From Desulfobacterales bacterium (lineage in GTDB: Bacteria; Desulfobacterota; Desulfobacteria; Desulfobacterales; JAFDDL01), in assembly GCA_034003325.1 (NCBI GenBank), contig JAVEYW010000001.1, forward strand, positions 33,838 through 97,837: a stretch of DNA of 64,000 nucleotides. Direction: 5' to 3'. The notes beneath the pieces are model-generated. The model did no database searches and had not been told where the DNA came from. It saw only the letters and a program-made list of their open reading frames with translations. Below are positions 1 to 64,000 of this stretch, in pieces; positions within the stretch are counted from its first letter, which is position 1, and every line of letters begins with the position of its first letter. Made by a program: the position numbers and the translations under genes.

Positions 1-403
1 GTTTTCCGGAGCGTTACCGCTCCGGCCTCATTGAAGCGGCTATACGGCATCGATTGCCCTGAAAAGAACCAGGCGTTTTCCGGAGCGTTACCGCTCCGGC
101 CTCATTGAAGCCCACCATCACCGGGTCCTCGAAGGCCGCCAAGGCGGTTTTCCGGAGCGTTACCGCTCCGGCCTCATTGAAGCAGTATTGTGGCCAGTGA
201 CATAAAGAAACTTATCACTTGTTTTCCGGAGCGTTACCGCTCCGGCCTCATTGAAGCAACTGTTTCGATGATCCGGACCATGCGAAACGGCTTGTTTTCC
301 GGAGCGTTACCGCTCCGGCCTCATTGAAGCGCAAGTGTCTCGATTGATGTGCTCACTGCCGCCCATGTTTTCCGGAGCGTTACCGCTCCGGCCTCATTGA
401 AGC
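1..403 (+). CRISPR. CRISPR array, 6 repeats, truncated by window start
   Basis: Six identical 37-nt repeats begin at 1, 75, 147, 221, 294 and 367, separated by unique spacers of 35 to 37 nt. The repeat starts GTTTTCCGGAGCG and ends CCTCATTGAAGC, and contains a perfect 8-bp stem CCGGAGCG/CGCTCCGG around the loop TTAC. The ATTGAAGC end resembles the ATTGAAAC 5-prime handle of type I and III crRNAs, which suggests transcription left to right, with the leader left of the window. A possible degenerate last repeat follows at 441. No cas gene lies in the window, so the subtype cannot be assigned. Confidence 0.97.
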
Positions 404-440
404 GGCATAACATACCTGCACCACCCATCATTACCATGTA

Positions 441-477
441 GTTTCCGGTATTGTTAAAAAATGGAGGTTGGACAACC
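441..477 (+). repeat. Possible degenerate terminal CRISPR repeat
   Basis: After the sixth repeat there is a 37-nt spacer-sized stretch (404-440) and then GTTTCCGGTATTGTTA, which shares its first bases with the repeat and then diverges. The exact spacer-length distance is the main support. It would be the leader-distal, decayed repeat, consistent with the array reading left to right. The similarity is short and could be chance. The rest of the 404-648 gap holds nothing else I recognise. Confidence 0.4.
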
Positions 478-648
478 ACATGATCCGCCGTGGTGTGTAA
501 TCCTTGCCTGGGAGGGGGCACCATCAAGTTCGGTACACATGACCGAGCTGGCGTTTTTGCAGGACGCCGGCGGCCTCCACTGATCAGACGGTCCGCCGGC
601 GGTAACTGAAAATAAATCAGAATGCAGCTATAATCGTGTTCCCCGGCA

Positions 649-1566
649 TTAAAAATGGTGCACCAGTCTGACAACGAAACGCTCTCCCTCGGGCCGATTT
701 TCCGCTTCGGATTCAAAATAGGTATTCAGGAAAAGATGCGTGTCCTGTGAAAAACTAAAAAGCGCGCCGGGTCCGATCGCAAACACTTCTTCCTTGCCCG
801 AGACCGAATGGCCGTTCACCTTCGAATCGGTAATCTGCTTCAGATAATAACTGTTGACGCCGATTCTCACCATTCGGGGAATGACCTCGTAGGAGGCGGC
901 GATGTTGCAGTGAATGGCCTCGCCGGCTTGCGTGTCATCAGCGCCGAATCCGATAAATGGGTCATCGTTTTCCGCGTTCCACAGATAATGAAGTCGCCAG
1001 GAAGCCGTCAGTTTGGGGGTGAAAAAATAGGTGCCCGACCAGTATGGATTAAACGAGAAAAAGTTGCTGCCGGGGTTTAACACCTTGTCATCATCGTATT
1101 TTCCGGTGGGGAAAATAAACTGAAATTCAATGCGGTGCATAAATTTCGGTCCGTTGGGTCCCATTATCGGATCCCACTGCAAGTACGGCCCCACCAGCAG
1201 ATCTCCCATGCCGGTTCCGTTATCCGGCAAGGGCGAGCTGTCCAGGGACACAATCGGCACAATCACATCCATTCCCCATTTGGCGCCCAGCAACACGGTC
1301 TGGTTGGACTGATAGAGAAACTGGTTCAGACTGACCCACACATCCAGTTCCGGGTCGGGAATCGCCAGGTCGGCAAAATCGTCCGTTGTGTAATATTGAA
1401 TGTATTCAGCAAAATAGAGGCCTGGACCGGCCGGAGGCGCCCCGTCCATAAAGCTGGTAAACCCGAGATTGACCGAGGGCTGATCATAGGCGGCAGCCGG
1501 CACCGGACACAGCGCAAGAAGGAACAGGCAAAGCGTCAAACCAATGGTATACGTGCGTTTCATCAT
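649..1566 (-). CDS. SphA/MetA-like outer-membrane beta-barrel protein
   Basis: 305 residues. The N-terminus is a clear Sec signal peptide (KR followed by a leucine-rich core and an AAA cleavage region near residue 26). The mature part has alternating aromatic and polar strands (for example FMHRIEFQFIFPTGKY, WRLHYLWNAENDDPF) and ends in Phe, as outer-membrane barrels do. The pattern fits the phenol-degradation MetA/SphA-like transporter family (PF13557). The substrate cannot be told from sequence. Two ATGs are adjacent at 1566 and 1563; GGAGAAG lies at good distance from the second, so the true start may be 1563. It stands alone, with its 3-prime end toward the CRISPR array. Confidence 0.75.
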   Translation of the reverse strand: MMKRTYTIGLTLCLFLLALCPVPAAAYDQPSVNLGFTSFMDGAPPAGPGLYFAEYIQYYTTDDFADLAIPDPELDVWVSLNQFLYQSNQTVLLGAKWGMDVIVPIVSLDSSPLPDNGTGMGDLLVGPYLQWDPIMGPNGPKFMHRIEFQFIFPTGKYDDDKVLNPGSNFFSFNPYWSGTYFFTPKLTASWRLHYLWNAENDDPFIGFGADDTQAGEAIHCNIAASYEVIPRMVRIGVNSYYLKQITDSKVNGHSVSGKEEVFAIGPGALFSFSQDTHLFLNTYFESEAENRPEGERFVVRLVHHF

Positions 1567-1654
1567 TCTTCTCCACTATTTAGGTTAAACAAAAGGGCTT
1601 AAAAAATGCCTTGTAAATTGCTTTAAGATGCGCCGAATGTCAAGGAAGATTCAG

Positions 1655-1788
1655 TGCCTAATCCGGCAATGCCGGATGCTGGGATGCTGGGATGCTGGGA
1701 TGCTGGGATGCTGGGATGCTGGGATGCTGGGATGCTGGGATGCTGGGATGCTGGGATGCTGGGATGCTGGGATGCTGGGATGCTTGGC
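1655..1788 (+). repeat. Octamer minisatellite (ATGCTGGG)n in dispersed element A, copy 1
   Basis: The element starts with CCTAATCCGGCAATGCCGGA, whose CCGGC/GCCGG halves form a small hairpin, and continues as about 13 near-perfect tandem copies of the octamer ATGCTGGG. It then runs into unrelated sequence (CTTGGCAGCCGG). Other copies of this element in the window carry 1 to 4 octamers and a conserved tail, which is absent here. The remainder of the 1567-2039 gap shows only a weak terminator-like hairpin at 1898. Confidence 0.95.
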
Positions 1789-1897
1789 AGCCGGCGGCCT
1801 TCTCCAATGAAGGCCGCTTTTTCGTACAAGGTTTTGATAATCGGTCTAATAGCGGATACGCATAAGTCCAAGTGAATGAAAAAATCAACCCGTAAAG

Positions 1898-1931
1898 AAG
1901 CATCTTTGAATTTTCGGGTGATGCTTTTTTT
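1898..1931 (+). terminator. Weak terminator-like hairpin
   Basis: AAGCATC and GATGCTT pair across a 15-nt loop and are followed by a run of seven T. It has the look of a rho-independent terminator, but no plus-strand gene ends just upstream, so its role is unclear. Confidence 0.3.
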
Positions 1932-2039
1932 ATTCGCCGCAATTTTTGTTTGCTTTTACGCTCTTCGATACGGATAATCACAACATCGAAATAAATGTTT
2001 TTCCCATCCCCCTCATTTAACCATAGTAAGGAGGTCATG

Positions 2040-2357
2040 ATGTACCTACCCAAACTCTACACGCAGTTTGCTCAAAACTACCCGGACATTCAGGAAAAAT
2101 ATAAACAACTGGCCGAAGTCTGCCGCGCCGCGGGCCCCCTGGACGCAAAAGTTCAGGAGTTGGTGATGCTTGGAATTGCCGTCGGCGTCAACTCCAGGGG
2201 CGGTGTCATGTCGCACACGAGAAAGGCGTTGGCCGCCGGTGTGACGCAAGAAGAAATTACCCATGCCATCTTGCTGTCGCTGACCTCCTCCGGCTTTTCC
2301 AACATGATGGCGGCCATGAATTGGGCCGATGAGGTTTTTGAGCAGGGAAAACCATAG
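2040..2357 (+). CDS. Carboxymuconolactone decarboxylase (AhpD-like) family protein
   Basis: 105 residues from the ATG at 2040; an ATG at 2037 is also in frame, but AAGGAGG at 2028-2034 is spaced correctly only for the second. The core QELVMLGIAVGVNS, then SHTRKALAAGVTQEEI and the helix after it, follows the CMD fold closely. In AhpD-type enzymes a CxxC pair sits before the histidine; here that stretch is NSRGGVMSH, with no cysteine, so thiol-disulfide or peroxidase chemistry is not expected. Function is therefore unknown. The next gene starts 45 bases downstream on the same strand. Confidence 0.85.
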   Translation: MYLPKLYTQFAQNYPDIQEKYKQLAEVCRAAGPLDAKVQELVMLGIAVGVNSRGGVMSHTRKALAAGVTQEEITHAILLSLTSSGFSNMMAAMNWADEVFEQGKP

Positions 2358-2401
2358 CACTTTGGAAAAAATGCGAAAAAAAGCACCGGTTGTTTTGCCG
2401 A

Positions 2402-3154
2402 ATGGAACTTGAACCGGATCAGGTGCATTTGTGGATCTGCTACCCGGATCAGATACGGGATGCAACTCTTCTCTCAACCTATGGCACCCTGCTTTCCCCT
2501 GAGGAAAACGCACGGAAAGAGCGGTTTATTTTCCCCGAGCACCGGCACCAGTACCTTGTCAGCCGCGCATTGGTCCGTTCAACGCTTTCCCGGTATGCGG
2601 ATTATCCGCCGGAATGCTGGCAATTTTCCAAAAACGAGCACGGCCGGCCCGAAATTATATTGCCGGAAGGCGTGGCACGCCTTCGATTCAATCTCTCGCA
2701 TACAGCGGGCATCATTGCCTGCGCCGTCGTGTTAGAGCAGCCAATCGGTGTGGATGCGGAGAGCGCCAGACGAAAAATCAACGCCATGCAAATCGCCAAA
2801 CGGTATTTTTCAGAGCAGGAAATCACGGCGCTCACCGCACTTTCCGGAACTGATCAACAATTTCGGTTTTTTCAATACTGGACGCTGAAGGAATCCTTCA
2901 GCAAGGCCAAAGGATTGGGCTTGACGCTTGCGCTCAATCAATATAGCTTTCACTCATCGGCAGACGGCGCTTGGCACGTCACCTGCGACCCGTCGATGAG
3001 AGAAGAGGAAACCCGGTGGCGATTCTGGTCGTTGCAGCCGACCTCACGCCATTTGCTGGCCGTATCAGTGCGTCAGCGACCGGCGCACCGGTACGATCTA
3101 ACAACATATGAAACCGTTCCACTTCAACTGGATAAGGAGATATCATGTTCCTAA
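2402..3154 (+). CDS. Sfp-type 4'-phosphopantetheinyl transferase
   Basis: 250 residues from ATG 2402; a TTG at 2390 would add four residues, and neither has a strong ribosome site. It transfers the phosphopantetheine arm of CoA to a serine of carrier proteins. The family motifs are in order: NLSHT (about 97-101), GVDAES (116-121, Mg-binding acidic residues) and WTLKESFSKAKG (160-171). Length fits the Sfp/Gsp class, larger than AcpS. No polyketide, NRPS or fatty-acid gene is adjacent, so the carrier partner is not visible. Its stop overlaps the start of the following nuclease gene by 10 bases, suggesting co-transcription. Confidence 0.93.
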   Translation: MELEPDQVHLWICYPDQIRDATLLSTYGTLLSPEENARKERFIFPEHRHQYLVSRALVRSTLSRYADYPPECWQFSKNEHGRPEIILPEGVARLRFNLSHTAGIIACAVVLEQPIGVDAESARRKINAMQIAKRYFSEQEITALTALSGTDQQFRFFQYWTLKESFSKAKGLGLTLALNQYSFHSSADGAWHVTCDPSMREEETRWRFWSLQPTSRHLLAVSVRQRPAHRYDLTTYETVPLQLDKEISCS

Positions 3155-4725
3155 CTTTTTACGGTGCGGCCAGGGAAGTCACCGGATCCATGCACTTGGT
3201 GCAAAGCAACTCAGACCGGATTTTGCTTGATTGCGGCATGTTTCAGGGCCGACGAAAGGAAAGCGAGCAAAAAAACAAGACACTGCCCTTTGACCCCGGC
3301 CTCATCACCAATGTGGTATTATCCCATGCCCACATGGATCATTCCGGGCGAATTCCCTTGTTGACCAAAAACAACTTCAGCGGCAGGGTGCTCTGCACGC
3401 GCGCCACCAAAGATGCCTGTGAGTATCTGCTGCGGGACAGCGCGCATATTCAGGAGTCGGATGCCGAGTATCTCAATTATAAAACGGTCCGCGCGGCACT
3501 TCATCATTCCGGTCATCTCACGGCATCCCGCACGGTGTCCAAGCGCCGGAAAAAAGAGGTTCAAAAACTGTTAAAATTGAGCCGAAATGAACTTAACCGG
3601 CAAACCATCGATACCCTGCTGACCCAATACCATCTGGAACGTGTGGAACCGCTTTACGATCAGGCCGATGTCGCCGAAGCGCTCCAGTTTTTTGATGGCT
3701 ATCCTTATGGGCAGGCCATCTCCGTCGGCCATGACACTACCTGCACCTTTTACGAAGCCGGTCATATTCTCGGTTCGGCCATCAGCATTCTCAAAGCCAC
3801 TGAAAACGGCAAATCATTCACGGTTTGCTATTCCGGCGACCTGGGACGTTTCGGTAAATCGATTATTAAAGATCCGAACCTTCAATTCGATGCATCGGAC
3901 CGGAATATCGACCTGCTCATTCTGGAGAGCACCTACGGCAACCGCGTTCATGAATCGGCCGAGAACACGAAAGCACGCCTGAAAAAGGTCGTCACCGAAA
4001 CGGTGGAACGGGGCGGCACGCTGGTGATACCGGCCTTCGCCTTCGGCCGGGCGCAGGAACTTATTTATGAACTTCACGAACTCTATAACCAAAATGAGGT
4101 CCCGAAAGTACCGATCTATGTGGACAGCCCGTTGGCTTCCAACTTAACAAAGGTATTCGGAGAGCATCCGGAGCTCTATGACCATGAAACCCATAAAGCA
4201 TTCCTGCAAAAAGGAATCAACCCGTTCATGTTCGGCAATATCAATTTTGTTAAATCCGTAGAGGAATCCATGGCCCTGATGCGAGAGGAGCGCCCGCATA
4301 TCGTGATCGCTTCCGCGGGCATGTGCGAGGCGGGCCGCATTCTTCACCACTTGCGCTATAAGATACACAACCCCAAAAACACCATTCTGATTGTCGGGTT
4401 CATGGCCAAAAACACACTGGGAAGAAGACTTCTCGAGGAAGGCACCGCCTATGAAAAAGCCGGACGTCCCGATCCGGCGCCGATGATGAAATTCTTTAAT
4501 AAAATCTATCCATTAAGGGCGCATGTCGTTGCCATCAACGGATTCAGCGCCCATGCGGATAAAGATGAAATCTGCCGGTTCCTGAAAACATCGAATTTAA
4601 CGGTGAAAAAAATTGCCTTGGTTCATGGTGAGGAAGAACAATCGGTATCCTTTGCCGCGCATTTGGCATCGCAAGGGTATCAGGTATCGGTTCCCAGACC
4701 GGGCGAATCTTTGCAGCTAAAATAA
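3145..4725 (+). CDS. MBL-fold beta-CASP RNA-processing nuclease (CPSF73/YSH1-like)
   Basis: 526 residues. The metallo-beta-lactamase motif HAHMDH (61-66) with upstream DCGMFQG, GHILGS, SGDLGR (about 230), then LESTYGN (about 260), FGRAQE, SAGMCEAGR (about 390) and GFSAHAD (about 466) are the standard MBL plus beta-CASP series of bacterial and archaeal CPSF-like proteins. Such proteins act on RNA as endo- or 5-prime exonucleases in the cytoplasm. Start ATG 3145 has AAGGAGA six bases upstream. It overlaps the preceding transferase gene by 10 bases. Substrate is not known; a role in RNA maturation is inferred from family. Confidence 0.92.
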   Translation: MFLTFYGAAREVTGSMHLVQSNSDRILLDCGMFQGRRKESEQKNKTLPFDPGLITNVVLSHAHMDHSGRIPLLTKNNFSGRVLCTRATKDACEYLLRDSAHIQESDAEYLNYKTVRAALHHSGHLTASRTVSKRRKKEVQKLLKLSRNELNRQTIDTLLTQYHLERVEPLYDQADVAEALQFFDGYPYGQAISVGHDTTCTFYEAGHILGSAISILKATENGKSFTVCYSGDLGRFGKSIIKDPNLQFDASDRNIDLLILESTYGNRVHESAENTKARLKKVVTETVERGGTLVIPAFAFGRAQELIYELHELYNQNEVPKVPIYVDSPLASNLTKVFGEHPELYDHETHKAFLQKGINPFMFGNINFVKSVEESMALMREERPHIVIASAGMCEAGRILHHLRYKIHNPKNTILIVGFMAKNTLGRRLLEEGTAYEKAGRPDPAPMMKFFNKIYPLRAHVVAINGFSAHADKDEICRFLKTSNLTVKKIALVHGEEEQSVSFAAHLASQGYQVSVPRPGESLQLK

Positions 4726-4933
4726 TTATGCGGTTCCAAACGGCTTCACATGTAGCATCAATTCGTCGGCATGACCATTGTAACGGGGTGGCGCCCCCCT
4801 CGCTTTCTCTCCCGGCCTTTTTTCCATGCGCGGCCCACCCCAGAACTATCCCCTTTTCTTGGCGTTCTTGGCGGCTTTGCGTGAAGCATTTATTTTTGCG
4901 GACCTATCATCATTGATCCACAGGGAAACGGGA

Positions 4934-6844
4934 ATGACAAAAAAAGACACCGCTAAGGACACGCCGCCAACCGACATGGATTTCCCGGAATCCGGTGATA
5001 TTGTTCGCGCCCTGATTGAAGAGGGCTATATTACCGAAGAGCAGGCCCAGTACGCCCGCCGCATTCAAGCCAAGCTTCCCACGCAGAAAACCGTCCTGGA
5101 GGTTTTTAAAGAACTCAAGCAGGTAACCGATCAGCAAATCCGGGACGCCATTCACGATCACCGGGTTCAGTTGAGAATCGGGCGTATGCTGGTCGAACTG
5201 GGCCGGTTGACCGAAGGGGATTTGAAAGCCGCGCTAAGCATCAAAGCAAAAGAGAAGGCCAACAAAAAGCTCGGAGAAATTCTGGTTGAGCATAATTTCA
5301 TCGACGAGCGAAAGCTCATCGAAGTGCTTTCCATGCAAATGGGCTTTGAGTATATCGACCCCCAATTTACAAAAATAGATTCGGAACTCTACCGCAAAGT
5401 TCCGCACAAATGGTATGAGGATCATCGCCTGATTCCGATCCGCCGAGAAGGGGACAAGATCATCGTTGCCTTTGCCGATCCGCTGGACAAGCACGAACTG
5501 GCTGAGGCCAGAAAATTTTTCGGCCAGAACATTCGGCCGGCCATTGCGCTGAAAACCTCCATACAGGAAGCCCTCAAACAGATGGAGCGCAGCAGCCGCA
5601 TGGTGAACAAGGCCGAGGTCGCTCATGACACGGTCGTCGGCATCGTCAACAACATTATCATCACCGCGGTGAATGAGGATGTCAGCGATATTCATATCGA
5701 ACCGATGAACGACCGGTTGCGGGTTCGTTTCCGGCAGGACGGCGTGCTGGTGCAATACAAGGATTACGAACGGGAGCTCATATTGCCCTTAGCCAGCCGG
5801 CTCAAGATCATGTGCGGCGCGGATATTGCGGAAAAGCGCCGGCATCAGGGGGGCCGCATTCTGTTTGATATCGCCGACACGCAGGTGGACCTGCGGGTAT
5901 CTTTCTACGTCACCATTAACGGAGAGAAAATCGTGATGCGCCTGCTCAAGCAGCAGGCCACCCTGCTCAATATCGAAGATGTCGGCATATCCCCTCGAAT
6001 TTTCGAACGGTTTCAATATCAGGCGCTCGATCGGCCCAGCGGTGTGCTGATGGTGACCGGCCCCACCGGTTCGGGCAAAACCACCACCGTCTACAGTTGC
6101 ATCAACTATCTGAACAGCCCCACCACCAGTATCATCACCGCTGAAGATCCGGTGGAATACATCATCGACGGCATCGCCCAATGTTCCATCAATCCGAAAC
6201 TGGACCTGACGTTTGAAGAAACCCTGCGCCATATTGTCCGTCAGGATCCGGATGTGGTCGTTATCGGCGAGATTCGGGACAAGTTCTCCGCGGATGTCGC
6301 GGTGAACGCGGCCCTGACCGGTCACAAGGTTCTCACCACTTTTCACACGGAGGACAGCATCGGCGCGCTCATTCGATTGCTCAACATGGGCATCGAGGCA
6401 TTCCTGGTGGCCGCCACGGTGGTGGGTGTGGTAGCCCAGCGCCTGGTCCGCAGACCGTGCAAAGCCTGCGCGGAACCGGAAACACCCAGTCTTGCCGCGC
6501 TTCGCCGCCTGGGCTATAGTGCCAAGGATGTGCTCGGAGGCGAGTTCCAAAAAGGCAAGGGGTGCCCGGAATGCCGGTTTACCGGCTATAAGGGGCGTGC
6601 GGCGATTCTGGAAATCCTCATCATGGACGAATTTCTGCGCAATGCCGTGATTGACCGGCAAAGCACCTATCAGCTCCGCCAGATGAGCATTGAAAAAAGC
6701 GGGCTCGTTACCTTGATCGAGGACGGCATTCTGAAGGCGGCCCGGGGAATCACCACCCTGGATGAAGTGCTCAGATGCCTGCCCCAGGTCATCCGGCCCA
6801 GGCCCCTGGCGGAGCTGCGGCGCATTTCCGGAGAAAAGATATGA
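4934..6844 (+). CDS. GspE/PilB-type secretion ATPase with MshEN head
   Basis: 636 residues from ATG 4934, preceded by CAGGGAAACGGGA; an upstream in-frame extension to 4826 lacks homology and crosses non-coding-looking DNA. Residues about 81-135 contain tandem RIGRMLVELG.. and KLGEILVEHN.. units of MshEN type, which bind cyclic di-GMP in MshE-like ATPases. The C-terminal ATPase has Walker A GPTGSGKTTT (376), an Asp/Walker B region VVVIGEIRD (441), His box TTFHTEDS and a four-cysteine zinc site (CKAC at 509, CPEC at 544). It would power a type IV pilus or type II secretion machine at the inner membrane. No pilin, secretin or PilC-like gene is next to it; only an HDOD gene overlaps its end (ATGA). 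Confidence 0.9.
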   Translation: MTKKDTAKDTPPTDMDFPESGDIVRALIEEGYITEEQAQYARRIQAKLPTQKTVLEVFKELKQVTDQQIRDAIHDHRVQLRIGRMLVELGRLTEGDLKAALSIKAKEKANKKLGEILVEHNFIDERKLIEVLSMQMGFEYIDPQFTKIDSELYRKVPHKWYEDHRLIPIRREGDKIIVAFADPLDKHELAEARKFFGQNIRPAIALKTSIQEALKQMERSSRMVNKAEVAHDTVVGIVNNIIITAVNEDVSDIHIEPMNDRLRVRFRQDGVLVQYKDYERELILPLASRLKIMCGADIAEKRRHQGGRILFDIADTQVDLRVSFYVTINGEKIVMRLLKQQATLLNIEDVGISPRIFERFQYQALDRPSGVLMVTGPTGSGKTTTVYSCINYLNSPTTSIITAEDPVEYIIDGIAQCSINPKLDLTFEETLRHIVRQDPDVVVIGEIRDKFSADVAVNAALTGHKVLTTFHTEDSIGALIRLLNMGIEAFLVAATVVGVVAQRLVRRPCKACAEPETPSLAALRRLGYSAKDVLGGEFQKGKGCPECRFTGYKGRAAILEILIMDEFLRNAVIDRQSTYQLRQMSIEKSGLVTLIEDGILKAARGITTLDEVLRCLPQVIRPRPLAELRRISGEKI

Positions 6845-7683
6845 ACGAAACAACCTCCTTTAAAGATATCATCGACGCGCACCTGACATCGAACCAGGTC
6901 GAATTGCCGGTGTTTGACAAAACCGCCCTGAAAATTCAGCAGGAAACCGCCAAACCGGAACCGGATATCGCCGAGATTGAAAGTCTGATCATTACGGACC
7001 AGGCGCTTACCGGTCAGGTCATCAAAATGGCCAACACGGCCTTTTTTCGGGGGTTGACCAAGGTCGCAACCGTACGGGACGCCATCGTGCGGCTCGGTAC
7101 CGACCAGGTATGCGCCATCGTTATTCTGGTCACGCAAAAAGCCAATTTCAAGTCCAAGGATAAATTGATTCAAACCTACATGACCCGCCTCTGGCGACAT
7201 TCCGTCGGCACGGCCATCGGCGCCGGCTGGCTTTCCGTCCGGTGCGGCTATCCCCGACTCAAAGATCAGGCCTTTGTCGCGGGGTTGCTGCATGATGTCG
7301 GAAAATTATTTTTACTCACCGTGATCGAATTCATTCGGCGCGATCCAAAACTCAACTTCAATCCGTCCGACACCTTCATGAACGAAATCATGGACAGCCT
7401 GCACACCGAGCACGGGTTTATGCTGATGACGCAATGGAATCTGCCGGAAGCCTATTGCGACGTGGCAAAGGAACACCACAAGGACCCTTCGGACAATTCC
7501 CCCATGATACTGCTCCTGGTTCAGATGGCCGACATCACCTGCAATAAGATGGGCATCGGCCTTCATGACCCGAGCGAGTTGATTCTGGCCGCAACGCCGG
7601 TGGCGCAACTTCTCGGCCTATCGGAGCTGGACATCGCCGAACTGGAAATCGCGCTTGAGGATTCGAGCATCCTGGCTTTGTAA
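6841..7683 (+). CDS. HDOD domain signalling protein
   Basis: 280 residues, start ATG 6841 overlapping the ATPase stop as ATGA, which indicates translational coupling. The N-terminal HDOD fold is visible as LPVFDKTALKIQQ, DIAEIESLIITDQALTGQVIKMANTAFF and AIVRLG; later LLHDVGKL and TEHGFMLMTQWNLPE complete the HD-like region. HDOD proteins lack the metal-binding HD pair and act as signalling scaffolds. Coupling to an ATPase with c-di-GMP-type MshEN repeats suggests a joint role in secretion or motility control; that is inference. Confidence 0.9.
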   Translation: MNETTSFKDIIDAHLTSNQVELPVFDKTALKIQQETAKPEPDIAEIESLIITDQALTGQVIKMANTAFFRGLTKVATVRDAIVRLGTDQVCAIVILVTQKANFKSKDKLIQTYMTRLWRHSVGTAIGAGWLSVRCGYPRLKDQAFVAGLLHDVGKLFLLTVIEFIRRDPKLNFNPSDTFMNEIMDSLHTEHGFMLMTQWNLPEAYCDVAKEHHKDPSDNSPMILLLVQMADITCNKMGIGLHDPSELILAATPVAQLLGLSELDIAELEIALEDSSILAL

Positions 7684-7685
7684 GT

Positions 7686-7784
7686 ATGAAGCTGATAGCT
7701 CATAGCTGATAGCTCATAGCTCATAGCTGATAGCTGATAGCTGATAGCTCGTAGCTGATAGCTCGTAGCTGATCGCTGATAGCT
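7686..7784 (+). repeat. Heptamer tandem repeat (AGCTGAT/AGCTCAT)
   Basis: About 14 heptamers of the form AGCTSAT, with variants AGCTCGT and AGCTGATC, lie between the HDOD stop and the 3-prime end of the GAF gene. The same heptamer style (TATCACC and its complement) recurs at 44207 and 44663. Confidence 0.9.
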
Positions 7785-7805
7785 TCATTCGGAACTGGAC
7801 GGATG

Positions 7806-8408
7806 CTATTTGGTATAGCTCTTGGGAATCCCTTCATACGGCGTCCACCCGCGAGACTGGTAATATTCCTTTCCCCGCAGGTTTTTCAGTATTTCAATGC
7901 TCGTCTTGTAGCCTTTGTACAACCGGCACATGTCCATCGCCATGCCGCAAATTTGCCCGACCGCCTGAACCAAGGTGATGTCCTGCATGGAAAATTCCCA
8001 CGGTTCAGCCGTATAAATGCGCAACGCGCCTACCACCTGATTGTGCGCGACGATGGGTACCCCCAGCAAAGAAGAAATTCCCTCTTTTTTGGCGGCCTCC
8101 GGATATTGAATTCTCGGGTCGTCCTGAACGTCGTAAATCGCGATCGGCACCTGGTCTTTTACTTCGCCGAGCTCCTGCATATAGCGGACCGGCCCCTTGG
8201 TCAGGTACTCCTGACTGAGCCCATAGGATGCGGCCAACCCCAGCTCACCGGTCTCTCTGTTCACAAGAAACACCGAGCACCCCTTGACTTTCAACGCGGT
8301 GGTGACGCTTTCCACCGTCAATAACGCAACCTCTTCTGGATCCTTGCACTGTGAAATGGCGTTGGTCACCTTCACCAGCATGTCATAGTACATCGCGTGT
8401 TTTTCCAT
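7806..8408 (-). CDS. GAF domain sensory protein
   Basis: 200 residues, ATG with AGGAGG eight bases upstream. A single GAF domain spans about residues 20-160: ALKVKGCSVFLVNRETGELGLAAS, then a conserved DDPRIQYPEAAKKEGISSLLGVPI and VVGALRIYTAEP. There is no output domain, so it is probably a small ligand or redox sensor that works with a partner. Its ligand cannot be read from sequence. It is convergent with the HDOD gene. Confidence 0.88.
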   Translation of the reverse strand: MEKHAMYYDMLVKVTNAISQCKDPEEVALLTVESVTTALKVKGCSVFLVNRETGELGLAASYGLSQEYLTKGPVRYMQELGEVKDQVPIAIYDVQDDPRIQYPEAAKKEGISSLLGVPIVAHNQVVGALRIYTAEPWEFSMQDITLVQAVGQICGMAMDMCRLYKGYKTSIEILKNLRGKEYYQSRGWTPYEGIPKSYTK

Positions 8409-8443
8409 CGTTTTTCCTCCTCGGGTTAATGATTAAACACCAT

Positions 8444-8611
8444 ATGAAAAAAGCAGCATTCGATGTGATGGAACTTCGAGAAAAAGAAACGATTAAAAAA
8501 GGTGATGCGCTGGTGGCTTCAACTTGGCGAGCTTTAAAAAGAGATACCTCGCTGAACCGTTCGAAGCAAAAAAAGTTCCGGTATCTCCGCGAAGGGCCTG
8601 AAAAGGAATAA
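8444..8611 (+). CDS. Small hypothetical ORF, doubtful
   Basis: 55 codons from ATG 8444 encode a lysine- and arginine-rich peptide beginning MKKAAFDVMELREKET. No ribosome-binding site is visible and no family is recognised. It lies divergent from the GAF gene, partly in the region where that gene's promoter should be. It may be non-coding; the rest of the gap to 8869 shows only AT-rich DNA around 8740-8800 that could hold the panC promoter. Confidence 0.2.
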   Translation: MKKAAFDVMELREKETIKKGDALVASTWRALKRDTSLNRSKQKKFRYLREGPEKE

Positions 8612-8869
8612 CGCGCCAACGCCACACCCGGTGCTTTGTCAATGGAATTGTTACAGCCCCTCTTGGTTAAAACTATAAGTTAGTATTTTACTCCGTGTCA
8701 AGCAGCTTGAGCGCCAAGAGACCGCCGCGTTGCGGTTGAGCCTTGAATTATAATTAAATTCGTTATAGTCATATTCATCATAAGGATAGACGACAGATTT
8801 CTTTTCTCAAGACAAGCCTTGCAACGGGCTTTGATCTTCCATCAGTTCACGATAACGGTGGCCCGCACT

Positions 8870-9724
8870 ATGAACGTATTTTCCGACATCGAATCCATTC
8901 GGCAATTCCGATGGAATGAGCCTATCCAGGCATGGGGACTTGTGCCCACCATGGGTTTTTTGCATGAAGCGCATATGACCCTGGTGCGTCGCTCAAAAGC
9001 CGAGAATGACCGAACCGGCGTCAGCATTTTCGTAAACCCGACCCAATTCAATAATCCGGACGACCTGGCCAAATATCCCCGCAACCTGGAGCGGGATCTT
9101 GCCATGCTCGAAAAGGAAGGGGTCGATCTGGTCTGGACCCCCACGCCCGAGATCGCTTACCCACCGGGATATCAGACGCAGGTAACGGTCCATACCATCA
9201 CCCAAGTGCTGGAAGGCGCTTCACGGCCGGGCCATTTTCAAGGCGTTGCCACCGTGGTGGCCAAACTCTTTAATGTGTTCCAGCCGCATCGCGCGTATTT
9301 CGGGCAAAAAGACGCTCAGCAGGTCGCGGTCATTCAACAAATGGTCAAGGATCTTAATTTTAATATTCAAATCATTCCCTGCGCAACCGAGCGGGAAAAG
9401 GACGGGCTGGCCATGAGTTCGCGGAATGTCAATCTGACCGAAGCGCACCGAAAGCAGGCGGTTTGCCTGTATCAAGCCCTTACCGCTGCGAAAGCGGCCT
9501 GCCTTTCCGGGGAAAAAGATGCCGACAAACTAAAGGAGATCATGGCGCAAGTGATCCATCGAGCGCCCGACGCCCGTATCGACTACCTCAGCGTCGCCCA
9601 CGCGCAAACGCTTGAAGAGATGACCGTCATCAAGGGCGACGTGTTGCTCTCCATGGCAGTTTTTCTGGGCAATGTACGGTTGATTGATAACATGACGGTG
9701 GAAGCCGGTGGCGAATCTACCTAA
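8870..9724 (+). CDS. panC: Pantothenate synthetase PanC
   Basis: 284 residues from ATG 8870. It joins pantoate and beta-alanine using ATP, in coenzyme A synthesis. Signature motifs are PTMGFLHEAHMTLVR (HIGH-like; the usual HEGH is HEAH here), SIFVNPTQFNNPDD, VVAKLFNVFQPHRAYFGQKD, and the KMSKS-like MSSRNVNL. A TTG at 8819 would add 17 unrelated residues. The stop TAA at 9722 falls inside the first bases of a dispersed repeat element, so the last residues may have been set by its insertion. It appears monocistronic. Confidence 0.95.
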   Translation: MNVFSDIESIRQFRWNEPIQAWGLVPTMGFLHEAHMTLVRRSKAENDRTGVSIFVNPTQFNNPDDLAKYPRNLERDLAMLEKEGVDLVWTPTPEIAYPPGYQTQVTVHTITQVLEGASRPGHFQGVATVVAKLFNVFQPHRAYFGQKDAQQVAVIQQMVKDLNFNIQIIPCATEREKDGLAMSSRNVNLTEAHRKQAVCLYQALTAAKAACLSGEKDADKLKEIMAQVIHRAPDARIDYLSVAHAQTLEEMTVIKGDVLLSMAVFLGNVRLIDNMTVEAGGEST

Positions 9725-9843
9725 TCCGGCAAAGCCGGATGCTGGGAGGCTGGGAGGCTTGGATGCTGGGATGCTGGGATGCGTAAAAGCCATTTTTCAC
9801 CTTCGGCGAATATAGACGCAAAAGCGTGCATGTTTCCGGTAAA
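9720..9843 (+). repeat. Dispersed element A, copy 2
   Basis: Begins CCTAATCCGGCAAAGCCGGA at the panC stop, then octamers of two kinds (GGGAGGCT and GGGATGCT), then the conserved tail GCCATTTTTCACCTTCGGCG and a weak hairpin around ACGCAAAAGCGTG, ending near TTTCCGGTAAATGG. The GGGAGGCT octamer is the unit expanded inside the amidotransferase gene at 51080. Confidence 0.93.
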
Positions 9844-9882
9844 TGGTCTGAACTGCGTATTGCAGGAACCATTACAAAGCCT

Positions 9883-10593
9883 TCATTCCTCCCACCGGAT
9901 CGTTTGTTTTTTAAAATCGATCTGGTACCTTGTTCCCTTTAAAAAATTCATCCCCAAAAGCCCCTGGTAAGGCGTGTCCCCCCCTTGATTGTCTATGACA
10001 CCCGCGTATATATTTTTCTTTCGCACCGGGCCCGCCGCCATATCGCTTAACGAAACGACCGACATGGGAATCGTTGCGCCGCCCGCCACCATGATCTGCG
10101 CCTGTTGAATCGGTTTGAGCTTCAGTTTGTCCGCGATTTCCCGGTGCAAAATCACGATGGACGCCCCGGTGTCCAGGAGCAGCAGCGCATCGACCTTATG
10201 ATAGTTGTTTTTAATGGTTACCGGAACGAGCACCTGGTTGCCGTTGACAACAACCTTCATTTCCTTTTTTTTGCCTTTTTGCGCCGGGTGTTCTCCGCCA
10301 GGAGAAAGTGACGTTTTTTCGGCACCAATGTCCAAATTTTGTCCCACATAAAATTTTCTTCGCTGGTCGGTAAGGATGTAGGCGCCACCGGCATCCTGAT
10401 GAAGGGTGTAGGTTCCGCTGTCCCCCACTTTAAAATACTTTAAATCCTTCCCGCCGATATACCAACTGTCTCCCCGATCGGTTTCAAAATAAAGTCCGCC
10501 CCCATCCCTGCCGATAATGTAGTTATCGGCGGCATACGCCGAAGGGGTCCACACGCATATGAGCATAAAAAGTAACAAGGTGCTGGGTCGCAT
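9883..10593 (-). CDS. Retropepsin-like aspartic protease, exported
   Basis: 236 residues with GGAGGAG seven bases before the ATG. A signal peptide (STLLLFMLICVWTPSAYAA) is followed by a stretch with two short repeats around YIIGRDGGGLYFETDRGDSWY, then a clan AA protease domain with LLLDTGASIVILHREIAD (active-site DTGAS), a flap region MVAGGATIPMSVVSL and GLLGMNFL. Such single-domain proteases act as dimers in the periplasm. The N-terminal half is not a domain I recognise. Substrate unknown. Confidence 0.85.
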   Translation of the reverse strand: MRPSTLLLFMLICVWTPSAYAADNYIIGRDGGGLYFETDRGDSWYIGGKDLKYFKVGDSGTYTLHQDAGGAYILTDQRRKFYVGQNLDIGAEKTSLSPGGEHPAQKGKKKEMKVVVNGNQVLVPVTIKNNYHKVDALLLLDTGASIVILHREIADKLKLKPIQQAQIMVAGGATIPMSVVSLSDMAAGPVRKKNIYAGVIDNQGGDTPYQGLLGMNFLKGTRYQIDFKKQTIRWEE

Positions 10594-11178
10594 CCGGCTC
10601 CTCCGGTTTGAAAAAAGTTTTCTTTCGTCATCGTATCAAATGGGGCCTGTTGCCAAAATGATTATTTTAACCAATTTGGTTTATTCATGAATTTTTTGAA
10701 TAGCGCAAGGGCGGAATGAGTAACAACTTCACCTGAAAAAGGGACTTTCTTGCTGAAAAAGCGCCTCGCGTGCAGAAATCACCCGACAGGAAACTATTGT
10801 CAAACAATTTATAAGCTTTTCTTTTTGTTACTTTTTTTACCACCATTATGTGTATTTTTTTACCCAAAGCTATGAAAAACTATTCCCAAACGGGCTTTAC
10901 GGGAGTATACGGAGAGAATAGATGTCTGCTTATCACCCGTTTGGTTTGACTGCTGGTTCATGAGCCCAATTTTTTGATAACAATTTGATATGATGCCGGT
11001 TGTTGTTTTTTTAAATTGAGAAGAAATAATGGAATGTGCATATGCTCATTTCTTCCATTTTACGCAACTTGTAGTGTTTGTGAACTGATAAACCACTATA
11101 TAGAATGCTGTCCGGAGTGAGCTGCATAGCCATTCAGGCCAATGGGCCGAGGTTTAAAAACAGGTTTGATCTATATTT
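10594..11178. other. Intergenic, AT-rich, no gene seen
   Basis: I find no credible reading frame, RNA gene or terminator here. The stretch is AT-rich and lies between the divergent retropepsin gene and the sigma-54 promoter of the Tad locus, so it could hold an upstream activator-binding region, but I cannot point to specific sites. Confidence 0.5.
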
Positions 11179-11194
11179 TGGCACACGCTTTGCT
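11179..11194 (+). promoter_or_regulatory. Sigma-54 type -24/-12 promoter for flp
   Basis: TGGCACACGCTTTGCT matches the TGGCAC-N5-TTGCW consensus exactly, with the invariant GG and GC separated by 10 bases. Transcription would start near 11205, giving a 5-prime leader of about 275 bases that includes a copy of dispersed element A before the pilin ATG at 11483. Sigma-54 control would require an enhancer-binding activator, not encoded in the window. Confidence 0.75.
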
Positions 11195-11276
11195 TTATCC
11201 CTTTTTAGAAAAATTGAAAGCGCGCTGCTGAAATCAACGTGTAAAGAGAAGAAATAATTTTTGTGGCTGTTTTGAC

Positions 11277-11388
11277 CCGTTACCAGAAACATACACGCTT
11301 TTACGTGTATATTCGCCGAAGGTGAAGGATGGCTTTTATGCATCCCAGCGTCCCAGCGTTCTAGCATCCGGCTTTGCCGGATTAGGGG
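11277..11388 (-). repeat. Dispersed element A, copy 3 (inverted)
   Basis: Reverse orientation relative to copies 2, 4 and 6. The tail with the ACACGC/GCGTGT-like hairpin comes first (CATACACGCTTTTACGTGTA), then the GGCGAA..CACC box, three octamers, and the CCGGCTTTGCCGG hairpin at the end. It lies in the predicted 5-prime leader of flp. Confidence 0.93.
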
Positions 11389-11482
11389 GCCAAAGGTCAA
11401 TCAACAGAATGTAGTGTTTTTTAATTGCAGGGTCTTCCTGCGTTTTGCCAAATAAAAATAAAATTGCAAAGGAGAAAGAAAA

Positions 11483-11656
11483 ATGAAAAAGATTATGGCT
11501 TTTTTGAAGGATGAAGAAGGTGCGTCATTGATTGAGTATGTGCTTTTGGCAGTTTTGATTGGGGTGGCGGCGATTGGGGGAATGACATTAGTTGGCACAA
11601 AGTCAGAAGATACGATGCAATATGTCCAAGGTCAAATAAACCCCCCAGCAGAATGA
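11483..11656 (+). CDS. flp: Flp-type pilin, major Tad pilus subunit
   Basis: 57 residues, ATG with AAAGGAGAAAG upstream. The prepilin signature is complete: a short charged leader MKKIMAFLKDEEG followed by ASLIEYVLLAVLIGVAAIGG, with the Glu at +5 after the cleavage glycine that Flp pilins conserve. It is cleaved by the TadV-type peptidase encoded just downstream and polymerised outside the cell. It is the first gene of the Tad locus, with a sigma-54 promoter upstream and a strong hairpin after its stop. Confidence 0.95.
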   Translation: MKKIMAFLKDEEGASLIEYVLLAVLIGVAAIGGMTLVGTKSEDTMQYVQGQINPPAE

Positions 11657-11669
11657 TCTTTCGTTACCT

Positions 11670-11707
11670 TGTAGGGCATTTCTTTTGCAAAAGAGGAATG
11701 CCCTACA
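11670..11707 (+). terminator. Strong hairpin after flp, terminator or processing site
   Basis: TGTAGGGCATT and its complement AATGCCCTACA enclose a second stem CTTTT/AAAAG around GCAA. No T-run follows, so it may act as a 3-prime stabilising or partial-termination structure that lets the pilin mRNA outnumber the assembly-gene mRNA. The 177 bases to the next gene hold no convincing gene. Confidence 0.6.
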
Positions 11708-11884
11708 ACATAGCCAGCTCTATCAGTTTAATGACTGCGGTAGGCAAGAAATCTCATCGGCTATAAGCCAATTATTAACACCTTGCCTAAAGAATACTGA
11801 AAGGATCCTGGTTATTCTCAAATTTATGGATGTATTGCTTCAATGCGCCGCTTGGCTCAAAAAAAAGAGAGCTGATTTAGGTAT

Positions 11885-12445
11885 ATGTTATTGATTAACC
11901 CTACAGGAGAGATATATCTTATCGCAGCCCTTTTCTTAACAGTTACAATTGCTGCCGTTATCGATTTCAGGATACAGAAGATACCAAATGCCCTTACTTT
12001 TCCGGCAATGGTGATAGCGCTCGGCTATTATACCGGCGTTTACGGTTGGCAGGGTTTTTTTTTCAGCCTGAAAGGCATAGGAATCGGCATTGCCCTTCTG
12101 ATCCTACCCTGGTTGCTGGGGGGTATGGGCGCGGGAGATGCCAAACTACTGGGCGCTGTCGGCGCTTTCATCGGCGCCAGAGCCACCGTGGTGGCATTCC
12201 TCTACATTGGAATTATCGGCTGTATTTACGCCGTTATTTTAGTTGCATGCAACCGGCAGTTGTTTAAAGGTTATTTCAAACAATTAGCGGTTACGTTTCA
12301 TCTGCTATGGGTATTCCGGAAATTTATTCCCGATCCCGAATCGGAGCAACGGCGCAGGCCCCGTGTGTATTACGGCATTCCCATCGCATTGGGCACCATT
12401 TGCTATGTCGTTCTTGAATTGACAGGACACCAGTTGATCGGCTGA
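11885..12445 (+). CDS. cpaA: Prepilin peptidase, A24A family (TadV/CpaA)
   Basis: 186 residues, all membrane segments with short loops. The two catalytic aspartates are in DFRIQKIPN (near residue 28) and GGMGAGDAKLLGAV (GxGD type, near 85). There is no N-terminal methylase domain, as expected for TadV/CpaA. It cuts the Flp prepilin and TadE/F pseudopilins at the inner membrane. The C-terminal part after residue 140 carries a basic RRRPRVYYGIP loop before the last helix, typical of the family. Confidence 0.92.
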   Translation: MLLINPTGEIYLIAALFLTVTIAAVIDFRIQKIPNALTFPAMVIALGYYTGVYGWQGFFFSLKGIGIGIALLILPWLLGGMGAGDAKLLGAVGAFIGARATVVAFLYIGIIGCIYAVILVACNRQLFKGYFKQLAVTFHLLWVFRKFIPDPESEQRRRPRVYYGIPIALGTICYVVLELTGHQLIG

Positions 12446-12473
12446 AAGGATCAATTAACAGGAGTTAAAAATT

Positions 12474-13352
12474 ATGGGCAACTGGAAAGCAATCTTCCCT
12501 ATTCTGCTCTCGCTGGTTATTGCGGTTGCGGGTAGCTTTTTGGCGTATCAATGGATTCAGAAAAAAACCGCGCCAAAAGAAATGGTTCGGGTTGAGTCGG
12601 ACGCGGTTCCCGTCGCCGTGGCGGCCATCGACATACCCTGGGGCACCAAACTAACCCCCGAAATGCTCAAAAAAAACCCTTATTTAAAGGAAAGCCTGCC
12701 TAACGGCTATTTCAGCGATGTTGCCCTGCTGAAAGACCGGGTGACTGTTTCTCCGCTCAAACCCGGAGACCCGGTGGTGGAACACCGCCTCGCGCCGGTT
12801 GACATTAAAACCGGAGGTGTCTCAGCGGTCCTCTCCACTGGAAAGCGGGCAGTGGCGGTCAAGGGCGACAAGGTTATCGGCATCTCCGGCCTCATCAACC
12901 CCGGCAACCGGGTCGATGTCCTGGTGACCATGCAAGATCCAGAAACCGAAAAGAAATTAGACAAAACCAAAATTGTTCTGGAAAATATTCTTGTTCTGGC
13001 CACCGGCACACAGATTCAAAAGAACGAAAAGGGCGAGCCGGCCCCGGTGGATGTCTATGCGCTGGAGGTAACACCGGAAGAATCGGAAAAACTGGCGCTG
13101 GCCGCGGCGCAAGGCAAACTGCAATTTGCGCTTCGAAACCAGCTTGATTTCGAAAATATTTTAACCCGGGGCACGACCATTTCGCAAACCCTCGCCTCTC
13201 TGATGCTGAATGCCCCGCAAGCACCGGAGCCCAAACCCGTAAAAATAGAAAAAAAGGCGGAGCGAAGGAGCACCTGGGCCCCACGGCGCGCCGTGACCGT
13301 CGAGATGATCCGAGGCACCGAGATGACAAAGAACACCAGCTCTTTAAAATAA
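12474..13352 (+). CDS. cpaB: Tad pilus assembly protein CpaB/RcpC
   Basis: 292 residues, AGGAG upstream of the ATG. An N-terminal membrane anchor (residues 7-27) precedes a SAF domain (VPVAVAAIDIPWGTKLTPEML, then SPLKPGDPVVEHRL) and the conserved KRAVAVKGDKVIGISGLINP core of the RcpC family. It is thought to sit in the periplasm beside the secretin and to help channel the pilus. The last 45 residues are basic and Pro/Lys-rich. Confidence 0.92.
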   Translation: MGNWKAIFPILLSLVIAVAGSFLAYQWIQKKTAPKEMVRVESDAVPVAVAAIDIPWGTKLTPEMLKKNPYLKESLPNGYFSDVALLKDRVTVSPLKPGDPVVEHRLAPVDIKTGGVSAVLSTGKRAVAVKGDKVIGISGLINPGNRVDVLVTMQDPETEKKLDKTKIVLENILVLATGTQIQKNEKGEPAPVDVYALEVTPEESEKLALAAAQGKLQFALRNQLDFENILTRGTTISQTLASLMLNAPQAPEPKPVKIEKKAERRSTWAPRRAVTVEMIRGTEMTKNTSSLK

Positions 13353-13377
13353 GCTAACCCGAGAAGGAATGGACCCT

Positions 13378-14814
13378 ATGTTTCGGCTTCTAAAAATTGA
13401 ACTTACTCGCTCGGTATGTTTTTTATGGCTCGCCGGCTTATTGGTTTGCCCCGCCATAGCGTCAGCCGTGGATTCGGTGGTGGTTGACAACACGTCGGTA
13501 GAAAGGCTGCATCTGGATTCCGGAAAATCAACCATCCTTCGCAGCACGTATCCGCTGCAACGGGTGTCCGTGGCGGACCCGGAGGTGGCGGATTACCTGC
13601 TCCTCTCCCCGCGGGAACTCTATATTACCGGTAAAACCGCCGGCACGACCAATCTGACCCTTTGGAGAGACAACAGCGTCCTTGCCGTTTATAATCTGGA
13701 AGTCGGCTATAACCTGTCCGGTTTAAAGGAGCAACTCCACACCCTCTTTCCGACGGAAACCGAGCTGAAGGTGCTTCGAATGAACGACACCATCATGTTG
13801 TCCGGCAGAATGTCAAACACCAACAACCTGGCGCAGGCGGTCGCCCTGGCGGAATCCTACGCGCTCAAGGGAAAAGTGAATAATCTCGTGGAGGTCGGCG
13901 GCGGTCACCAGGTCATGCTGGAAGTCCGGGTGGCGGAAATATCCAAACAAACCGGGAAACGACTCGGCATCAATTTCAGTGCGGTCAATGAAGACAATCT
14001 CAATAATGTCGTCGTCAGCATGCTGGGCGGGCTCACGCAACTGGTGGGGTCGGATGACGCCAATATAGGAACGATCAGCCCGACATTTTCCAACCTTGTT
14101 TCCTCCAACGTCAATGCGCTGTACCGTTTCAGCGCAAATGATGTCACTTATACGGCCCTCATCGATGCGCTTCAAGAGGACGGCATGGCAAAAGTTTTGG
14201 CCAAACCTACCCTGGTTGCGCTGAGCGGTCAAAGCGCGAGTTTTTTAGCGGGCGGAGAGTTTCCGGTGCCGGTTCCGCAGGGTCTGGGAACCGTCGCCAT
14301 CGAATACAAGGATTTCGGCGTGAAACTTAATTTCACCCCGATTGTGCTTGGTAATAACCGCATCAGCATCAATGTGACGCCAAAGATATCTGAGCTTGAT
14401 TTTACGACCGCCGTCCGTTTCTCCGGTTTTGTTATTCCGGGCCTTACCTCTCGAAGTGCATCCACCACCGTCGAACTGGGAGACGGTCAGAGCTTCGCCA
14501 TCGCCGGCCTGCTGAACGAGAATATTCGGGACAGCATATCAAAGTATCCGTTTTTAGGAGATATCCCTGTTCTGGGCGTCCTGTTTAGGAGCCGCTCTTT
14601 TCAAAAAAAAGAAACCGAGCTGGTTATTGTGGTAACGCCTAGATTGGTTAAACCGCTGAACTTGGCGGCACAGACACTCCCCACAGATTTTTATGTTGAA
14701 CCCGGGGACTCTGAAATTTATCTGGAAGGCGTGCTGCAAGGAAAATCACCGGTGGCGGTTTCAGCGGCCGGTCTGAAAATGGATGGGGATTTCGGGCACA
14801 CGATGCCGGAATAA
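13378..14814 (+). CDS. cpaC: Tad pilus secretin CpaC/RcpA
   Basis: 478 residues from ATG 13378; an in-frame ATG at 13369 is too close to the GAGAAGGA ribosome site. A signal peptide ends near SAVDS. The N-terminal pilus-formation domain (VERLHLDSGKSTILRSTYPL, PRELYITGKTAGTTNLTLW) and a BON-like stretch precede the secretin core with EVRVAEISKQTGKRLGINF, PTLVALSGQSASFLAGGEFP and FLGDIPVLGVLFRS. It forms the outer-membrane pore for the Flp pilus. The C-terminus after VVTPRLVKPL is about 60 residues long. Confidence 0.95.
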   Translation: MFRLLKIELTRSVCFLWLAGLLVCPAIASAVDSVVVDNTSVERLHLDSGKSTILRSTYPLQRVSVADPEVADYLLLSPRELYITGKTAGTTNLTLWRDNSVLAVYNLEVGYNLSGLKEQLHTLFPTETELKVLRMNDTIMLSGRMSNTNNLAQAVALAESYALKGKVNNLVEVGGGHQVMLEVRVAEISKQTGKRLGINFSAVNEDNLNNVVVSMLGGLTQLVGSDDANIGTISPTFSNLVSSNVNALYRFSANDVTYTALIDALQEDGMAKVLAKPTLVALSGQSASFLAGGEFPVPVPQGLGTVAIEYKDFGVKLNFTPIVLGNNRISINVTPKISELDFTTAVRFSGFVIPGLTSRSASTTVELGDGQSFAIAGLLNENIRDSISKYPFLGDIPVLGVLFRSRSFQKKETELVIVVTPRLVKPLNLAAQTLPTDFYVEPGDSEIYLEGVLQGKSPVAVSAAGLKMDGDFGHTMPE

Positions 14815-14930
14815 AAAGAGTGAGGCGTGAGGAGTAAGGCGTGAGGCGTTGGAATTGCACACCAGGCAGGGGAATTAACGCCCTTGGCGCGGGTTGTCGG
14901 TAGGTTTAGGGAATCAGAAAATGCCAATAT

Positions 14931-15030
14931 ACCTAATCCGGCAAAGCCGGATGCTGGGATGCATAAAAGACATCTTCCACCTTCAGTGAACATACACGCA
15001 AAAACGTGTATGTTTCTGATAAAGGGCCTA
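14931..15030 (+). repeat. Dispersed element A, copy 4
   Basis: Same layout as copy 2 with the CCGGCAAAGCCGG hairpin, a single octamer, the tail GACATCTTCCACCTTCAGTG and the hairpin ACACGCAAAAACGTGT. It sits in the 408-base gap between the secretin and the small lipoprotein, which otherwise holds the inverted repeat at 15055. Confidence 0.93.
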
Positions 15031-15054
15031 ACACTGACTATTGCCCGCAACCCC

Positions 15055-15116
15055 GTAGGGGCGAACCTGTGTGTCCGCCCTTCGTAATCAGGGCGAACAC
15101 ATAGGTTCGCCCCTAC
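15055..15116. repeat. Large inverted repeat, GTAGGGGCGAACC type
   Basis: GTAGGGGCGAACCTGTGTG is answered by CACATAGGTTCGCCCCTAC across a 10-base spacer, giving 26-base arms with few mismatches. It sits between the secretin and lipoprotein genes and would split the Tad transcript with a strong structure. GTAGGGGCGAACC palindromes of this kind are widespread intergenic repeats in many bacteria. Confidence 0.85.
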
Positions 15117-15222
15117 AATGCCGACGATCAATCGACAATGCGCATTACATAAACGGTATATCAAAAAATTCAGTGCCCCTTACAACTTTCAATTTCCGGG
15201 GCAGCCGGAACAGGAGTTCAAA

Positions 15223-15501
15223 ATGGATAAACAGTTGATGGCGTGGATATTTGCCGGTATCGCCCTGATGGCCCTTACAAGTTGCGCAAATACCAAAGAC
15301 ACGGCTCTGGAAAGAAATTGGGGCCGGTCGTATGAGAGCATGGTTTATCTGCAAACAGCCAATCCCAATGCGGGGAAAGATCTTACTGCCGTTGAGGGTA
15401 TGGACGGACAAAATGCTAAAGTTATCACGGACGAATACCGAAAAACATTTACAAGACCCGCACCCAAAAAAGAAACGTTAAACGTATATACCATAAAATG
15501 A
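15223..15501 (+). CDS. Small Tad-locus lipoprotein
   Basis: 92 residues, CAGGAGT seven bases before the ATG. A lipoprotein signal (AGIALMALTSC, lipobox LTSC) is followed by about 70 hydrophilic residues with ERNWGRSYESMVYLQTANPN. I do not recognise a named domain; small lipoproteins in this position between secretin and TadE occur in Tad loci and could help secretin assembly. Frames upstream of 15223 are not supported. Confidence 0.7.
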   Translation: MDKQLMAWIFAGIALMALTSCANTKDTALERNWGRSYESMVYLQTANPNAGKDLTAVEGMDGQNAKVITDEYRKTFTRPAPKKETLNVYTIK

Positions 15502-15516
15502 TAGCAGGTGATTAAA

Positions 15517-15939
15517 ATGAAACCAATTAAAGATCAAACCGGTGCCGTATTGATGGAGTTTGTCCTGGTTTTGCCGTTATTGCTTCTTTTATTGTTTGCG
15601 TCCATTGAGTTCGGCGTGGCGTTTTTCAACAAGGCCATGATCACCAACGCCAGTAGAGAAGGCGCGCGCGCGGGGATTGTTTATAATGAACCGGCCAGGC
15701 TTACCATAGATGAGATTAGAACCATAGCGAAAGATTACTGTGAAACCCATCTGATAACCTTTGGCGACGCGAGTGCAGACGATCTTAAAATAAAACCTTT
15801 ACGCGAGGGAGATGAACCTGGTGACAACTTGACGGTAACTGTCGAATATGACTATGACTTTTTAGTGATACCGAACTTTATCCCCGGATTCGACCCGAGC
15901 ATCACTTTGACCGGTGTTTCTGTTATGCGCAATGAGTAA
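15517..15939 (+). CDS. tadE: TadE-like pseudopilin
   Basis: 140 residues from ATG 15517 with GCAGGTG upstream; a GTG at 15508 is less likely. The segment DQTGAVLMEFVLVLPLLLLL is the TadE signature: glycine before the cleavage site, Glu +5-like position, then a hydrophobic helix. Downstream NASREGARAGIV is also conserved. As a minor pseudopilin it is processed by the prepilin peptidase and needed for Flp pilus formation. Confidence 0.92.
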   Translation: MKPIKDQTGAVLMEFVLVLPLLLLLLFASIEFGVAFFNKAMITNASREGARAGIVYNEPARLTIDEIRTIAKDYCETHLITFGDASADDLKIKPLREGDEPGDNLTVTVEYDYDFLVIPNFIPGFDPSITLTGVSVMRNE

Positions 15940-15982
15940 CCTGCGTCTAACTATAACCATTAACCAGCAAATTGAGGCCGTC

Positions 15983-17287
15983 ATGAAAACGACAAACCCT
16001 TTAAAGTATAATAATGAAAGTGGCGCTGTCCTGATTATGGTCGTCTGTGCAATGGTAATGCTGCTCGGTATGGCGGCACTTGCGATTGACGTCTCCCATT
16101 TGGTTGTGGCCAGAAATGAGCTAAAAAACGCTGCGGATGCAGGTGCGTTGGCTGCTGCGCGGGTTCTTTACAGTGACGACGGCACCTCAATTGAGAAAGA
16201 AACCACCGAATCGACAGGCAAAGCTGCAGCCGAGGCAAATAAAAGCGAAAACGTTGCGGTTGAAGTTAAAGCTGTCGAAATTGGACATTGGAGTTTTGGA
16301 CTAAATGCCATCTCGGAAAGAGGTTTTGAAACCCAATTAGTACTAAATGTAACTGATATATCAAATTTTTCTGAAAAAGAGCTTGATGGTTTGCCAAGCT
16401 TTATTAACGCTGTTAAAGTGTCCGTCGAAAGAAAAAATTCGACCGTAGCATCCTATTTTGCACAAATTTTTGGAATAAAAGACTTCGAAATGGAAGCTTC
16501 ATCGATAGCCTACATAGGATTTGCCGGCACTTTATTCCCGGAAGAAGTCGATCTCCCCATTGCCATCTGCAGCGAAAGTTTGTGGGTGAGCGGGAAGTTG
16601 GCATGCAACATTGGAAGAATGATAAACAGTGGTAATGATGATCAAACCAGCGAGACAGCCGGTTGGACCGATTTCAATCAAAATGAAGACGGATCGTGCC
16701 CTGGAAATGCAAAAAACGAAGCCATGTCTGATTATGCAGATTACTGTACTGATGAAGGAAATACCGGAGTAAATCCCAAAAAGTTAACCGTGAATACCCC
16801 AATGTCCACGCGGGGTGGTGAGATTCAAGGTCCAGTTTTTGGACCGCTTTATAAATGTTGGATCGATACCCTTGACCCTGATAATCCACAGCCAGTTAAG
16901 TTCACACTGCCAGTGATCGACTGCGATGGGAAAAACCCTGGCCCTTGCAACATTCATAGAGGAGCGGTTTCTGTGACAATTGTTTGGGTCAACGAGAAAG
17001 ATAACATAGCGGAAGCACCTGAGAAAATGGGAGATTGGGATTGCGACCCCCTCGATAAAGATGAATTATATGACAAACCTAAGGATAAAGATGCAGCCGG
17101 GGAAAGAAGATGGATTAGCTTTACAAATCATTTTGATCTAGTAAATCCCGACGGCATCACTCCCGCGACTTACGCTAAAAAATCTATTTATTTTCTTCCC
17201 CTTTGCCACGAGGATCAACCCCCCATTGGATTAACAGGAGGGCGCAACTATGGTATTCTGGCAAAAATACCGGTACTTGTGGATTGA
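15983..17287 (+). CDS. TadG-like Tad pilus protein
   Basis: 434 residues from ATG 15983, in frame but preceded by possible earlier starts at 15914 and 15932. The N-terminus ESGAVLIMVVCAMVMLLGMA followed by DVSHLVVARNELKNAADAGAL is the TadG-like N-terminal family (PF13400). The rest is a secreted part rich in Asn, Asp and Cys with no recognised vWA domain, although full TadG proteins often have one. It probably anchors the pilus machine to the envelope. The next gene starts 212 bases later; nothing clear lies between. Confidence 0.88.
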   Translation: MKTTNPLKYNNESGAVLIMVVCAMVMLLGMAALAIDVSHLVVARNELKNAADAGALAAARVLYSDDGTSIEKETTESTGKAAAEANKSENVAVEVKAVEIGHWSFGLNAISERGFETQLVLNVTDISNFSEKELDGLPSFINAVKVSVERKNSTVASYFAQIFGIKDFEMEASSIAYIGFAGTLFPEEVDLPIAICSESLWVSGKLACNIGRMINSGNDDQTSETAGWTDFNQNEDGSCPGNAKNEAMSDYADYCTDEGNTGVNPKKLTVNTPMSTRGGEIQGPVFGPLYKCWIDTLDPDNPQPVKFTLPVIDCDGKNPGPCNIHRGAVSVTIVWVNEKDNIAEAPEKMGDWDCDPLDKDELYDKPKDKDAAGERRWISFTNHFDLVNPDGITPATYAKKSIYFLPLCHEDQPPIGLTGGRNYGILAKIPVLVD

Positions 17288-17499
17288 GTTTGACTAAAAA
17301 AAACGCGAATTCGGCAAATTTTAAGGTTTGGTGTTAAATGCTAACTTAAAAAATATGAATCCATACCGAATTGAAACAGTTTATTATCAGGCTTTTTCAA
17401 GTTAATAAAAAATTACAGGATCTTATCATCTCTTTTGAATTAGCAGCCGCAGGGTGCCTTTTTCAATTGATTTAACCGCTCTATTTTATTGAGATTATC

Positions 17500-18657
17500 A
17501 TGGACACAATGAAGTACCCAGTAAAACTGATTGTTAAAAATGCATCCTTGTTCGAGGAAATAAACAAAATACTTCGTAAGGATCCCGAGTTTCATGTGCT
17601 GGCGCCAAACGCCGGGCTAATGCCCTACCTGATCATCATAGAATTGAGCAGAACGGATGATCAGGCGCTTCAACAAATTGAAACCATACTAAAATCCAGG
17701 CAACAGGCCACCGAGCTCTTTGTCCTGGCGAACAGCTCGGACTCGGCCCTGCTCATGCGCTTGATGCGAATGGGCGTCAAAGAATTTTTCCCGTTGCCCT
17801 TTCAGCCGGAAGAGTTTGAAGCGGCCATCGAGCGCTTTAAAACCCGGATAGGGCCGGTCGAGCAGATCACCCCAAAAAAATCCGGTCAAATTATCAGCGT
17901 GGTGGGCAGCAAGGGCGGCGTGGGCACGACCACCGTGGCGGTCAACCTGGCGGTGACGCTGGCCCAACTCGATAAAAATAACACGGTCTGCCTGTTGGAT
18001 TTGAACACCCTTTTCGGGGACACTCCGCTTTTCTTAGATCTGACGCCAAAATACCATTGGGGCGAAATCACTAAAAACATCGACCGCCTGGATGATATGT
18101 TTCTGATGAATGTATTGTCCAAACATTCCAGCGGGGTTCATCTGTTACCCTCCCCCGCCTACTTGAACGGTCACATCGCCCCCTCCCCTAAAATCATCGA
18201 CGTGCTGCTGGGGCTGATGCGGACCATGTTCGATTTTGTCGTTGTGGACGGCGGGCAATCCCTGGGGGATTCCACGTTGCGCACCCTTCAGATTTCCGAC
18301 AGCACCCTATTGATCGCGGTGCTGAGCATGCCGTGTCTGAGCAACACCAATCGGCTGCTTAAATCCTTTTTCGATTTGGGGTACGTATCGAGAAACCAGG
18401 TTAAGGTGGTGATTAACCGGTATCTGAAAAAAAGCGAGATCTCCCTCAAGGACGCGGCGGAAGGCATCGGTAGTGAGATTTTCTGGACCATTCCCAATGA
18501 TTACACCACGACCATTACCGCCATCAATCAGGGCAAACCGGTATCGCAGATGTCGCCGAATTCACTAATTGCAAAGAGCCTGCTGGATATGACCCATCAG
18601 ATGCTACCGCAACCCGAAAAAAAAGCCAAAAAAGGGTGGCGCCTTTTTGACCGTTAA
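17500..18657 (+). CDS. cpaE: Tad pilus localisation ATPase CpaE/TadZ
   Basis: 385 residues. The N-terminal 120 residues resemble an atypical receiver domain (FVLANSSDSALLMRLMRMGVKEFFPLPF). Residues from 130 on are a ParA/MinD-like ATPase with GSKGGVGTTT (136), LLDLNTLFGDTPLFLDL and VVVDGGQSLGDSTL. TadZ proteins mark the cell pole and recruit the other Tad proteins. The lysine-rich end EKKAKKGWRLFDR is usual. Confidence 0.93.
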   Translation: MDTMKYPVKLIVKNASLFEEINKILRKDPEFHVLAPNAGLMPYLIIIELSRTDDQALQQIETILKSRQQATELFVLANSSDSALLMRLMRMGVKEFFPLPFQPEEFEAAIERFKTRIGPVEQITPKKSGQIISVVGSKGGVGTTTVAVNLAVTLAQLDKNNTVCLLDLNTLFGDTPLFLDLTPKYHWGEITKNIDRLDDMFLMNVLSKHSSGVHLLPSPAYLNGHIAPSPKIIDVLLGLMRTMFDFVVVDGGQSLGDSTLRTLQISDSTLLIAVLSMPCLSNTNRLLKSFFDLGYVSRNQVKVVINRYLKKSEISLKDAAEGIGSEIFWTIPNDYTTTITAINQGKPVSQMSPNSLIAKSLLDMTHQMLPQPEKKAKKGWRLFDR

Positions 18658-18678
18658 GTTTATTAAGAGGAGATTACG

Positions 18679-20019
18679 TTGAAACCAGTTCCCACGAAGG
18701 CCGTCCCGCCTGTAGTTGCCGAAGACACGCCCCTGCCCGATGAATATTTTGAACTGAAAAGCAGAATCCATAACCGCTTACTGGATCTGGTCGACCTGTC
18801 GGTCATCTATACCCTCGAAGATGCAGCGCTCCGGTTGCAGCTTAGACCGGTGGTGGAAAGGATTCTGAGGGAAGAGTCCGAAAACCTGCCGCTGAACCTG
18901 GCGGAACGCGAAAAAATATTTTCGGAAATTTTGGATGAGGTGCTGGGCTTGGGGCCCATCGAACCGTTGATGAAGGATGCCACAGTCTCGGATATTCTGG
19001 TCAATACCTATAAAAATATCTATGTGGAACGTCGCGGGAAACTGGAAAAAACCAATGCCCGGTTCAAAGATGACCGGCACCTGATGACCATCATCGACAA
19101 AATCGTCTCCCTCGTGGGCCGTCGCATCGATGAATCCACCCCGATGGTGGATGCCCGGCTTAAAGACGGCTCCCGTGTAAACGTCATTATTCCGCCGCTG
19201 GCCCTGGATGGACCGATTGTATCGATCCGGCGCTTTGCCGTGGTACCGCTCGAGCTGGAAGATCTGATCGGGTTTAAAACGCTGACGCCACAAATCGGCG
19301 AGTTGCTCAAAGGAATCGTCCAGAGCAAATTGAATGTGATTATTTCCGGCGGCACCGGCTCCGGCAAGACCACCCTGCTCAATATTCTCTCCCGCTTCAT
19401 TCCCGAGGAAGAGCGGGTTGTTACCATTGAAGATGCGGCCGAGCTTCAACTCAAGCAAAAACATGTGGTTCGACTGGAAACCCGGCCGGCCAATATCGAA
19501 GGGACGGGAGCGGTGGTTCAACGGGATCTGGTTCGAAACAGCCTTCGGATGCGGCCGGATCGCATTATTGTCGGTGAGGTCCGCGGAGCCGAAGCCTTTG
19601 ACATGCTTCAGGCCATGAACACCGGGCACGACGGTTCCCTTACCACCGTGCACGCCAACACCGCGCGGGATGCCCTGATGCGAATTGAAACCATGGTTGC
19701 CATGGCCAATCTGGAAATTCCGAGTGAATTTTTGAGGCGCTTTATCAGCTCGGCCATCAACGTCATTGTTCAGGTTTCCCGCATGGTCGATGGGAAGCGG
19801 CGATTGGTCAGCCTGCAGGAGATTGTGGGCATGGAGGGCAACATCATCACCATGCAAGAAATCTTCTCTTTTAAGCAAACCAGAATCGATGCCGATGGCA
19901 ACGCGCGGGGTCAATTCCGGTTTCACGGCGTCAGGCCGAAATTTGCCGAAAGAATCAAGGCGGCCGGTATTCACCTGCCCAATGAGATCTTTGATCCGTC
20001 CAACGTCCTGGACGTTTGA
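18679..20019 (+). CDS. cpaF: Tad pilus ATPase CpaF/TadA
   Basis: 446 residues from a TTG start with AAGAGGAGA at good distance. CpaF ATPase of the VirB11/GspE family: N-terminal helical domain, [28 protein letters not shown], Walker [11 protein letters not shown] (224), [33 protein letters not shown] (about 293) and [17 protein letters not shown]. It drives pilus extension and retraction at the inner membrane together with TadB/TadC. Start is called TTG because no ATG exists before conserved sequence. Confidence 0.95.
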
Positions 20020-20032
20020 TGAAGGGGTTATT

Positions 20033-21001
20033 ATGAATCAAGTCGTGATCGGCCTTTTGCTGTTCATTGCCGCCATCAGCATCATTGAATTGATCCAATA
20101 TGCCTACCGAAACCTTGACGCCGTCAAGCGGGCCGGCATTCGAAAACGCATCAAAAAGCACATTTTCCTTTCCGATCCCACCGAAGATGTGGATATCGTC
20201 AAACAACGAGTTTTAAGTGATGTGCCTTTTCTGAACAGGCTGCTGCTCGCGATCTCCCCGCTGCGTTCCCTGGAAAAATTGACCACTCAGGCCAATGCGC
20301 CCTATTCAATGGGATTTTATATTCTTTTGAGCCTGCTGCTGGGCGCAATCGCCTTTTGGAGCGTATCGGCCTTGCTGCATAACCGGCTTCTGGCCGTTGT
20401 GACCGCTTTTTCTTTGGCCGCGCTTCCTTATGTTTATTTAATCATATTAAAAAGAAAGCGGCTTGCAAACTTCCAGACGCAACTGCCCGAAGGGGTGGAC
20501 CTGATGGCCAGGGCGCTAAAAGCCGGCCACGCCCTGACCAGCGCCATGAAGCTGGTGGCGGATGAATTCGAAGACCCTCTCTCCATGGAATTCGACGAGG
20601 TTCTCAGGGAAGTCAATTTCGGCGTCAGCATGACGGACGCCCTGAGAAATCTGGCCAACCGAGTCGATTGCCCGGAAGTAAAGTACTTCGTCGTCGCCGT
20701 CACCCTGCAACGGGAGACCGGCGGGAATCTGGCCGAATTGCTGGAAAAACTGGCGGACTTGATGCGACGAAATTTCGAATTTAAGGGAAAGGTTCGAACC
20801 TTGACCGCGGAAAGCAAGTTTTCAGCCGTGATTCTGTCCGTTCTGCCCTTCTTGCTGGCGCTTTTTTTCCATGTCAGGAGTCCGGAATATTTAGGCTTTC
20901 TTTTAGAGCATCCCATAGGAAGAGTCATGATCGGTGTCTGTGGCGGGCTCCTGCTCATCGGCATCATCTTGGTCAACAAACTGGCGGCTATTGAGGTGTG
21001 A
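20033..21001 (+). CDS. tadB: Tad pilus inner-membrane protein TadB
   Basis: 322 residues, ATG 13 bases after the cpaF stop with GAAGGGG upstream. It has an N-terminal helix, two central helices (FYILLSLLLGAIAFWSVSALL, LAVVTAFSLAALPYVYLIIL) and a T2SSF domain with LPEGVDLMARALKAGHALTSAM and ETGGNLAELLEKLADLMRRN, then a C-terminal helix pair. It is the platform protein for the ATPase CpaF. Confidence 0.94.
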   Translation: MNQVVIGLLLFIAAISIIELIQYAYRNLDAVKRAGIRKRIKKHIFLSDPTEDVDIVKQRVLSDVPFLNRLLLAISPLRSLEKLTTQANAPYSMGFYILLSLLLGAIAFWSVSALLHNRLLAVVTAFSLAALPYVYLIILKRKRLANFQTQLPEGVDLMARALKAGHALTSAMKLVADEFEDPLSMEFDEVLREVNFGVSMTDALRNLANRVDCPEVKYFVVAVTLQRETGGNLAELLEKLADLMRRNFEFKGKVRTLTAESKFSAVILSVLPFLLALFFHVRSPEYLGFLLEHPIGRVMIGVCGGLLLIGIILVNKLAAIEV

Positions 21002-21009
21002 GGGGGTTT

Positions 21010-21978
21010 ATGAATATCACCGATTCTTATCTCATGTATGCCTTTATCACCACTGTGTTTCTGGCCTTGTTCCTGATGACGATGGGCATTGGGAAACTTG
21101 CCGGTTCTTTATCCAGGCGCAGCGAGATGAAGCAAAAGATTCAGGAGAGCAGGGACACATGGGAATATGATGGAGAACCTGAAGAAACGCCGGCTGCATC
21201 CTTTTTTCAGCGGCTGTTTACCCTTATCGGTAAAATAGCGCCGGGGTTTAACGATCAAAGCACCGCGCAATATTCCGCGTTGAGACTTCGGCTGCTCAGG
21301 GCGGGAATCCGATCCCAAAACGCGCCATCCATGTTCTGGGGTGCCAAAGTTTTTTTGCTTTTTCTGATCTGTATCGGGTTTTTCATTCTGAAATTTACCG
21401 TCTTAAAGCCGATGACCGGGCAGGTGTTCATGGGGCTGACCGTCGGACTGGGCGTGATCGGGTTCTATACGCCGGATTTATGGCTTTATATCAGGGCGCA
21501 GGTCCGAAGACAAAAAATTATCAAGGCCATGCCCGATGCCCTGGACCTGATGGTGGTGTGCGTTGAAGCCGGCCTCGGTCTGGACAGCGCCATCAAACGA
21601 ATTTCCAAGGAGATGCGGCTCACTCACCCGGAACTGAGCAGTGAATTCGATTTGTTGAATCTTGAACTCAGGGCCGGCAAATCCCGGCAGGATGCCTTGC
21701 GGGCGCTGTCATTGCGGACCAATATCAGCAGCCTGAACAGCCTGGTGACCCTGATCATTCAAACGGATAAATTCGGCACCAGCATCGCCAAGGCGTTGCG
21801 GGTGTTTTCAGAATCCTACCGGAACGAGCGATTTCAGAAAGCGGAGGAAGCCGCCGCCAAGCTTCCGGTCAAGATGCTGTTTCCCTTAATATTTTTTATT
21901 TTCCCCTCGTTTTTATTGATCATGGTCGGACCCGGTGTAATCAGAATTTACGAAACATTTATCAAAATGGGGCAATAG
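21010..21978 (+). CDS. tadC: Tad pilus inner-membrane protein TadC
   Basis: 322 residues from ATG 21010, with AGGGGG three bases beyond the tadB stop; a GTG at 20998 overlaps tadB and is less likely. T2SSF domain motifs MPDALDLMVVCVEAGLGLDSAI and LRAGKSRQDALRAL, then KLPVKMLFPLIFFIFPSFLLI, which marks the TadC branch. It pairs with TadB in the inner-membrane platform. Confidence 0.94.
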   Translation: MNITDSYLMYAFITTVFLALFLMTMGIGKLAGSLSRRSEMKQKIQESRDTWEYDGEPEETPAASFFQRLFTLIGKIAPGFNDQSTAQYSALRLRLLRAGIRSQNAPSMFWGAKVFLLFLICIGFFILKFTVLKPMTGQVFMGLTVGLGVIGFYTPDLWLYIRAQVRRQKIIKAMPDALDLMVVCVEAGLGLDSAIKRISKEMRLTHPELSSEFDLLNLELRAGKSRQDALRALSLRTNISSLNSLVTLIIQTDKFGTSIAKALRVFSESYRNERFQKAEEAAAKLPVKMLFPLIFFIFPSFLLIMVGPGVIRIYETFIKMGQ

Positions 21979-21983
21979 ACTGC

Positions 21984-22943
21984 ATGGGCATTTTCTACCC
22001 GATCACCCTGGCCTTGCTATTATTCATCGCCCTGGGCTGCGCCACCGGTAAAAACCAAACCGATTCCCTCGTCCAATACGGAAACCCGGACTACCAGCAC
22101 GTAAAAAATATTCCTGAAAATCAAGCCGAAGCCTTGGGCTACAATGATCCGCCGACCCCGGAGCTGCCCGAAATGACCGGTGACGAATATGAGGTGCTCG
22201 GAGACGCCATGCTCAAAAAAGGCAATCTCCACAAGGCGTATCTGCAATATGAGCGCTCGCTTGAACAAACCCCCGACAATCTGCGGGTGCAATACAAGAT
22301 CGGGGTGGCCTTTTTAGCGGGCAAAAAATTGACTGACGCCCGCCAGCAATTTCAAAAGGTCATCGATCAGAAAGTGGTTTTCGCTCCTGCCTGGGAAGGC
22401 ATGGGCCGCGTGTATCTCCTGGAAAAAGACTACGAGCGCGCCGAAGACTGTTTTCTGAAAGCCACCTCACTGAATCCCCGGCTTTGGCAGTCTTATAATT
22501 ATCTGGGGAATATTTACGATATTCAAAAAGACCACCCCCGCGCGATTCAACAGTATCACTCGGCCCTGCAAATTCAGCCTCAAAACGGCAGCCTTTACAA
22601 TAACCTCGGCGTATCCTATTCAATGGAAGGAAAATTTCCGGAAGCGGCCGAGGCGTTTCAGGCGGCCGTGGCCCTAAAATACGCAAACAGCAAAGTCTAT
22701 AATAACCTGGCGTTGGTATTGGCCAACCAGGGGAAATATAACGATGCGTTGGCGGCATTCAAAAAAGGCGTGGGAGAAGCGCAGGCATACAACAATTTAG
22801 GATGTATTTACCTGCAAGCGGGAAAAAATGCGGAAGCGGTTCGTTGTTTTGAGAAAGCCATTGAGATTTCTCCCTCTTATTATGTGAAAGCCGGGGAAAA
22901 TTTGAAAGAGGCAAAAAGAGCGGGGGGAGCAGAGGGGCTATAG
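21984..22943 (+). CDS. tadD: TadD-like TPR lipoprotein
   Basis: 319 residues. Signal and lipobox are LLLFIALGCATG. From residue 70 to the end there are about seven TPR units (for example AYLQYERSLEQTPDNLRVQYKI, then NNLGVSYSMEGKFPEAAEAF). TadD is thought to be a pilotin-like factor for secretin assembly in the outer membrane. It starts five bases after tadC and ends the Tad operon proper; a dispersed element A copy begins immediately after its stop. Confidence 0.9.
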   Translation: MGIFYPITLALLLFIALGCATGKNQTDSLVQYGNPDYQHVKNIPENQAEALGYNDPPTPELPEMTGDEYEVLGDAMLKKGNLHKAYLQYERSLEQTPDNLRVQYKIGVAFLAGKKLTDARQQFQKVIDQKVVFAPAWEGMGRVYLLEKDYERAEDCFLKATSLNPRLWQSYNYLGNIYDIQKDHPRAIQQYHSALQIQPQNGSLYNNLGVSYSMEGKFPEAAEAFQAAVALKYANSKVYNNLALVLANQGKYNDALAAFKKGVGEAQAYNNLGCIYLQAGKNAEAVRCFEKAIEISPSYYVKAGENLKEAKRAGGAEGL

Positions 22944-23056
22944 GCCCTTTACCAGAAACATGCACGCTTTTTCGTGTATAATCGCCGAAGGTGAAAGATA
23001 ACTTTTATGCATCCCAGCATCCCAGCATTCCAGCATCCGGCTTTGCCGGATTAGGT
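22944..23056 (-). repeat. Dispersed element A, copy 5 (inverted)
   Basis: Tail, three octamers (CATCCCAG type) and the CCGGCTTTGCCGG hairpin in inverted order, directly abutting the tadD stop codon. Same structure as copy 3. Confidence 0.93.
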
Positions 23057-23119
23057 TATGGGCTATATGGGGTGACAGGGTTTCAGGATGGCTGAGTTAA
23101 ATGGGAGAGGGGGCTCATG

Positions 23120-24475
23120 ATGCACGGAAAAAATAAATACCTTCCGTTGACGGTTGCAATCATTCTTCTGGTGGGGGGGTGCATTTCCTCCTCTTCGACC
23201 AACAAGCTTTATCCGCATTCAAAAGCAGAAGAGCGGCATGTCAATGGCATTGATAAGCAAGGCATCACCACCTTCGGGGCTTCGGTGCGACCCGTTAACG
23301 GCGAAATCGAGGCCAAGTACAAGCTGGCAAAGTATTTTCAGGGCATTTCAAAGCACAGACTCGCCGTCAGCGTCTTGCAGGAACTGGTCGACATGGCGCC
23401 GGATCACGCGGAAGCTTATAACGCCATGGGCTACTCCTTTGATCATTTAGGGGATTATAAGGCGGCCCAACGGTGTTATAAAGCCGCCCTCATCATCAAC
23501 CCCGACCTGGACCATGTGCTCAACAACCTCGGGTATTCCTTTATTTTGGAGAAGGATTTTGAATCCGCCAAAGAGACATTGAAACAAGCCATCGCCAAAA
23601 ACAGCACGCAAAACCAGTATCACCGAAACCTGGGCTTGGCTTATTTCATGACCGGGGCTTATGACCGGGCAACCACCGAATTTCAAACTGCCGCGAACAA
23701 GGCCGACGCGGATCGGCTGATGGCAAAATTGTCGACCGGTCCTGCGCCTCTTCCGGTCGGGAATGAGCCGAAGCGTGCCGCCGCCCCCCGGGCAGAACCC
23801 AACACTTCCGAAAAAGTACAAATTTTGGAAACCCCGGTGACTATCCCCATGGCGGCTGTCGCCCACCCCATCAATGTGATTCCCGTAGAAACCGAAATAG
23901 GGGAAGCCAGGGTCGAGGTGCTCAACGGCAACGGGGTTCGAAGGCTGGCAACCAACCTGCGGAACTACCTCAAGCGCTGCGGCGTCAATGCTATCCGGGC
24001 GGCGAATGCCGACCACTTCGGGCATGCCAAAACCATAATCTACTATCAAAAGGGATACGGGGATCAGGCCGCTGAAGTGGCCGGCCTCCTGACAGGGGCG
24101 AACAAAAGTCTTCAACTTACCGAAAAAGCGCTTGAACGGTCGCAGATTCGCTTGCTGATCGGACGAGACATGGCGTCATTGAATGCTTTTTTCAGCCACA
24201 CATCCAGATTGGAGATTGCGAACGGAAACGGCGTCCGGGGGATTGCGAGAAAGGTTGGCGCCTATTTGAAGAATCGCGGCTTTCAAATCGCCCGTCTGAG
24301 CGATGCCGATCATTTTTCATATACGGAAACAACCGTCAGCTACGGACCCGGCCAGCAGTCTATCGCCAAGGTCATTGCAAAAGAGCTTCCCGGAAACTGC
24401 ACCGCGCGTCTGGTTGAGTCCGCCCAAAAAGGATCGCGGATAAGGGTGCTGCTGGGTTCGGATATGGTTTTCTAA
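23120..24475 (+). CDS. Lipoprotein with TPR repeats and two LytR_C-type domains
   Basis: 451 residues; adjacent ATGs at 23117 and 23120, the second better spaced from GAGAGGGGG. Lipobox LLVGGC. Residues about 60-195 hold four TPR units. Two C-terminal domains, each with the motif RVEVLNGNGVRRLATNLRNY or LEIANGNGVRGIARKVGAYL, followed by a (N/D)ADHF..TxxxY stretch, are LytR C-terminal (PF13399) type. LytR_C domains are usually found in cell-wall attachment proteins of Gram-positives and in some secreted proteins. Following the Tad genes on the same strand, it is a candidate pilus accessory protein, such as a second TadD-like factor; this is inference. Confidence 0.8.
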   Translation: MHGKNKYLPLTVAIILLVGGCISSSSTNKLYPHSKAEERHVNGIDKQGITTFGASVRPVNGEIEAKYKLAKYFQGISKHRLAVSVLQELVDMAPDHAEAYNAMGYSFDHLGDYKAAQRCYKAALIINPDLDHVLNNLGYSFILEKDFESAKETLKQAIAKNSTQNQYHRNLGLAYFMTGAYDRATTEFQTAANKADADRLMAKLSTGPAPLPVGNEPKRAAAPRAEPNTSEKVQILETPVTIPMAAVAHPINVIPVETEIGEARVEVLNGNGVRRLATNLRNYLKRCGVNAIRAANADHFGHAKTIIYYQKGYGDQAAEVAGLLTGANKSLQLTEKALERSQIRLLIGRDMASLNAFFSHTSRLEIANGNGVRGIARKVGAYLKNRGFQIARLSDADHFSYTETTVSYGPGQQSIAKVIAKELPGNCTARLVESAQKGSRIRVLLGSDMVF

Positions 24476-24666
24476 ATACATGCGTTCACATTTTCAATGA
24501 TGGATTGACTCGGACAAATAATAAATCCGGTTTGATCCATCTGCGAAATCTGCGTTATCTGCGGATAAGTATAAATTAATTGGCATTGAAGGTGAGAAAT
24601 GAATTCTCTGGCTGAATTTACAACAATCCAAGAGCTAAAAGCTTCCGATGAAGGAGGGTATGGTAC

Positions 24667-26034
24667 ATGAAGCGGTTCAATAGAGATGCGGTATTTTTGT
24701 TGTTTGTCTTGCTGTTGCTTTTCGGTTGCGGCGGTGGTGGTGGCAGTGATTCTAATGGAACATCGACGCCCCCTGTGGATGATGATACGCCTGCACCTGC
24801 CGGTGTGGCGGCCCACATTAATTTTGTTTCCGCAACCCCCAATTTTATCGCCCTCAAAAATACGGGCGGCCCCGCTCGATCCGAAACGTCCGTGATCGTT
24901 TTCAAAGTAACGGATTCGGATGGTAATCCGGTACCTAACAGTATCGTTGAGTTTGCCCTTTCAACACAGATCGGCGAGCTATCCTTATCCGAAACGCAGG
25001 ATGTATCCGATGCGTCGGGTCTTGTGCAGACAACTGTTAATTCGGGCTCGGTCGCCACTGAAATAAAGGTTCAGGCAACGGTGAGGGACAGCAATCCGGC
25101 TATTACCGTAGCATCCGACACGCTCATCATCAGCACCGGCTTGCCGGACCAGAACAGCATCAGCATTTCCACCGAAACCTTCAACCCGGAGGCTTGGGAT
25201 TATAATAACGTTGAAGTGCCGATCACTTTTCAAGCGGCCGATCACTTCAATAATTTCGTTCCGGACGGCACTGTTGTCTATTTCACAACCGAACTCGGCT
25301 CCATCAGTGAATCCGGTGTATTGGTAGACGGCGTCTGCGAAGTGATATGGCGAAGCGGGGACCCGAGGTATGCCAATTGTCCGCCAGATAGGGTTGGATT
25401 ATCTACCATCACCGCCTTTCTGATCGGCGAAGAAAGTTTTTTTGATACGAACAGTAATGCCTATTTTGACCCAGTGGATACCTTCGATGAGAAAACAGAC
25501 ATGGCGCCTGATGCTTTCCGGGATGACAACGGCAATTCTATTCGGGATGAGTGTGAACCTTTTTGGGATTATAATACCAACGGGGTATATGATGACATGC
25601 CGAACGGCATTTATAACGGCTCATTGTGCTCGAACGAAGCAGAACAACAGGGGCTGTGCACCAAAGAACTGGTTTATGTTCGGGCGGAAATCAAAATTGT
25701 CATGTCCGGCAGTTTTGCCGATACCTTTACCCTGTCCCCCTCCACCCTCGATTTGCGGGGAGGAAATTCAGGTACACTGGTAATGACCATCGCCGATGAA
25801 AACGGAAATCCGCTTCCACGAGGCTCGGAAGTCAATTTGAGCCTTTCCAACGGAAGCGTGCTGGGTGACAACCCATTTATCATTCCAAACACATTAGGCC
25901 GAATTACCTATGCCGTGACCATCGTTCCAAGCAAGAATGATGGCACGCAAGGGGTTATAAGCGCAACGCTCACCACGCCATTAGACAACAAAAGTTTCGC
26001 TTCAAATACCGTAACCGTTTTAGATGATAATTGA
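24667..26034 (+). CDS. Big-1 domain lipoprotein with acidic calcium-type loops
   Basis: 455 residues, AAGGAGGG before the ATG. Lipobox LLFGCGGGGG. An intimin/invasin-type Big-1 domain covers about residues 50-155 (VTDSDGNPVPNSIVEFALST) and another about 350-450 (IADENGNPLPRGSEVNLSLS). Between them are three loops of the form DxNxNxxxD (DTNSNAYFDPVD, DDNGNSIRDE, DYNTNGVYDD) that look like EF-hand or thrombospondin-3 calcium sites. It is probably a surface-exposed adhesion or structural lipoprotein. It is last on the plus strand before a convergent terminator. Confidence 0.8.
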   Translation: MKRFNRDAVFLLFVLLLLFGCGGGGGSDSNGTSTPPVDDDTPAPAGVAAHINFVSATPNFIALKNTGGPARSETSVIVFKVTDSDGNPVPNSIVEFALSTQIGELSLSETQDVSDASGLVQTTVNSGSVATEIKVQATVRDSNPAITVASDTLIISTGLPDQNSISISTETFNPEAWDYNNVEVPITFQAADHFNNFVPDGTVVYFTTELGSISESGVLVDGVCEVIWRSGDPRYANCPPDRVGLSTITAFLIGEESFFDTNSNAYFDPVDTFDEKTDMAPDAFRDDNGNSIRDECEPFWDYNTNGVYDDMPNGIYNGSLCSNEAEQQGLCTKELVYVRAEIKIVMSGSFADTFTLSPSTLDLRGGNSGTLVMTIADENGNPLPRGSEVNLSLSNGSVLGDNPFIIPNTLGRITYAVTIVPSKNDGTQGVISATLTTPLDNKSFASNTVTVLDDN

Positions 26035-26089
26035 CGCCGTCAGAAAACAGCCTGTCCAAATTCCCCATGATGTCAAAGGGCATTAAAAC

Positions 26090-26122
26090 TTTCTCCCCCC
26101 GCCTGACCCGCGGGGGGAGAAA
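26090..26122. terminator. Bidirectional terminator
   Basis: A perfect 13-bp stem, TTTCTCCCCCCGC with GCGGGGGGAGAAA, around a 7-base loop lies between the convergent Big-1 lipoprotein and AAA+ ATPase genes. Confidence 0.85.
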
Positions 26123-26127
26123 CGCGA

Positions 26128-27531
26128 TCAATTCACAAAATAATTCCGCCACGCCATATCCAGCGTTTCCGGGGTGACTTCAGGGGGACGGCCGAGAAAA
26201 TGGGCCTCATCAATAATGTGATCGATGAGGTCCTTCGGGTGACACCCGCTCAAGTTCATTCCGGCGCTCTCGTATTTTGACACAAGGTAATCAAAGCTGG
26301 CTGGATCGAATTTCAATCCATTGGAATCGAATACCTTTCGATAAATGTTCGCATATGCTTCGACGGAAGGATAATCGATTTTCAGTTTATACCGAAGCCG
26401 TCTTAAAAAGGCCTCGTCCGCCAGTTTCCTCGGTTCAATGTTGGTCGCGAAAATCACCAACTGGTCAAATGGGATCTCAAATTTCATTCCCGTATGAAGG
26501 GTCAAAAAGTCCGCCCTGCGGTCCAGGGGCACGATCCACCGGTTGAGAAGGGTCTGCGGATCCATTAACTGCCTGCCGAAATCATCAATAATGATAATCC
26601 CATTATTGGCTTTCATTTGCAGCGGCGCTTCATAGTACTTGGCATTGGGATTAAATTCCAGATCGAGTGCTTTAAGGGTTAACTCGCCGCCCGACATGAT
26701 AGCCGGTCTCTTAACCTTAACCCATCGCTTATCGTAATTTTCCGGTTCAACACCGGAATCAATCACATCATAATTGACCTGATCATATAAAAGGACAATT
26801 TGACCGCCGACAAGCACTGAGTATGGGACAAAAATGTCACCGGCCAGGGAGTTACCGATCGCTTTGGCGATCGTCGTCTTGCCGTTGCCCGGCGGGCCGT
26901 ATAAAAAAATCGGCGCCCCGGAATTGATGGCCGCGCCCAGCGTATTCATCATTTTCCCATCCAATACGATACGGGCAAACGCCTTTTCAAGTTTATCTCT
27001 ATTAATTTCTATACTTTTTATGGTCTGCATTTCGACCGCGTAACGGTAATCCGCCAAAGAAACCGGCGCCGGCCCGATATACCGGCACTCCTCCATTAAG
27101 CTCAGGGCGCGGTTGATTCCGGAGGCGGTGATCCGGTATTCATAATCTTTCAATAAAAAGGATGCCCCCGCTTTTGATATTTCCACCATGGAATCATGCC
27201 GCAGACTATCGATGCATTGCGCGATTACGGATTGGGGCAGCTTCATGGTGTCGACCAATTTCGCAATCGTGAAGCTTTTGAAATACAATGCGTGCTTGAG
27301 CAGCAGGTCGGATATGAAAGCGGGCTCTAATTTGGTATCCGCCACAAGGGTCGGGGGATTCGGGAAAAACTGAAAAAAGTTCGATATTTCAGACTCCGTG
27401 ACCAATCCCAGGGCCACCAGATGATGGCCCAGTCTGCCGCCGTAGGCGTGTTGTCTGTCCAATGCCCTTCGAAGGTCGTCAATCGAGACCAAGCCTTTTT
27501 CAAGAACCCGTTCACCAAATAATTTTTCCAT
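26128..27531 (-). CDS. AAA+ ATPase with MshEN-like N-terminus
   Basis: 467 residues from ATG 27531; upstream frame to 27705 has no similarity. The first 52 residues form two MshEN-like units (LFGERVLEKGLVSIDDLRRA and GRLGHHLVALGLVTESEIS). Residues 60-165 are a helical or winged-helix-like linker. The AAA+ core has Walker A GPPGNGKTT (212-220), Walker B IIIIDDFGRQ (about 313), sensor 1 IFATN and DEAFLRRLRYKLKID with an arginine-finger-like pair. The core resembles MoxR/RuvB-like ATPases in arrangement, but I do not know a named family. It is convergent with the Tad accessory lipoproteins, so a role in pilus control is possible. Confidence 0.8.
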   Translation of the reverse strand: MEKLFGERVLEKGLVSIDDLRRALDRQHAYGGRLGHHLVALGLVTESEISNFFQFFPNPPTLVADTKLEPAFISDLLLKHALYFKSFTIAKLVDTMKLPQSVIAQCIDSLRHDSMVEISKAGASFLLKDYEYRITASGINRALSLMEECRYIGPAPVSLADYRYAVEMQTIKSIEINRDKLEKAFARIVLDGKMMNTLGAAINSGAPIFLYGPPGNGKTTIAKAIGNSLAGDIFVPYSVLVGGQIVLLYDQVNYDVIDSGVEPENYDKRWVKVKRPAIMSGGELTLKALDLEFNPNAKYYEAPLQMKANNGIIIIDDFGRQLMDPQTLLNRWIVPLDRRADFLTLHTGMKFEIPFDQLVIFATNIEPRKLADEAFLRRLRYKLKIDYPSVEAYANIYRKVFDSNGLKFDPASFDYLVSKYESAGMNLSGCHPKDLIDHIIDEAHFLGRPPEVTPETLDMAWRNYFVN

Positions 27532-27701
27532 GTTGCACGCTCTCAATCCATTCAAAAGATTTCTCTTCGTGAATACGCCATGCCAACGTTCAGGGGGGGT
27601 AAGGCCAATTGAATCAACCGGCACCGTAATGTATAAAATGAATGCGCCATTGTCAATTTCCGAATAAAAGCCGGAAGATGACTGGGCAAACCGGCCGCAG
27701 C

Positions 27702-30700
27702 TCACAAAGGATTCGGCGCTAACGCAGCTGCCAGCGCCGTGAGAATTTTTTCCAGGCTATAGGGCTTTTTGATATAGGCCATAACCCCCAGCCGCAACGC
27801 CTCTTTGACGCGGTCGGTTTCCGAAAACCCACTGGCGATAACAACTTTTTGTTTCGGATTGAGGCCCAATATCTGCTGATAGGTTGAAAGCCCGTCCATT
27901 CCCGGATCCATTATCATATCCAGGAGCACCAGATCGACCGCGGCATGGGATAAATAGTCGACGGCCTTCTCGCCGCTGGGAACACTGACCGTTCGATAGC
28001 CGGCCTTGGTCAAAATGCTTGACGCGATATCCCGTTGGGCCTCGATGTCGTCCACGATCAGAATCATCTCGCCGTTTCCCCGGTAACGATCGAAATCAAA
28101 CGTTTCGGGAACCTGCAGGCGTGATTCTTGCGTCACCGGGAAAAACAGCTCGCACACCGTCCCTTTTCCCGGCTCGCTGTCGATATCGATATAGCCCTTA
28201 TGATCCTGAACCGTGCCCCAGACCACGGCCATGCCGAGCCCCGTGCCGCTTCTGCCCATCACTTTCTTGGTGTAGAACGGCTCAAAAATTCTTTTTAAAT
28301 CCTCTTTATCAATGCCGATGCCCTTGTCGGCCACCCGCAATACGACATAATCACCGGGCTGAATCGAATCATAGCCCTTTAACGCCCTGTCCAGATAGCG
28401 GTTTTCGGTGGCCAGCACGATTTTCCCGTCCACGGGATGGGCCTCCGCCGCATTGGTCACGAGGTTCATAACGGTCTTTCTTAGATGAATGGGAACCCCC
28501 CGAATATTCAACGCGTCCGGGTCAAGAGACACGTCAAGCGACAGACCGGAATAAAAGCTCAACAGTTTTCGGTGTTCGGCTGAAGCCAGATAATCGGTAA
28601 TGATGTCATTCAAATTCAACACCTCGGTGTTCATGACCCCCCTGCGGGCCAGGGTCAAGAGATCCTCCACGATATCCGCGGCTTTCCGGCCGGATTGCTG
28701 AATGGTAAGAATCGGCTGACGAAGGGGGCTGTCCTGCGGCAGATCCAGAAGCAGCAGCTCGGGATAACTCACGATGCCCGAAAGCACATTATTCAGGTCA
28801 TGGGCCACGCCGCCGGCAAGAAGCCCCAGGGCCTCCATTTTTTGAGCTTGCCCCAATCGTTCCCGAAGCGCTTCCTGCTCTTTTTGCATTCGCCGCTCCT
28901 CATCAATGCTCCTGACAATGCCTAAAAACGTAATCTCTCCATTCCTGTTGCGCACCGTTGACAAGCTGGTTTGGCGCCAGACATACTCGCCGTCTTTTCC
29001 CAGCACCCGATGGGGCAAGGGCGCCATCTTCTCTCCTTTAAGCACCCTTGCCATGTAGGCGTCACGCGCTTCAATATCATCCGGATGCGTGAATTCCTTA
29101 TAATTTCTACCAGTCATTTCACTTTCCGTAATCCCGAACAGATCAAAAATATTGGGTGAAAAATAGGTATAGTTTCCCGTTGAATCCATCGTGAAAATAA
29201 CTTCGGAGGCGTTTTCCACGTATGAGCGGAACCGCTCCTCGCTCGCGCGAAGCGCTTCCTGAGCCTGCTTGCTCTCGGTAATATCCATATAAAAACCGAT
29301 GCCGGCAATGATCTGGCCGGCTTCATCGTAGACCGGCCCCGCATTAATATAAATCCACCGGTCCTCACCCGCTGCATTGCGCAACATCATTTCATGGTTT
29401 CGCGTCACCTCGCCATATTTCACTGCACGGCAAATCGGCAGATCATCGGGCGCATAGGCACGACCGTCCGGGTAAAAAGTACGCCATCTGGTTGGAATCA
29501 GTTCACCGGGAATATTCGTCAGGTTCTTTTCCTCGCCGCCTATAATGGCCACACCGGCCGGATTGGCCAAGCGAATCCGCACATCCGGCGCGTCCGCGAT
29601 CACCAGCCCGGCCGGAGACTGCTCAAAAGCCGCCTGCAAAAGCGCTTGCGCCTCGTGCAGATCCGCTTCGGTTTTCTTTCTCTTTTCAATGTCGCGTCTC
29701 AACACCTCGTTAAAGCGGCGCAACTCCTCGGCCTTGGCGTCCAACTGTGAAATTAAACCGCCAAAAGCCTCACCGAGGGAACCGATCTCATCTTTTCCCT
29801 GCGGCGGCAAATGGGCACCGGTCGCTCCCGAAAACGCAAGATCGGCAATCTGTTTTCTAAGCCGTTCAATCGGTCCGATGACCGCGCGTTGCAGTAGGCA
29901 CAGCGCGACAATGAACATTCCGGCCATGCCGATAAAATTCGATACGATCGAATAGCGAATCGCTTCTCGCCCCCTTGAAGAAATCTCTCTTCGGGTTTCG
30001 GCTTTGACCACAACGGCCGGGTTGCCCATCACATCATTTATTACCGCATACGCCGCCAACGTTTTGCGATCCAGATGGACCATCCGGCAGGATCTGCCCG
30101 TGCTATCCGGAATGTTACACACTTTTGCCGTCTCGGGAACGGCATCGGCAGTATACGGCAACACGTTAAAGGGTTGATGCAGCCGCGCGGCAAAGTCCCT
30201 GATCAGTTTGTCATTTAAAAACCGGCCCATTATCAGCGTTCCCTGAATGGGCCCCCCGCCATCACTGGTCAGAATTGGGCGCGATGCAAGAAGCATGGGC
30301 CCTTGCGGGGTCATTAAAAATCCGCTGACGCTGAAATTCACCAACGGAACATTCTCCCGCTCATAGGCAAAAAAAGGGTGAGATACCGGCAAGAATCCGT
30401 CACCCATGGCCGAAATAGAAGCCTGATGCTTGAAATCTTTATCATAGGCCCGCCCCCAGACCATCCGGCCTTGGGAATCATAGAAATAAATCAGATGAAT
30501 GCCGTTGTTCCTGAAAGTGCTTAATCCCAGATTGACACGCTGATAATCATCGCTCCGGGTCGCAATAAAATGACAGGTATCGTCCCAGAACGCCCAGTCC
30601 CGGCACGTCGTATTCAAATGATCCACGTTGTCCCAGATCGCATCCACTGAACGAAAGAGATTTCTCCCGGCCCCCTCCTGCTCCAGTGTTGCAAAGCGAG

Positions 30701-30809
30701 GGTACAACACCTGATACTCGACCAGGATATTCACTGCGCCGAGCATCAACCAAACGCTGATTAAAATTAGAACCACCTTATGCTTTATCGAAGTTATCTT
30801 TTTCAGCAT
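27702..30809 (-). CDS. Hybrid sensor histidine kinase with CHASE4, HAMP, PAS and receiver
   Basis: 1035 residues from ATG 30809; a TTG at 30839 would add ten. TM1 (11-32), periplasmic CHASE4 domain (about 40-270; CRDWAFWDDTCHFI, IYFYDSQGRMVWGR), TM2 near 290-310, HAMP, short coiled coil, PAS (about 390-500), PAS (about 520-640), HisKA with GVAHDLNNVLSG (His 670), HATPase with GTGLGMAVVWG, and a C-terminal receiver with phospho-acceptor Asp 964 in LLDMIMDP. CHASE4 senses unknown extracellular signals. The internal receiver suggests a phosphorelay or feedback control. No partner regulator is adjacent. A strong reading frame with no frameshift. Confidence 0.93.
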   Translation of the reverse strand: MLKKITSIKHKVVLILISVWLMLGAVNILVEYQVLYPRFATLEQEGAGRNLFRSVDAIWDNVDHLNTTCRDWAFWDDTCHFIATRSDDYQRVNLGLSTFRNNGIHLIYFYDSQGRMVWGRAYDKDFKHQASISAMGDGFLPVSHPFFAYERENVPLVNFSVSGFLMTPQGPMLLASRPILTSDGGGPIQGTLIMGRFLNDKLIRDFAARLHQPFNVLPYTADAVPETAKVCNIPDSTGRSCRMVHLDRKTLAAYAVINDVMGNPAVVVKAETRREISSRGREAIRYSIVSNFIGMAGMFIVALCLLQRAVIGPIERLRKQIADLAFSGATGAHLPPQGKDEIGSLGEAFGGLISQLDAKAEELRRFNEVLRRDIEKRKKTEADLHEAQALLQAAFEQSPAGLVIADAPDVRIRLANPAGVAIIGGEEKNLTNIPGELIPTRWRTFYPDGRAYAPDDLPICRAVKYGEVTRNHEMMLRNAAGEDRWIYINAGPVYDEAGQIIAGIGFYMDITESKQAQEALRASEERFRSYVENASEVIFTMDSTGNYTYFSPNIFDLFGITESEMTGRNYKEFTHPDDIEARDAYMARVLKGEKMAPLPHRVLGKDGEYVWRQTSLSTVRNRNGEITFLGIVRSIDEERRMQKEQEALRERLGQAQKMEALGLLAGGVAHDLNNVLSGIVSYPELLLLDLPQDSPLRQPILTIQQSGRKAADIVEDLLTLARRGVMNTEVLNLNDIITDYLASAEHRKLLSFYSGLSLDVSLDPDALNIRGVPIHLRKTVMNLVTNAAEAHPVDGKIVLATENRYLDRALKGYDSIQPGDYVVLRVADKGIGIDKEDLKRIFEPFYTKKVMGRSGTGLGMAVVWGTVQDHKGYIDIDSEPGKGTVCELFFPVTQESRLQVPETFDFDRYRGNGEMILIVDDIEAQRDIASSILTKAGYRTVSVPSGEKAVDYLSHAAVDLVLLDMIMDPGMDGLSTYQQILGLNPKQKVVIASGFSETDRVKEALRLGVMAYIKKPYSLEKILTALAAALAPNPL

Positions 30810-30999
30810 GTCCACCGGCGACTTTCCGAGATGCTTCAATTTAGAAAAATGATACGAACACTCAATGGGTTGGGCGAATACAGGCCTTTAACTCACATGA
30901 TTTCGTAACTGCTCAGGTATTCAGGAGTCAGAAGCGCAAAACCCGCCTTTTGGGGTTGCGCTAGACTGCACCGATAAGACACCCACCAAAAGCCCCGTT

Positions 31000-31163
31000 C
31001 AGGGCATTCGCATGTAACCCATAGCCCGCTTCAGCCTTGAGGAAAATCAGATTCCAGCCGCGGCAAACTCACGCGGAACGCGTTTAAACAGTGCCGCAGC
31101 CTCCATCTGATCTCCCTCAAGGCCTACGCTTTCGGCGGTTATTTGCTCAATGCGACTGCCCTG
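31000..31163 (+). mobile_element. MITE, 164 bp, copy 1, with 10-bp target duplication
   Basis: Ends CAGGGCATTCGCATGTA and, inverted, TGCGACTGCCCTG. It is flanked on both sides by the identical 10 bases AAGCCCCGTT (30990-30999 and 31164-31173). Internal sequence includes CCGCTTCAGCC and a GCCGCAGCCTCCATC block also present in copies 2 and 3. It is non-coding. The C/TAGGG ends and 8-10 bp duplications match the ISAs1 family as I know it. Confidence 0.85.
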
Positions 31164-31267
31164 AAGCCCCGTTTCGCCAGGGGTGGACTTCCGGGTCAAC
31201 CGGTGTTATCTTTTAGCCGCAAACAAGGAACAAACTCAAGCCACAACTATTACAAGGAGGACAATTC

Positions 31268-31912
31268 GTGATTAAAAAAACAGTGTTTATGATCTTTTTG
31301 GGGATAACGCTTATCACCGCATCTTGCGCGACTCAAACCAAGCAGCAGAAAGGGACCGCCGTTGGCGCAGGCGTTGGGGCCGCAGCCGGTGCCGCCCTCG
31401 GCCAGGCAATCGGGCGCAATACGGAATCAACACTCATCGGCGCCGCTATAGGGGCCGCGGTCGGCGGGCTTGCCGGAAACCAGATCGGGGCCTACATGGA
31501 CCGGCAGGAGCGGGATTTAAGAAATGCGGTGGCCACATCGGAGGCAGCCAGTGTTCAGCGGGATCAGGATGTTCTGACCGCGACGTTTAAAAGCGATGTC
31601 TTCTTCAACGTCGATTCAGCAACGCTACTACCGGGCGCTCAGCCCGAGCTGGACCGTGTCGCCGGCATTCTCAACCAGTATCCGCAAACCACCATTCGCG
31701 TGGAAGGACATACCGACGCAACCGGGCCGGAAGATTATAACCAAAAACTGTCCGAGAAGCGAGCCCGGGCGGTCGCCGATGCGCTGGTTCAGCGGAATGT
31801 GAGTCCGCAGCGAATAACCACCGTCGGGTTTGGTGAGTCGGAGCCGATCTCATCGGAGCATGCCATGAACCGCCGCGTCAATATTGTCATTACCCCCATT
31901 CGTCAGGGATAA
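31268..31912 (+). CDS. OmpA-family lipoprotein with glycine-zipper region
   Basis: 214 residues from a GTG start with AAGGAGG at good distance. Lipobox LITASC. Residues 28-76 are a glycine-zipper (GAGVGAAAGAALGQAIG, GAAIGAAVGGLAGNQIG), then a linker and an OmpA-like peptidoglycan-binding domain (SDVFFNVDSATLLPGA, VEGHTDATGPEDYNQKLSEK, ERKARAVADAL-like and GFGESEP). It anchors the outer membrane to the cell wall. Confidence 0.93.
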   Translation: MIKKTVFMIFLGITLITASCATQTKQQKGTAVGAGVGAAAGAALGQAIGRNTESTLIGAAIGAAVGGLAGNQIGAYMDRQERDLRNAVATSEAASVQRDQDVLTATFKSDVFFNVDSATLLPGAQPELDRVAGILNQYPQTTIRVEGHTDATGPEDYNQKLSEKRARAVADALVQRNVSPQRITTVGFGESEPISSEHAMNRRVNIVITPIRQG

Positions 31913-31937
31913 GGAAGAAAGCTAGTGAAGGGTGAAA

Positions 31938-32095
31938 AGGTTGGCATCTTGCTTTCCCAGGGTAGCGGCATATACGCCGCAACCCTGGGCTGGATTATGC
32001 AGCCCCTATGGGCAGTAGGCCCAGTCCATCGTCTCGACTGTTATTGCCGCGGGTCATATAGCTCAGCCCCAACAGGGGTTAGAACAAATTCACTG
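31938..32095 (+). repeat. Dispersed element C, copy 1 (CCCAGGGTAGCG type)
   Basis: About 158 bases nearly identical to 40737-40896, with core hairpin CCCAGGGTAGCGGCAT / GCCGCAACCCTGGG. It is non-coding. AACCCTGGGCT-type palindromes are widespread short repeats in several phyla. Confidence 0.85.
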
Positions 32096-32188
32096 TGGTG
32101 GCCGGTTGCCGAAGTGTGGTTTTTATATCCATGCTATCAGATGGGCATGGCTTGCCCGTCACGGTGCACTGACCACTGATCACGGCCT

Positions 32189-32944
32189 TTAGATTTCGGT
32201 GCCTAAAATTTTTTCTTTTTCCCGGTTGAATTCCGCCTCGGACAACACGCCGCTGTCCAGAAGCTCTTTGAGTTTTTTTAATCGGTCCAACCGGTCCGCT
32301 TCTTGCGGCGGCAAATCCGCCGGAACGCCGTCCGCCGGGCGCATGCCGAATAAACGGCCGATGAATTTAAAAATCGTTTTAATTCCTCTGCCGATGCGCG
32401 GCAGCAACCAGATGGCAAAGAGTAAAAACAACACCAAAAGCCCCAGGAAAATCCAGGGGTGGTGCAGGGCCACCCAAAGCCCGCCGAAAACGGCGATATC
32501 CTCGGAGATGGAGGCCATCCAGTTGGTGAACGGCTCGGGCGAGGCATTGATCAGAACCCGCCCGCCCGCCTTGGTGGCATGAGACGCCGTCGCCATGCCG
32601 CCGCCTAAAATACCGGCGGCAATCGCCAGGGCCGGGTTGACCGTCCCCACCGCGCCGGCGGCCAACAGCGCTCCGGCGGGAATTCGGATAAAGGTATGCA
32701 GGCCATCCCAGGTCGTATCCACGCCCGGAATTTTATCCGCGACAAACTCCACCACATACATGACGCACGCGGCAAAAATAACCAGGGGATTGGTTAGCAC
32801 CAGAAGATCGGGCGGCAATTGAATCGCACCGTAGACACCTGAAAGCCCGAGCATGGCGATTGCGGCATACAAGTTCAATCCGCTGGCCCATGAGGCACCC
32901 ATGGTTAAGGCCAGTGTGTGGATGATGTGTTGATAAGCTTCCAT
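32189..32944 (-). CDS. DUF4126 membrane protein with C-terminal SHOCT domain
   Basis: 251 residues from ATG 32944 with AGGAGG; the longer frame to 33055 reads through dispersed element A and is not real. About five membrane helices form the DUF4126 region (NLYAAIAMLGLSGVYGAIQL, GGMATASHATKAGGRV). The end, LDRLKKLKELLDSGVLSEAE followed by EKEKIL, is a SHOCT (short C-terminal oligomerisation) domain. Function unknown. Confidence 0.88.
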   Translation of the reverse strand: MEAYQHIIHTLALTMGASWASGLNLYAAIAMLGLSGVYGAIQLPPDLLVLTNPLVIFAACVMYVVEFVADKIPGVDTTWDGLHTFIRIPAGALLAAGAVGTVNPALAIAAGILGGGMATASHATKAGGRVLINASPEPFTNWMASISEDIAVFGGLWVALHHPWIFLGLLVLFLLFAIWLLPRIGRGIKTIFKFIGRLFGMRPADGVPADLPPQEADRLDRLKKLKELLDSGVLSEAEFNREKEKILGTEI

Positions 32945-32953
32945 GATTCCTCC

Positions 32954-33093
32954 TATTCCGGCAAAGCCGGATGCTGGGATGCTGGGATGCTGGGATGCTG
33001 GGATGCATGAAAGCCATCTTTCACCTTCAGCGAATATACACGCAACAACGTGCATGTTTCAGATTATATGTCTAATCCGGCAAAGCCGGAAGC
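32954..33093 (+). repeat. Dispersed element A, copy 6, with a partial second copy
   Basis: CCGGCAAAGCCGGA, about four octamers, tail GCCATCTTTCACCTTCAGCG and hairpin ACACGCAACAACGTGC, followed by a second CTAATCCGGCAAAGCCGGA head only. It sits just upstream of the DUF4126 start codon, whose leader it overlaps. Confidence 0.92.
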
Positions 33094-33152
33094 TTTGAGC
33101 CGTCAGCTTTAAATGATCCGCCCTCTTTTCCCATGCCCGTTATAGACTGCCT

Positions 33153-34373
33153 TTACGCCAGCCCCACCGTTTTAATCGCGCGGGTGATCTGCGCCAGCCT
33201 GGATTCAAGGCTGCCGGTAATCCCCACGGAAAATCTTACCAATCCGGGCGACAAACCGATCGCGCGCTGACTTTCCGGCGGTATTTCCGAGGACGTGGAA
33301 GACCCGGAACAGGAAATCAGCGTATCGTAGTAGCCCAGAGAAACAGCCAGCAACCCGAAATGCTCTTGATTTTGCAGCACGCGCATCAAGGCTTCCGCTT
33401 TCTCCACCGTTCCGCAATCGACGGTCAGCATACCACCGTAGCCGTACCCCTCATTCATCATGGATCGAAAAAGGCGATATTGCGGGTGAGAGGAAAGCCC
33501 CGGGTATCGCACGGTGACGCCCGAATCCTCAAGCCGGGAGGCAATCGCCAGCGCTCGCCTGCCGTGTTCCCGCATGCGAAGCGCCAGATACGGCAACCGC
33601 TGAATGAGATCAAAGGCGGTCCGGGCGTCCAGGGTCGGCCCCAACAACATGGCGCGGCCGGTGCGCATATTCACGAGTTTTCCGATAAATTCGCTGCCCG
33701 CGCAGACGGCGCCGGCAATGGCGTCGCTGGCGCCATTGATGAATTTACTCATGGAATAAAGAACCATATCCGCGCCAAGCCTGGCCGGCGAAAAAATCAT
33801 GGGCGTAAAGGTATTATCCACGACAAGGAGAATCCCCTTTTCCCGGGCCAGCTTCGAAAGGGCGGGGATATCGGCGACTTTCAAGGTCGGATTGCCCACT
33901 GTCTCGACATAGATCACCCGCGTGGTCTTCTGAATGGCCGCGGCGACTGCGGATAGATCCGTCACATCCACAAAGGTGGTTGAAATGGCCATCTCCGGAA
34001 ACAAATCTCCCAATAACGCGTGCGTACCACCGTATATCGTATCACTGGCCACGATATGATCGCCGGTTTTGCATAGCTGAGATAGGGTGCACGAGATGGC
34101 CGACATGCCGCTGGCCGTGCAGTGAGCAGCCTCGGTGCCTTCCATGGCCGCCAGATACCGCGCCAGCACCTTGACGGTCGGATTGCCATGCCGGCTGTAC
34201 AGGTAACATCCATCGGCATCCGGCCCTTTAATCCCCTTGAAGATATCGGCCATGTCGCATGGCTCCGAGACCGTAAAGGTGGACGATCTCGACACGGACG
34301 GATTGACGTCACCGTGCGGACCAAACTCTCGCCGCGCTTCACTCAACAATTGCTCAGGATCGAATTTTTGCAT
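33153..34373 (-). CDS. PLP-dependent Cys/Met metabolism enzyme (cystathionine gamma-synthase/methionine gamma-lyase-like)
   Basis: 406 residues from ATG 34373, with GGAGA at seven-base spacing. Fold type I trans-sulfuration enzyme: PLP-binding region YLYSRHGNPTVKVLARYLAA, SGMSAISCTLSQL, GDHIVASDTIYGGTHALL, VVDNTFTPMIFSPARLGADM and the lysine in LYSMSKFINGASDAIAG (K210). The SxSKF motif replaces the usual SxTKY(L/I) of CGS and CGL. Exact reaction (synthase or lyase) cannot be set by reading. The upstream repeat region contains a curious alternating CG-rich tract. Confidence 0.85.
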   Translation of the reverse strand: MQKFDPEQLLSEARREFGPHGDVNPSVSRSSTFTVSEPCDMADIFKGIKGPDADGCYLYSRHGNPTVKVLARYLAAMEGTEAAHCTASGMSAISCTLSQLCKTGDHIVASDTIYGGTHALLGDLFPEMAISTTFVDVTDLSAVAAAIQKTTRVIYVETVGNPTLKVADIPALSKLAREKGILLVVDNTFTPMIFSPARLGADMVLYSMSKFINGASDAIAGAVCAGSEFIGKLVNMRTGRAMLLGPTLDARTAFDLIQRLPYLALRMREHGRRALAIASRLEDSGVTVRYPGLSSHPQYRLFRSMMNEGYGYGGMLTVDCGTVEKAEALMRVLQNQEHFGLLAVSLGYYDTLISCSGSSTSSEIPPESQRAIGLSPGLVRFSVGITGSLESRLAQITRAIKTVGLA

Positions 34374-34491
34374 TGGCATTCTCCGAATCGGGCCACTCCC
34401 CCTCCGGCCGGGTTCTCCGTGCACGTAACCGTAAAGTGCCCGTTCCCGTCCGTGCACGTAAACGTACACGTGCGCGTGCACGTGCACGGGT

Positions 34492-34811
34492 CTTTAAAAC
34501 CGACACACGCTTGTCGTATTAAAACTGAAGGCTTTGATAACTCGTTTCCTCGTCCTCCATCACGCTGATTCCCCTTTGCTCTTTATGAACCGGCAATACC
34601 GGCGCTTTTTCGTGCACGTGCACGCGCACGTGTACGTTTACGTGCACGGGGCTTTAAAACCGACACACGCTTGTCGTATTAAAACTAAAGGCTTTGACAA
34701 ATTATTTCCTCGTCCTCCATCACGCTGATTCCCCTTTGCTCTTTATAAACCGGCAATGCAGGCGCTTTTTCGTGCACGTGCACGCGCACGTGTACGTTTA
34801 CGTGCACGGGG
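34492..34811 (+). repeat. Two 160-bp direct repeats with alternating purine-pyrimidine tract
   Basis: Two units of 160 bp each (34492-34651 and 34652-34811) with about 95 percent identity by eye, beginning CTTTAAAACCGACACACGCT and ending in an alternating purine-pyrimidine tract, CGTGCACGTGCACGCGCACG then TGTACGTTTACGTGCACG. A third tract at 34451-34488, before unit 1, is its near inverse complement. They fill the gap between ettA's end and the PLP enzyme's start; there is no credible coding in them. Alternating CG/CA stretches are prone to Z-DNA. Confidence 0.93.
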
Positions 34812-34813
34812 CT

Positions 34814-36493
34814 TCATCGGGTCAGTTGTCGATACTTGACCCGGCGCGGGACATCGGCATCCGCGCCCAGACGCCGTTTTCGATCCGCCGCATAGTCCGA
34901 CCAATTGCCCGCCATGAAGACCGTTCGGCTATCGCCTTCAAAGGCCAGAATATGCGTGGCGATCCGGTCCAGAAACCACCGGTCATGGCTGATCACCATG
35001 GCACACCCGCCAAAATTTTCCAGCGCCTCTTCCAGGGCTCGCAAAGTATTGACATCCAGATCATTGGTGGGCTCATCCAGCAACAGGACATTGGCCCCTT
35101 CCCGCAGCATTTTTGCCAGATGGACGCGGTTTCGCTGTCCGCCGGAAAGCATTCCGACCTTTTTTTGCTGATTGGCGCCGGAAAAGTTAAACCGCGCCAC
35201 ATAGGCCCGGGAGTTTACCAATCGATCGCCCAGCTCGATCTGCTCGTTGCCACCGGTAATCTCCTCCCAAATGCTTTTTTCCGGATCCAGCTCACGGCTC
35301 TGGTCCACGTAAGCCAGCTTGACCGTCTCGCCGATGCGAATGGTGCCGCTATCAGGTTGCTCTTTTCCCACAATCATTTGAAATAAAGTGGTTTTTCCGG
35401 CGCCATTCGGGCCGACCAACCCGACGATGGCCCCCGGCGGCAGCTTAAATTCCATGTTTTCCACCAGCAGCCGATCACCAAAGGCCTTGCTGACCTTTTC
35501 CGCCTCGATGACGACATCTCCCAGCCTCGGCCCCGGCGGAATAAACAGTTCAAGCTCTTTTTCCCGTTGCTGCGCTTCCTGGGAAAGCAGGCTTTCATAG
35601 GCGTTGATACGGGCCTGACTCTTGGTGTGGCGGCCCTTGGGGGACAAGCGAATCCATTCCAATTCCCGGGCCAGGGTTCTTTGCCGGGCGCTGTCCGCTT
35701 TTTCTTCCCGGCGCAGCCGCTCCTGCTTTTGTTCCAGCCAACTGGAATAATTTCCCTTCCAGGGAATACCCTGTCCCCGGTCCAGCTCCAGAATCCAGCT
35801 GGCCACGTTATCGAGAAAATACCGATCATGGGTCACCGCGATCACGGTGCCGGGGTAGGCTTGCAAATGGTGCTCCAGCCAGGCCACGCTCTCGGCGTCC
35901 AGATGGTTGGTGGGCTCATCCAGAAGAAGGATATCGGGCCGTTTCAGCAACAGGCGACAGAGCGCCACGCGTCGCTTTTCACCGCCTGATAGCACGGAAA
36001 CCGGCGTGTCCTCGGGGGGACACCGCAGGGCGTTCATGGCCATGTCAAGCCGCGCATCCAGATCCCAGGCATCGAGTGCGTCGAGTTTTTCCTGAACCTC
36101 GCCCTGCCGCTCGATGAGTTTGTTCATCTCCTCATCATTCATGGGTTCCGCGAACTGTTCGTTAATGGCCTCAAATTCCTTCAACAAATCAACGGTCTCC
36201 TGAACGCCCTCCTCCACCACCCGGCGGACCGTTTTTTGTACATCCACGAGGGGTTCCTGTTCCAGATACCCCACCGTATAGCCTTCGGATAAAATGGTTT
36301 CACCGTTAAAGGCCTTGTCTTCACCGGCCAGAATCCGCAGCAAAGAGCTTTTTCCCGACCCGTTCAGACCCAACACGCCAATTTTGGCGCCATAAAAATA
36401 GGACAGGGAAATATCCTGTAATACCGGCTTTTTGTCATAGAACTTGCTGACCCTGATCATGGTGTAAATGATTTTATTGGCCTCATTGCTCAC
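34814..36493 (-). CDS. ettA: ABC-F translational throttle ATPase EttA
   Basis: 559 residues from a GTG start at 36493 with AGGAGGAG upstream; a longer frame to 36757 is not supported. Soluble twin-ABC protein: first Walker A GLNGSGKSS (42-50), LSGGEKRRVALCR, LLDEPTNHLDAESVAWLE, the arm and PtIM linker, second Walker A GPNGAGKTT, LSGGQRNRVHLAK and LLDEPTNDLDVNTLRALE. The N-terminus IYTMIRVSKFYDKKPVLQ is typical of EttA. It binds the ribosomal E-site and links translation to energy state. Confidence 0.93.
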   Translation of the reverse strand: MSNEANKIIYTMIRVSKFYDKKPVLQDISLSYFYGAKIGVLGLNGSGKSSLLRILAGEDKAFNGETILSEGYTVGYLEQEPLVDVQKTVRRVVEEGVQETVDLLKEFEAINEQFAEPMNDEEMNKLIERQGEVQEKLDALDAWDLDARLDMAMNALRCPPEDTPVSVLSGGEKRRVALCRLLLKRPDILLLDEPTNHLDAESVAWLEHHLQAYPGTVIAVTHDRYFLDNVASWILELDRGQGIPWKGNYSSWLEQKQERLRREEKADSARQRTLARELEWIRLSPKGRHTKSQARINAYESLLSQEAQQREKELELFIPPGPRLGDVVIEAEKVSKAFGDRLLVENMEFKLPPGAIVGLVGPNGAGKTTLFQMIVGKEQPDSGTIRIGETVKLAYVDQSRELDPEKSIWEEITGGNEQIELGDRLVNSRAYVARFNFSGANQQKKVGMLSGGQRNRVHLAKMLREGANVLLLDEPTNDLDVNTLRALEEALENFGGCAMVISHDRWFLDRIATHILAFEGDSRTVFMAGNWSDYAADRKRRLGADADVPRRVKYRQLTR

Positions 36494-36630
36494 GATGAAC
36501 TCCTCCTGAAAGATAAAACGCCGGCCGGTTATTCCGGTCGCCGCGAAAATGACTCCGTACTTGAAAATTCTTGGTAATATCCATATATATGATAAAGAGA
36601 CGCCGAGCAACACCTCCACGTCTTTCCCCC

Positions 36631-36794
36631 CTGGGCAATCGCATGTAGAAATGAACTGCCTGGAGCGAAAGCCTCGAGGGGGATCGGATGAAAGCTGCGG
36701 CACTGTTTGAACGCGTTTCGCGTAAGTTTTCCGCAGCTGGAATCCGATTTTTCTCAAGGCTGAAGCGGGCTATGGGTTACATGCGATTGCCCTG
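36631..36794 (-). mobile_element. MITE, 164 bp, copy 2 (inverted)
   Basis: Same family as 31000-31163 in reverse orientation, ending TACATGCGATTGCCCTG and starting CTGGGCAATCGCATGTA. The flanks CTTTCCCCCC and CTTCCCCCCT are an imperfect 10-bp duplication. It lies between ettA and the DisA-N gene; the rest of this 364-base gap contains only their leaders. Confidence 0.82.
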
Positions 36795-36857
36795 CTTCCC
36801 CCCTATGCGCTGGTAACCCAGTGGATAAGCCCGGTTGCCAAATGCGAAGGATAGGCC

Positions 36858-38291
36858 GTGAATCAAAATGCTTTTGTCTGCAAGTGCATCATGGACACCG
36901 TCGATGGCCTCAGCGACGGGCTTTCCCATTACTCAGAGCCGAGCCGTGTGGCGGTCATCTACGCCATCTCTCCGGAAGATTCCATTCAATTATACGATCC
37001 TCAGGGCCTGTTGAACGGACACGAACCGATTCTCAAGGAACTGTATCTGGATAACGAAAGCTGGCGGCACTCAAAAATACCACCGGCCGACAACAACTCC
37101 TTCCGGAACATGCAACCCGCAGAGAAGCTGGCATTGGCGGGGCTCATTTCCTACGGCGCACACTCCGGATCGGTCTGCTATCAAATGTGGTTTACCGAAC
37201 ACCACGCGGAGATGAGTTCCATCGGTCCCACGGAACGCTGGCTGGAGCACGCCGCCTGGCGTTTTTCCCATGATATGGCCAATGAGCCGAATCTGTATAC
37301 GGGTATTTCCGGGGCTTTTTTAAGAGAATATGCTACCCATGCAGTGCGGGACACCCTTGTCGATGAAATGAATATTTACCTGGGGTGGGACACCCAGCTC
37401 AGGATCTATCCCATTCTGGATGCGGTGCTGGGTATCTCCCGCACCGTCGAAGAAGGCGCCTGGGCACGCGGCAAACTCCGGTTTGTCGAACCCCGCTCGC
37501 TGGCCACGCTCTCCTTTCTGGCACGGTTTCCGACCCTGGAACGCCCTTTTCTCGCCCATCACAAACATGTGCGCAAATTATTAACCTCGGTGGAAAACTC
37601 GGATCGCGTGCTGGTCTCCGACGGAAAGACCCTTGTGGGGATTGCGCAAAAAGATCTTCCGAATTTCTCCATCACCGCAGATTTCAGAGGCGGACATGGG
37701 TTTTTGAACCTCAACACCAACCCCATATGCAGTTTCGCGGACGGCAACTTTCATTCAAAGACCTATCAGGCCAAACTCGTTCAAGTGGAAGAAGCGCTTC
37801 TGGAGTCGGACCTGGATTCAACCCTCGGCAATTCACTCTTTAAGATTCTCGCCGCCATTGTTCATAACGCCGAGAACACCAAGCACGGTTGCACCCTGGT
37901 GCTCGATCTGAACACGGAGCGGTTGCACCTATCCGGCCAAAAACTGGAGGCCCCAATCGATCTTCAAAACGTGGGCGGCCTTCAATTGGCGCAATCGCTC
38001 TCAAAGGTGGACGGCGCCTTGCACATCGGAAAAGACCTGCATCTTCATGGCTTTGCCTGTCTGCTGGACGGCATGGCCATTGCCGGTGAGGATCGTTCCC
38101 GCGGCGCGCGCTATAACTCCGCGCTTCGATTCACCGCCGCGCATAATAACATTCTGGTGGTCGTGGTCTCGTCGGATCGGCCGGTTTCGGTGATTCAAGA
38201 AGGGGTTGAACTTAACGCGCTGTGCCGCTGGCAGCCCGCTAATAATTGCGCGCTAATGCCCATTCCCCTGAAAGACGCCTTTCATTATTAA
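36858..38291 (+). CDS. DisA-N (diadenylate cyclase) domain protein with altered signature
   Basis: 477 residues from a GTG start with GAAGGA upstream. About 260 N-terminal residues are a domain I cannot place, with HXXXE-like WRFSHDMANEPNLY and other conserved-looking aromatic motifs. The C-terminal 150 residues follow the DAC (DisA_N, PF02457) fold: GALHIGKDLHLHGFACLLDG, then RGARYNSALRFTAAHNNILV and VVVVSSDRPVSVIQEGVEL. DAC enzymes make c-di-AMP and carry DGA and GTRHRAA motifs; here they read DGM (404-406) and GARYNSA (416-422). Either a divergent cyclase or a nucleotide-binding relative. Its neighbours do not tell. Confidence 0.75.
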   Translation: MNQNAFVCKCIMDTVDGLSDGLSHYSEPSRVAVIYAISPEDSIQLYDPQGLLNGHEPILKELYLDNESWRHSKIPPADNNSFRNMQPAEKLALAGLISYGAHSGSVCYQMWFTEHHAEMSSIGPTERWLEHAAWRFSHDMANEPNLYTGISGAFLREYATHAVRDTLVDEMNIYLGWDTQLRIYPILDAVLGISRTVEEGAWARGKLRFVEPRSLATLSFLARFPTLERPFLAHHKHVRKLLTSVENSDRVLVSDGKTLVGIAQKDLPNFSITADFRGGHGFLNLNTNPICSFADGNFHSKTYQAKLVQVEEALLESDLDSTLGNSLFKILAAIVHNAENTKHGCTLVLDLNTERLHLSGQKLEAPIDLQNVGGLQLAQSLSKVDGALHIGKDLHLHGFACLLDGMAIAGEDRSRGARYNSALRFTAAHNNILVVVVSSDRPVSVIQEGVELNALCRWQPANNCALMPIPLKDAFHY

Positions 38292-38308
38292 TGACAGGTT
38301 CTGCCACA

Positions 38309-38575
38309 TTATTCATAATGAGTCCACATGCGGATGATTTTAACGACTTTTTCATCGTTCATAACCTGGTAAATCAGCCGATGATGAATATTGATTCGCC
38401 TTGAATAAGCCCCCGCCAAATCACCTACAAGCTTCTCAAAGGGAGGTGGGTTTTGCCAGGGATTATCGCGAAGGATTTGAATAATTGTTTCGGCTTTTGC
38501 TTTTAAACCGGACACGGCGATCTTTTTAGCGTCTTTCTGAGCTTGTTTCGTATAGACAAGCCGCCAGCTCACCAA
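38309..38575 (-). CDS. yoeB: YoeB/Txe-family mRNA interferase toxin
   Basis: 88 residues. RelE-fold: WRLVYTKQAQKDAKKIAVSG, PWQNPPPFEKLVGDLAGAYS, RRINIHHRLIYQV and the end RMWTHYE match YoeB, including the Glu, Arg and C-terminal HY used for ribosome-dependent mRNA cleavage. The start overlaps the antitoxin stop by seven bases, as in most such pairs. Confidence 0.93.
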   Translation of the reverse strand: MVSWRLVYTKQAQKDAKKIAVSGLKAKAETIIQILRDNPWQNPPPFEKLVGDLAGAYSRRINIHHRLIYQVMNDEKVVKIIRMWTHYE

Positions 38576-38811
38576 TCGAGTTCCTCTTCACATTCCTCCA
38601 ACGGTGTCGTCAATCCTTCACGTATGGACTCGCGCATGCCGGGAATGTTTAAAAGGTATATGGTTTCCTGAATGGAACGCCAGTCATCCTCGGATATTAA
38701 AACAGCGTTGCTACGTTTGCCGGTGATAAGGATTGGCTCGTGTGTTGACGAAGCTTGATCTATAAGATGATACAATTTTGTTCTGGCCTCGGTGGCTGAT
38801 AATGTTGGCAT
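38569..38811 (-). CDS. yefM: YefM/Phd-family antitoxin
   Basis: 80 residues from ATG 38811 with GTGAGG upstream; a GTG at 38823 is less likely. N-terminal Phd/YefM DNA-binding fold LSATEARTKLYHLIDQASST and PILITGKRSNAVLISEDDW, with an acidic C-terminal toxin-binding tail ending EECEEELDW. It would bind the palindrome at 38833 and neutralise the downstream YoeB. Confidence 0.93.
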   Translation of the reverse strand: MPTLSATEARTKLYHLIDQASSTHEPILITGKRSNAVLISEDDWRSIQETIYLLNIPGMRESIREGLTTPLEECEEELDW

Positions 38812-38832
38812 GTTGAACCTCACTTTTTTCTG

Positions 38833-38860
38833 CTATGTGTACGTCATTGCGTACGCATAG
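38833..38860. promoter_or_regulatory. Palindromic operator of yefM-yoeB
   Basis: CTATGTGTACG and CGTACGCATAG are inverted repeats (10 of 11 matching) around TCATTG, 22 bases before the antitoxin start. This is the expected place for autoregulation by YefM, which binds palindromes containing GTAC; YefM operators are typically TGTACA-cored, so the match is in kind. Confidence 0.6.
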
Positions 38861-39110
38861 TCAAGGCATATCTTAAGGCAGAACGCAAAGCTAAGCAGGC
38901 GGTGGACGATGTTTTCTATGAAAAACCGAAGGTAATCCCGCTCTGATTAAGCGACATGTTCGGCGCTCCTGGTCCAAAATTGTCAAAAATGAAAACGTGA
39001 CCCCTTACACAAGTTTTAACATGATTATAACATTGACCCGTCCTGAAAGAATCATTAGTTTGGGACATATGTTCGCTCATCAGTGTTCACAAACAATGGA
39101 GGATACGAAA

Positions 39111-39626
39111 ATGACTGAATCCAAAAGAATCGTCACCATGAAAGGAAATCCGCTGACCCTTAGCGGACAAACCGTCGTCGTGGGGCAACAAGCACCGGAC
39201 TGTGTGTTGACGGCCAACGACATGAGCCCCGTATCGCTCTCCTCCTTTAAGGGAAAGATATGTATCCTTTCTTCCGTCCCGTCGCTGGACACGCCCGTGT
39301 GCGACATGGAAACGCGCCGGTTCAACGTGGAGGCCGGAAAGCTGGGAGAGGATGTGCGCATTCTCACCATCAGCATGGATCTGCCGTTCGCCCAAAGCAG
39401 ATGGTGCGGCGCGGCAGGTGTGGATAAACTCACCACCTTGTCTGATTATCAATCCGCCGCCTTTGGCACCGCTTTCGGGGTGTTGATCAAAGAGCTTCGG
39501 CTACTGGCCCGTGCAGTTTTCGTCCTGGATCGAGCGGGGGTTATCCGTTACATTCAACTTGTGAATGAAATCGCCAGCGAGCCGGATTATGACGCGGTCC
39601 TCACAGCCGTAAAATCACTACAATAG
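39111..39626 (+). CDS. tpx: Thiol peroxidase Tpx
   Basis: 171 residues from ATG 39111 with GGAGGATACG upstream. Atypical 2-Cys peroxiredoxin: peroxidatic Cys 64 in SLDTPVCDMETRRFN, resolving Cys 99 in RWCGA and the VTMKGNPLTLSG N-terminus typical of Tpx. It reduces lipid and organic hydroperoxides with thioredoxin. It is monocistronic, ending in a strong hairpin. Confidence 0.95.
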   Translation: MTESKRIVTMKGNPLTLSGQTVVVGQQAPDCVLTANDMSPVSLSSFKGKICILSSVPSLDTPVCDMETRRFNVEAGKLGEDVRILTISMDLPFAQSRWCGAAGVDKLTTLSDYQSAAFGTAFGVLIKELRLLARAVFVLDRAGVIRYIQLVNEIASEPDYDAVLTAVKSLQ

Positions 39627-39638
39627 CTTTTTCAGAAC

Positions 39639-39673
39639 GCCGGCGACGGCACCTGAAACTTGCCATCGCCGGC
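39639..39673 (+). terminator. Hairpin after tpx
   Basis: GCCGGCGACGGCA pairs with TGCCATCGCCGGC (12 of 13) around CCTGAAACT. A T-run comes only after a gap, so it may terminate or stabilise the tpx message. Confidence 0.6.
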
Positions 39674-39741
39674 ACCCGGCTTTAAAAAAAGCCCGCTATT
39701 ATTCAATACGCGTGACCGTCATCAAAAGGAAAGAGGCTGCC

Positions 39742-40272
39742 ATGACCGAAAAAAAGACACCTTCAAACGCTGCCGAGTGGTTTGAAGAAGGTCGAATGTA
39801 TTTCAGCAAGCCCGATGGCGTCGCGGCCGTGGCCGCCATGGAGCGCGTTATTGACTTAGAGCCGCTTTATCGTCATCCGGATGGCGACAACCCTTATTTT
39901 TATCTCGGGAAAATTCATGAGGTGGAAGGGCGAACCGAGAGCGCCGTCTTTTATTACACCCGGGCACTGGCCGTCAATCCGGTCGATGAGGAGAGTCTTA
40001 TTGGCAGGGGCAGTTGTTACACCGTTGGCAAGCAGCACGTTGAAGCCATTGCCGACTTCATGAAAGTGCTTCAATTCCCGGACGAACATCGCAGGGTACC
40101 CAAAGGGCACCTGTTTTACGCCATCGCGGAAAACTTCAGGCAGATGAACGTCTGGGAAAAATCAAGGGAATGGGGAGAAAAAGCGTTGGCGGCCGACCCA
40201 GAAAACACCCGGCATCAAGACCTGCTCAAGGAGGTCTCCGCCAAAATCAAGCCGCCGCATAAACAAAGCTGA
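39742..40272 (+). CDS. TPR-repeat protein
   Basis: 176 residues from ATG 39742 with AAAGGAAAGAGG upstream. Three or four TPR units (for example ESAVFYYTRALAVNPVDEES and WEKSREWGEKALAADPENTR). No signal peptide; probably a cytoplasmic scaffold. No function can be assigned. Confidence 0.8.
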   Translation: MTEKKTPSNAAEWFEEGRMYFSKPDGVAAVAAMERVIDLEPLYRHPDGDNPYFYLGKIHEVEGRTESAVFYYTRALAVNPVDEESLIGRGSCYTVGKQHVEAIADFMKVLQFPDEHRRVPKGHLFYAIAENFRQMNVWEKSREWGEKALAADPENTRHQDLLKEVSAKIKPPHKQS

Positions 40273-40328
40273 GAAAAACAAAACCGAACTCAATCCATGA
40301 CGCGCAACTTACGGCGCGACCGGAGTCG

Positions 40329-40493
40329 CAGGGCAATCGCATGTAACCCATAGTCCGCTTCAGCTTTGAGAAAAATCGGATTCCAGCTGCGGCAAACTCA
40401 CGCGGCAACGCGTTCAAACGGTGCCGCAGCTTCCATCCGATCCCCCTCAAGGCTTTCGCTTCCGGCAGTCCATTTCTACATGCGATTGCCCTG
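40329..40493 (+). mobile_element. MITE, 165 bp, copy 3
   Basis: Perfect terminal inverted repeats CAGGGCAATCGCATGTA and TACATGCGATTGCCCTG. The flanks share ACCGGAG at 3 bases from each end or a partly degenerate 10-bp duplication. Same orientation and internal sequence as copy 1. It is part of a 745-base gap together with element C at 40570-40896; no gene is credible in this gap. Confidence 0.85.
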
Positions 40494-40569
40494 ACCGGAG
40501 CGGCACGGTTATTTTGTTCTAATATAAATCATAATATAATTCAGTATATTATGTACGATTCCGATCTCA

Positions 40570-40896
40570 TCCCCATGCCCCGAAGGGGCTTTGTCCACTA
40601 GCCCGGGGTTGCGGCATATGCCGCTACCCTGGGGAATTGGGTCGAACCCTACCCACTTACCCCGAAGGGGTTGTGTCAATCCCATGGAAATTGTCCTTCC
40701 CAATGCCTTGACACAACCCCTCCGGGGTAGTTTATAAATGGGTTGGCATCTTGCTTTCCCAGGGTAGCGGCATACGCCGCAACCCTGGGCTGGATTATGC
40801 AGCCCCTTTGGGGCAGTAGGCCCAGTCCATCGTCTCGACTGTTATTGCCGCGGGTGATATCGCTCAGCCCCAACAGGGGTTAGAACAAATTCACCG
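40570..40896 (+). repeat. Dispersed element C, copy 2, with an adjoining inverted relative
   Basis: 40737-40896 nearly matches 31938-32095. The preceding 40570-40736 holds the same core in inverse order (CCGCTACCCTGGGG and CCCCGAAGGGG pairs). Several nested palindromes are present, such as ACACAACCCCTCCGGGG answered by CCCCGAAGGGGTTGTGT. Non-coding. Confidence 0.82.
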
Positions 40897-41017
40897 TGAC
40901 CGGAGCGGCGCCATATCTTGCAGAATGGTTTCGCTTGACATACAAAAGGACTTTTATCATAACGCACAGGTCCTGCTGTGTTTTTATCGAATGATAACTT
41001 TTTTTTACGGGAACCAC

Positions 41018-41869
41018 ATGATTCACTCAATTAGCCCGGATATTGAGCAAGCGGTTCATCTTTTTTTCGCCGATCATTTTCTCGATGAGCAAGGGGCGAA
41101 ATTCTATCGCGTCGGAATGGAAGAAATCAAAAAAGAATTCCGCAAAAAAGCCTTGCTGTTCCATCCGGATAGAGCGATATTATTGGGCAAAAGCAGAGGG
41201 TTGCTGGAAAAAAAGTTTAAAGAAATCACCGATGCCTATGGCATACTCAAAGCCGCATTGGCCGATGATTACCTCATTGTCCGCTCACCCTTTGTCCCCA
41301 AGCCGAACATGGGGTATCACCGGGCGGAAACAGTGAGCCGCCCTTCTCCCCCAAAAGCCGCCCCCCATTCCGGCAAGGCATCGCCCGCAAGCGCCGGAAC
41401 GCGGCCGAAAGACACTTCGGCAAGCCCAAGGCCGTTTCAACGGCAACACCGCCAGTCCTTTTTCTTCAAAGGCACGCTTCCTCGCCGCAAGCTTCGGTTG
41501 GGAGAATATTTATTCTACAAACGGGTAATCACCTGGCACACACTGATTCAGGCCATCGTATGGCAGCATCGGGTTCGGCCCAGGCTGGGGCAAATCGCCC
41601 TGGATCTGAACTACATGGATCCTCAGGATGTTTACGCCATACTGAAAAACAGGCGGTTTAGGGAACCATTCGGCCGGGCCGCGGTTCGGCTCGGATTTCT
41701 GGATGATTACCGGCGGTTCGTCCTTTTGGGCCGGCAGCGCAGCTTCAACCTGCCCCTCGGCAAATTTTTTATAGACGCCCGGATTCTCGACAAGGCCGCT
41801 ATAGACCAACATATTCTGGAAAACCGGCTGCATAATTTTTACTGCAACAGAGAGTTGCGTAGGTTATAG
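41018..41869 (+). CDS. J-domain protein with four MshEN-like repeats
   Basis: 283 residues; start ATG 41018 is likely, with 40991 possible. A J-like helix set with the HPD motif at 49-51 (IKKEFRKKALLFHPDRAI, then KFKEITDAYGILKAAL) occupies about 30-80; residues 90-155 are a Pro/Ser-rich linker. From 159 to 270 come four repeats of the type RLGxxLxxxxxxxxxxLxxAIxxQ (LRLGEYLFYKRVITWHTLIQ; RLGQIALDLNYMDPQDVYAI; FGRAAVRLGFLDDYRRFVLL; PLGKFFIDARILDKAAIDQH). These resemble the MshEN c-di-GMP-binding repeats of secretion ATPases. It is flanked by non-coding repeats and PrsT. I know no named family with this order. Confidence 0.72.
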   Translation: MIHSISPDIEQAVHLFFADHFLDEQGAKFYRVGMEEIKKEFRKKALLFHPDRAILLGKSRGLLEKKFKEITDAYGILKAALADDYLIVRSPFVPKPNMGYHRAETVSRPSPPKAAPHSGKASPASAGTRPKDTSASPRPFQRQHRQSFFFKGTLPRRKLRLGEYLFYKRVITWHTLIQAIVWQHRVRPRLGQIALDLNYMDPQDVYAILKNRRFREPFGRAAVRLGFLDDYRRFVLLGRQRSFNLPLGKFFIDARILDKAAIDQHILENRLHNFYCNRELRRL

Positions 41870-41892
41870 GCAACAGCGTCGCCCTTTTTCTC

Positions 41893-44172
41893 TTAAATCT
41901 CGGCTAAAATGCCTTTTATTTCATCCGCTTTTTCAAAATCCGGCGAAAGCTCCAGCACCTTTTTCAGGGCGGCCTTGGCATCGTCAATTTCGCCTTTTTT
42001 GTAATAGGCCATGCCCAAATGGTAATTCACTGAGGGATTGTCCGGTATCTTTTCCAGGCTGTCGGTCAGCTCGGCAATCGCACTGTCATAAAGCCCTTTT
42101 TTATAATACACCCAACCAAGGGTATCCATCAGGCTCGGATCTTCCGGAAACTTTTCTTTCGCCTTTTGCACCAGCGAAAGTGCCTCATTCAAATCGCCCC
42201 CTCCTTCAGCCAAATTGTACGCCAAATTGTTGGCTGCAGGCGAAAAATCCGGATTCGCCGCCAGGGCTTTCCGGTAATGGTCCATGGCGATATCCGGTTG
42301 CTTTTTCATTTCGTAGATTATGCCCATACTCATGTTGGCCTGCACCTGATTGGGATTCTTTTCGAGAATCTCTTTGTATTGCGCAATCGCCCGATCTTCC
42401 TCCTTGTTGATTAAATACAGTCGCGCCAGGGCCAAATAGGGCTGAAGGTAATTATCGTTTGCCGCCAGCGCGGCTTTAAACGCGGCCTCCGCCTCAGTGT
42501 ATTTTTTTTGTGAAAGGTAAATCCGACCTTTCAGATTGTGAACAACGCCCTGCGCGATCGGTGTCTCGGCAAGCAGCGTTAGCTGCGCATCACATCTTTC
42601 AAGCGCCCTATCCACCTCTTTATTCATTAAATCAATCAATACCAATTGCGTAAACGGCTCCAGCCACTTGGGGTTCATCGCATGCGCTTTTTCAAAATGA
42701 TCTTTGGCCGCATCCATCTTTCCCGTCAGCCGTTCTAAAACCCCCATTCGATGCTCACCTGTGGGATTATCCGGCGCCAGTTGAATCAGTCTTTTATATT
42801 GCGCCCTCGCCTCTTCCACTTTTTTCTGACCCAGGTACGCGTTTCCCAGATAAAGACTCGCCTGATAATTTGCCGGGAATATCTCTAAAAGCGATTCCAA
42901 CTCCTTTTGCGCGAGCGCAAGGTTTCTCTCCTTCAGGTGTATCTCGGACAATAAGAGCTTGGCCTTTTCATAACGGGGCGCCAGTTCAACCGCTTTGGCG
43001 ACCGACGCTTTTGCCATTCGGGCATCGCCTTTCGCATAGAGCGCAAGCCCCCGAAAATAATGCGCCCGGGCAAAATTGGGCTCGTCATTGATGACGAGAT
43101 CCAACATTGAAACCGCCTCTTCCGGTTTTCCTTTTACAATCAGCATTTCTCCTTTAAGAACGCGCGTTGGATTATGGTTCGGCCTTTTTTCCAGAATTTC
43201 TGATATCAGCTTTTCCGATTCCTCGAATTTTTTGTTCTTGAAATAGTACATGGCAAGCGCGTTTTTGATTCCGATGTCTTCCGGTGCCAGCGCCAGTGCT
43301 TTCTGATACATGGTCAGGGCCAAATCATTTTTAGCCGTGGCCTCATAGAAACCGGCGGCAATTAAATACGGTTTCGTCTTGTTGGGCTCAATTTCAATTG
43401 TTTTCAAATAGGCCGCTTCTGCTTTATCCGGCTTTCTGAGCATCAAATAAAAATTGCCCAGTGCGATTTGAACATCCGCCGTGTCGGGGTTGTTCGCAAC
43501 AGCCGCCAGTAGTTCGGCCTCCGCGGCATCCGGCATTCTTTTGGCAATATAAAAAGAGGAAAGAACCAGGCGAGGGGAAACTGCCTTCGGGTCAAGGGTA
43601 ATCGCCTTTTTTAACGTCTGCTCGGCCTCATCTATTTTTCCCAACTTGATCAAAACCCGTCCTAAATTTAAAAACGGCTTGGTGTTGTTCGCATCGAGTT
43701 CCACGAGCCGTTCGTATAACTTGGCCGCTTCCGAAAACTTCTCATCCTGTTCCTGCAACCCGGCCAATAAATATAAGGCATCGACATTGCTCGGCTCTTT
43801 AAAAATAACCGCTTCCGCCTTTTTTCTGGCCTCTTCGGTTTGTTTGCCCAACATTAAAAAGGTGGCCAACTTCAACTGGGTGTCCACATCCTCGGGCATC
43901 AGACCCCCAATTGTGTTATAAACCCTATAAGCATTTTTGGCATCCCCGAGCTTCATATAGGATTCACCCAACACCTTTAATGCGTCCACATATTTCGGAT
44001 CAATCTGCAACGCATTTTTAAGCTCCAGCTCCGCGCTCTTATATTCGCCTTTTTCCATAAAGGCCTTGCCCTTCTCAAGATGGGCCACCTTTTTTTCTGC
44101 GTCGCTCTTGCAGCCGGCAAGGGAAATTAGCGCGATCATTGCAACAATTAGAACTTTTTTAACATAATTCAT
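41893..44172 (-). CDS. prsT: PEP-CTERM system TPR lipoprotein PrsT
   Basis: 759 residues from ATG 44172 with TTGGAGG upstream. Lipobox ISLAGC. About twenty TPR units fill the mature protein, repeating [AY]xxALxxxPxx patterns. PrsT is a standard member of exosortase/PEP-CTERM export loci, likely an outer-membrane scaffold. It ends convergent with the J-domain gene; the start is separated from the next gene by heptamer repeats. Confidence 0.9.
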   Translation of the reverse strand: MNYVKKVLIVAMIALISLAGCKSDAEKKVAHLEKGKAFMEKGEYKSAELELKNALQIDPKYVDALKVLGESYMKLGDAKNAYRVYNTIGGLMPEDVDTQLKLATFLMLGKQTEEARKKAEAVIFKEPSNVDALYLLAGLQEQDEKFSEAAKLYERLVELDANNTKPFLNLGRVLIKLGKIDEAEQTLKKAITLDPKAVSPRLVLSSFYIAKRMPDAAEAELLAAVANNPDTADVQIALGNFYLMLRKPDKAEAAYLKTIEIEPNKTKPYLIAAGFYEATAKNDLALTMYQKALALAPEDIGIKNALAMYYFKNKKFEESEKLISEILEKRPNHNPTRVLKGEMLIVKGKPEEAVSMLDLVINDEPNFARAHYFRGLALYAKGDARMAKASVAKAVELAPRYEKAKLLLSEIHLKERNLALAQKELESLLEIFPANYQASLYLGNAYLGQKKVEEARAQYKRLIQLAPDNPTGEHRMGVLERLTGKMDAAKDHFEKAHAMNPKWLEPFTQLVLIDLMNKEVDRALERCDAQLTLLAETPIAQGVVHNLKGRIYLSQKKYTEAEAAFKAALAANDNYLQPYLALARLYLINKEEDRAIAQYKEILEKNPNQVQANMSMGIIYEMKKQPDIAMDHYRKALAANPDFSPAANNLAYNLAEGGGDLNEALSLVQKAKEKFPEDPSLMDTLGWVYYKKGLYDSAIAELTDSLEKIPDNPSVNYHLGMAYYKKGEIDDAKAALKKVLELSPDFEKADEIKGILAEI

Positions 44173-44206
44173 TACCGAACCTCCAATTAACTTGGGTAGG
44201 TGATGG

Positions 44207-44264
44207 GTGTAGCTGATAGGTGATAGGTGATAGCTCATAGGTGATAGCTTATAGGTGATTGATA
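44207..44264 (-). repeat. Heptamer tandem repeat, minor array
   Basis: Short run of GTGATAG-type heptamers just upstream of PrsT, same family as at 44663 and 7686. Confidence 0.85.
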
Positions 44265-44275
44265 ATACTTAAAAA

Positions 44276-44635
44276 TTATATGGCCTTTATAAGGCCTGAG
44301 AGCATCTTGTTGATTTCAACAGCTTCTGCATACAACTCATTGTATTTTGGATTTCCAAGCCACGATTTCATTTTAAAAATTTGAAGCATCGTGACTGTTT
44401 CATACAGGGAACCTCTGGCGATAAATAGGAAATGTTTAATTTCCTTAGTTGAATATCGCCCTTTACCCTCTGAAATATTCAACGCCACTGAAGTACTTGC
44501 CGATTCCAATTGTTCAATAAGTCGATAGTGTTTCCGAGGCGTTTCATATAAATCTATAGTGTTTATAACTGAAACAGAAAAATCTATTGCCTTTCTATAC
44601 ACATGCAACTCCTCAAAAGCAAACGCCACAGCCAC
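44276..44635 (-). CDS. Four-helix bundle protein (S23/IVP family)
   Basis: 119 residues from a GTG start at 44635 or the following GTG at 44629. The pattern FEELHVYRKAIDFSVSVINT, QLESASTSVALNISEGKGRY and FLFIARGSLYETVTMLQIFK matches S23 ribosomal-intervening-sequence proteins. They often sit as selfish-looking islands. Here it is bracketed by heptamer arrays on both sides, between PrsT and the CAAX-type protease. Confidence 0.88.
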   Translation of the reverse strand: MAVAFAFEELHVYRKAIDFSVSVINTIDLYETPRKHYRLIEQLESASTSVALNISEGKGRYSTKEIKHFLFIARGSLYETVTMLQIFKMKSWLGNPKYNELYAEAVEINKMLSGLIKAI

Positions 44636-44662
44636 CCCCTCTCAGCCAACCCCCAATGATCA

Positions 44663-44812
44663 ACAATCACCTATCAGCCATGAGCTATCACCTATCACCT
44701 ATCACCTATCACCTATCACCTATCACCTATCACCCATCAGCTATCACCTATCAGCTATCACCTATCAGCTATCACCTATCAGCTATGAGCTATCACCTAT
44801 CACCTATCACCA
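44663..44812 (+). repeat. Heptamer tandem repeat, main array (TATCACC)
   Basis: About 21 heptamers, mainly TATCACC with TATCAGC variants. They run into the stop codon of the CAAX-type protease gene (44807) on one side and toward the S23 start on the other. Confidence 0.92.
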
Positions 44813-45538
44813 ATATTGCCAATTTCCAGTAGAATAAACATAAAGCGCCAAGCAAAAATTGGTTGTCCCATGTGCGATCACACAAGACAACAAATCTTTT
44901 CGAACAATTAATAATATGGCCATTAACAATCCATAGGCAATCGAAGCCGGCCACTCGACCACCTGATGCCCGAGGGTAAAGGCCATCGTAGAGATCACAA
45001 CCGCCGGCACATGCCATGACACATGAGGCATATCGGCAATATTCTTCTCATGCAGCGTTTCATCGAAGGCGGCCTGGGCGCCTTGTTTACGGGCCAAATC
45101 CCATTGCATGACAAAAAAGAACACATACCCCCGCATCAAAAGTTCTTCAAATACCGGCACAATCAAGGTTGATGCCGCTATTCTTAGATAAAAGGCCTGT
45201 TTTCCCCATGCAGTCGCATCTTCTTCGACAAAGGGGGCAATCAATAAAATCCAAAGCACCGTGCCCAACGCCCCAACCAACATACCAATGGCGATTGAAA
45301 TAACGGGGCTTTTGGGGCCTCTTAACGGCCGGTACCATCGCCACGTCCAAATCAGTATACCCGGCACAATGATAAGGCGCAAAGCATAAATCCATTCGAT
45401 CGGCAGGTAACTATCGAGCGAACCCAGCGCCACATAGGTAAAATAAGGCACCGCATAAAGGAACAGCAGTCGAAAGTTTGTCATTCCACCGTCCACCGAG
45501 CAACCGTTAAGATAATTTTCATTCGTTGATAGCGTCAA
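44807..45538 (-). CDS. CAAX prenyl protease-related (CPBP) membrane protein
   Basis: 243 residues from a TTG start at 45538 with AAAGGAACT upstream. Six or so membrane segments; CPBP motifs VPVFEELLMRG (E131, E132, R136), TLGH (H191) and IAHGTTN (H223, N227). This subfamily occurs beside exosortase loci (TIGR03008 type). Its start overlaps by four bases the TGA of a decayed upstream frame that encodes a TIGR03790-like tail. The last codons are in the heptamer array. Confidence 0.85.
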   Translation of the reverse strand: MTLSTNENYLNGCSVDGGMTNFRLLFLYAVPYFTYVALGSLDSYLPIEWIYALRLIIVPGILIWTWRWYRPLRGPKSPVISIAIGMLVGALGTVLWILLIAPFVEEDATAWGKQAFYLRIAASTLIVPVFEELLMRGYVFFFVMQWDLARKQGAQAAFDETLHEKNIADMPHVSWHVPAVVISTMAFTLGHQVVEWPASIAYGLLMAILLIVRKDLLSCVIAHGTTNFCLALYVYSTGNWQYW

Positions 45539-45756
45539 TTTGAAGTTCCTTTTTTATTTTTAAACGGCCTATACAGCGGGTCTCCAATCAGCACCATTTT
45601 CCAGGACAAATACGGCAAGCTGATAAAATAGCATTCCCCGGGTTCCGTACATTGGTGTTTACCGAAAAGGCACAACGGACACAACAAGATATCCTTTTCT
45701 TGGTTTTCATTGTGCGGACAAAAAACTCCTTGATCATGTCCATAAATATGGCTAAA
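45535..45756 (-). pseudogene. Decayed C-terminal fragment of a TIGR03790-family protein
   Basis: An open frame with no start, reading FSHIYGHDQGVFCPHNEN through CYFISLPYLSWKMVLIGDPL and ending YRPFKNKKGTSN. The end matches the C-terminal core of TIGR03790 proteins (YYVNWSTSLIGDPLY in the intact gene at 53586). The fragment's TGA overlaps the TTG of the CPBP gene. It is cut off upstream by the Phd/VapC module at 45795. The middle contains four cysteines that I cannot assign. Confidence 0.65.
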
Positions 45757-45794
45757 TTAATGGACAGATAATCGTCCCTAAAAAGGAGAATATT

Positions 45795-46073
45795 ATGGAA
45801 AAGCAGTATTCTGTTGCAGATGCTAAAAACAGCCTGACATCGATAATCCACGATGTTGAAACAGGTGTTCCGGTAAAACTTACCCGCCACGGAAAACCGG
45901 TTGCGATCTTATTGTCGATTCGGGAATATGATTTTTTAAAAAAAAATAAGGGTAGTTTCTGGCAATTGTTAATGGAATTTCGCAATAGCATGGAAAAAGA
46001 AGGCATTGATATTTCGGACTCAGACTTTGCGGGCCTCAGGGATGTAACCTCAGGAAGAGAGGTTAACATTTGA
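45795..46073 (+). CDS. Phd/YefM-family antitoxin
   Basis: 92 residues with AAAAGGAG before the ATG. N-terminal YSVADAKNSLTSIIHDVET and PVKLTRHGKPVAILLSIREYD are Phd type; C-terminal tail neutralises the toxin. Overlaps the PIN toxin by four bases (TTGA). Confidence 0.93.
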   Translation: MEKQYSVADAKNSLTSIIHDVETGVPVKLTRHGKPVAILLSIREYDFLKKNKGSFWQLLMEFRNSMEKEGIDISDSDFAGLRDVTSGREVNI

Positions 46074-46489
46074 CCCTAAAATATCTGTTGGATACAAACG
46101 TCATTTCTGAAGCGATCAAGAGTGTCCCGAATAAATCCGTGCTCCTAAAGCTTTCCCGGCATCAACATGAAATTTCCACCGCAGCGCCGGTATGGCACGA
46201 ACTCCAATTTGGCTGCTCGCGTTTACCCATTTCAAGAAAACGGGATATTATTCAATCCTTCCTTTCGGATGTGCTCAAGCCCGGAATGATCATTCTGCCT
46301 TATGATGAAAGCGCGGCAAGCTGGCATGCAAGGGAGCGCGCGCGACTAACTGCCATTGGCCAAATGCCCTCTTTTACGGACGGTCAAATCGCAGCTATTG
46401 CAAAAGTCCACGGCTTGATTTTAGTGACCCGGAACATCACCGACTTCAATCAATTCTCAGAATTAAAATTACAAAACTGGTTCAAGTAG
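46070..46489 (+). CDS. PIN-domain (VapC-like) toxin
   Basis: 139 residues from a TTG overlapping the antitoxin stop. PIN-domain acids: YLLDTNVISE (D), WHELQFG (E), FTDGQIAAIA (D) and LVTRNITDF (N/D), typical of VapC FitB-type ribonucleases. Its end overlaps convergently with the MNT gene at 46469. Confidence 0.93.
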   Translation: MTLKYLLDTNVISEAIKSVPNKSVLLKLSRHQHEISTAAPVWHELQFGCSRLPISRKRDIIQSFLSDVLKPGMIILPYDESAASWHARERARLTAIGQMPSFTDGQIAAIAKVHGLILVTRNITDFNQFSELKLQNWFK

Positions 46490-46726
46490 ATTTGACGCCG
46501 TATTTAAAATGGTCCGGTCGCATTCAGCATTTACCGTATTTTCAACAGGTTTGACGATCGAAAGAATGAGCTCCGGTTTTACCGGGGTATGAAGATATAC
46601 CCCGATATCAATATCTGAGTTATTTCCCAATATGCCCGATTGTGATGATCCAAAAAGGAGCGCAAAGTCAATTTCCGGTATGGTTTTCAGATTTGCGGCT
46701 AATGTTTGAATGGAAAACTGTTTCAT
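46469..46726 (-). CDS. Short MNT-type nucleotidyltransferase, possibly truncated
   Basis: 85 residues. Nucleotidyltransferase motif FALLFGSSQSGILGNNSDID is intact, with the metal-binding SDID. The region after NAECDRTILNTASN is short relative to MntA (usually 100-140). It follows the CapK-like ligase by four bases on the same strand. Its 3-prime end overlaps vapC by 21 bases. No HEPN partner is present at this site. It may be a truncated relic. Confidence 0.7.
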   Translation of the reverse strand: MKQFSIQTLAANLKTIPEIDFALLFGSSQSGILGNNSDIDIGVYLHTPVKPELILSIVKPVENTVNAECDRTILNTASNLLEPVL

Positions 46727-46730
46727 GGTT

Positions 46731-48134
46731 TTAATTTTTAACGAGTTGCAGGTTGTCTTGCCGTGGCTCAGAAAACCCCGTGCCGGAACCGGCCACCTTG
46801 GACACCACATACCGATACTTGCCCGAAGCATCCCTGGCGATGTCATCAACTCTCTCTATCGTAACCTGAACGGAATCTCCCATGCGCTTCCTGAACCCAT
46901 CAACAATTTTCTGATGCCCGCTCTCCGGGAAAAGCCGCTCATGAATCTTCAATAGCACCCGAACATGCGCCACATCTTCCTGTATAATTTTAAATTGATC
47001 CACGCCTTCGATATCCCGGACGATATATATCAACGAGAGCGCATGCTGCCAACGGCCATCCGGCGTGACAATAAAATCGGTGGTACGGCCTCGTATATGC
47101 TTCATGGTGGAAAAAACCCGCCCGCATTGACAGGCCCCTTCCCCTTGCTGCGCCACATCACCGGTCCGGTATCGGATAAAGGGCATCCCCCAGGCATCCA
47201 GATGGGTAATCACGACTTCCCCGTCTTCCCCCGGGCCGACCGGCTTTCCCTCCTTAATATATTCCACGATATAGTTAGGGTCCATGACATGATAATTGCC
47301 GTGAGGGCATTCATGGCTGATAAACCCAGCCTCCCGACTGCCGTATCCATCCACCACCGGAATCCCGCCGAAAGCACGGCTGATGGTTTCTTTCTGCGCT
47401 TTGTAAAGAACTTCCGCCGTGCTGAACACCACGCTCACCCCGGCGCTCGCGAGAGAAAAGCCCCTCTCATTCGCCATCTTACAAAAAAGAGAAATCGTAC
47501 TGGGGTATCCGAATACACACGCCGGCCTGAATCGCTTTAATTGTTGAACCATTTCAGGAATTTTTTCCGCCGAAATTTCAAAAGCACTGATAAGCCGCTC
47601 ATTGGTCAACCAATCCCGAAACGCCTTAAGCCGATCCTGCTTTGATATCTCTACCGGGGAGCCCCATAAATAAAGCTCCTTATCGCCGATATCGATGTTC
47701 CACCACCGATGCGTCATCGCTCGCGCCGCCTTGTCATACGCCTGGCGCCGCTTGTCGAAATAAAATACCAACGGTTCACCCGAAGACCCGCCGGTATTAA
47801 ACCGCGTTAGGCCCCCCGGGCAGCCCGCCCATTTCATACGATTCAGATTTTTGCGTATGTCAGCCTTTGACAATAGGGGCAAAGCGCGAATATCTTCTAT
47901 CGCCTGCATCCGCAGAGGATCAAACCCTGCATGATCAACCCATTCTTTATAAAATGGAATAGTTTCCTTTGCATGCAGCAGCAGTGCTTTTAATTTGCGA
48001 AATCTTATTTGCGCGAGCTTCTCCGAATCAACCCATTGCAGCTTTTCCAAATCTGTAAGATACGTAAAGGTTTTTCGTCTGAATATGGATTCGTGAAGGG
48101 GTGATATGACATGTTTGACGAATTGTGAATGCAT
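46731..48134 (-). CDS. Phenylacetate-CoA ligase/CapK-like adenylate-forming enzyme
   Basis: 467 residues. ANL-superfamily pattern of CapK/PaaK: NTGGSSGEPLVFYFD, GYPSTISLFCKMANER, GYGSREAGFISHECPHGNYH, MPFIRYRTGDVA and RTTDFIVTPDGR. CapK-like proteins of this kind accompany exopolysaccharide loci including XrtA/PEP-CTERM systems. Acyl substrate unknown. It is the last complete gene of the minus-strand EPS series before the toxin module. Confidence 0.88.
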   Translation of the reverse strand: MHSQFVKHVISPLHESIFRRKTFTYLTDLEKLQWVDSEKLAQIRFRKLKALLLHAKETIPFYKEWVDHAGFDPLRMQAIEDIRALPLLSKADIRKNLNRMKWAGCPGGLTRFNTGGSSGEPLVFYFDKRRQAYDKAARAMTHRWWNIDIGDKELYLWGSPVEISKQDRLKAFRDWLTNERLISAFEISAEKIPEMVQQLKRFRPACVFGYPSTISLFCKMANERGFSLASAGVSVVFSTAEVLYKAQKETISRAFGGIPVVDGYGSREAGFISHECPHGNYHVMDPNYIVEYIKEGKPVGPGEDGEVVITHLDAWGMPFIRYRTGDVAQQGEGACQCGRVFSTMKHIRGRTTDFIVTPDGRWQHALSLIYIVRDIEGVDQFKIIQEDVAHVRVLLKIHERLFPESGHQKIVDGFRKRMGDSVQVTIERVDDIARDASGKYRYVVSKVAGSGTGFSEPRQDNLQLVKN

Positions 48135-48204
48135 AGTCGTACCTGACCGGCTTCGTGCCGGAAGCGTTAACCCGTTAACTTATTGTGATGTATCCGACAC
48201 AGCG

Positions 48205-49305
48205 TCAGAAGAGGATGTTTCTATATGTGGCCTCATAAGCGTTAACCATTGACTCAATTGAAAATCGCGACAGCGCCTTTTCCCTGCCGGCATTGCCGTG
48301 CCTCTCGGCAAGAGAGGGGGCCGCTCTATACTGAGCGATCATTTCCGCCAGTCGTGACATATCATAAGGATCCACCAGAAAACCGGTTTCCCCATTCGCC
48401 ACCAACTCCGGATTGCCGCCAACATTCGAAGCGACAATCGGCAGTCCGGATGCCATGGCTTCGAGTATGGTATTGGATATCCCTTCATTCAAAGACGGCA
48501 ATACAAACAAATCAAAGCATCGCATTAAACGAGCCGTATCGGAACGATACCCTAAAAACACTACATTTTCGAAGGCTTCCGATTTAAGCCAGTGCATTTC
48601 GGCGCCGTCCCCTACCACCACAAGCCTTGCACACGGATCTTTCTGCACAACCCGTCTAAACGCTTTGAACAAACGGGAATGATTTTTGATGGCATCCAAC
48701 CGGCCGACAATCCCGACCACAAAATTCTCAGCAGAAAATCCAAGCTTTTGTTTTAAAGCAATTTTTTCGTCAAATTGGGCGGGCCGATAGGTTTGTGTAT
48801 CAATTCCGTTATATATTTGCGTGATTTTTTTCCCGACGTTAATATCATGCTGCAACCAGTCTTTTAGTTGTTTTGAAACACATGTATACTCATGAACAAA
48901 GGCGGACGAAACCTTGCGGATAAGCTTTCTTTTCACATTAGCGCCAAAAGGATCCAGCATATCCCATCCATGCTCACCGTGAATTATTTTGTCAATACCG
49001 GCAAGCTTTGCCGCAAAAATGCCATCCATACCGCTCCAGTTTCTTGTGTGAACGATATCCGGCTTGATTTGCCGCAACAGCGTTGACAGCTTCCAAATAA
49101 ACCCGGGAGAGTTGCCATCCTTTTTATTCAATAAAACGATCTTTGTTTTCCTGGAAAGAAGCCTTTCAGATTCGTTGGTACCCGTGAGACTTACGATAAT
49201 ATGCGCAATGTCCGGTGCGCCATGGTTCACAAGGGTTGCAATGCCTTTCTCAAGCCCGCCGATCCCGAAAGAATAAATAATGTGAACCACTTTAATTTTT
49301 TTCAT
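48205..49305 (-). CDS. XrtA/PEP-CTERM system glycosyltransferase (TIGR03088-like)
   Basis: 366 residues. GT4 pattern: VVHIIYSFGIGGLEKGIATL, HTRNWSGMDGIFAAKLAG, GEHGWDMLDPFG, GIVGRLDAIKNHSRLFKAF, DLFVLPSLNEGISNTILEAM and ASGLPIVASNVGGNPELV. The HTRNW and GEHG pieces are typical of TIGR03088. It builds the repeat unit of the exopolysaccharide at the cytoplasmic membrane. It ends nine bases before the amidotransferase start in operon order. Confidence 0.92.
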   Translation of the reverse strand: MKKIKVVHIIYSFGIGGLEKGIATLVNHGAPDIAHIIVSLTGTNESERLLSRKTKIVLLNKKDGNSPGFIWKLSTLLRQIKPDIVHTRNWSGMDGIFAAKLAGIDKIIHGEHGWDMLDPFGANVKRKLIRKVSSAFVHEYTCVSKQLKDWLQHDINVGKKITQIYNGIDTQTYRPAQFDEKIALKQKLGFSAENFVVGIVGRLDAIKNHSRLFKAFRRVVQKDPCARLVVVGDGAEMHWLKSEAFENVVFLGYRSDTARLMRCFDLFVLPSLNEGISNTILEAMASGLPIVASNVGGNPELVANGETGFLVDPYDMSRLAEMIAQYRAAPSLAERHGNAGREKALSRFSIESMVNAYEATYRNILF

Positions 49306-49313
49306 ATGGCAAT

Positions 49314-51326
49314 TTAAGCAGCAAAATTCTTTTGCCAGAGATTCAGCATCATGATTATCCAGAGTTCCGTGGAACGGTTTCTAAGCCCTTTTTGGTGTTC
49401 GTTCCAAAATTTATCAAGCATGCTTTTCTGAAAATATTGCTTACTTGCCGCCCCCTTCAAAACAAAATTCCCACCATATTCCTTTAGATCCTTTCTTAAC
49501 CATTCTTCAACCGGAACACCAAACCCCATTTTTTTCCGGTAAAGGATTTCATCGGGCAGATATTTTTTTAATGCTTTTTTAAAAATATGCTTTCCATCTG
49601 TTCCAACCAGCTTATGTTTTGAGGGGATTTTTGCCACATATTCCATGAACACATGATCCAGTATCGGGCATCTGACCTCAAGGGACACCGCCATGCTGGC
49701 CCTGTCTACCTTGGTCAGAATATCATCACAAAGATAGGTTTTAATATCCAGGTATTGAATTTTTGAAAGATGGTCCGGCGCAGGGGCTGCCTTATAAATA
49801 TTATAAAACAGATCGCGGGTTCGGTAGTCTCCTATTTCACGCAAAATATCGGGATGCAGCAGCCGGCGCTTCTCATCGCCATACATCGAACTGACCGAAA
49901 AATAGTATGCATCCACCGGATCCCTGGCCACATTGGAGATAAACGCTTTTCCCCTGAAAATTTGGGGAAGATAATCCGCTTTCGGATACAGTTTTCCGAT
50001 CGTCCCGAAAACAGCCCGCCTCAACCCTTCCGGCACAAGGTTTCGCACATAATTTTCCCTTAAATCAAAATAATACCTTCTATAACCCGCAAAATTTTCA
50101 TCCCCACCGTCCCCGGACAGGGAAACCGTAACATTTTTTCGCGCGGTTTCAGATACATAATACGTTGGAACCGCGGAAGAATCCGCAAACGGTTCATCAT
50201 AGTGCCAAGCCAGTTTTTCAATAACCCGAATAGCGTCAGGCGTCACATGAAACTCATGATGATCCGTTCCAAACAGATTCGCCACCTTCCGGGCATATTC
50301 AATTTCATTGTATTTTGCGACACTAAAAGAAATGGAATTTGTCTTAACCGGATTATTCGAGGCGCGGGCCATCAACGCCACCACGCCCGATGAATCCACC
50401 CCCCCTGAAAGAAAGGCCCCCAAGGGAACCTCGCTGATCATTCGCATTCGGGTGGCCTCATCGAGTATGCCGATCATCTCATCCATCATTTGATTTTCAG
50501 AAACCGCATGCTGAGGATAAAAAGAAAGATCCCAGTATGCTTCGATGCGAATGGCCTCCGCGGTCACCACGGCATAATGCGCCGCCGGCAGTTTTCGAAC
50601 CGCCTTGAATATCGTCTTTGGAGAAGGCACATAAAGAAGAGACAAATAGTCAAACATCGCCGTCAAATCAACATCGCGCGAGACATCGGGCGCCTCTAAA
50701 ACCGCCTTTATTTCAGAGCCGAATACCAACCGGCCCTTATTGTTCGAATAATAAAGCGGTTTTTTCCCCATCCGATCTCTGGCAAGCAGCAACTGCCGTC
50801 TTCGCTCATCCCAAAGCGCGATGGCAAACATACCGCGGAGCCGTTCAAAAACCTTTTCCCCCCACTGCTCATAGCCATGAACGATCGTTTCGGTATCCGA
50901 ATTTGTCCGAAACCGATGCCCATGACCCTCCAACTCCTTTTTCAACGCCTGAAAATTATAAATTTCCCCGTTAAAAACAATCCAAACACTTCCATCTTCA
51001 TTGCAAAGCGGTTGCTGCCCCGACGCCAAGTCAATAATACTAAGCCGCCGATGCCCCAACCCCACATTTCCCCTGCCTTCCCCAGCCTCCCAGCCTCCCA
51101 GCCTCCCAGCTTCCCAGCCTCCTAGCCTTTCTGCCTCCCAGCCTCCCAGCCTCCCAGCCTTTCTGCCTCCCAGCCTCCCAGCCTCCCAGCCTTTCTGCCG
51201 CCCAGCATTTATAAAATACCCTTCCTCATCCGGCCCCCGATGCGTCAAAGTCCGGTTCATGGCTTCAAGGATAACACGATCAACCGGTCGTCCGTCCAAA
51301 TTAACTATTCCGCAAATTCCGCACAT
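49314..51326 (-). CDS. XrtA/PEP-CTERM system amidotransferase (asparagine synthase-like)
   Basis: 670 residues. N-terminal Ntn glutaminase with Cys2 (MCGICGIVN), HRGPDEEGY, GLGHRRLSIIDLASGQQPL, FNGEIYNFQALKKEL and NSDTETIVHGYEQWG; synthetase half with ARDRMGKKPLYYS, FLSGGVDSSGVVALMA and SLSGDGGDENFAGYRRY. The family is normally near 630 long. Residues about 41-84 are an insertion of repeats (GWEAGRLG) that break the standard GYF..GNVGLGH join. Despite it, the frame is open. The insertion lies at a surface loop of the glutaminase domain by family comparison. Confidence 0.93.
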   Translation of the reverse strand: MCGICGIVNLDGRPVDRVILEAMNRTLTHRGPDEEGYFINAGRQKGWEAGRLGGRKAGRLGGWEAERLGGWEAGRLGGWEAGEGRGNVGLGHRRLSIIDLASGQQPLCNEDGSVWIVFNGEIYNFQALKKELEGHGHRFRTNSDTETIVHGYEQWGEKVFERLRGMFAIALWDERRRQLLLARDRMGKKPLYYSNNKGRLVFGSEIKAVLEAPDVSRDVDLTAMFDYLSLLYVPSPKTIFKAVRKLPAAHYAVVTAEAIRIEAYWDLSFYPQHAVSENQMMDEMIGILDEATRMRMISEVPLGAFLSGGVDSSGVVALMARASNNPVKTNSISFSVAKYNEIEYARKVANLFGTDHHEFHVTPDAIRVIEKLAWHYDEPFADSSAVPTYYVSETARKNVTVSLSGDGGDENFAGYRRYYFDLRENYVRNLVPEGLRRAVFGTIGKLYPKADYLPQIFRGKAFISNVARDPVDAYYFSVSSMYGDEKRRLLHPDILREIGDYRTRDLFYNIYKAAPAPDHLSKIQYLDIKTYLCDDILTKVDRASMAVSLEVRCPILDHVFMEYVAKIPSKHKLVGTDGKHIFKKALKKYLPDEILYRKKMGFGVPVEEWLRKDLKEYGGNFVLKGAASKQYFQKSMLDKFWNEHQKGLRNRSTELWIIMMLNLWQKNFAA
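51080..51207 (-). repeat. Octamer minisatellite inside the amidotransferase gene
   Basis: About 16 octamers, mostly CCCAGCCT on the plus strand, arranged in larger blocks separated by TTTCTGCC. Total length is a multiple of three, keeping the gene in frame and giving 8-residue repeats. The octamer is the same as GGGAGGCT in dispersed element A copy 2. Confidence 0.95.
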
Positions 51327-51454
51327 AATTATTCCTAACCAATTTATGGAACCACCACGGCTTAAAGAGCACGACGCTTGGTTTTTTCCTTATTTAACTT
51401 TGTGATCTTTGTGCCCTTGTGCTGAGAATCAAGCTTTTTACAAAACCGTCAAAC

Positions 51455-51582
51455 TTGTGTTTTTGAATGCCCTATGCTAAAAATCCCATTAATAACATAA
51501 AAGAAAACGGTTATTGATATATCGTTAATCAGACCATCTGCAAATATGCGCCCAGCAAGATCATACTGTTTGGGGCGGCACC
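51455..51582 (+). pseudogene. Decayed copy of the MNT gene head
   Basis: 51455-51582 aligns by eye with 52178-52313, the leader and first third of the intact MNT gene, including CCTATGCTAAAAA, AAATATGCGCCCAGCAAGAT and ATACTGTTTGGGGCGGC. The frame is broken by stops and deletions. It sits just upstream of hicB. The rest of the 329-base gap to hicB holds nothing else. Confidence 0.75.
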
Positions 51583-51655
51583 AGGGTGCGCCAATTGATT
51601 GAAAAATCGGCGAATTTTCTAAAAACTTAAAATATAGAACAATGGGGCGATAACA

Positions 51656-51880
51656 ATGAACAAAATGATAAGAGCCGACATATATTTTGATGGTGAATTT
51701 TATTGTGGCCGGTGCATCGATTTCGATGTGTTTACGCAAGGCAAAACGTTGGATGAGCTAGCAAAAAATCTAAAGGAGGCGATCCAGCTCCATTTCGAAG
51801 ATGATCCGGAAAGCCTTTCAGATTATAGCCCGAATCCATCCCTTTTCACGATGATGGATTTAGGAGAAATACATGTCTGA
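51656..51880 (+). CDS. hicB: HicB-family antitoxin
   Basis: 74 residues. DIYFDGEFYCGRCIDFDVFT, GKTLDELAKNLKEAIQLHFE and the short C-terminal part match HicB, which masks HicA. No separate DNA-binding domain follows, so it may be autoregulated through a partner or not at all. It overlaps hicA by eight bases. Confidence 0.9.
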   Translation: MNKMIRADIYFDGEFYCGRCIDFDVFTQGKTLDELAKNLKEAIQLHFEDDPESLSDYSPNPSLFTMMDLGEIHV

Positions 51881-52118
51881 TAAATTGCCTGTCATTTCGG
51901 GCAAAAAGCTTATTTCCTTCCTGAATTGCGTTGGATATTCGGCCGTGCGCCAGCGTGGAAGCCACGTTCGCATGGAAAAAGTGACAACAGCCGGCACCCA
52001 CAAAATAACCATACCAAACCATAATCCAGTAGCTAAGGGGACTTTGAATGATATTCTCGGCAAGGTAGCCATATGGAACCAAATACCCAAAGACAAACTT
52101 ATTGAGATGCTGAAGTAG
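51873..52118 (+). CDS. hicA: HicA-family mRNA interferase toxin
   Basis: 81 residues. The dsRBD-like fold with SGKKLISFLNCVGYSAVRQ then RGSHVRMEK (catalytic His) and IPNHNPVAKGTLNDIL is HicA. It cuts mRNA in the absence of HicB. Confidence 0.92.
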   Translation: MSDKLPVISGKKLISFLNCVGYSAVRQRGSHVRMEKVTTAGTHKITIPNHNPVAKGTLNDILGKVAIWNQIPKDKLIEMLK

Positions 52119-52210
52119 AATCTGGTTTAAGGATTGGGTAGTTATTCCCATATAGATGATATTATCCGCTTAACCTTGTGTTTTTTGCATACCCTATGCT
52201 AAAAAGAATC

Positions 52211-52531
52211 ATGGATAAAAAACAAATCGATCATGAGATTAAATACATCGTTGATCAGATCGTCAGCAAATATGCGCCCAACAAAATCATATTATTTGGA
52301 TCGGCGGCTCGTGGCGAATATGACAATCTCAATGATCTTGATTTTATGGTGATTAAGCACGACGTACCTGCCATTGGGATTAACCGATTGCGGGAATTGG
52401 ACAGCCTGATCGATCGAAACATGGCTGTTGATCTGCTGGTCTACCGGCCAGATGAAATTGAAGAACGTAAAAATCTGTGTGACCCGTTTATTTTGAGTAT
52501 CATCGCGGAAGGCCGGGTACTTTATGGCTAG
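52211..52531 (+). CDS. MNT-type nucleotidyltransferase antitoxin (MntA-like)
   Basis: 106 residues from ATG 52211; longer starts at 52178 and 52196 are possible. Motif KIILFGSAARGEYDNLNDLD then VDLLVYRPDEIEERK; GSxxRG and DLD sites intact. In MNT/HEPN pairs the nucleotidyltransferase AMPylates and inactivates the HEPN RNase. It overlaps the HEPN gene by eight bases. Confidence 0.9.
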   Translation: MDKKQIDHEIKYIVDQIVSKYAPNKIILFGSAARGEYDNLNDLDFMVIKHDVPAIGINRLRELDSLIDRNMAVDLLVYRPDEIEERKNLCDPFILSIIAEGRVLYG

Positions 52532-52925
52532 CCCTCAAATTGTTAAAGAATGGCTTAAAAAGGCGGATGAGGACTTTAATTTTGCTTCATCTATTATTGA
52601 TGACACCGCCTTTTATGCACAATTATGTTTTCATTTCCATCAAGCATCTGAGAAATACTTCAAGGCCTTTATCGTCGCTCATGATTTGGAGTTCAAAAAA
52701 ATTCATGACCTGATTGCGCTTCATAAGATATGCGTAAAAAAGGAACCCTCAATAAAACCGCTCTTAAATGATTGTAACATCCTGAATCGATATTATATCG
52801 ATACTCGCTATCCGGCCCACTGGCAAAGCGAATATGATAAAAATGAAGCACTGATGGCACAGAAAGCAGCAAAAAATATAGCCCTAATAATCAAGGGAAC
52901 CCTTAGGGATACCATAAGTTTTTAG
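52524..52925 (+). CDS. HEPN-domain toxin-like protein
   Basis: 133 residues. HEPN pattern VKEWLKKADEDFNFASSIID, FHFHQASEKYFKAFIVAHDL and KIHDLIALHKICVK, then RYYIDTRYPAHW. The usual Rx4-6H of RNase HEPNs is not clear to me; the YIDTRYP element is typical of the non-HepT (DUF86-independent) HEPN partner of MNT. Together with the preceding MNT this is a complete module. Confidence 0.88.
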   Translation: MASPQIVKEWLKKADEDFNFASSIIDDTAFYAQLCFHFHQASEKYFKAFIVAHDLEFKKIHDLIALHKICVKKEPSIKPLLNDCNILNRYYIDTRYPAHWQSEYDKNEALMAQKAAKNIALIIKGTLRDTISF

Positions 52926-53009
52926 CCTCCAAGCAGCCTCTCGCCTCCTCGCCTCCCAGCGGCACAACCACCGCTAACCGCCTGATACGTTACAAAATTT
53001 GTGTTGGCC

Positions 53010-53504
53010 CTAAAATGATCCGTCAATATAATGCACAACATATGGACAAAACGAATAAAAAATGGGACCAACTGAGAAGAAATAGCAGTGAAAAAAATGT
53101 TGCCTGATCCATCCATAGCCCAATATCTCTTTGATCTTGAACAGTCGGTCTGTGGACAGGTGGGTGTCTATGCCGTCCCAGTCCATATCGTGCGGGCAGA
53201 TGATTTCATCGAGCCCGTCCTTCAACTCATCGCCGTCCCGGTCCCGAATTTGTGAGCCATGACCCGAAAAATGAAAGAGGAGGCGATCTCCCGATTTGGC
53301 GTCTTTCACCAGCCAGTCCAAGCGATGGAGAATGGCTTTTTTCGTTGCCCGGCCATCGGCCAGAACCCGAATCTGCTTGACCGTAAAACCGAAATACTTC
53401 AGCAGAACATCCCGCACGTTGGTAACATCGTTCAAACAACCTTGAAGATCGGCTCTGGAGAGCTTGTACCTGTTGACACCGACGAGAAGCGCTTTGTTTG
53501 CCAT
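53010..53504 (-). pseudogene. Truncated caspase-like (peptidase C14) gene
   Basis: 164 codons from ATG 53504 with AAAGGGG upstream. Residues 1-115 are the start of a C14 caspase (ALLVGVNRYKLSRADLQGCL, LLFHFSGHGSQIRDRDGDEL and CPHDMDWDG), with the catalytic His in SGHG. After KIKEILGYGW the homology stops and about 35 unrelated residues follow, so the segment with the DACHSG-type cysteine is missing. It is therefore a dead or non-proteolytic remnant. Confidence 0.8.
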
Positions 53505-53585
53505 GATGAGCCCCTTTCTGAACGATAAGATGAGAGAGAGATAAACCGGCAATCAACAAACAACTATATTTTTAAGTCTTCAGCT

Positions 53586-56306
53586 TTAATATCTTTCCGG
53601 TTGTATGCTTGATTTATTCGCCTTCACCCAATCAGCCTTGCTGACCGGCGGCACAGTTATCATACAAGCCGTTTCCGATGCGACAAGAGCATTACTCATT
53701 AATTCCGCAGACAACACTTTTACGTCATAATCTTCTTTTATATCGATCCCGCCGCCCAATACCATCTTCTCCCATGGGGTCCGAACATCCGCGACAAGCG
53801 TAAACTCAGCCCCATCCCGGGCAACAAGCAAGACCTCCCTTGTCAATGGAAATCGTCGCCATCTCATTACAAGGGATGCTGTTTCCCCTTTGGCCAGGAA
53901 GGATTTGACAAACCATCGCCGAACCGGCCCCCCCACCCCCAGGGAAAGATCCATGCGCCCGTCAGGCCACTTTTTCACTTTGAAGTTTAACTGCTTGGAT
54001 TCAATGGCAGGGATTAATCCGTTTTGCCCCGCCGCAAATGTTATGACGATCGTCCCCTGTTCATTGACGCCGGGCAGCTTAAAAAAATCGAACGCCCACT
54101 TATTCTTCCTTTTTTTCGCGCTTTGACGGGTAATTTCCTGTTGGTACCCCGGGGTTTTAACCGTAATAGCGCCGGACATATCGGCGAGATTTGAACGATT
54201 CCCATAGGGATCCGTCAGCTCGGGTTTGAAATCGTATGTCGTTTCCGGTTCTAAATCCCGCAAGATCACATGGGGTCGAGTCGAGTAAATGGGCCAAATA
54301 CCGACCCGCATCTGTTGTTGACCTACCTTTGCATAATAAACCCTCAAAGTCGCCACTTCAGGTGCGGCCTTTGTCGATACGACCGGCACCGTCATCATCC
54401 CGGCAATCTTTCCGATCGTCGGCACAAAGGTTACCTGTATATCCTCCCGCGAAGCCACCTCCGGTGGTCGGTTATCAAGGATGGTCTTTGATAGATCCGG
54501 AGAATACAACGGATCGCCAATAAGGGAGGTAGACCAATTCACATAATAGGTGGAGAGCAAAAAACACTCCCCCAAATCCCGGCCCCGAAACAGATACCGC
54601 ATCAAAATACGATTATCCCAGAATGAGGCGTTGGTAATATGCGGCCCCCCGCCATAGGCCGGTCCGCCGCAAGCGCTGACCGTCACCCCGCTGTCCACCT
54701 GTTGCCAAATATCGGCTGACCGCCCCATATTCCAGCCGTTTGAACTGACCACCGTGCGATCCATTCCGCCAGGATAATATCCCAGATAGGAAGCTTCCTC
54801 TTTTGCGTCCGCCCGGCCATCTTCAACGCCCGGCACGTCATCCCACAAACGCTTTAAAAATGGAATGCCGTCTTTGCCGTGCCTGGAGACGGGGATAAAG
54901 CCCAACGCCTTTAACTCCTCATTTCCCCACTTATTTTCTTTCTCCGCCAAGGCAATTTTCTTCGGAAAAGCCGTTATCTTTGTCTTTCGCTCTTTTTCAA
55001 GCCGTCTCCTCACTGCCGCATCCATCTCGGGCCGAAGAAATTTTGAGGCATACAGGGAATAATCGATCAATCGTTTGGCTTCCCCGGGGCCCTGTCCGTC
55101 GATGCGAGACACACCAAATGCAAACAGGAACTCGGGCAAATGCTTTCTTACCTCTGAAAGAGGGGCTATGTTGATAAATTCAGGAGGTTGCTTATTCCCT
55201 AAAAATGAATAGGTATCAGGATGCATGTAGGGATTCCAACGCCGCGCCACCATCGGATACCGCATCCCGCTCGTAATACGATAATTTCTGACTCCTTTTT
55301 CGGAATCAGCGCCCCCCCTCATGTAGAACGAAAACACCGGGGGAACTATCTTGGTGCCCCACCCATAATAAAGGGTTTGCAACCGTTGCTCTAACGACCC
55401 CAAATCTCCATGGTCTTTGGGGTTTGAGGTGACCCCCCGCTCAATACCAAATACACCTTCACACGAAAACGGCAGCCCGTGACAAACGACAATATATAAA
55501 ATATGTTTTTTGAGATCGGCACCCCCTTTGACCGCATTTTTTGAATCTTCCAAAAACCGTTTAACCGGAACAGCCACATCCTCCTGAAAATTCTTTTCAT
55601 CAACGACGCCGTCCTTGCCAAAGGCGGAGAACTTAAAATCATCCCGGTCGTAATATTTAATTTTCAGATCTTTTACTGTTTTGCCTGCTCGGTTTTGGGC
55701 TGTTAGCCCCACCCATACGGTTCCGCTGAAGTATTCGTGGGCATCAAATCGATAGCATCTGGGTTTCCCCTCTTCAATGGCAGGGAAACTCTCTTTTCTT
55801 CCTTCCCGCCGCGGCGCCCCCGAAACTCTCGGCGTGACCACTTTTCGATCCGACCTTTGGTCCGACGCGCACCATAGGTGAACGGATTCCCACGCAATAT
55901 CTTCGCCTTCAGGATCCAGTACAATTTCCACCTGTCTGGAATCCCGCGCCCATTCGCCAACATTAGGTCCAGCCCCTTTTCCAATAAAAACAACGCCATT
56001 CTTATTATCCTGGCTGTCCTCTCGAATGACCCAGTCGTTCAGATGTTTTTTACCATGCACACATGTTAGTCCCAGCAAATAGGGCTTTTTCCCCGTTACC
56101 GGGTCTGTATGCATTCGCACATAATAATCCGCAACCTCCTTTGAATCCTGGCCGGGCTCGGAACCCTCCACATCTTTTTCCCAATCGAGATTATAAAGAA
56201 CCAATACCTGATCGGGCGTGGCGTTAACCGGTACCGGGGGCGCCGCCGCCCCCCCCGAGATAGGCAGCAACAGCAGGGACAAAGCAATGACAGAAAGAAA
56301 AATCAT
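53586..56306 (-). CDS. TIGR03790-family exported protein
   Basis: 906 residues from ATG 56306 with CGGAGC upstream; a TTG at 56393 and ATG at 56369 are alternatives. Signal peptide IFLSVIALSLLLLPISGGAA. The TIGR03790 pattern is seen as VLVLYNLDWEKDVEG then VADYYVRMHTDP, LYIVVCHGLPFSCEG and LLSTYYVNWSTSLIGDPLYS. C-terminal of it are an Fn3-like domain (VILRDLEPETTYDFKPELTD) and a carbohydrate-module-like end. TIGR03790 proteins occur in PEP-CTERM organisms; activity unknown. Confidence 0.8.
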   Translation of the reverse strand: MIFLSVIALSLLLLPISGGAAAPPVPVNATPDQVLVLYNLDWEKDVEGSEPGQDSKEVADYYVRMHTDPVTGKKPYLLGLTCVHGKKHLNDWVIREDSQDNKNGVVFIGKGAGPNVGEWARDSRQVEIVLDPEGEDIAWESVHLWCASDQRSDRKVVTPRVSGAPRREGRKESFPAIEEGKPRCYRFDAHEYFSGTVWVGLTAQNRAGKTVKDLKIKYYDRDDFKFSAFGKDGVVDEKNFQEDVAVPVKRFLEDSKNAVKGGADLKKHILYIVVCHGLPFSCEGVFGIERGVTSNPKDHGDLGSLEQRLQTLYYGWGTKIVPPVFSFYMRGGADSEKGVRNYRITSGMRYPMVARRWNPYMHPDTYSFLGNKQPPEFINIAPLSEVRKHLPEFLFAFGVSRIDGQGPGEAKRLIDYSLYASKFLRPEMDAAVRRRLEKERKTKITAFPKKIALAEKENKWGNEELKALGFIPVSRHGKDGIPFLKRLWDDVPGVEDGRADAKEEASYLGYYPGGMDRTVVSSNGWNMGRSADIWQQVDSGVTVSACGGPAYGGGPHITNASFWDNRILMRYLFRGRDLGECFLLSTYYVNWSTSLIGDPLYSPDLSKTILDNRPPEVASREDIQVTFVPTIGKIAGMMTVPVVSTKAAPEVATLRVYYAKVGQQQMRVGIWPIYSTRPHVILRDLEPETTYDFKPELTDPYGNRSNLADMSGAITVKTPGYQQEITRQSAKKRKNKWAFDFFKLPGVNEQGTIVITFAAGQNGLIPAIESKQLNFKVKKWPDGRMDLSLGVGGPVRRWFVKSFLAKGETASLVMRWRRFPLTREVLLVARDGAEFTLVADVRTPWEKMVLGGGIDIKEDYDVKVLSAELMSNALVASETACMITVPPVSKADWVKANKSSIQPERY

Positions 56307-56450
56307 CAAAATAGCTCCGCGCCAACACCCGCCAAGCCTATCTTTTGCTGACTGGAAACACGACGCCATAAAGGGATTCAGAAGATATGCCAAGAGCGAA
56401 GACGCTTTTATTTAAAGCCTTTTCGGCTATGCAATAGGTGGTCCGCGGAG

Positions 56451-58745
56451 CTACTTCGTAGCATCAGTAGTAAAAAAGATAGCACCGTTTTTATCGGCGC
56501 AAATGACAAGAACTCCTTTTTGCATTGAAGTCTTATTGAGAAAGACGGTTTGATTCTGCTTTGAATCATGGCTCAAAGAGTAGCAGGTGCCAGGAGAAAA
56601 ACCAAACAGATAGTGTTCACCGTTGCTATTTTCACTATGCAGTTTATATCTGATCTGTTCGGGGTCTTCTTTATTTTCGATTGTACTTTTAAAAGAGACG
56701 TAAAAATGCTGGTCGTTTTTGCTTATGTGTGTTGAAGCTATGTCGCCAAGAATAACAGAATTTAATTCAACTTTGTAATCATTCTTATCATCGGCATTAA
56801 GAGGGATTAAGATGTTGAAAAATGTATCATATTTCCTGGAATCTTTCGGTGATATCTCGATCCGCCACGCACCGGGTTCCTGCGGACCCTTTGTTGGGTC
56901 GGTAGAGATAACCCCCTTTCTACCCGTATTAAAATTAAACCCATCAACAATAAACTCTTTCCCATAACCACCGACTTTTTCAACTACATGCTTTTCCGGC
57001 AGCAAGGGATACAAAAAAAGTCTGCCATTATATTGGTATAGTTTCCTTTTTTTCCCTGACGCATGTTTTAAGGATCCATGCCAGTTCCTGCCGTTTTCCA
57101 CCTGTTCTAACCTGTCTATTGTTATTTTCGCATCTGCCACCAGAGGTTCGTTAATTGAATGCAGAAGCCATTTCTTCTTATATGTCGCTTTAAAAGAAGA
57201 CACCCGGTCGAACACGATAAAAATTTCAGGTCTAATATATAAAAAATTCCTCAGCCATTTTTCAACTCGTGGCGTCCTCGCGCGATAATCACCGGAACCG
57301 GTCTTGCTATTGGTGTATGCAGATGTCACATCGCCGAGGACATGCACATAGGTCTTGTTCATCGAAATGGTTACGATATCCCCCATTTCATAATCATCCA
57401 CACTTTTCATCCACGCTGCCAGATGGTCGGGGGAATTGTTGTAACCGCCTGAACCCACCCTACGTTGCCCGCCGTCGTTGGGCAACTTCCATTTGGAACT
57501 CGTGTCCACATCAAGCGGGTCGGTTACGGTTATGCAATTATGAGCTATGGTTTGCATCTGGTATTTCATATGATGATCGCTGCTGTACCCGGCGGTATAA
57601 GAGCCGCTATCGATAGCAAGCGCACCTCTTCGGTAAAGGGTGAAAGTCCCGGAATCAAAATGCTGATGACTCCAGTAATTGTCACCGACTTTGAACGTGC
57701 CATAAACATCATCTTCACTCCATCCACCCCTCATCGTTACAAGACCGATACCTTTAAAATGGCGATGGAGAGGGAGATTGCTTACATCGGCCATTATCGG
57801 TACAGGAGAAACTTTTTCATACCACGGCCACACACAATCAGTCCAATTTGATTTCTCATCAAACCCTTTCCCATTCGTGAGCCACCAAATTCCGTATGGA
57901 TTGGCGTAAATAGCGGCTAACGCACACATCCCCTTGAACCTAGAAAGCGAGGCATCGTTTATATCGCCCAACCTAAGCGGCGTCATGTCAGGACGCGTGG
58001 TATATATGGGGTAGTAGATCAATTCTTCCAGCCATTTGTTTTGTTGAAACAAATCATTACCGGTTGCGTATCCCCATGCGTGCAATGCCGGGGCAACAAC
58101 TCTCCCGACGCCCACATGCAAGTATTCGATCCCCTCATGCCAACCGCCCCCGTCACCCATAATCTGCTTCCAAACAGGAAGATATATATCCAATAGTACT
58201 TTCTTTGCGAACCGGATAAGATTCTCACTGTCAGGGTGATCGGGGTAGCTGACAATCGCACCCACGACGAAACTGTAGCCTATCCGCACATATCCGACGT
58301 CATTATAAGGGCTTATCCGATGCTTTTTATAATATTCAACGGCGAACTTCGTATATCTCGTAATCCTCTCCAAAAACTGTTTCCTGGTTTCGTTATCAAG
58401 GTCATTATAGGCCCAATCATATGCCAACGACAGTTCGTTAATTTTATTAAACACGGAACCCGGCAGATCCGCATTCACAAGTTGCTTGATCTTCACCAAA
58501 AGGGCCGGTTCCTTTGTTGCAAGATACACCAGCAAAAGCTCGCGAACATCCTTATATTGTTTTTTGCGGTGTATATTATAGTGCTTCTCCAACAATTCCG
58601 GGAACTCGGGGTGTGGCAGCCGGGGATGCTGCAACCGGTAGTTATCACCGACCAACCGTTCATCCACGGTCATATGATTATCGGCGTTAGCGGCTTCTGG
58701 AAATAGCCCACAAAACACAACGACCAATACCAATAAAATTTTCAA
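56451..58745 (-). CDS. Heparinase II/III-like polysaccharide lyase
   Basis: 764 residues from a TTG start. Signal peptide to PEAANA. N-terminal alpha/alpha toroid (INELSLAYDWAYNDLDNETR; GGGWHEGIEYLHVGVGR) and the heparinase II/III beta region with NYWSHQHFDSGTFTLYRRGA, MQTIAHNCITVTDP and RVSSFKATYKKKWLLHS. Such lyases cut uronic-acid polysaccharides; in an EPS locus it may edit or release the polymer. Confidence 0.88.
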   Translation of the reverse strand: MKILLVLVVVFCGLFPEAANADNHMTVDERLVGDNYRLQHPRLPHPEFPELLEKHYNIHRKKQYKDVRELLLVYLATKEPALLVKIKQLVNADLPGSVFNKINELSLAYDWAYNDLDNETRKQFLERITRYTKFAVEYYKKHRISPYNDVGYVRIGYSFVVGAIVSYPDHPDSENLIRFAKKVLLDIYLPVWKQIMGDGGGWHEGIEYLHVGVGRVVAPALHAWGYATGNDLFQQNKWLEELIYYPIYTTRPDMTPLRLGDINDASLSRFKGMCALAAIYANPYGIWWLTNGKGFDEKSNWTDCVWPWYEKVSPVPIMADVSNLPLHRHFKGIGLVTMRGGWSEDDVYGTFKVGDNYWSHQHFDSGTFTLYRRGALAIDSGSYTAGYSSDHHMKYQMQTIAHNCITVTDPLDVDTSSKWKLPNDGGQRRVGSGGYNNSPDHLAAWMKSVDDYEMGDIVTISMNKTYVHVLGDVTSAYTNSKTGSGDYRARTPRVEKWLRNFLYIRPEIFIVFDRVSSFKATYKKKWLLHSINEPLVADAKITIDRLEQVENGRNWHGSLKHASGKKRKLYQYNGRLFLYPLLPEKHVVEKVGGYGKEFIVDGFNFNTGRKGVISTDPTKGPQEPGAWRIEISPKDSRKYDTFFNILIPLNADDKNDYKVELNSVILGDIASTHISKNDQHFYVSFKSTIENKEDPEQIRYKLHSENSNGEHYLFGFSPGTCYSLSHDSKQNQTVFLNKTSMQKGVLVICADKNGAIFFTTDATK

Positions 58746-58821
58746 TATATTTAAGCCCTATTCTATATAAGCCCCCATGAGATCAAAAAGGGGCCGACGG
58801 CTGGCACATCTCCCGAATCTT

Positions 58822-59805
58822 TTACGCCTTCACCATTATCCTCTTTTTAACCTTCTCACGGTCAAATTCATCCGCAAACCTTTTCACATGTTCAGGATTG
58901 AAATTTTCAATTCTATAATTTTTTAGATTTATCCTACCATAGGTATTTCCGATTTTTTGCCATAGGCGCATTAAAAGAAATACCAACTTATCATATAACA
59001 TATGGCTCTTGATCCCCTCGATTCGGGATATGCCGGCCAACAGTTCCGCGCCAGCCCAATAAAACTTCCGCAGGCTTAATTTTTTTTTGTGAAAAAGAGC
59101 GTTATATTTTTTTTCGATTAATATTTGGCCCAACCCGATTCTGTATCTTTGTTTTAGCAGTGAAAAAAGCGAGGGCTCACCATATTCCCAGACAACGGCA
59201 TTTTTATCGAAAACGATTTTATAGTCCGAAAGCATTAAAATTCTGTAGCATATTTCAACATCCGCGGCTTTGAAAAACGCTTCATCGAAAAAGCCCAATT
59301 TTTCAAAAACACTCCTTCTGAATGACGCGTTGGCACCGTCGGCATAGGGTAAGAAAGGAAGCGACACTCTCTCAGCCGCGTACATCGGCGACATGTAATT
59401 TACCCTATCTTGGAATTCAATCACTCTGTTTTTGGGATATTTAATTAGCCTGATTTCCCCGGCAACACATCCAACCTCAGGGTTTTCAAAAGATTTGACA
59501 ATAGAACGTATCCAATCCGGATCAGCAATGCATGATATATCGGTTGAGCATATGATATCCCCACGTGCCATCTCCAATGCTTTATTTAGAGCTCGTGACC
59601 GGCCCTTTTTCCTGATTAATCCGACATTAATTCCTCGATTTGACAGTTTTTGAAACGAGTTGTCACTGGAGCCGTTATCCACCGCAATGATTTCATAGCT
59701 ATCCTCTGGATAAGTTTGCTCTTTTAAAGCATTCAGGCAAACATCGATGTGTTTTTCCGCGTTTAGCACAGGTATAATCACAGATACATAAGGGTATGGC
59801 ATCAT
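58822..59805 (-). CDS. Family 2 glycosyltransferase
   Basis: 327 residues from ATG 59805 (second ATG at 59802). GT-A pattern: VSVIIPVLNAEKHIDVCLNA, IIAVDNGSSDNSFQKL, GDIICSTDISCIADPDWI (DxD-like) and RRSVFEKLGFFDEAFFKAAD. C-terminal half is helical, without clear membrane spans. It adds a sugar to the EPS repeat unit. It follows the propeller protein by 74 bases. Confidence 0.9.
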   Translation of the reverse strand: MMPYPYVSVIIPVLNAEKHIDVCLNALKEQTYPEDSYEIIAVDNGSSDNSFQKLSNRGINVGLIRKKGRSRALNKALEMARGDIICSTDISCIADPDWIRSIVKSFENPEVGCVAGEIRLIKYPKNRVIEFQDRVNYMSPMYAAERVSLPFLPYADGANASFRRSVFEKLGFFDEAFFKAADVEICYRILMLSDYKIVFDKNAVVWEYGEPSLFSLLKQRYRIGLGQILIEKKYNALFHKKKLSLRKFYWAGAELLAGISRIEGIKSHMLYDKLVFLLMRLWQKIGNTYGRINLKNYRIENFNPEHVKRFADEFDREKVKKRIMVKA

Positions 59806-59879
59806 AATAACTCGACCGTTCGGGTAAGGGGTTTTAGGCTGAAAGCCATCGACAGGCATAACACAAGGAGTTTCTAATA

Positions 59880-61166
59880 TTATCCTGCATGATCCGACAA
59901 AAAGGAAGGGACATTTAGGCAATACATTTGACGGCTGCCTTCATGGGTGGAATCAATACAAATCTGACGACCGTCCTGGCGCCATCTCGGGTGAAGGTCG
60001 CAGCGCACCGATCCCCTGGCCTTATCGCATGACCAGAAGGAATTTAGTACATATTTGTTGTTGGGATTAAAAAAATCAAAAATGAACAGAATTTGCTTTC
60101 GATACGAATTTGGATAAGTGTCAGTTAAAATGTACCGGCCATTCGGCGAAAGGGTGCAATGACCATCACCACTCGCTATCGCTGCTGGGACTTCACACCG
60201 GATGCTCCCTTTACTATCGACTACCTGGTAGCAATCGTATCTTTCACCGCTTGCGTAAACGATTACCTGGTTTTCGTCAATCCAGTCATAATGACTCACC
60301 ATGCCCGTATCAAGCATACAGCTCAGCTCGTCGCCGTCGGCCCGCGCACAGTAAAGGCGAGACCGGTGTTTACCATCCTTGATGCGCCAGCGGTGTAAAA
60401 ACGCAAATCTCTCGCCATTTGGGCTTACCTGTATATGATTGACCCAATGGTAGGTATTCCGCATCGAATTCGATATATTGAATTCCGATAACACTTTCAG
60501 GGGTACAATCAGCCGGGAACTGTCAGTTTCTAAATCTATCAGAAAAACGCCGTCTTCCTTCGGTGCATGACTGTCGGCAAAAGGGTCTGGAACACCAGCG
60601 TAACCATAATCCGGTCTCAGGTTCGCCAAGCGCGAAAAATTAAGGCTGTATGCCTGCTTTCCGTTTGGATGCAGCGCATAAACCGGTCTATCAAAACGAG
60701 AGATCTCCCCCTGGTCGATATGCTGCATAATGCTGATGAAACGGTCTTTCTGTCGGCTATTGAAAACAAATACCTTTGTGTCATCCTTGGGAAACCATTG
60801 GAGCATAGCGCCCTGCTGATAATTCCATGCCATGCTGTCCGCCAAGGGGTGAAAATCCCCCCCGTCTGCGGGCACGATGCCAATTTTGCACTTTTCACCG
60901 GACTTTGGCATGGAAAATCCCTGGTCCGCGGCATGCGCAAGCAGAAATCGAAAATCACCGGACCAGGGGCTTTTGTCATAATAGCCGAAAAAATGATGCA
61001 TAGGCCCTGTTGTCAACGCAAGCGGTGGCACGGCGCATCTTCCCACTTTAAGCAGCCGATAGAGGACCGGTGCGGAAAAATACAGGGAATTTTCGAGGTA
61101 ATTGGTAAGCGCATTCCGAATCCGCCAAGGTACCATGGGCGTTGAGAGTAACCTGTCAATAATCAC
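59880..61166 (-). CDS. Beta-propeller protein of unknown function
   Basis: 428 residues from a GTG start with ACGGGGGG upstream. No signal peptide seen. The series PMHHFFGYYDKSPWSGDFRF, VYALHPNGKQAYSLNF, VNHIQVSPNGERFAFLHRWR, HCTLSPNGRYILTDTYPN and DLHPRWRQDGRQICIDSTHE is that of TolB/oligogalacturonate-lyase-like propellers. Acts on or with a polysaccharide by context only. No activity is assigned. Confidence 0.7.
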   Translation of the reverse strand: MIIDRLLSTPMVPWRIRNALTNYLENSLYFSAPVLYRLLKVGRCAVPPLALTTGPMHHFFGYYDKSPWSGDFRFLLAHAADQGFSMPKSGEKCKIGIVPADGGDFHPLADSMAWNYQQGAMLQWFPKDDTKVFVFNSRQKDRFISIMQHIDQGEISRFDRPVYALHPNGKQAYSLNFSRLANLRPDYGYAGVPDPFADSHAPKEDGVFLIDLETDSSRLIVPLKVLSEFNISNSMRNTYHWVNHIQVSPNGERFAFLHRWRIKDGKHRSRLYCARADGDELSCMLDTGMVSHYDWIDENQVIVYASGERYDCYQVVDSKGSIRCEVPAAIASGDGHCTLSPNGRYILTDTYPNSYRKQILFIFDFFNPNNKYVLNSFWSCDKARGSVRCDLHPRWRQDGRQICIDSTHEGSRQMYCLNVPSFLSDHAG

Positions 61167-61193
61167 GACACCCCCCGTAAGAAGCGCTTCTTC

Positions 61194-61997
61194 TCAAGCA
61201 TACCCATAATATTTTGCGATATCGGCTGTTTTGAGATTGGTTTTGAGTTTTTCCATGAAACCAAGCTTCATAAGATCATCGGTTTTCCCTTTGGGCCGGG
61301 ACCGGCTGAAAAAATCATGGCGCACGCCGCGAATGCCGAGGTAATCGAAAAGCGCGCTCCTTTTTTGGGTGTCGGCAACCAGATCCTCATACCGAATATG
61401 AAATCCGAAATCAGCGTCCTTAAAGCTTCCCGCCGTCTTAATCCATTGGGCAATATAAATATCCAATGCTTTTCTATCCGTTGGATGGTCCATCCACTTA
61501 TGCCGCTTGATGGACAACATACAGGCAACCGGATTGCGCACGAGGAAAATAAAGCGTGCTTCCGGAAACAGGGTTCGCATAAAAAGGGCTGTCTCCAATC
61601 CGGAACGAACCTTTTTCACGCCCCAACGCTGGTAACCCAAGTCTGTCGTGCTTTGGGCATACAGTTCATCAATAAACCGCCTGAACCCGCGCATAATGGT
61701 CTGCTGGGGGGGATTGATGCAGGGAATCCACAAATGCGCCCTGTTTTCCCCGGCAGCTAAAAATGATTCCCTCTGCTGGTTCCCGTTACCACCGAAGCCA
61801 AATCGAAAGCGATCCCCGCCGGCACCGAGCATCTGACGGTATCCTTCCGAAGCTAAAAACAGATAATCCAGGGCGCCTCCGGTTTCACCCCAAACCATTA
61901 TTTCGCCGCTTTCAATTAGGATTCGCTGTAAAAGCGTGCTGCCGCTTCGATGGCCGCTACAAAAAAGAAAAACCGGAGACCGATCGCGGCTGTTCAT
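61194..61997 (-). CDS. Sulfotransferase
   Basis: 267 residues from ATG 61997 with GAAGGGGGAAGG upstream. PAPS-binding motifs: 5-prime loop FLFCSGHRSGSTLLQRILIE and 3-prime FLVRNPVACMLSIKRHKWMD. It would sulfate the exopolysaccharide or a glycolipid. It overlaps the upstream glycosyltransferase stop by four bases (ATGA). Confidence 0.9.
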   Translation of the reverse strand: MNSRDRSPVFLFCSGHRSGSTLLQRILIESGEIMVWGETGGALDYLFLASEGYRQMLGAGGDRFRFGFGGNGNQQRESFLAAGENRAHLWIPCINPPQQTIMRGFRRFIDELYAQSTTDLGYQRWGVKKVRSGLETALFMRTLFPEARFIFLVRNPVACMLSIKRHKWMDHPTDRKALDIYIAQWIKTAGSFKDADFGFHIRYEDLVADTQKRSALFDYLGIRGVRHDFFSRSRPKGKTDDLMKLGFMEKLKTNLKTADIAKYYGYA

Positions 61998-62920
61998 CCT
62001 TCCCCCTTCAATCCGCGCCAGTCCGCCAGCTGCCGATAGGCTTTTAACGGCATTAAGGCGGGAAGCGCGTATTTCCAATCTTTACTCGTGATCATTCGGC
62101 GCTTTACGGCATACCTGAACATTTCGTGGGCAGCCTGAATATCCCCTTCCCACAGGCATCGATAGGTGCGTTTCAGATAAGCGCCCGCGCAATATTCACG
62201 AATTCGATCAGGACCCAATGCGGTTGCAATATCCGGAAAATCCGACAAGAAGCGCTCTTTTACCAACAAATTAAAATAACCGCTACGGGCTTGATTCGAG
62301 GTCACTTGCCCGTGGGAGTGGAATCGATAAAAAGCCAATACTTCAGGGACCAAACAGATGGGATTCGTGCCGGCCACTCTCAGCCAGAGGTCATAATCTA
62401 CACAAGCTTGGTACGCAGTGTTAAATGCCGGTTCGGGCAGGTAATCTCTTTGGACCAACGCCGCATGTATCGGCCACAAAGCTGAAAATCGAAACAGGCT
62501 GTGTAACTTTTGATCGTTTTCATAATCCGGCGGGATAAAAGGCTCCCCCGGCTTATTGCCGACGCGTTGCCAACCGCAATACGCAATGGCCGCTTTTTTC
62601 TCGACTATTTCCGCCAGCATCAACTCGACAAACCGGTGGTCCCAATAGTCATCGCAATCTAAAAATGCGATATAGCGGCCAGTAGAATTGGCGATTCCCG
62701 AATTTCTCGCCGATGAATGTCCTTGGTTTTTTTGGTGCACGGGTTTTATTTTCTTCCCGTACCCCGCCATAATGCCTGCCGTATTATCTGTCGAGCCGTC
62801 GTTGACCACAACGATTTCAATATTCGCGTAGGATTGATGCAATACCGAATCAATGGCATCACGGAGAAAAACTTCACCGTTGAAACAGGGAATAATTACG
62901 GACACCAATGGCATATCCAT
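61994..62920 (-). CDS. Family 2 glycosyltransferase
   Basis: 308 residues; ATG with GAAGGA upstream. VSVIIPCFNGEVFLRDAIDS, VVVNDGSTDNTAGIMAGYGK, NQGHSSARNSGIANSTGRYI and AFLDCDDYWDHRFVELML (DCDD) are the GT-A core. Its stop overlaps the sulfotransferase start (ATGA), so the two are translated together. Confidence 0.93.
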   Translation of the reverse strand: MDMPLVSVIIPCFNGEVFLRDAIDSVLHQSYANIEIVVVNDGSTDNTAGIMAGYGKKIKPVHQKNQGHSSARNSGIANSTGRYIAFLDCDDYWDHRFVELMLAEIVEKKAAIAYCGWQRVGNKPGEPFIPPDYENDQKLHSLFRFSALWPIHAALVQRDYLPEPAFNTAYQACVDYDLWLRVAGTNPICLVPEVLAFYRFHSHGQVTSNQARSGYFNLLVKERFLSDFPDIATALGPDRIREYCAGAYLKRTYRCLWEGDIQAAHEMFRYAVKRRMITSKDWKYALPALMPLKAYRQLADWRGLKGEG

Positions 62921-62967
62921 TCAAAAAATCCTTCGGCAAAAACACTTCATAAAAGCAAACATCGGGG

Positions 62968-64000
62968 TTACTTTCCTTTAATAATGCGGGATAGAACGAA
63001 GCGGCTATTCAAGCCGGTGTCTTTTTCATATACCAGCAAGCACTCGCCATTCGGACCGGATGCCAGCGCTGGATTCGCCACACTGCTTCCGGCTCGTTGT
63101 TCGCTTTTATCCAACCACAAGCTTTTGTTCATAAATTTATTCGCTGAAACATCATCGGCTGGGTTGTAATAATTGAGGAGAATGGCCGAATGGGGGGTGG
63201 GCGGATCAGCCGTACGCCACCCGAACTCCATCGACAACAACGCATATTTGCCACTCCATGCCATCGCCGCCTGAAAAGGGGAAATCTGCCCTTTTCCTAC
63301 AGCGTATCCTTTTTCAAGCGTTTCATGGGGGAAAAAAAGGTTGCCCCGCTTATCTTTTTCCGCAAAAGTGAGGCGTTGGGGCCATTTTCCCCGCACCTCA
63401 ACAAAAGAAAGGGTCGGTTCGCAGTTCCAACCGCCTATCCAATGATTGAAAGCCACGCCCCACCCCTTGACTGTGCCTATAATGCCGGGTTTATCCACAA
63501 CCCAGGAACCTTCAAACACCAGGGGACGTTCAAGCAATTTTCCGGAAGAGGGGTCAAGCGCCAGCATTGCCGCCTGGGTTTTACCAAATTTTCCGGCTTC
63601 AATCCGATAAGCGACCGCACACTCATTCCCACGGCAGGCAATGGATGGATTCCCCCTTGAATTGAGATCAGCCCACCAATACTCATCATCCCCCAGCCAT
63701 TTCCCGTTTTCGGGCAGGACTTTTTGAATGTTATCGGGTGATTCACCATCCAGAAAAATACCTTCCGGGTCGATGCAAGCGCCGGCATCGCTCACCCTTG
63801 CCCCAACCAAACTGTAAACGGGATAATTTCTGGCATCCATCCAAACAACAAAATAGTTGCCCTTGCCGTACGATACGGATGGCCGGGCCTGGTTGCCGGA
63901 TTTTGTGCTTACCGGCATCCCGTTTGTTTTTGACACAACCCCTTTCTCGTCTACAACCGCAGCATAAATGTCGTAATCCCTTCCATTTCGAAAGTCCTCC
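62968..64000 (-). CDS. Beta-propeller-like secreted protein, partial
   Basis: The frame is open to the window edge and the residues from 63936 to 64000 (FRNGRDYDIYAAVVDEKG) are clearly coding, so the gene starts outside. At least 344 residues. Blades carry PSVSYGKGNYFVVWMDARNY, NPSIACRGNECAVAYRIEAG and NPALASGPNGECLLVYEKDT, the typical pattern of extracellular six- or seven-bladed propellers. Probably a secreted or surface protein of the EPS locus. Confidence 0.75.
   Translation of the reverse strand, partial: EDFRNGRDYDIYAAVVDEKGVVSKTNGMPVSTKSGNQARPSVSYGKGNYFVVWMDARNYPVYSLVGARVSDAGACIDPEGIFLDGESPDNIQKVLPENGKWLGDDEYWWADLNSRGNPSIACRGNECAVAYRIEAGKFGKTQAAMLALDPSSGKLLERPLVFEGSWVVDKPGIIGTVKGWGVAFNHWIGGWNCEPTLSFVEVRGKWPQRLTFAEKDKRGNLFFPHETLEKGYAVGKGQISPFQAAMAWSGKYALLSMEFGWRTADPPTPHSAILLNYYNPADDVSANKFMNKSLWLDKSEQRAGSSVANPALASGPNGECLLVYEKDTGLNSRFVLSRIIKGK

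Follow-up and report, generated by a model that had tools for sequence, protein, structure and literature searches.

A conserved bacterial protein family joining a J domain to four MshEN-type repeats: a candidate c-di-GMP-linked co-chaperone of DnaK

A 283-aa protein consisting of a J domain, a linker and four MshEN-type repeats is encoded by an open reading frame at positions 41018 to 41869 (+) of the window, the 64,000-nucleotide stretch of a Desulfobacterales genome analyzed here. This layout, proposed in a sequence-only reading of the same DNA, was confirmed and is that of a conserved bacterial family, not of a one-off fusion. The best reading of the protein is as a DnaK co-chaperone that is regulated by c-di-GMP or that is derived from a c-di-GMP sensor. 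An alternative in-frame ATG at 40925 would give a product of 314 aa; the start sites of orthologues fall near 41018 and back the shorter form. Relatives were detected at 97 loci or contigs in a scan of GTDB species genomes; 80 of these loci were fetched, and all conservation counts given below are for 99 distinct sequences.

J-domain proteins set the targets of Hsp70, and the J domain activates DnaK (Hsp70). The Pfam DnaJ model (PF00226) matched aa 34 to 78 of the window protein in an hmmscan search (7.5e-9; 36 bits against a cut-off of 27.8) and matched 28/28 of the members tested at E ≤ 0.1. The domain as a whole extends over aa 7 to 82 (41036 to 41263, +) and comprises helix I, a long family-specific loop between helices I and II, a basic helix II, the HPD motif and helix III. 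The HPD-bearing, J-like domain of the earlier reading was borne out, the motif (aa 49 to 51; 41162 to 41170, +) lying within the above-threshold Pfam match. This motif, between helices II and III, was unchanged in 99/99 sequences, and the basic residues of helix II (K38, R42 and K/R at 43-44) were also conserved. The J-domain helices were visible in an AlphaFold2 model, which aligned with the DnaK-bound J domain 5nro_B (Z 7.0; 2.6 Å over 61 residues) and with many further J domains at Z 5 to 7. By profile, by the HPD and helix II residues and by fold, the protein is a member of the J-domain (DnaJ/Hsp40) proteins and, judged from these sequence features, likely acts as a J-domain co-chaperone. 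The source genome contains two full-length DnaK genes and eight J-domain proteins. The J domain is followed by a low-complexity linker (aa 88 to 150; 41279 to 41467, +) that is variable in the alignment and, with pLDDT values mostly below 55, is probably disordered. Most members of the family are 240 to 300 aa long, with a linker that is variable and predicted to be disordered.

The C-terminal part is made up of repeat 1 (aa 160 to 183; 41495 to 41566, +; RLGEYLFYKRVITWHTLIQAIVWQ), repeat 2 (aa 189 to 212; 41582 to 41653, +; RLGQIALDLNYMDPQDVYAILKNR), repeat 3 (aa 217 to 240; 41666 to 41737, +; PFGRAAVRLGFLDDYRRFVLLGRQ) and repeat 4 (aa 246 to 269; 41753 to 41824, +; PLGKFFIDARILDKAAIDQHILEN), and an invariant His-Asn pair in the family alignment (aa 272 to 273; 41831 to 41836, +) marks the end of the domain. 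The sequence-only reading had described four repeats of the form RLGxxL..LxxAI.Q. Four repeats are present, but only repeat 1 comes near that pattern, and its tenth residue is Arg, not Gly. Repeat 2 starts with RLG and ends in Arg, repeat 3 starts with PFG, and repeat 4 starts with PLG and ends in Asn. The Gly-to-Gly spacing was 29 residues between repeats 1 and 2 and between repeats 3 and 4 in 99/99 sequences, and 28 residues between repeats 2 and 3 in 84/99. The MshEN register of 24-residue motifs with a 5-residue spacer is, hence, exact in pairs 1-2 and 3-4, and the distance from R9 to R38 of MshE is likewise 29 residues (PMC5013675).

Relatedness to MshEN was supported by profile, profile-profile and fold comparisons. 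The NCBIfam model NF053729 ("c-di-GMP_motif, MshE-related") matched aa 160 to 210 (4.5e-10; 39.2 bits against a cut-off of 38) and was found in 28/28 of the members tested. In profile-profile comparisons by hhalign against an alignment of other MshEN motifs from the source genome, probabilities of 91.6%, 96.7% and 97.7% were obtained for repeats 1-2, 2-3 and 3-4, while six column-shuffled controls gave 0.2 to 0.6%. Self-similarity of the family profile exhibited peaks at column lags of 57, 86, 29 and 28. These lags, the hhalign matches absent from the shuffled controls and the NF053729 matches in all members tested indicated that the four repeats are more than a chance resemblance. Among PDB sequences, the family profile matched PilF (6f8l, E = 3e-7) and MshE (5htl, E = 1.9e-4). 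The Pfam MshEN model PF05157 matched neither the window protein (E ≤ 1) nor any of 28 orthologues (E ≤ 0.1), so the earlier expectation of an MshEN match by profile failed for this model and held for NF053729 and hhalign and in the superposition on 5HTL. Structure prediction, suggested earlier as a check, agreed with the assignment. AlphaFold2 modelled the full protein with a pLDDT of 81.9 and the repeat domain alone, from 79 sequences, with a pLDDT of 94.5; the former superposed on c-di-GMP-bound MshE (5HTL) at 1.5 Å over 57 residues and the latter, deeper model at 2.1 Å over 58 residues, both with a Z of 10.9 and both through repeats 2 and 3. Foldseek E-values for the models were not significant, and the fold assignment is based on the rmsd and Z values from VIA-align together with the profiles. 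With respect to which repeats would pair into a ligand bundle, the models favour repeats 2 and 3, while the fixed 29-residue register favours 1 with 2 and 3 with 4.

In MshE, each 24-residue motif contributes an Arg that stacks on the ligand, a Leu, a Gly making backbone contacts, two Leu of a hydrophobic triad and a Gln that contacts ribose and phosphate; binding was damaged most by changes of the Gly or hydrophobic residues, and earlier changes of Arg9, Asp12 and Gln32 had lowered it by about fivefold at most (PMC5013675). Across the family, the Gly was kept in 95, 99, 87 and 99 of 99 members in repeats 1 to 4, respectively, and the hydrophobic triad in 96, 92, 67 and 77. The contact Gln was present in 97, 0, 99 and 33 members (Q183 of repeat 1 and the invariant Q240 of repeat 3 in the window protein), and Arg or Lys at position 1 in 14, 32, 72 and 29. 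Each repeat pair is, hence, without one of its two phosphate/ribose-contact Gln, and the stacking Arg is variable. In the window protein, RLG occurs in repeats 1 and 2 and the contact Gln in repeats 1 and 3; Gln is missing from repeats 2 and 4 and Arg from repeats 3 and 4, and in no pair do both motifs show the complete signature RLGxx..G..L...L..Q. Binding of c-di-GMP is plausible and fits the retained Gly and hydrophobic positions, though the strict signature does not predict it; regulation of the protein by c-di-GMP is also plausible. The earlier idea of a chaperone cycle linked to a second messenger is thereby supported in part.

The same residues bear on the strongest alternative, in which the repeats are degenerate, non-binding MshEN units serving as a scaffold for a client or partner and the protein is a constitutive, client-specific co-chaperone of DnaK. 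Degenerate MshEN domains can lose binding, as in XpsE (PMC5013675), and the loss of one contact Gln per pair and of the stacking Arg in most members speaks for such a scaffold. The family also conserves stretches outside the ligand positions (WQRxQRP, YLYYSG and the terminal HN), which suggests a conserved protein surface. However, the Gly and hydrophobic positions, which matter most for binding, were retained, and the residue that replaces Gln at position 24 of repeat 2 is a conserved R/K (92/99) that could contact phosphate. We regard this alternative as a real possibility that nonetheless falls well short of an even chance.

The gene stands alone, preceded by a gap of 746 bp and followed after 24 bp by a TPR gene in convergent orientation. 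Conserved gene neighbours had been put forward as a further check; no conserved operon partner and no constant neighbour were found across the family. Syntrophales-type loci had FmdB zinc ribbon and DUF218 genes as neighbours, Scalindua loci had PntB, and Desulfurivibrio relatives had an M48-type peptidase. A second small J protein (∼180 aa) was encoded in the same orientation 117 to 168 bp upstream in some Desulfobacterales (L046, L055 and L105). In four Desulfobacterales loci (L071, L072, L077 and L078), the gene and a diguanylate cyclase (GGDEF) gene are divergently oriented, and the latter is followed by a CheD-HDOD gene; these loci are the only contextual tie to c-di-GMP and motility. GGDEF proteins made up 5/140 of the sampled neighbours, mostly from one clade, and were absent from the top list of far neighbours; as this near-versus-far tally is too thin, no enrichment is claimed. 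Nine GGDEF proteins and one EAL protein are encoded by the source genome and 5 to 27 GGDEF proteins by each of 8/8 other carrier genomes, but co-occurrence is uninformative because GGDEF is near-universal in the phylum (41/42 carriers versus 378/395 genomes). No riboswitch was detected upstream of the gene in the window (Rfam).

Other features of the window and genome were also recorded. A diadenylate cyclase (c-di-AMP synthase) with DACND and DACNH sensor domains is encoded at 36858 to 38291 (+), ∼2.7 kb upstream of the J-MshEN gene. Six CRISPR repeats (RF01330, CRISPR-DR16) occupy positions 1 to 403, the array beginning at or before the window edge. Scattered tandem arrays with recurring 7- and 8-bp units were present, including 7-bp units such as ATCACCT (7690 to 7784, 44197 to 44259 and 44666 to 44811), and the array unit GGATGCTG occurred at three places (1674 to 1784, 9737 to 9782 and 32969 to 33006). 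In a 525-aa protein (26128 to 27705, -), a pair of MshEN motifs lies at the N terminus (NF053729, 53 bits), and inspection by eye shows a Walker A P-loop (GPPGNGKT) like that of AAA-type ATPases; no Pfam match was obtained for the protein at 1e-5. A 457-aa frame elsewhere in the source genome (G000 C17:69021-69698, -) consists almost entirely of repeats, with six successive overlapping MshEN motif matches (L117, L119, L122, L124, L125 and L128), and is the best match in its own genome to the repeat part of the query.

Further MshEN proteins in the source genome, among them a PilB/GspE-type ATPase (4826 to 6844), raise another explanation, namely, that the repeat domain pairs with the MshEN domain of type IV pilus or type II secretion ATPases and that the J domain brings DnaK for assembly or disassembly in an auxilin-like manner. 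The spacing of the repeats would fit bundles of the MshEN type. As pil and gsp genes were not recurrent beside family members, this explanation is improbable.

Relatives of the full-length type (E < 1e-12) were detected in 42 of 395 phylum genomes, the source genome included, by a tblastn-type search. The GTDB loci were mostly from Desulfobacterota; other carriers were anammox Planctomycetota (Scalindua, Kuenenia and others), Nitrospirota (Nitrospiraceae), Gemmatimonadota, Myxococcota, including Anaeromyxobacter, and one Spirochaetes MAG. That the gene is a fusion by chance or an artefact of annotation confined to a single genome, with no functional family behind it, could be imagined since the source genome is the only one of its taxonomic family in the genome set, but this was rejected as having a negligible probability: the same architecture recurs in these 42 genomes and on the 97 contigs from several phyla, and its repeat spacing and HPD are fixed. 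The copies in anammox Planctomycetota (Scalindua, Kuenenia and Brocadiaceae; L050 to L054, L059, L080, L083 and L087) shared ≤46% identity with the Desulfobacterota query, which suggests horizontal transfer.

The explanation that we prefer, tentatively and with slightly less than even confidence, is a specialized J-domain co-chaperone of DnaK that is regulated via its c-di-GMP-linked repeat domain. Since HPD is intact and helix II is basic, we infer that the HPD domain would dock on a DnaK and trigger ATP hydrolysis. The flexible linker would tether the C-terminal helical domain of four repeats, assigned by profile and fold, which would most likely bind c-di-GMP or bind a partner in a c-di-GMP-dependent manner. 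The nucleotide could then alter the shape of the domain or client binding and, hence, when and where DnaK is recruited, such that a second-messenger state associated with sessile or motile life would be translated into selective folding, stabilization or disassembly of clients. The ligand, the client and the regulatory direction are all putative. The broader proposal of a widespread family of c-di-GMP-gated DnaK co-chaperones, in which tandem MshEN repeats bind c-di-GMP and switch access of the J domain to DnaK or client, we consider less likely than not. If it were true, Hsp70 targeting would be a direct output of c-di-GMP signalling. A conserved J protein with the fold of a second-messenger sensor would connect c-di-GMP directly to the chaperone machinery, and the small size and confident prediction of this protein make binding and DnaK stimulation directly measurable. 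The family also lends itself to the question of how far an MshEN site can degenerate before binding stops.

No paper on MshEN joined to a J domain turned up in the literature searched, in keeping with the earlier statement that no described protein of this layout is known; an earlier listing among MshEN domain partners is possible. The combination, at the co-chaperone level and across phyla, thus appears undescribed within that literature. MshE of V. cholerae (5HTL) and the GSPII-B domain of T. thermophilus PilF have, like the protein described here, helical-hairpin repeats with 29-residue spacing and Gly and hydrophobic ligand positions. This protein differs from them in having four repeats, a fused J domain and no ATPase, and in the absence of one Gln per pair and of many Arg. 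NfrB, a c-di-GMP-activated glycosyltransferase with a C-terminal MshEN domain (PMC8669469), gave a weak sequence match to the repeats of some members (NF008411) but is a membrane enzyme without a J domain. AtcJ of Shewanella resembles this family in joining a J domain to a non-DnaJ C-terminal part for a special task, but its extension has only 21 residues and no nucleotide-sensor-like domain (PMC6715715). A link between c-di-GMP and chaperones is already known as a concept from Myxococcus xanthus, the only precedent found, in which PilZ proteins carry a DnaK or DnaJ domain (PMC8316039) and the PilZ-DnaK proteins CsdK1 and CsdK2 stabilize CdbS (PMC10313047). As in the family described here, a c-di-GMP receptor-type domain is joined there to a part of the Hsp70 system. 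The Myxococcus sensor domain is PilZ, not MshEN, and is unrelated in sequence to the repeats described here; no PilZ match was obtained in the window protein (E ≤ 1) or in 28 members (E ≤ 0.1). Furthermore, CsdK1 and CsdK2 are Hsp70 itself, whereas the protein described here is the J-domain partner.
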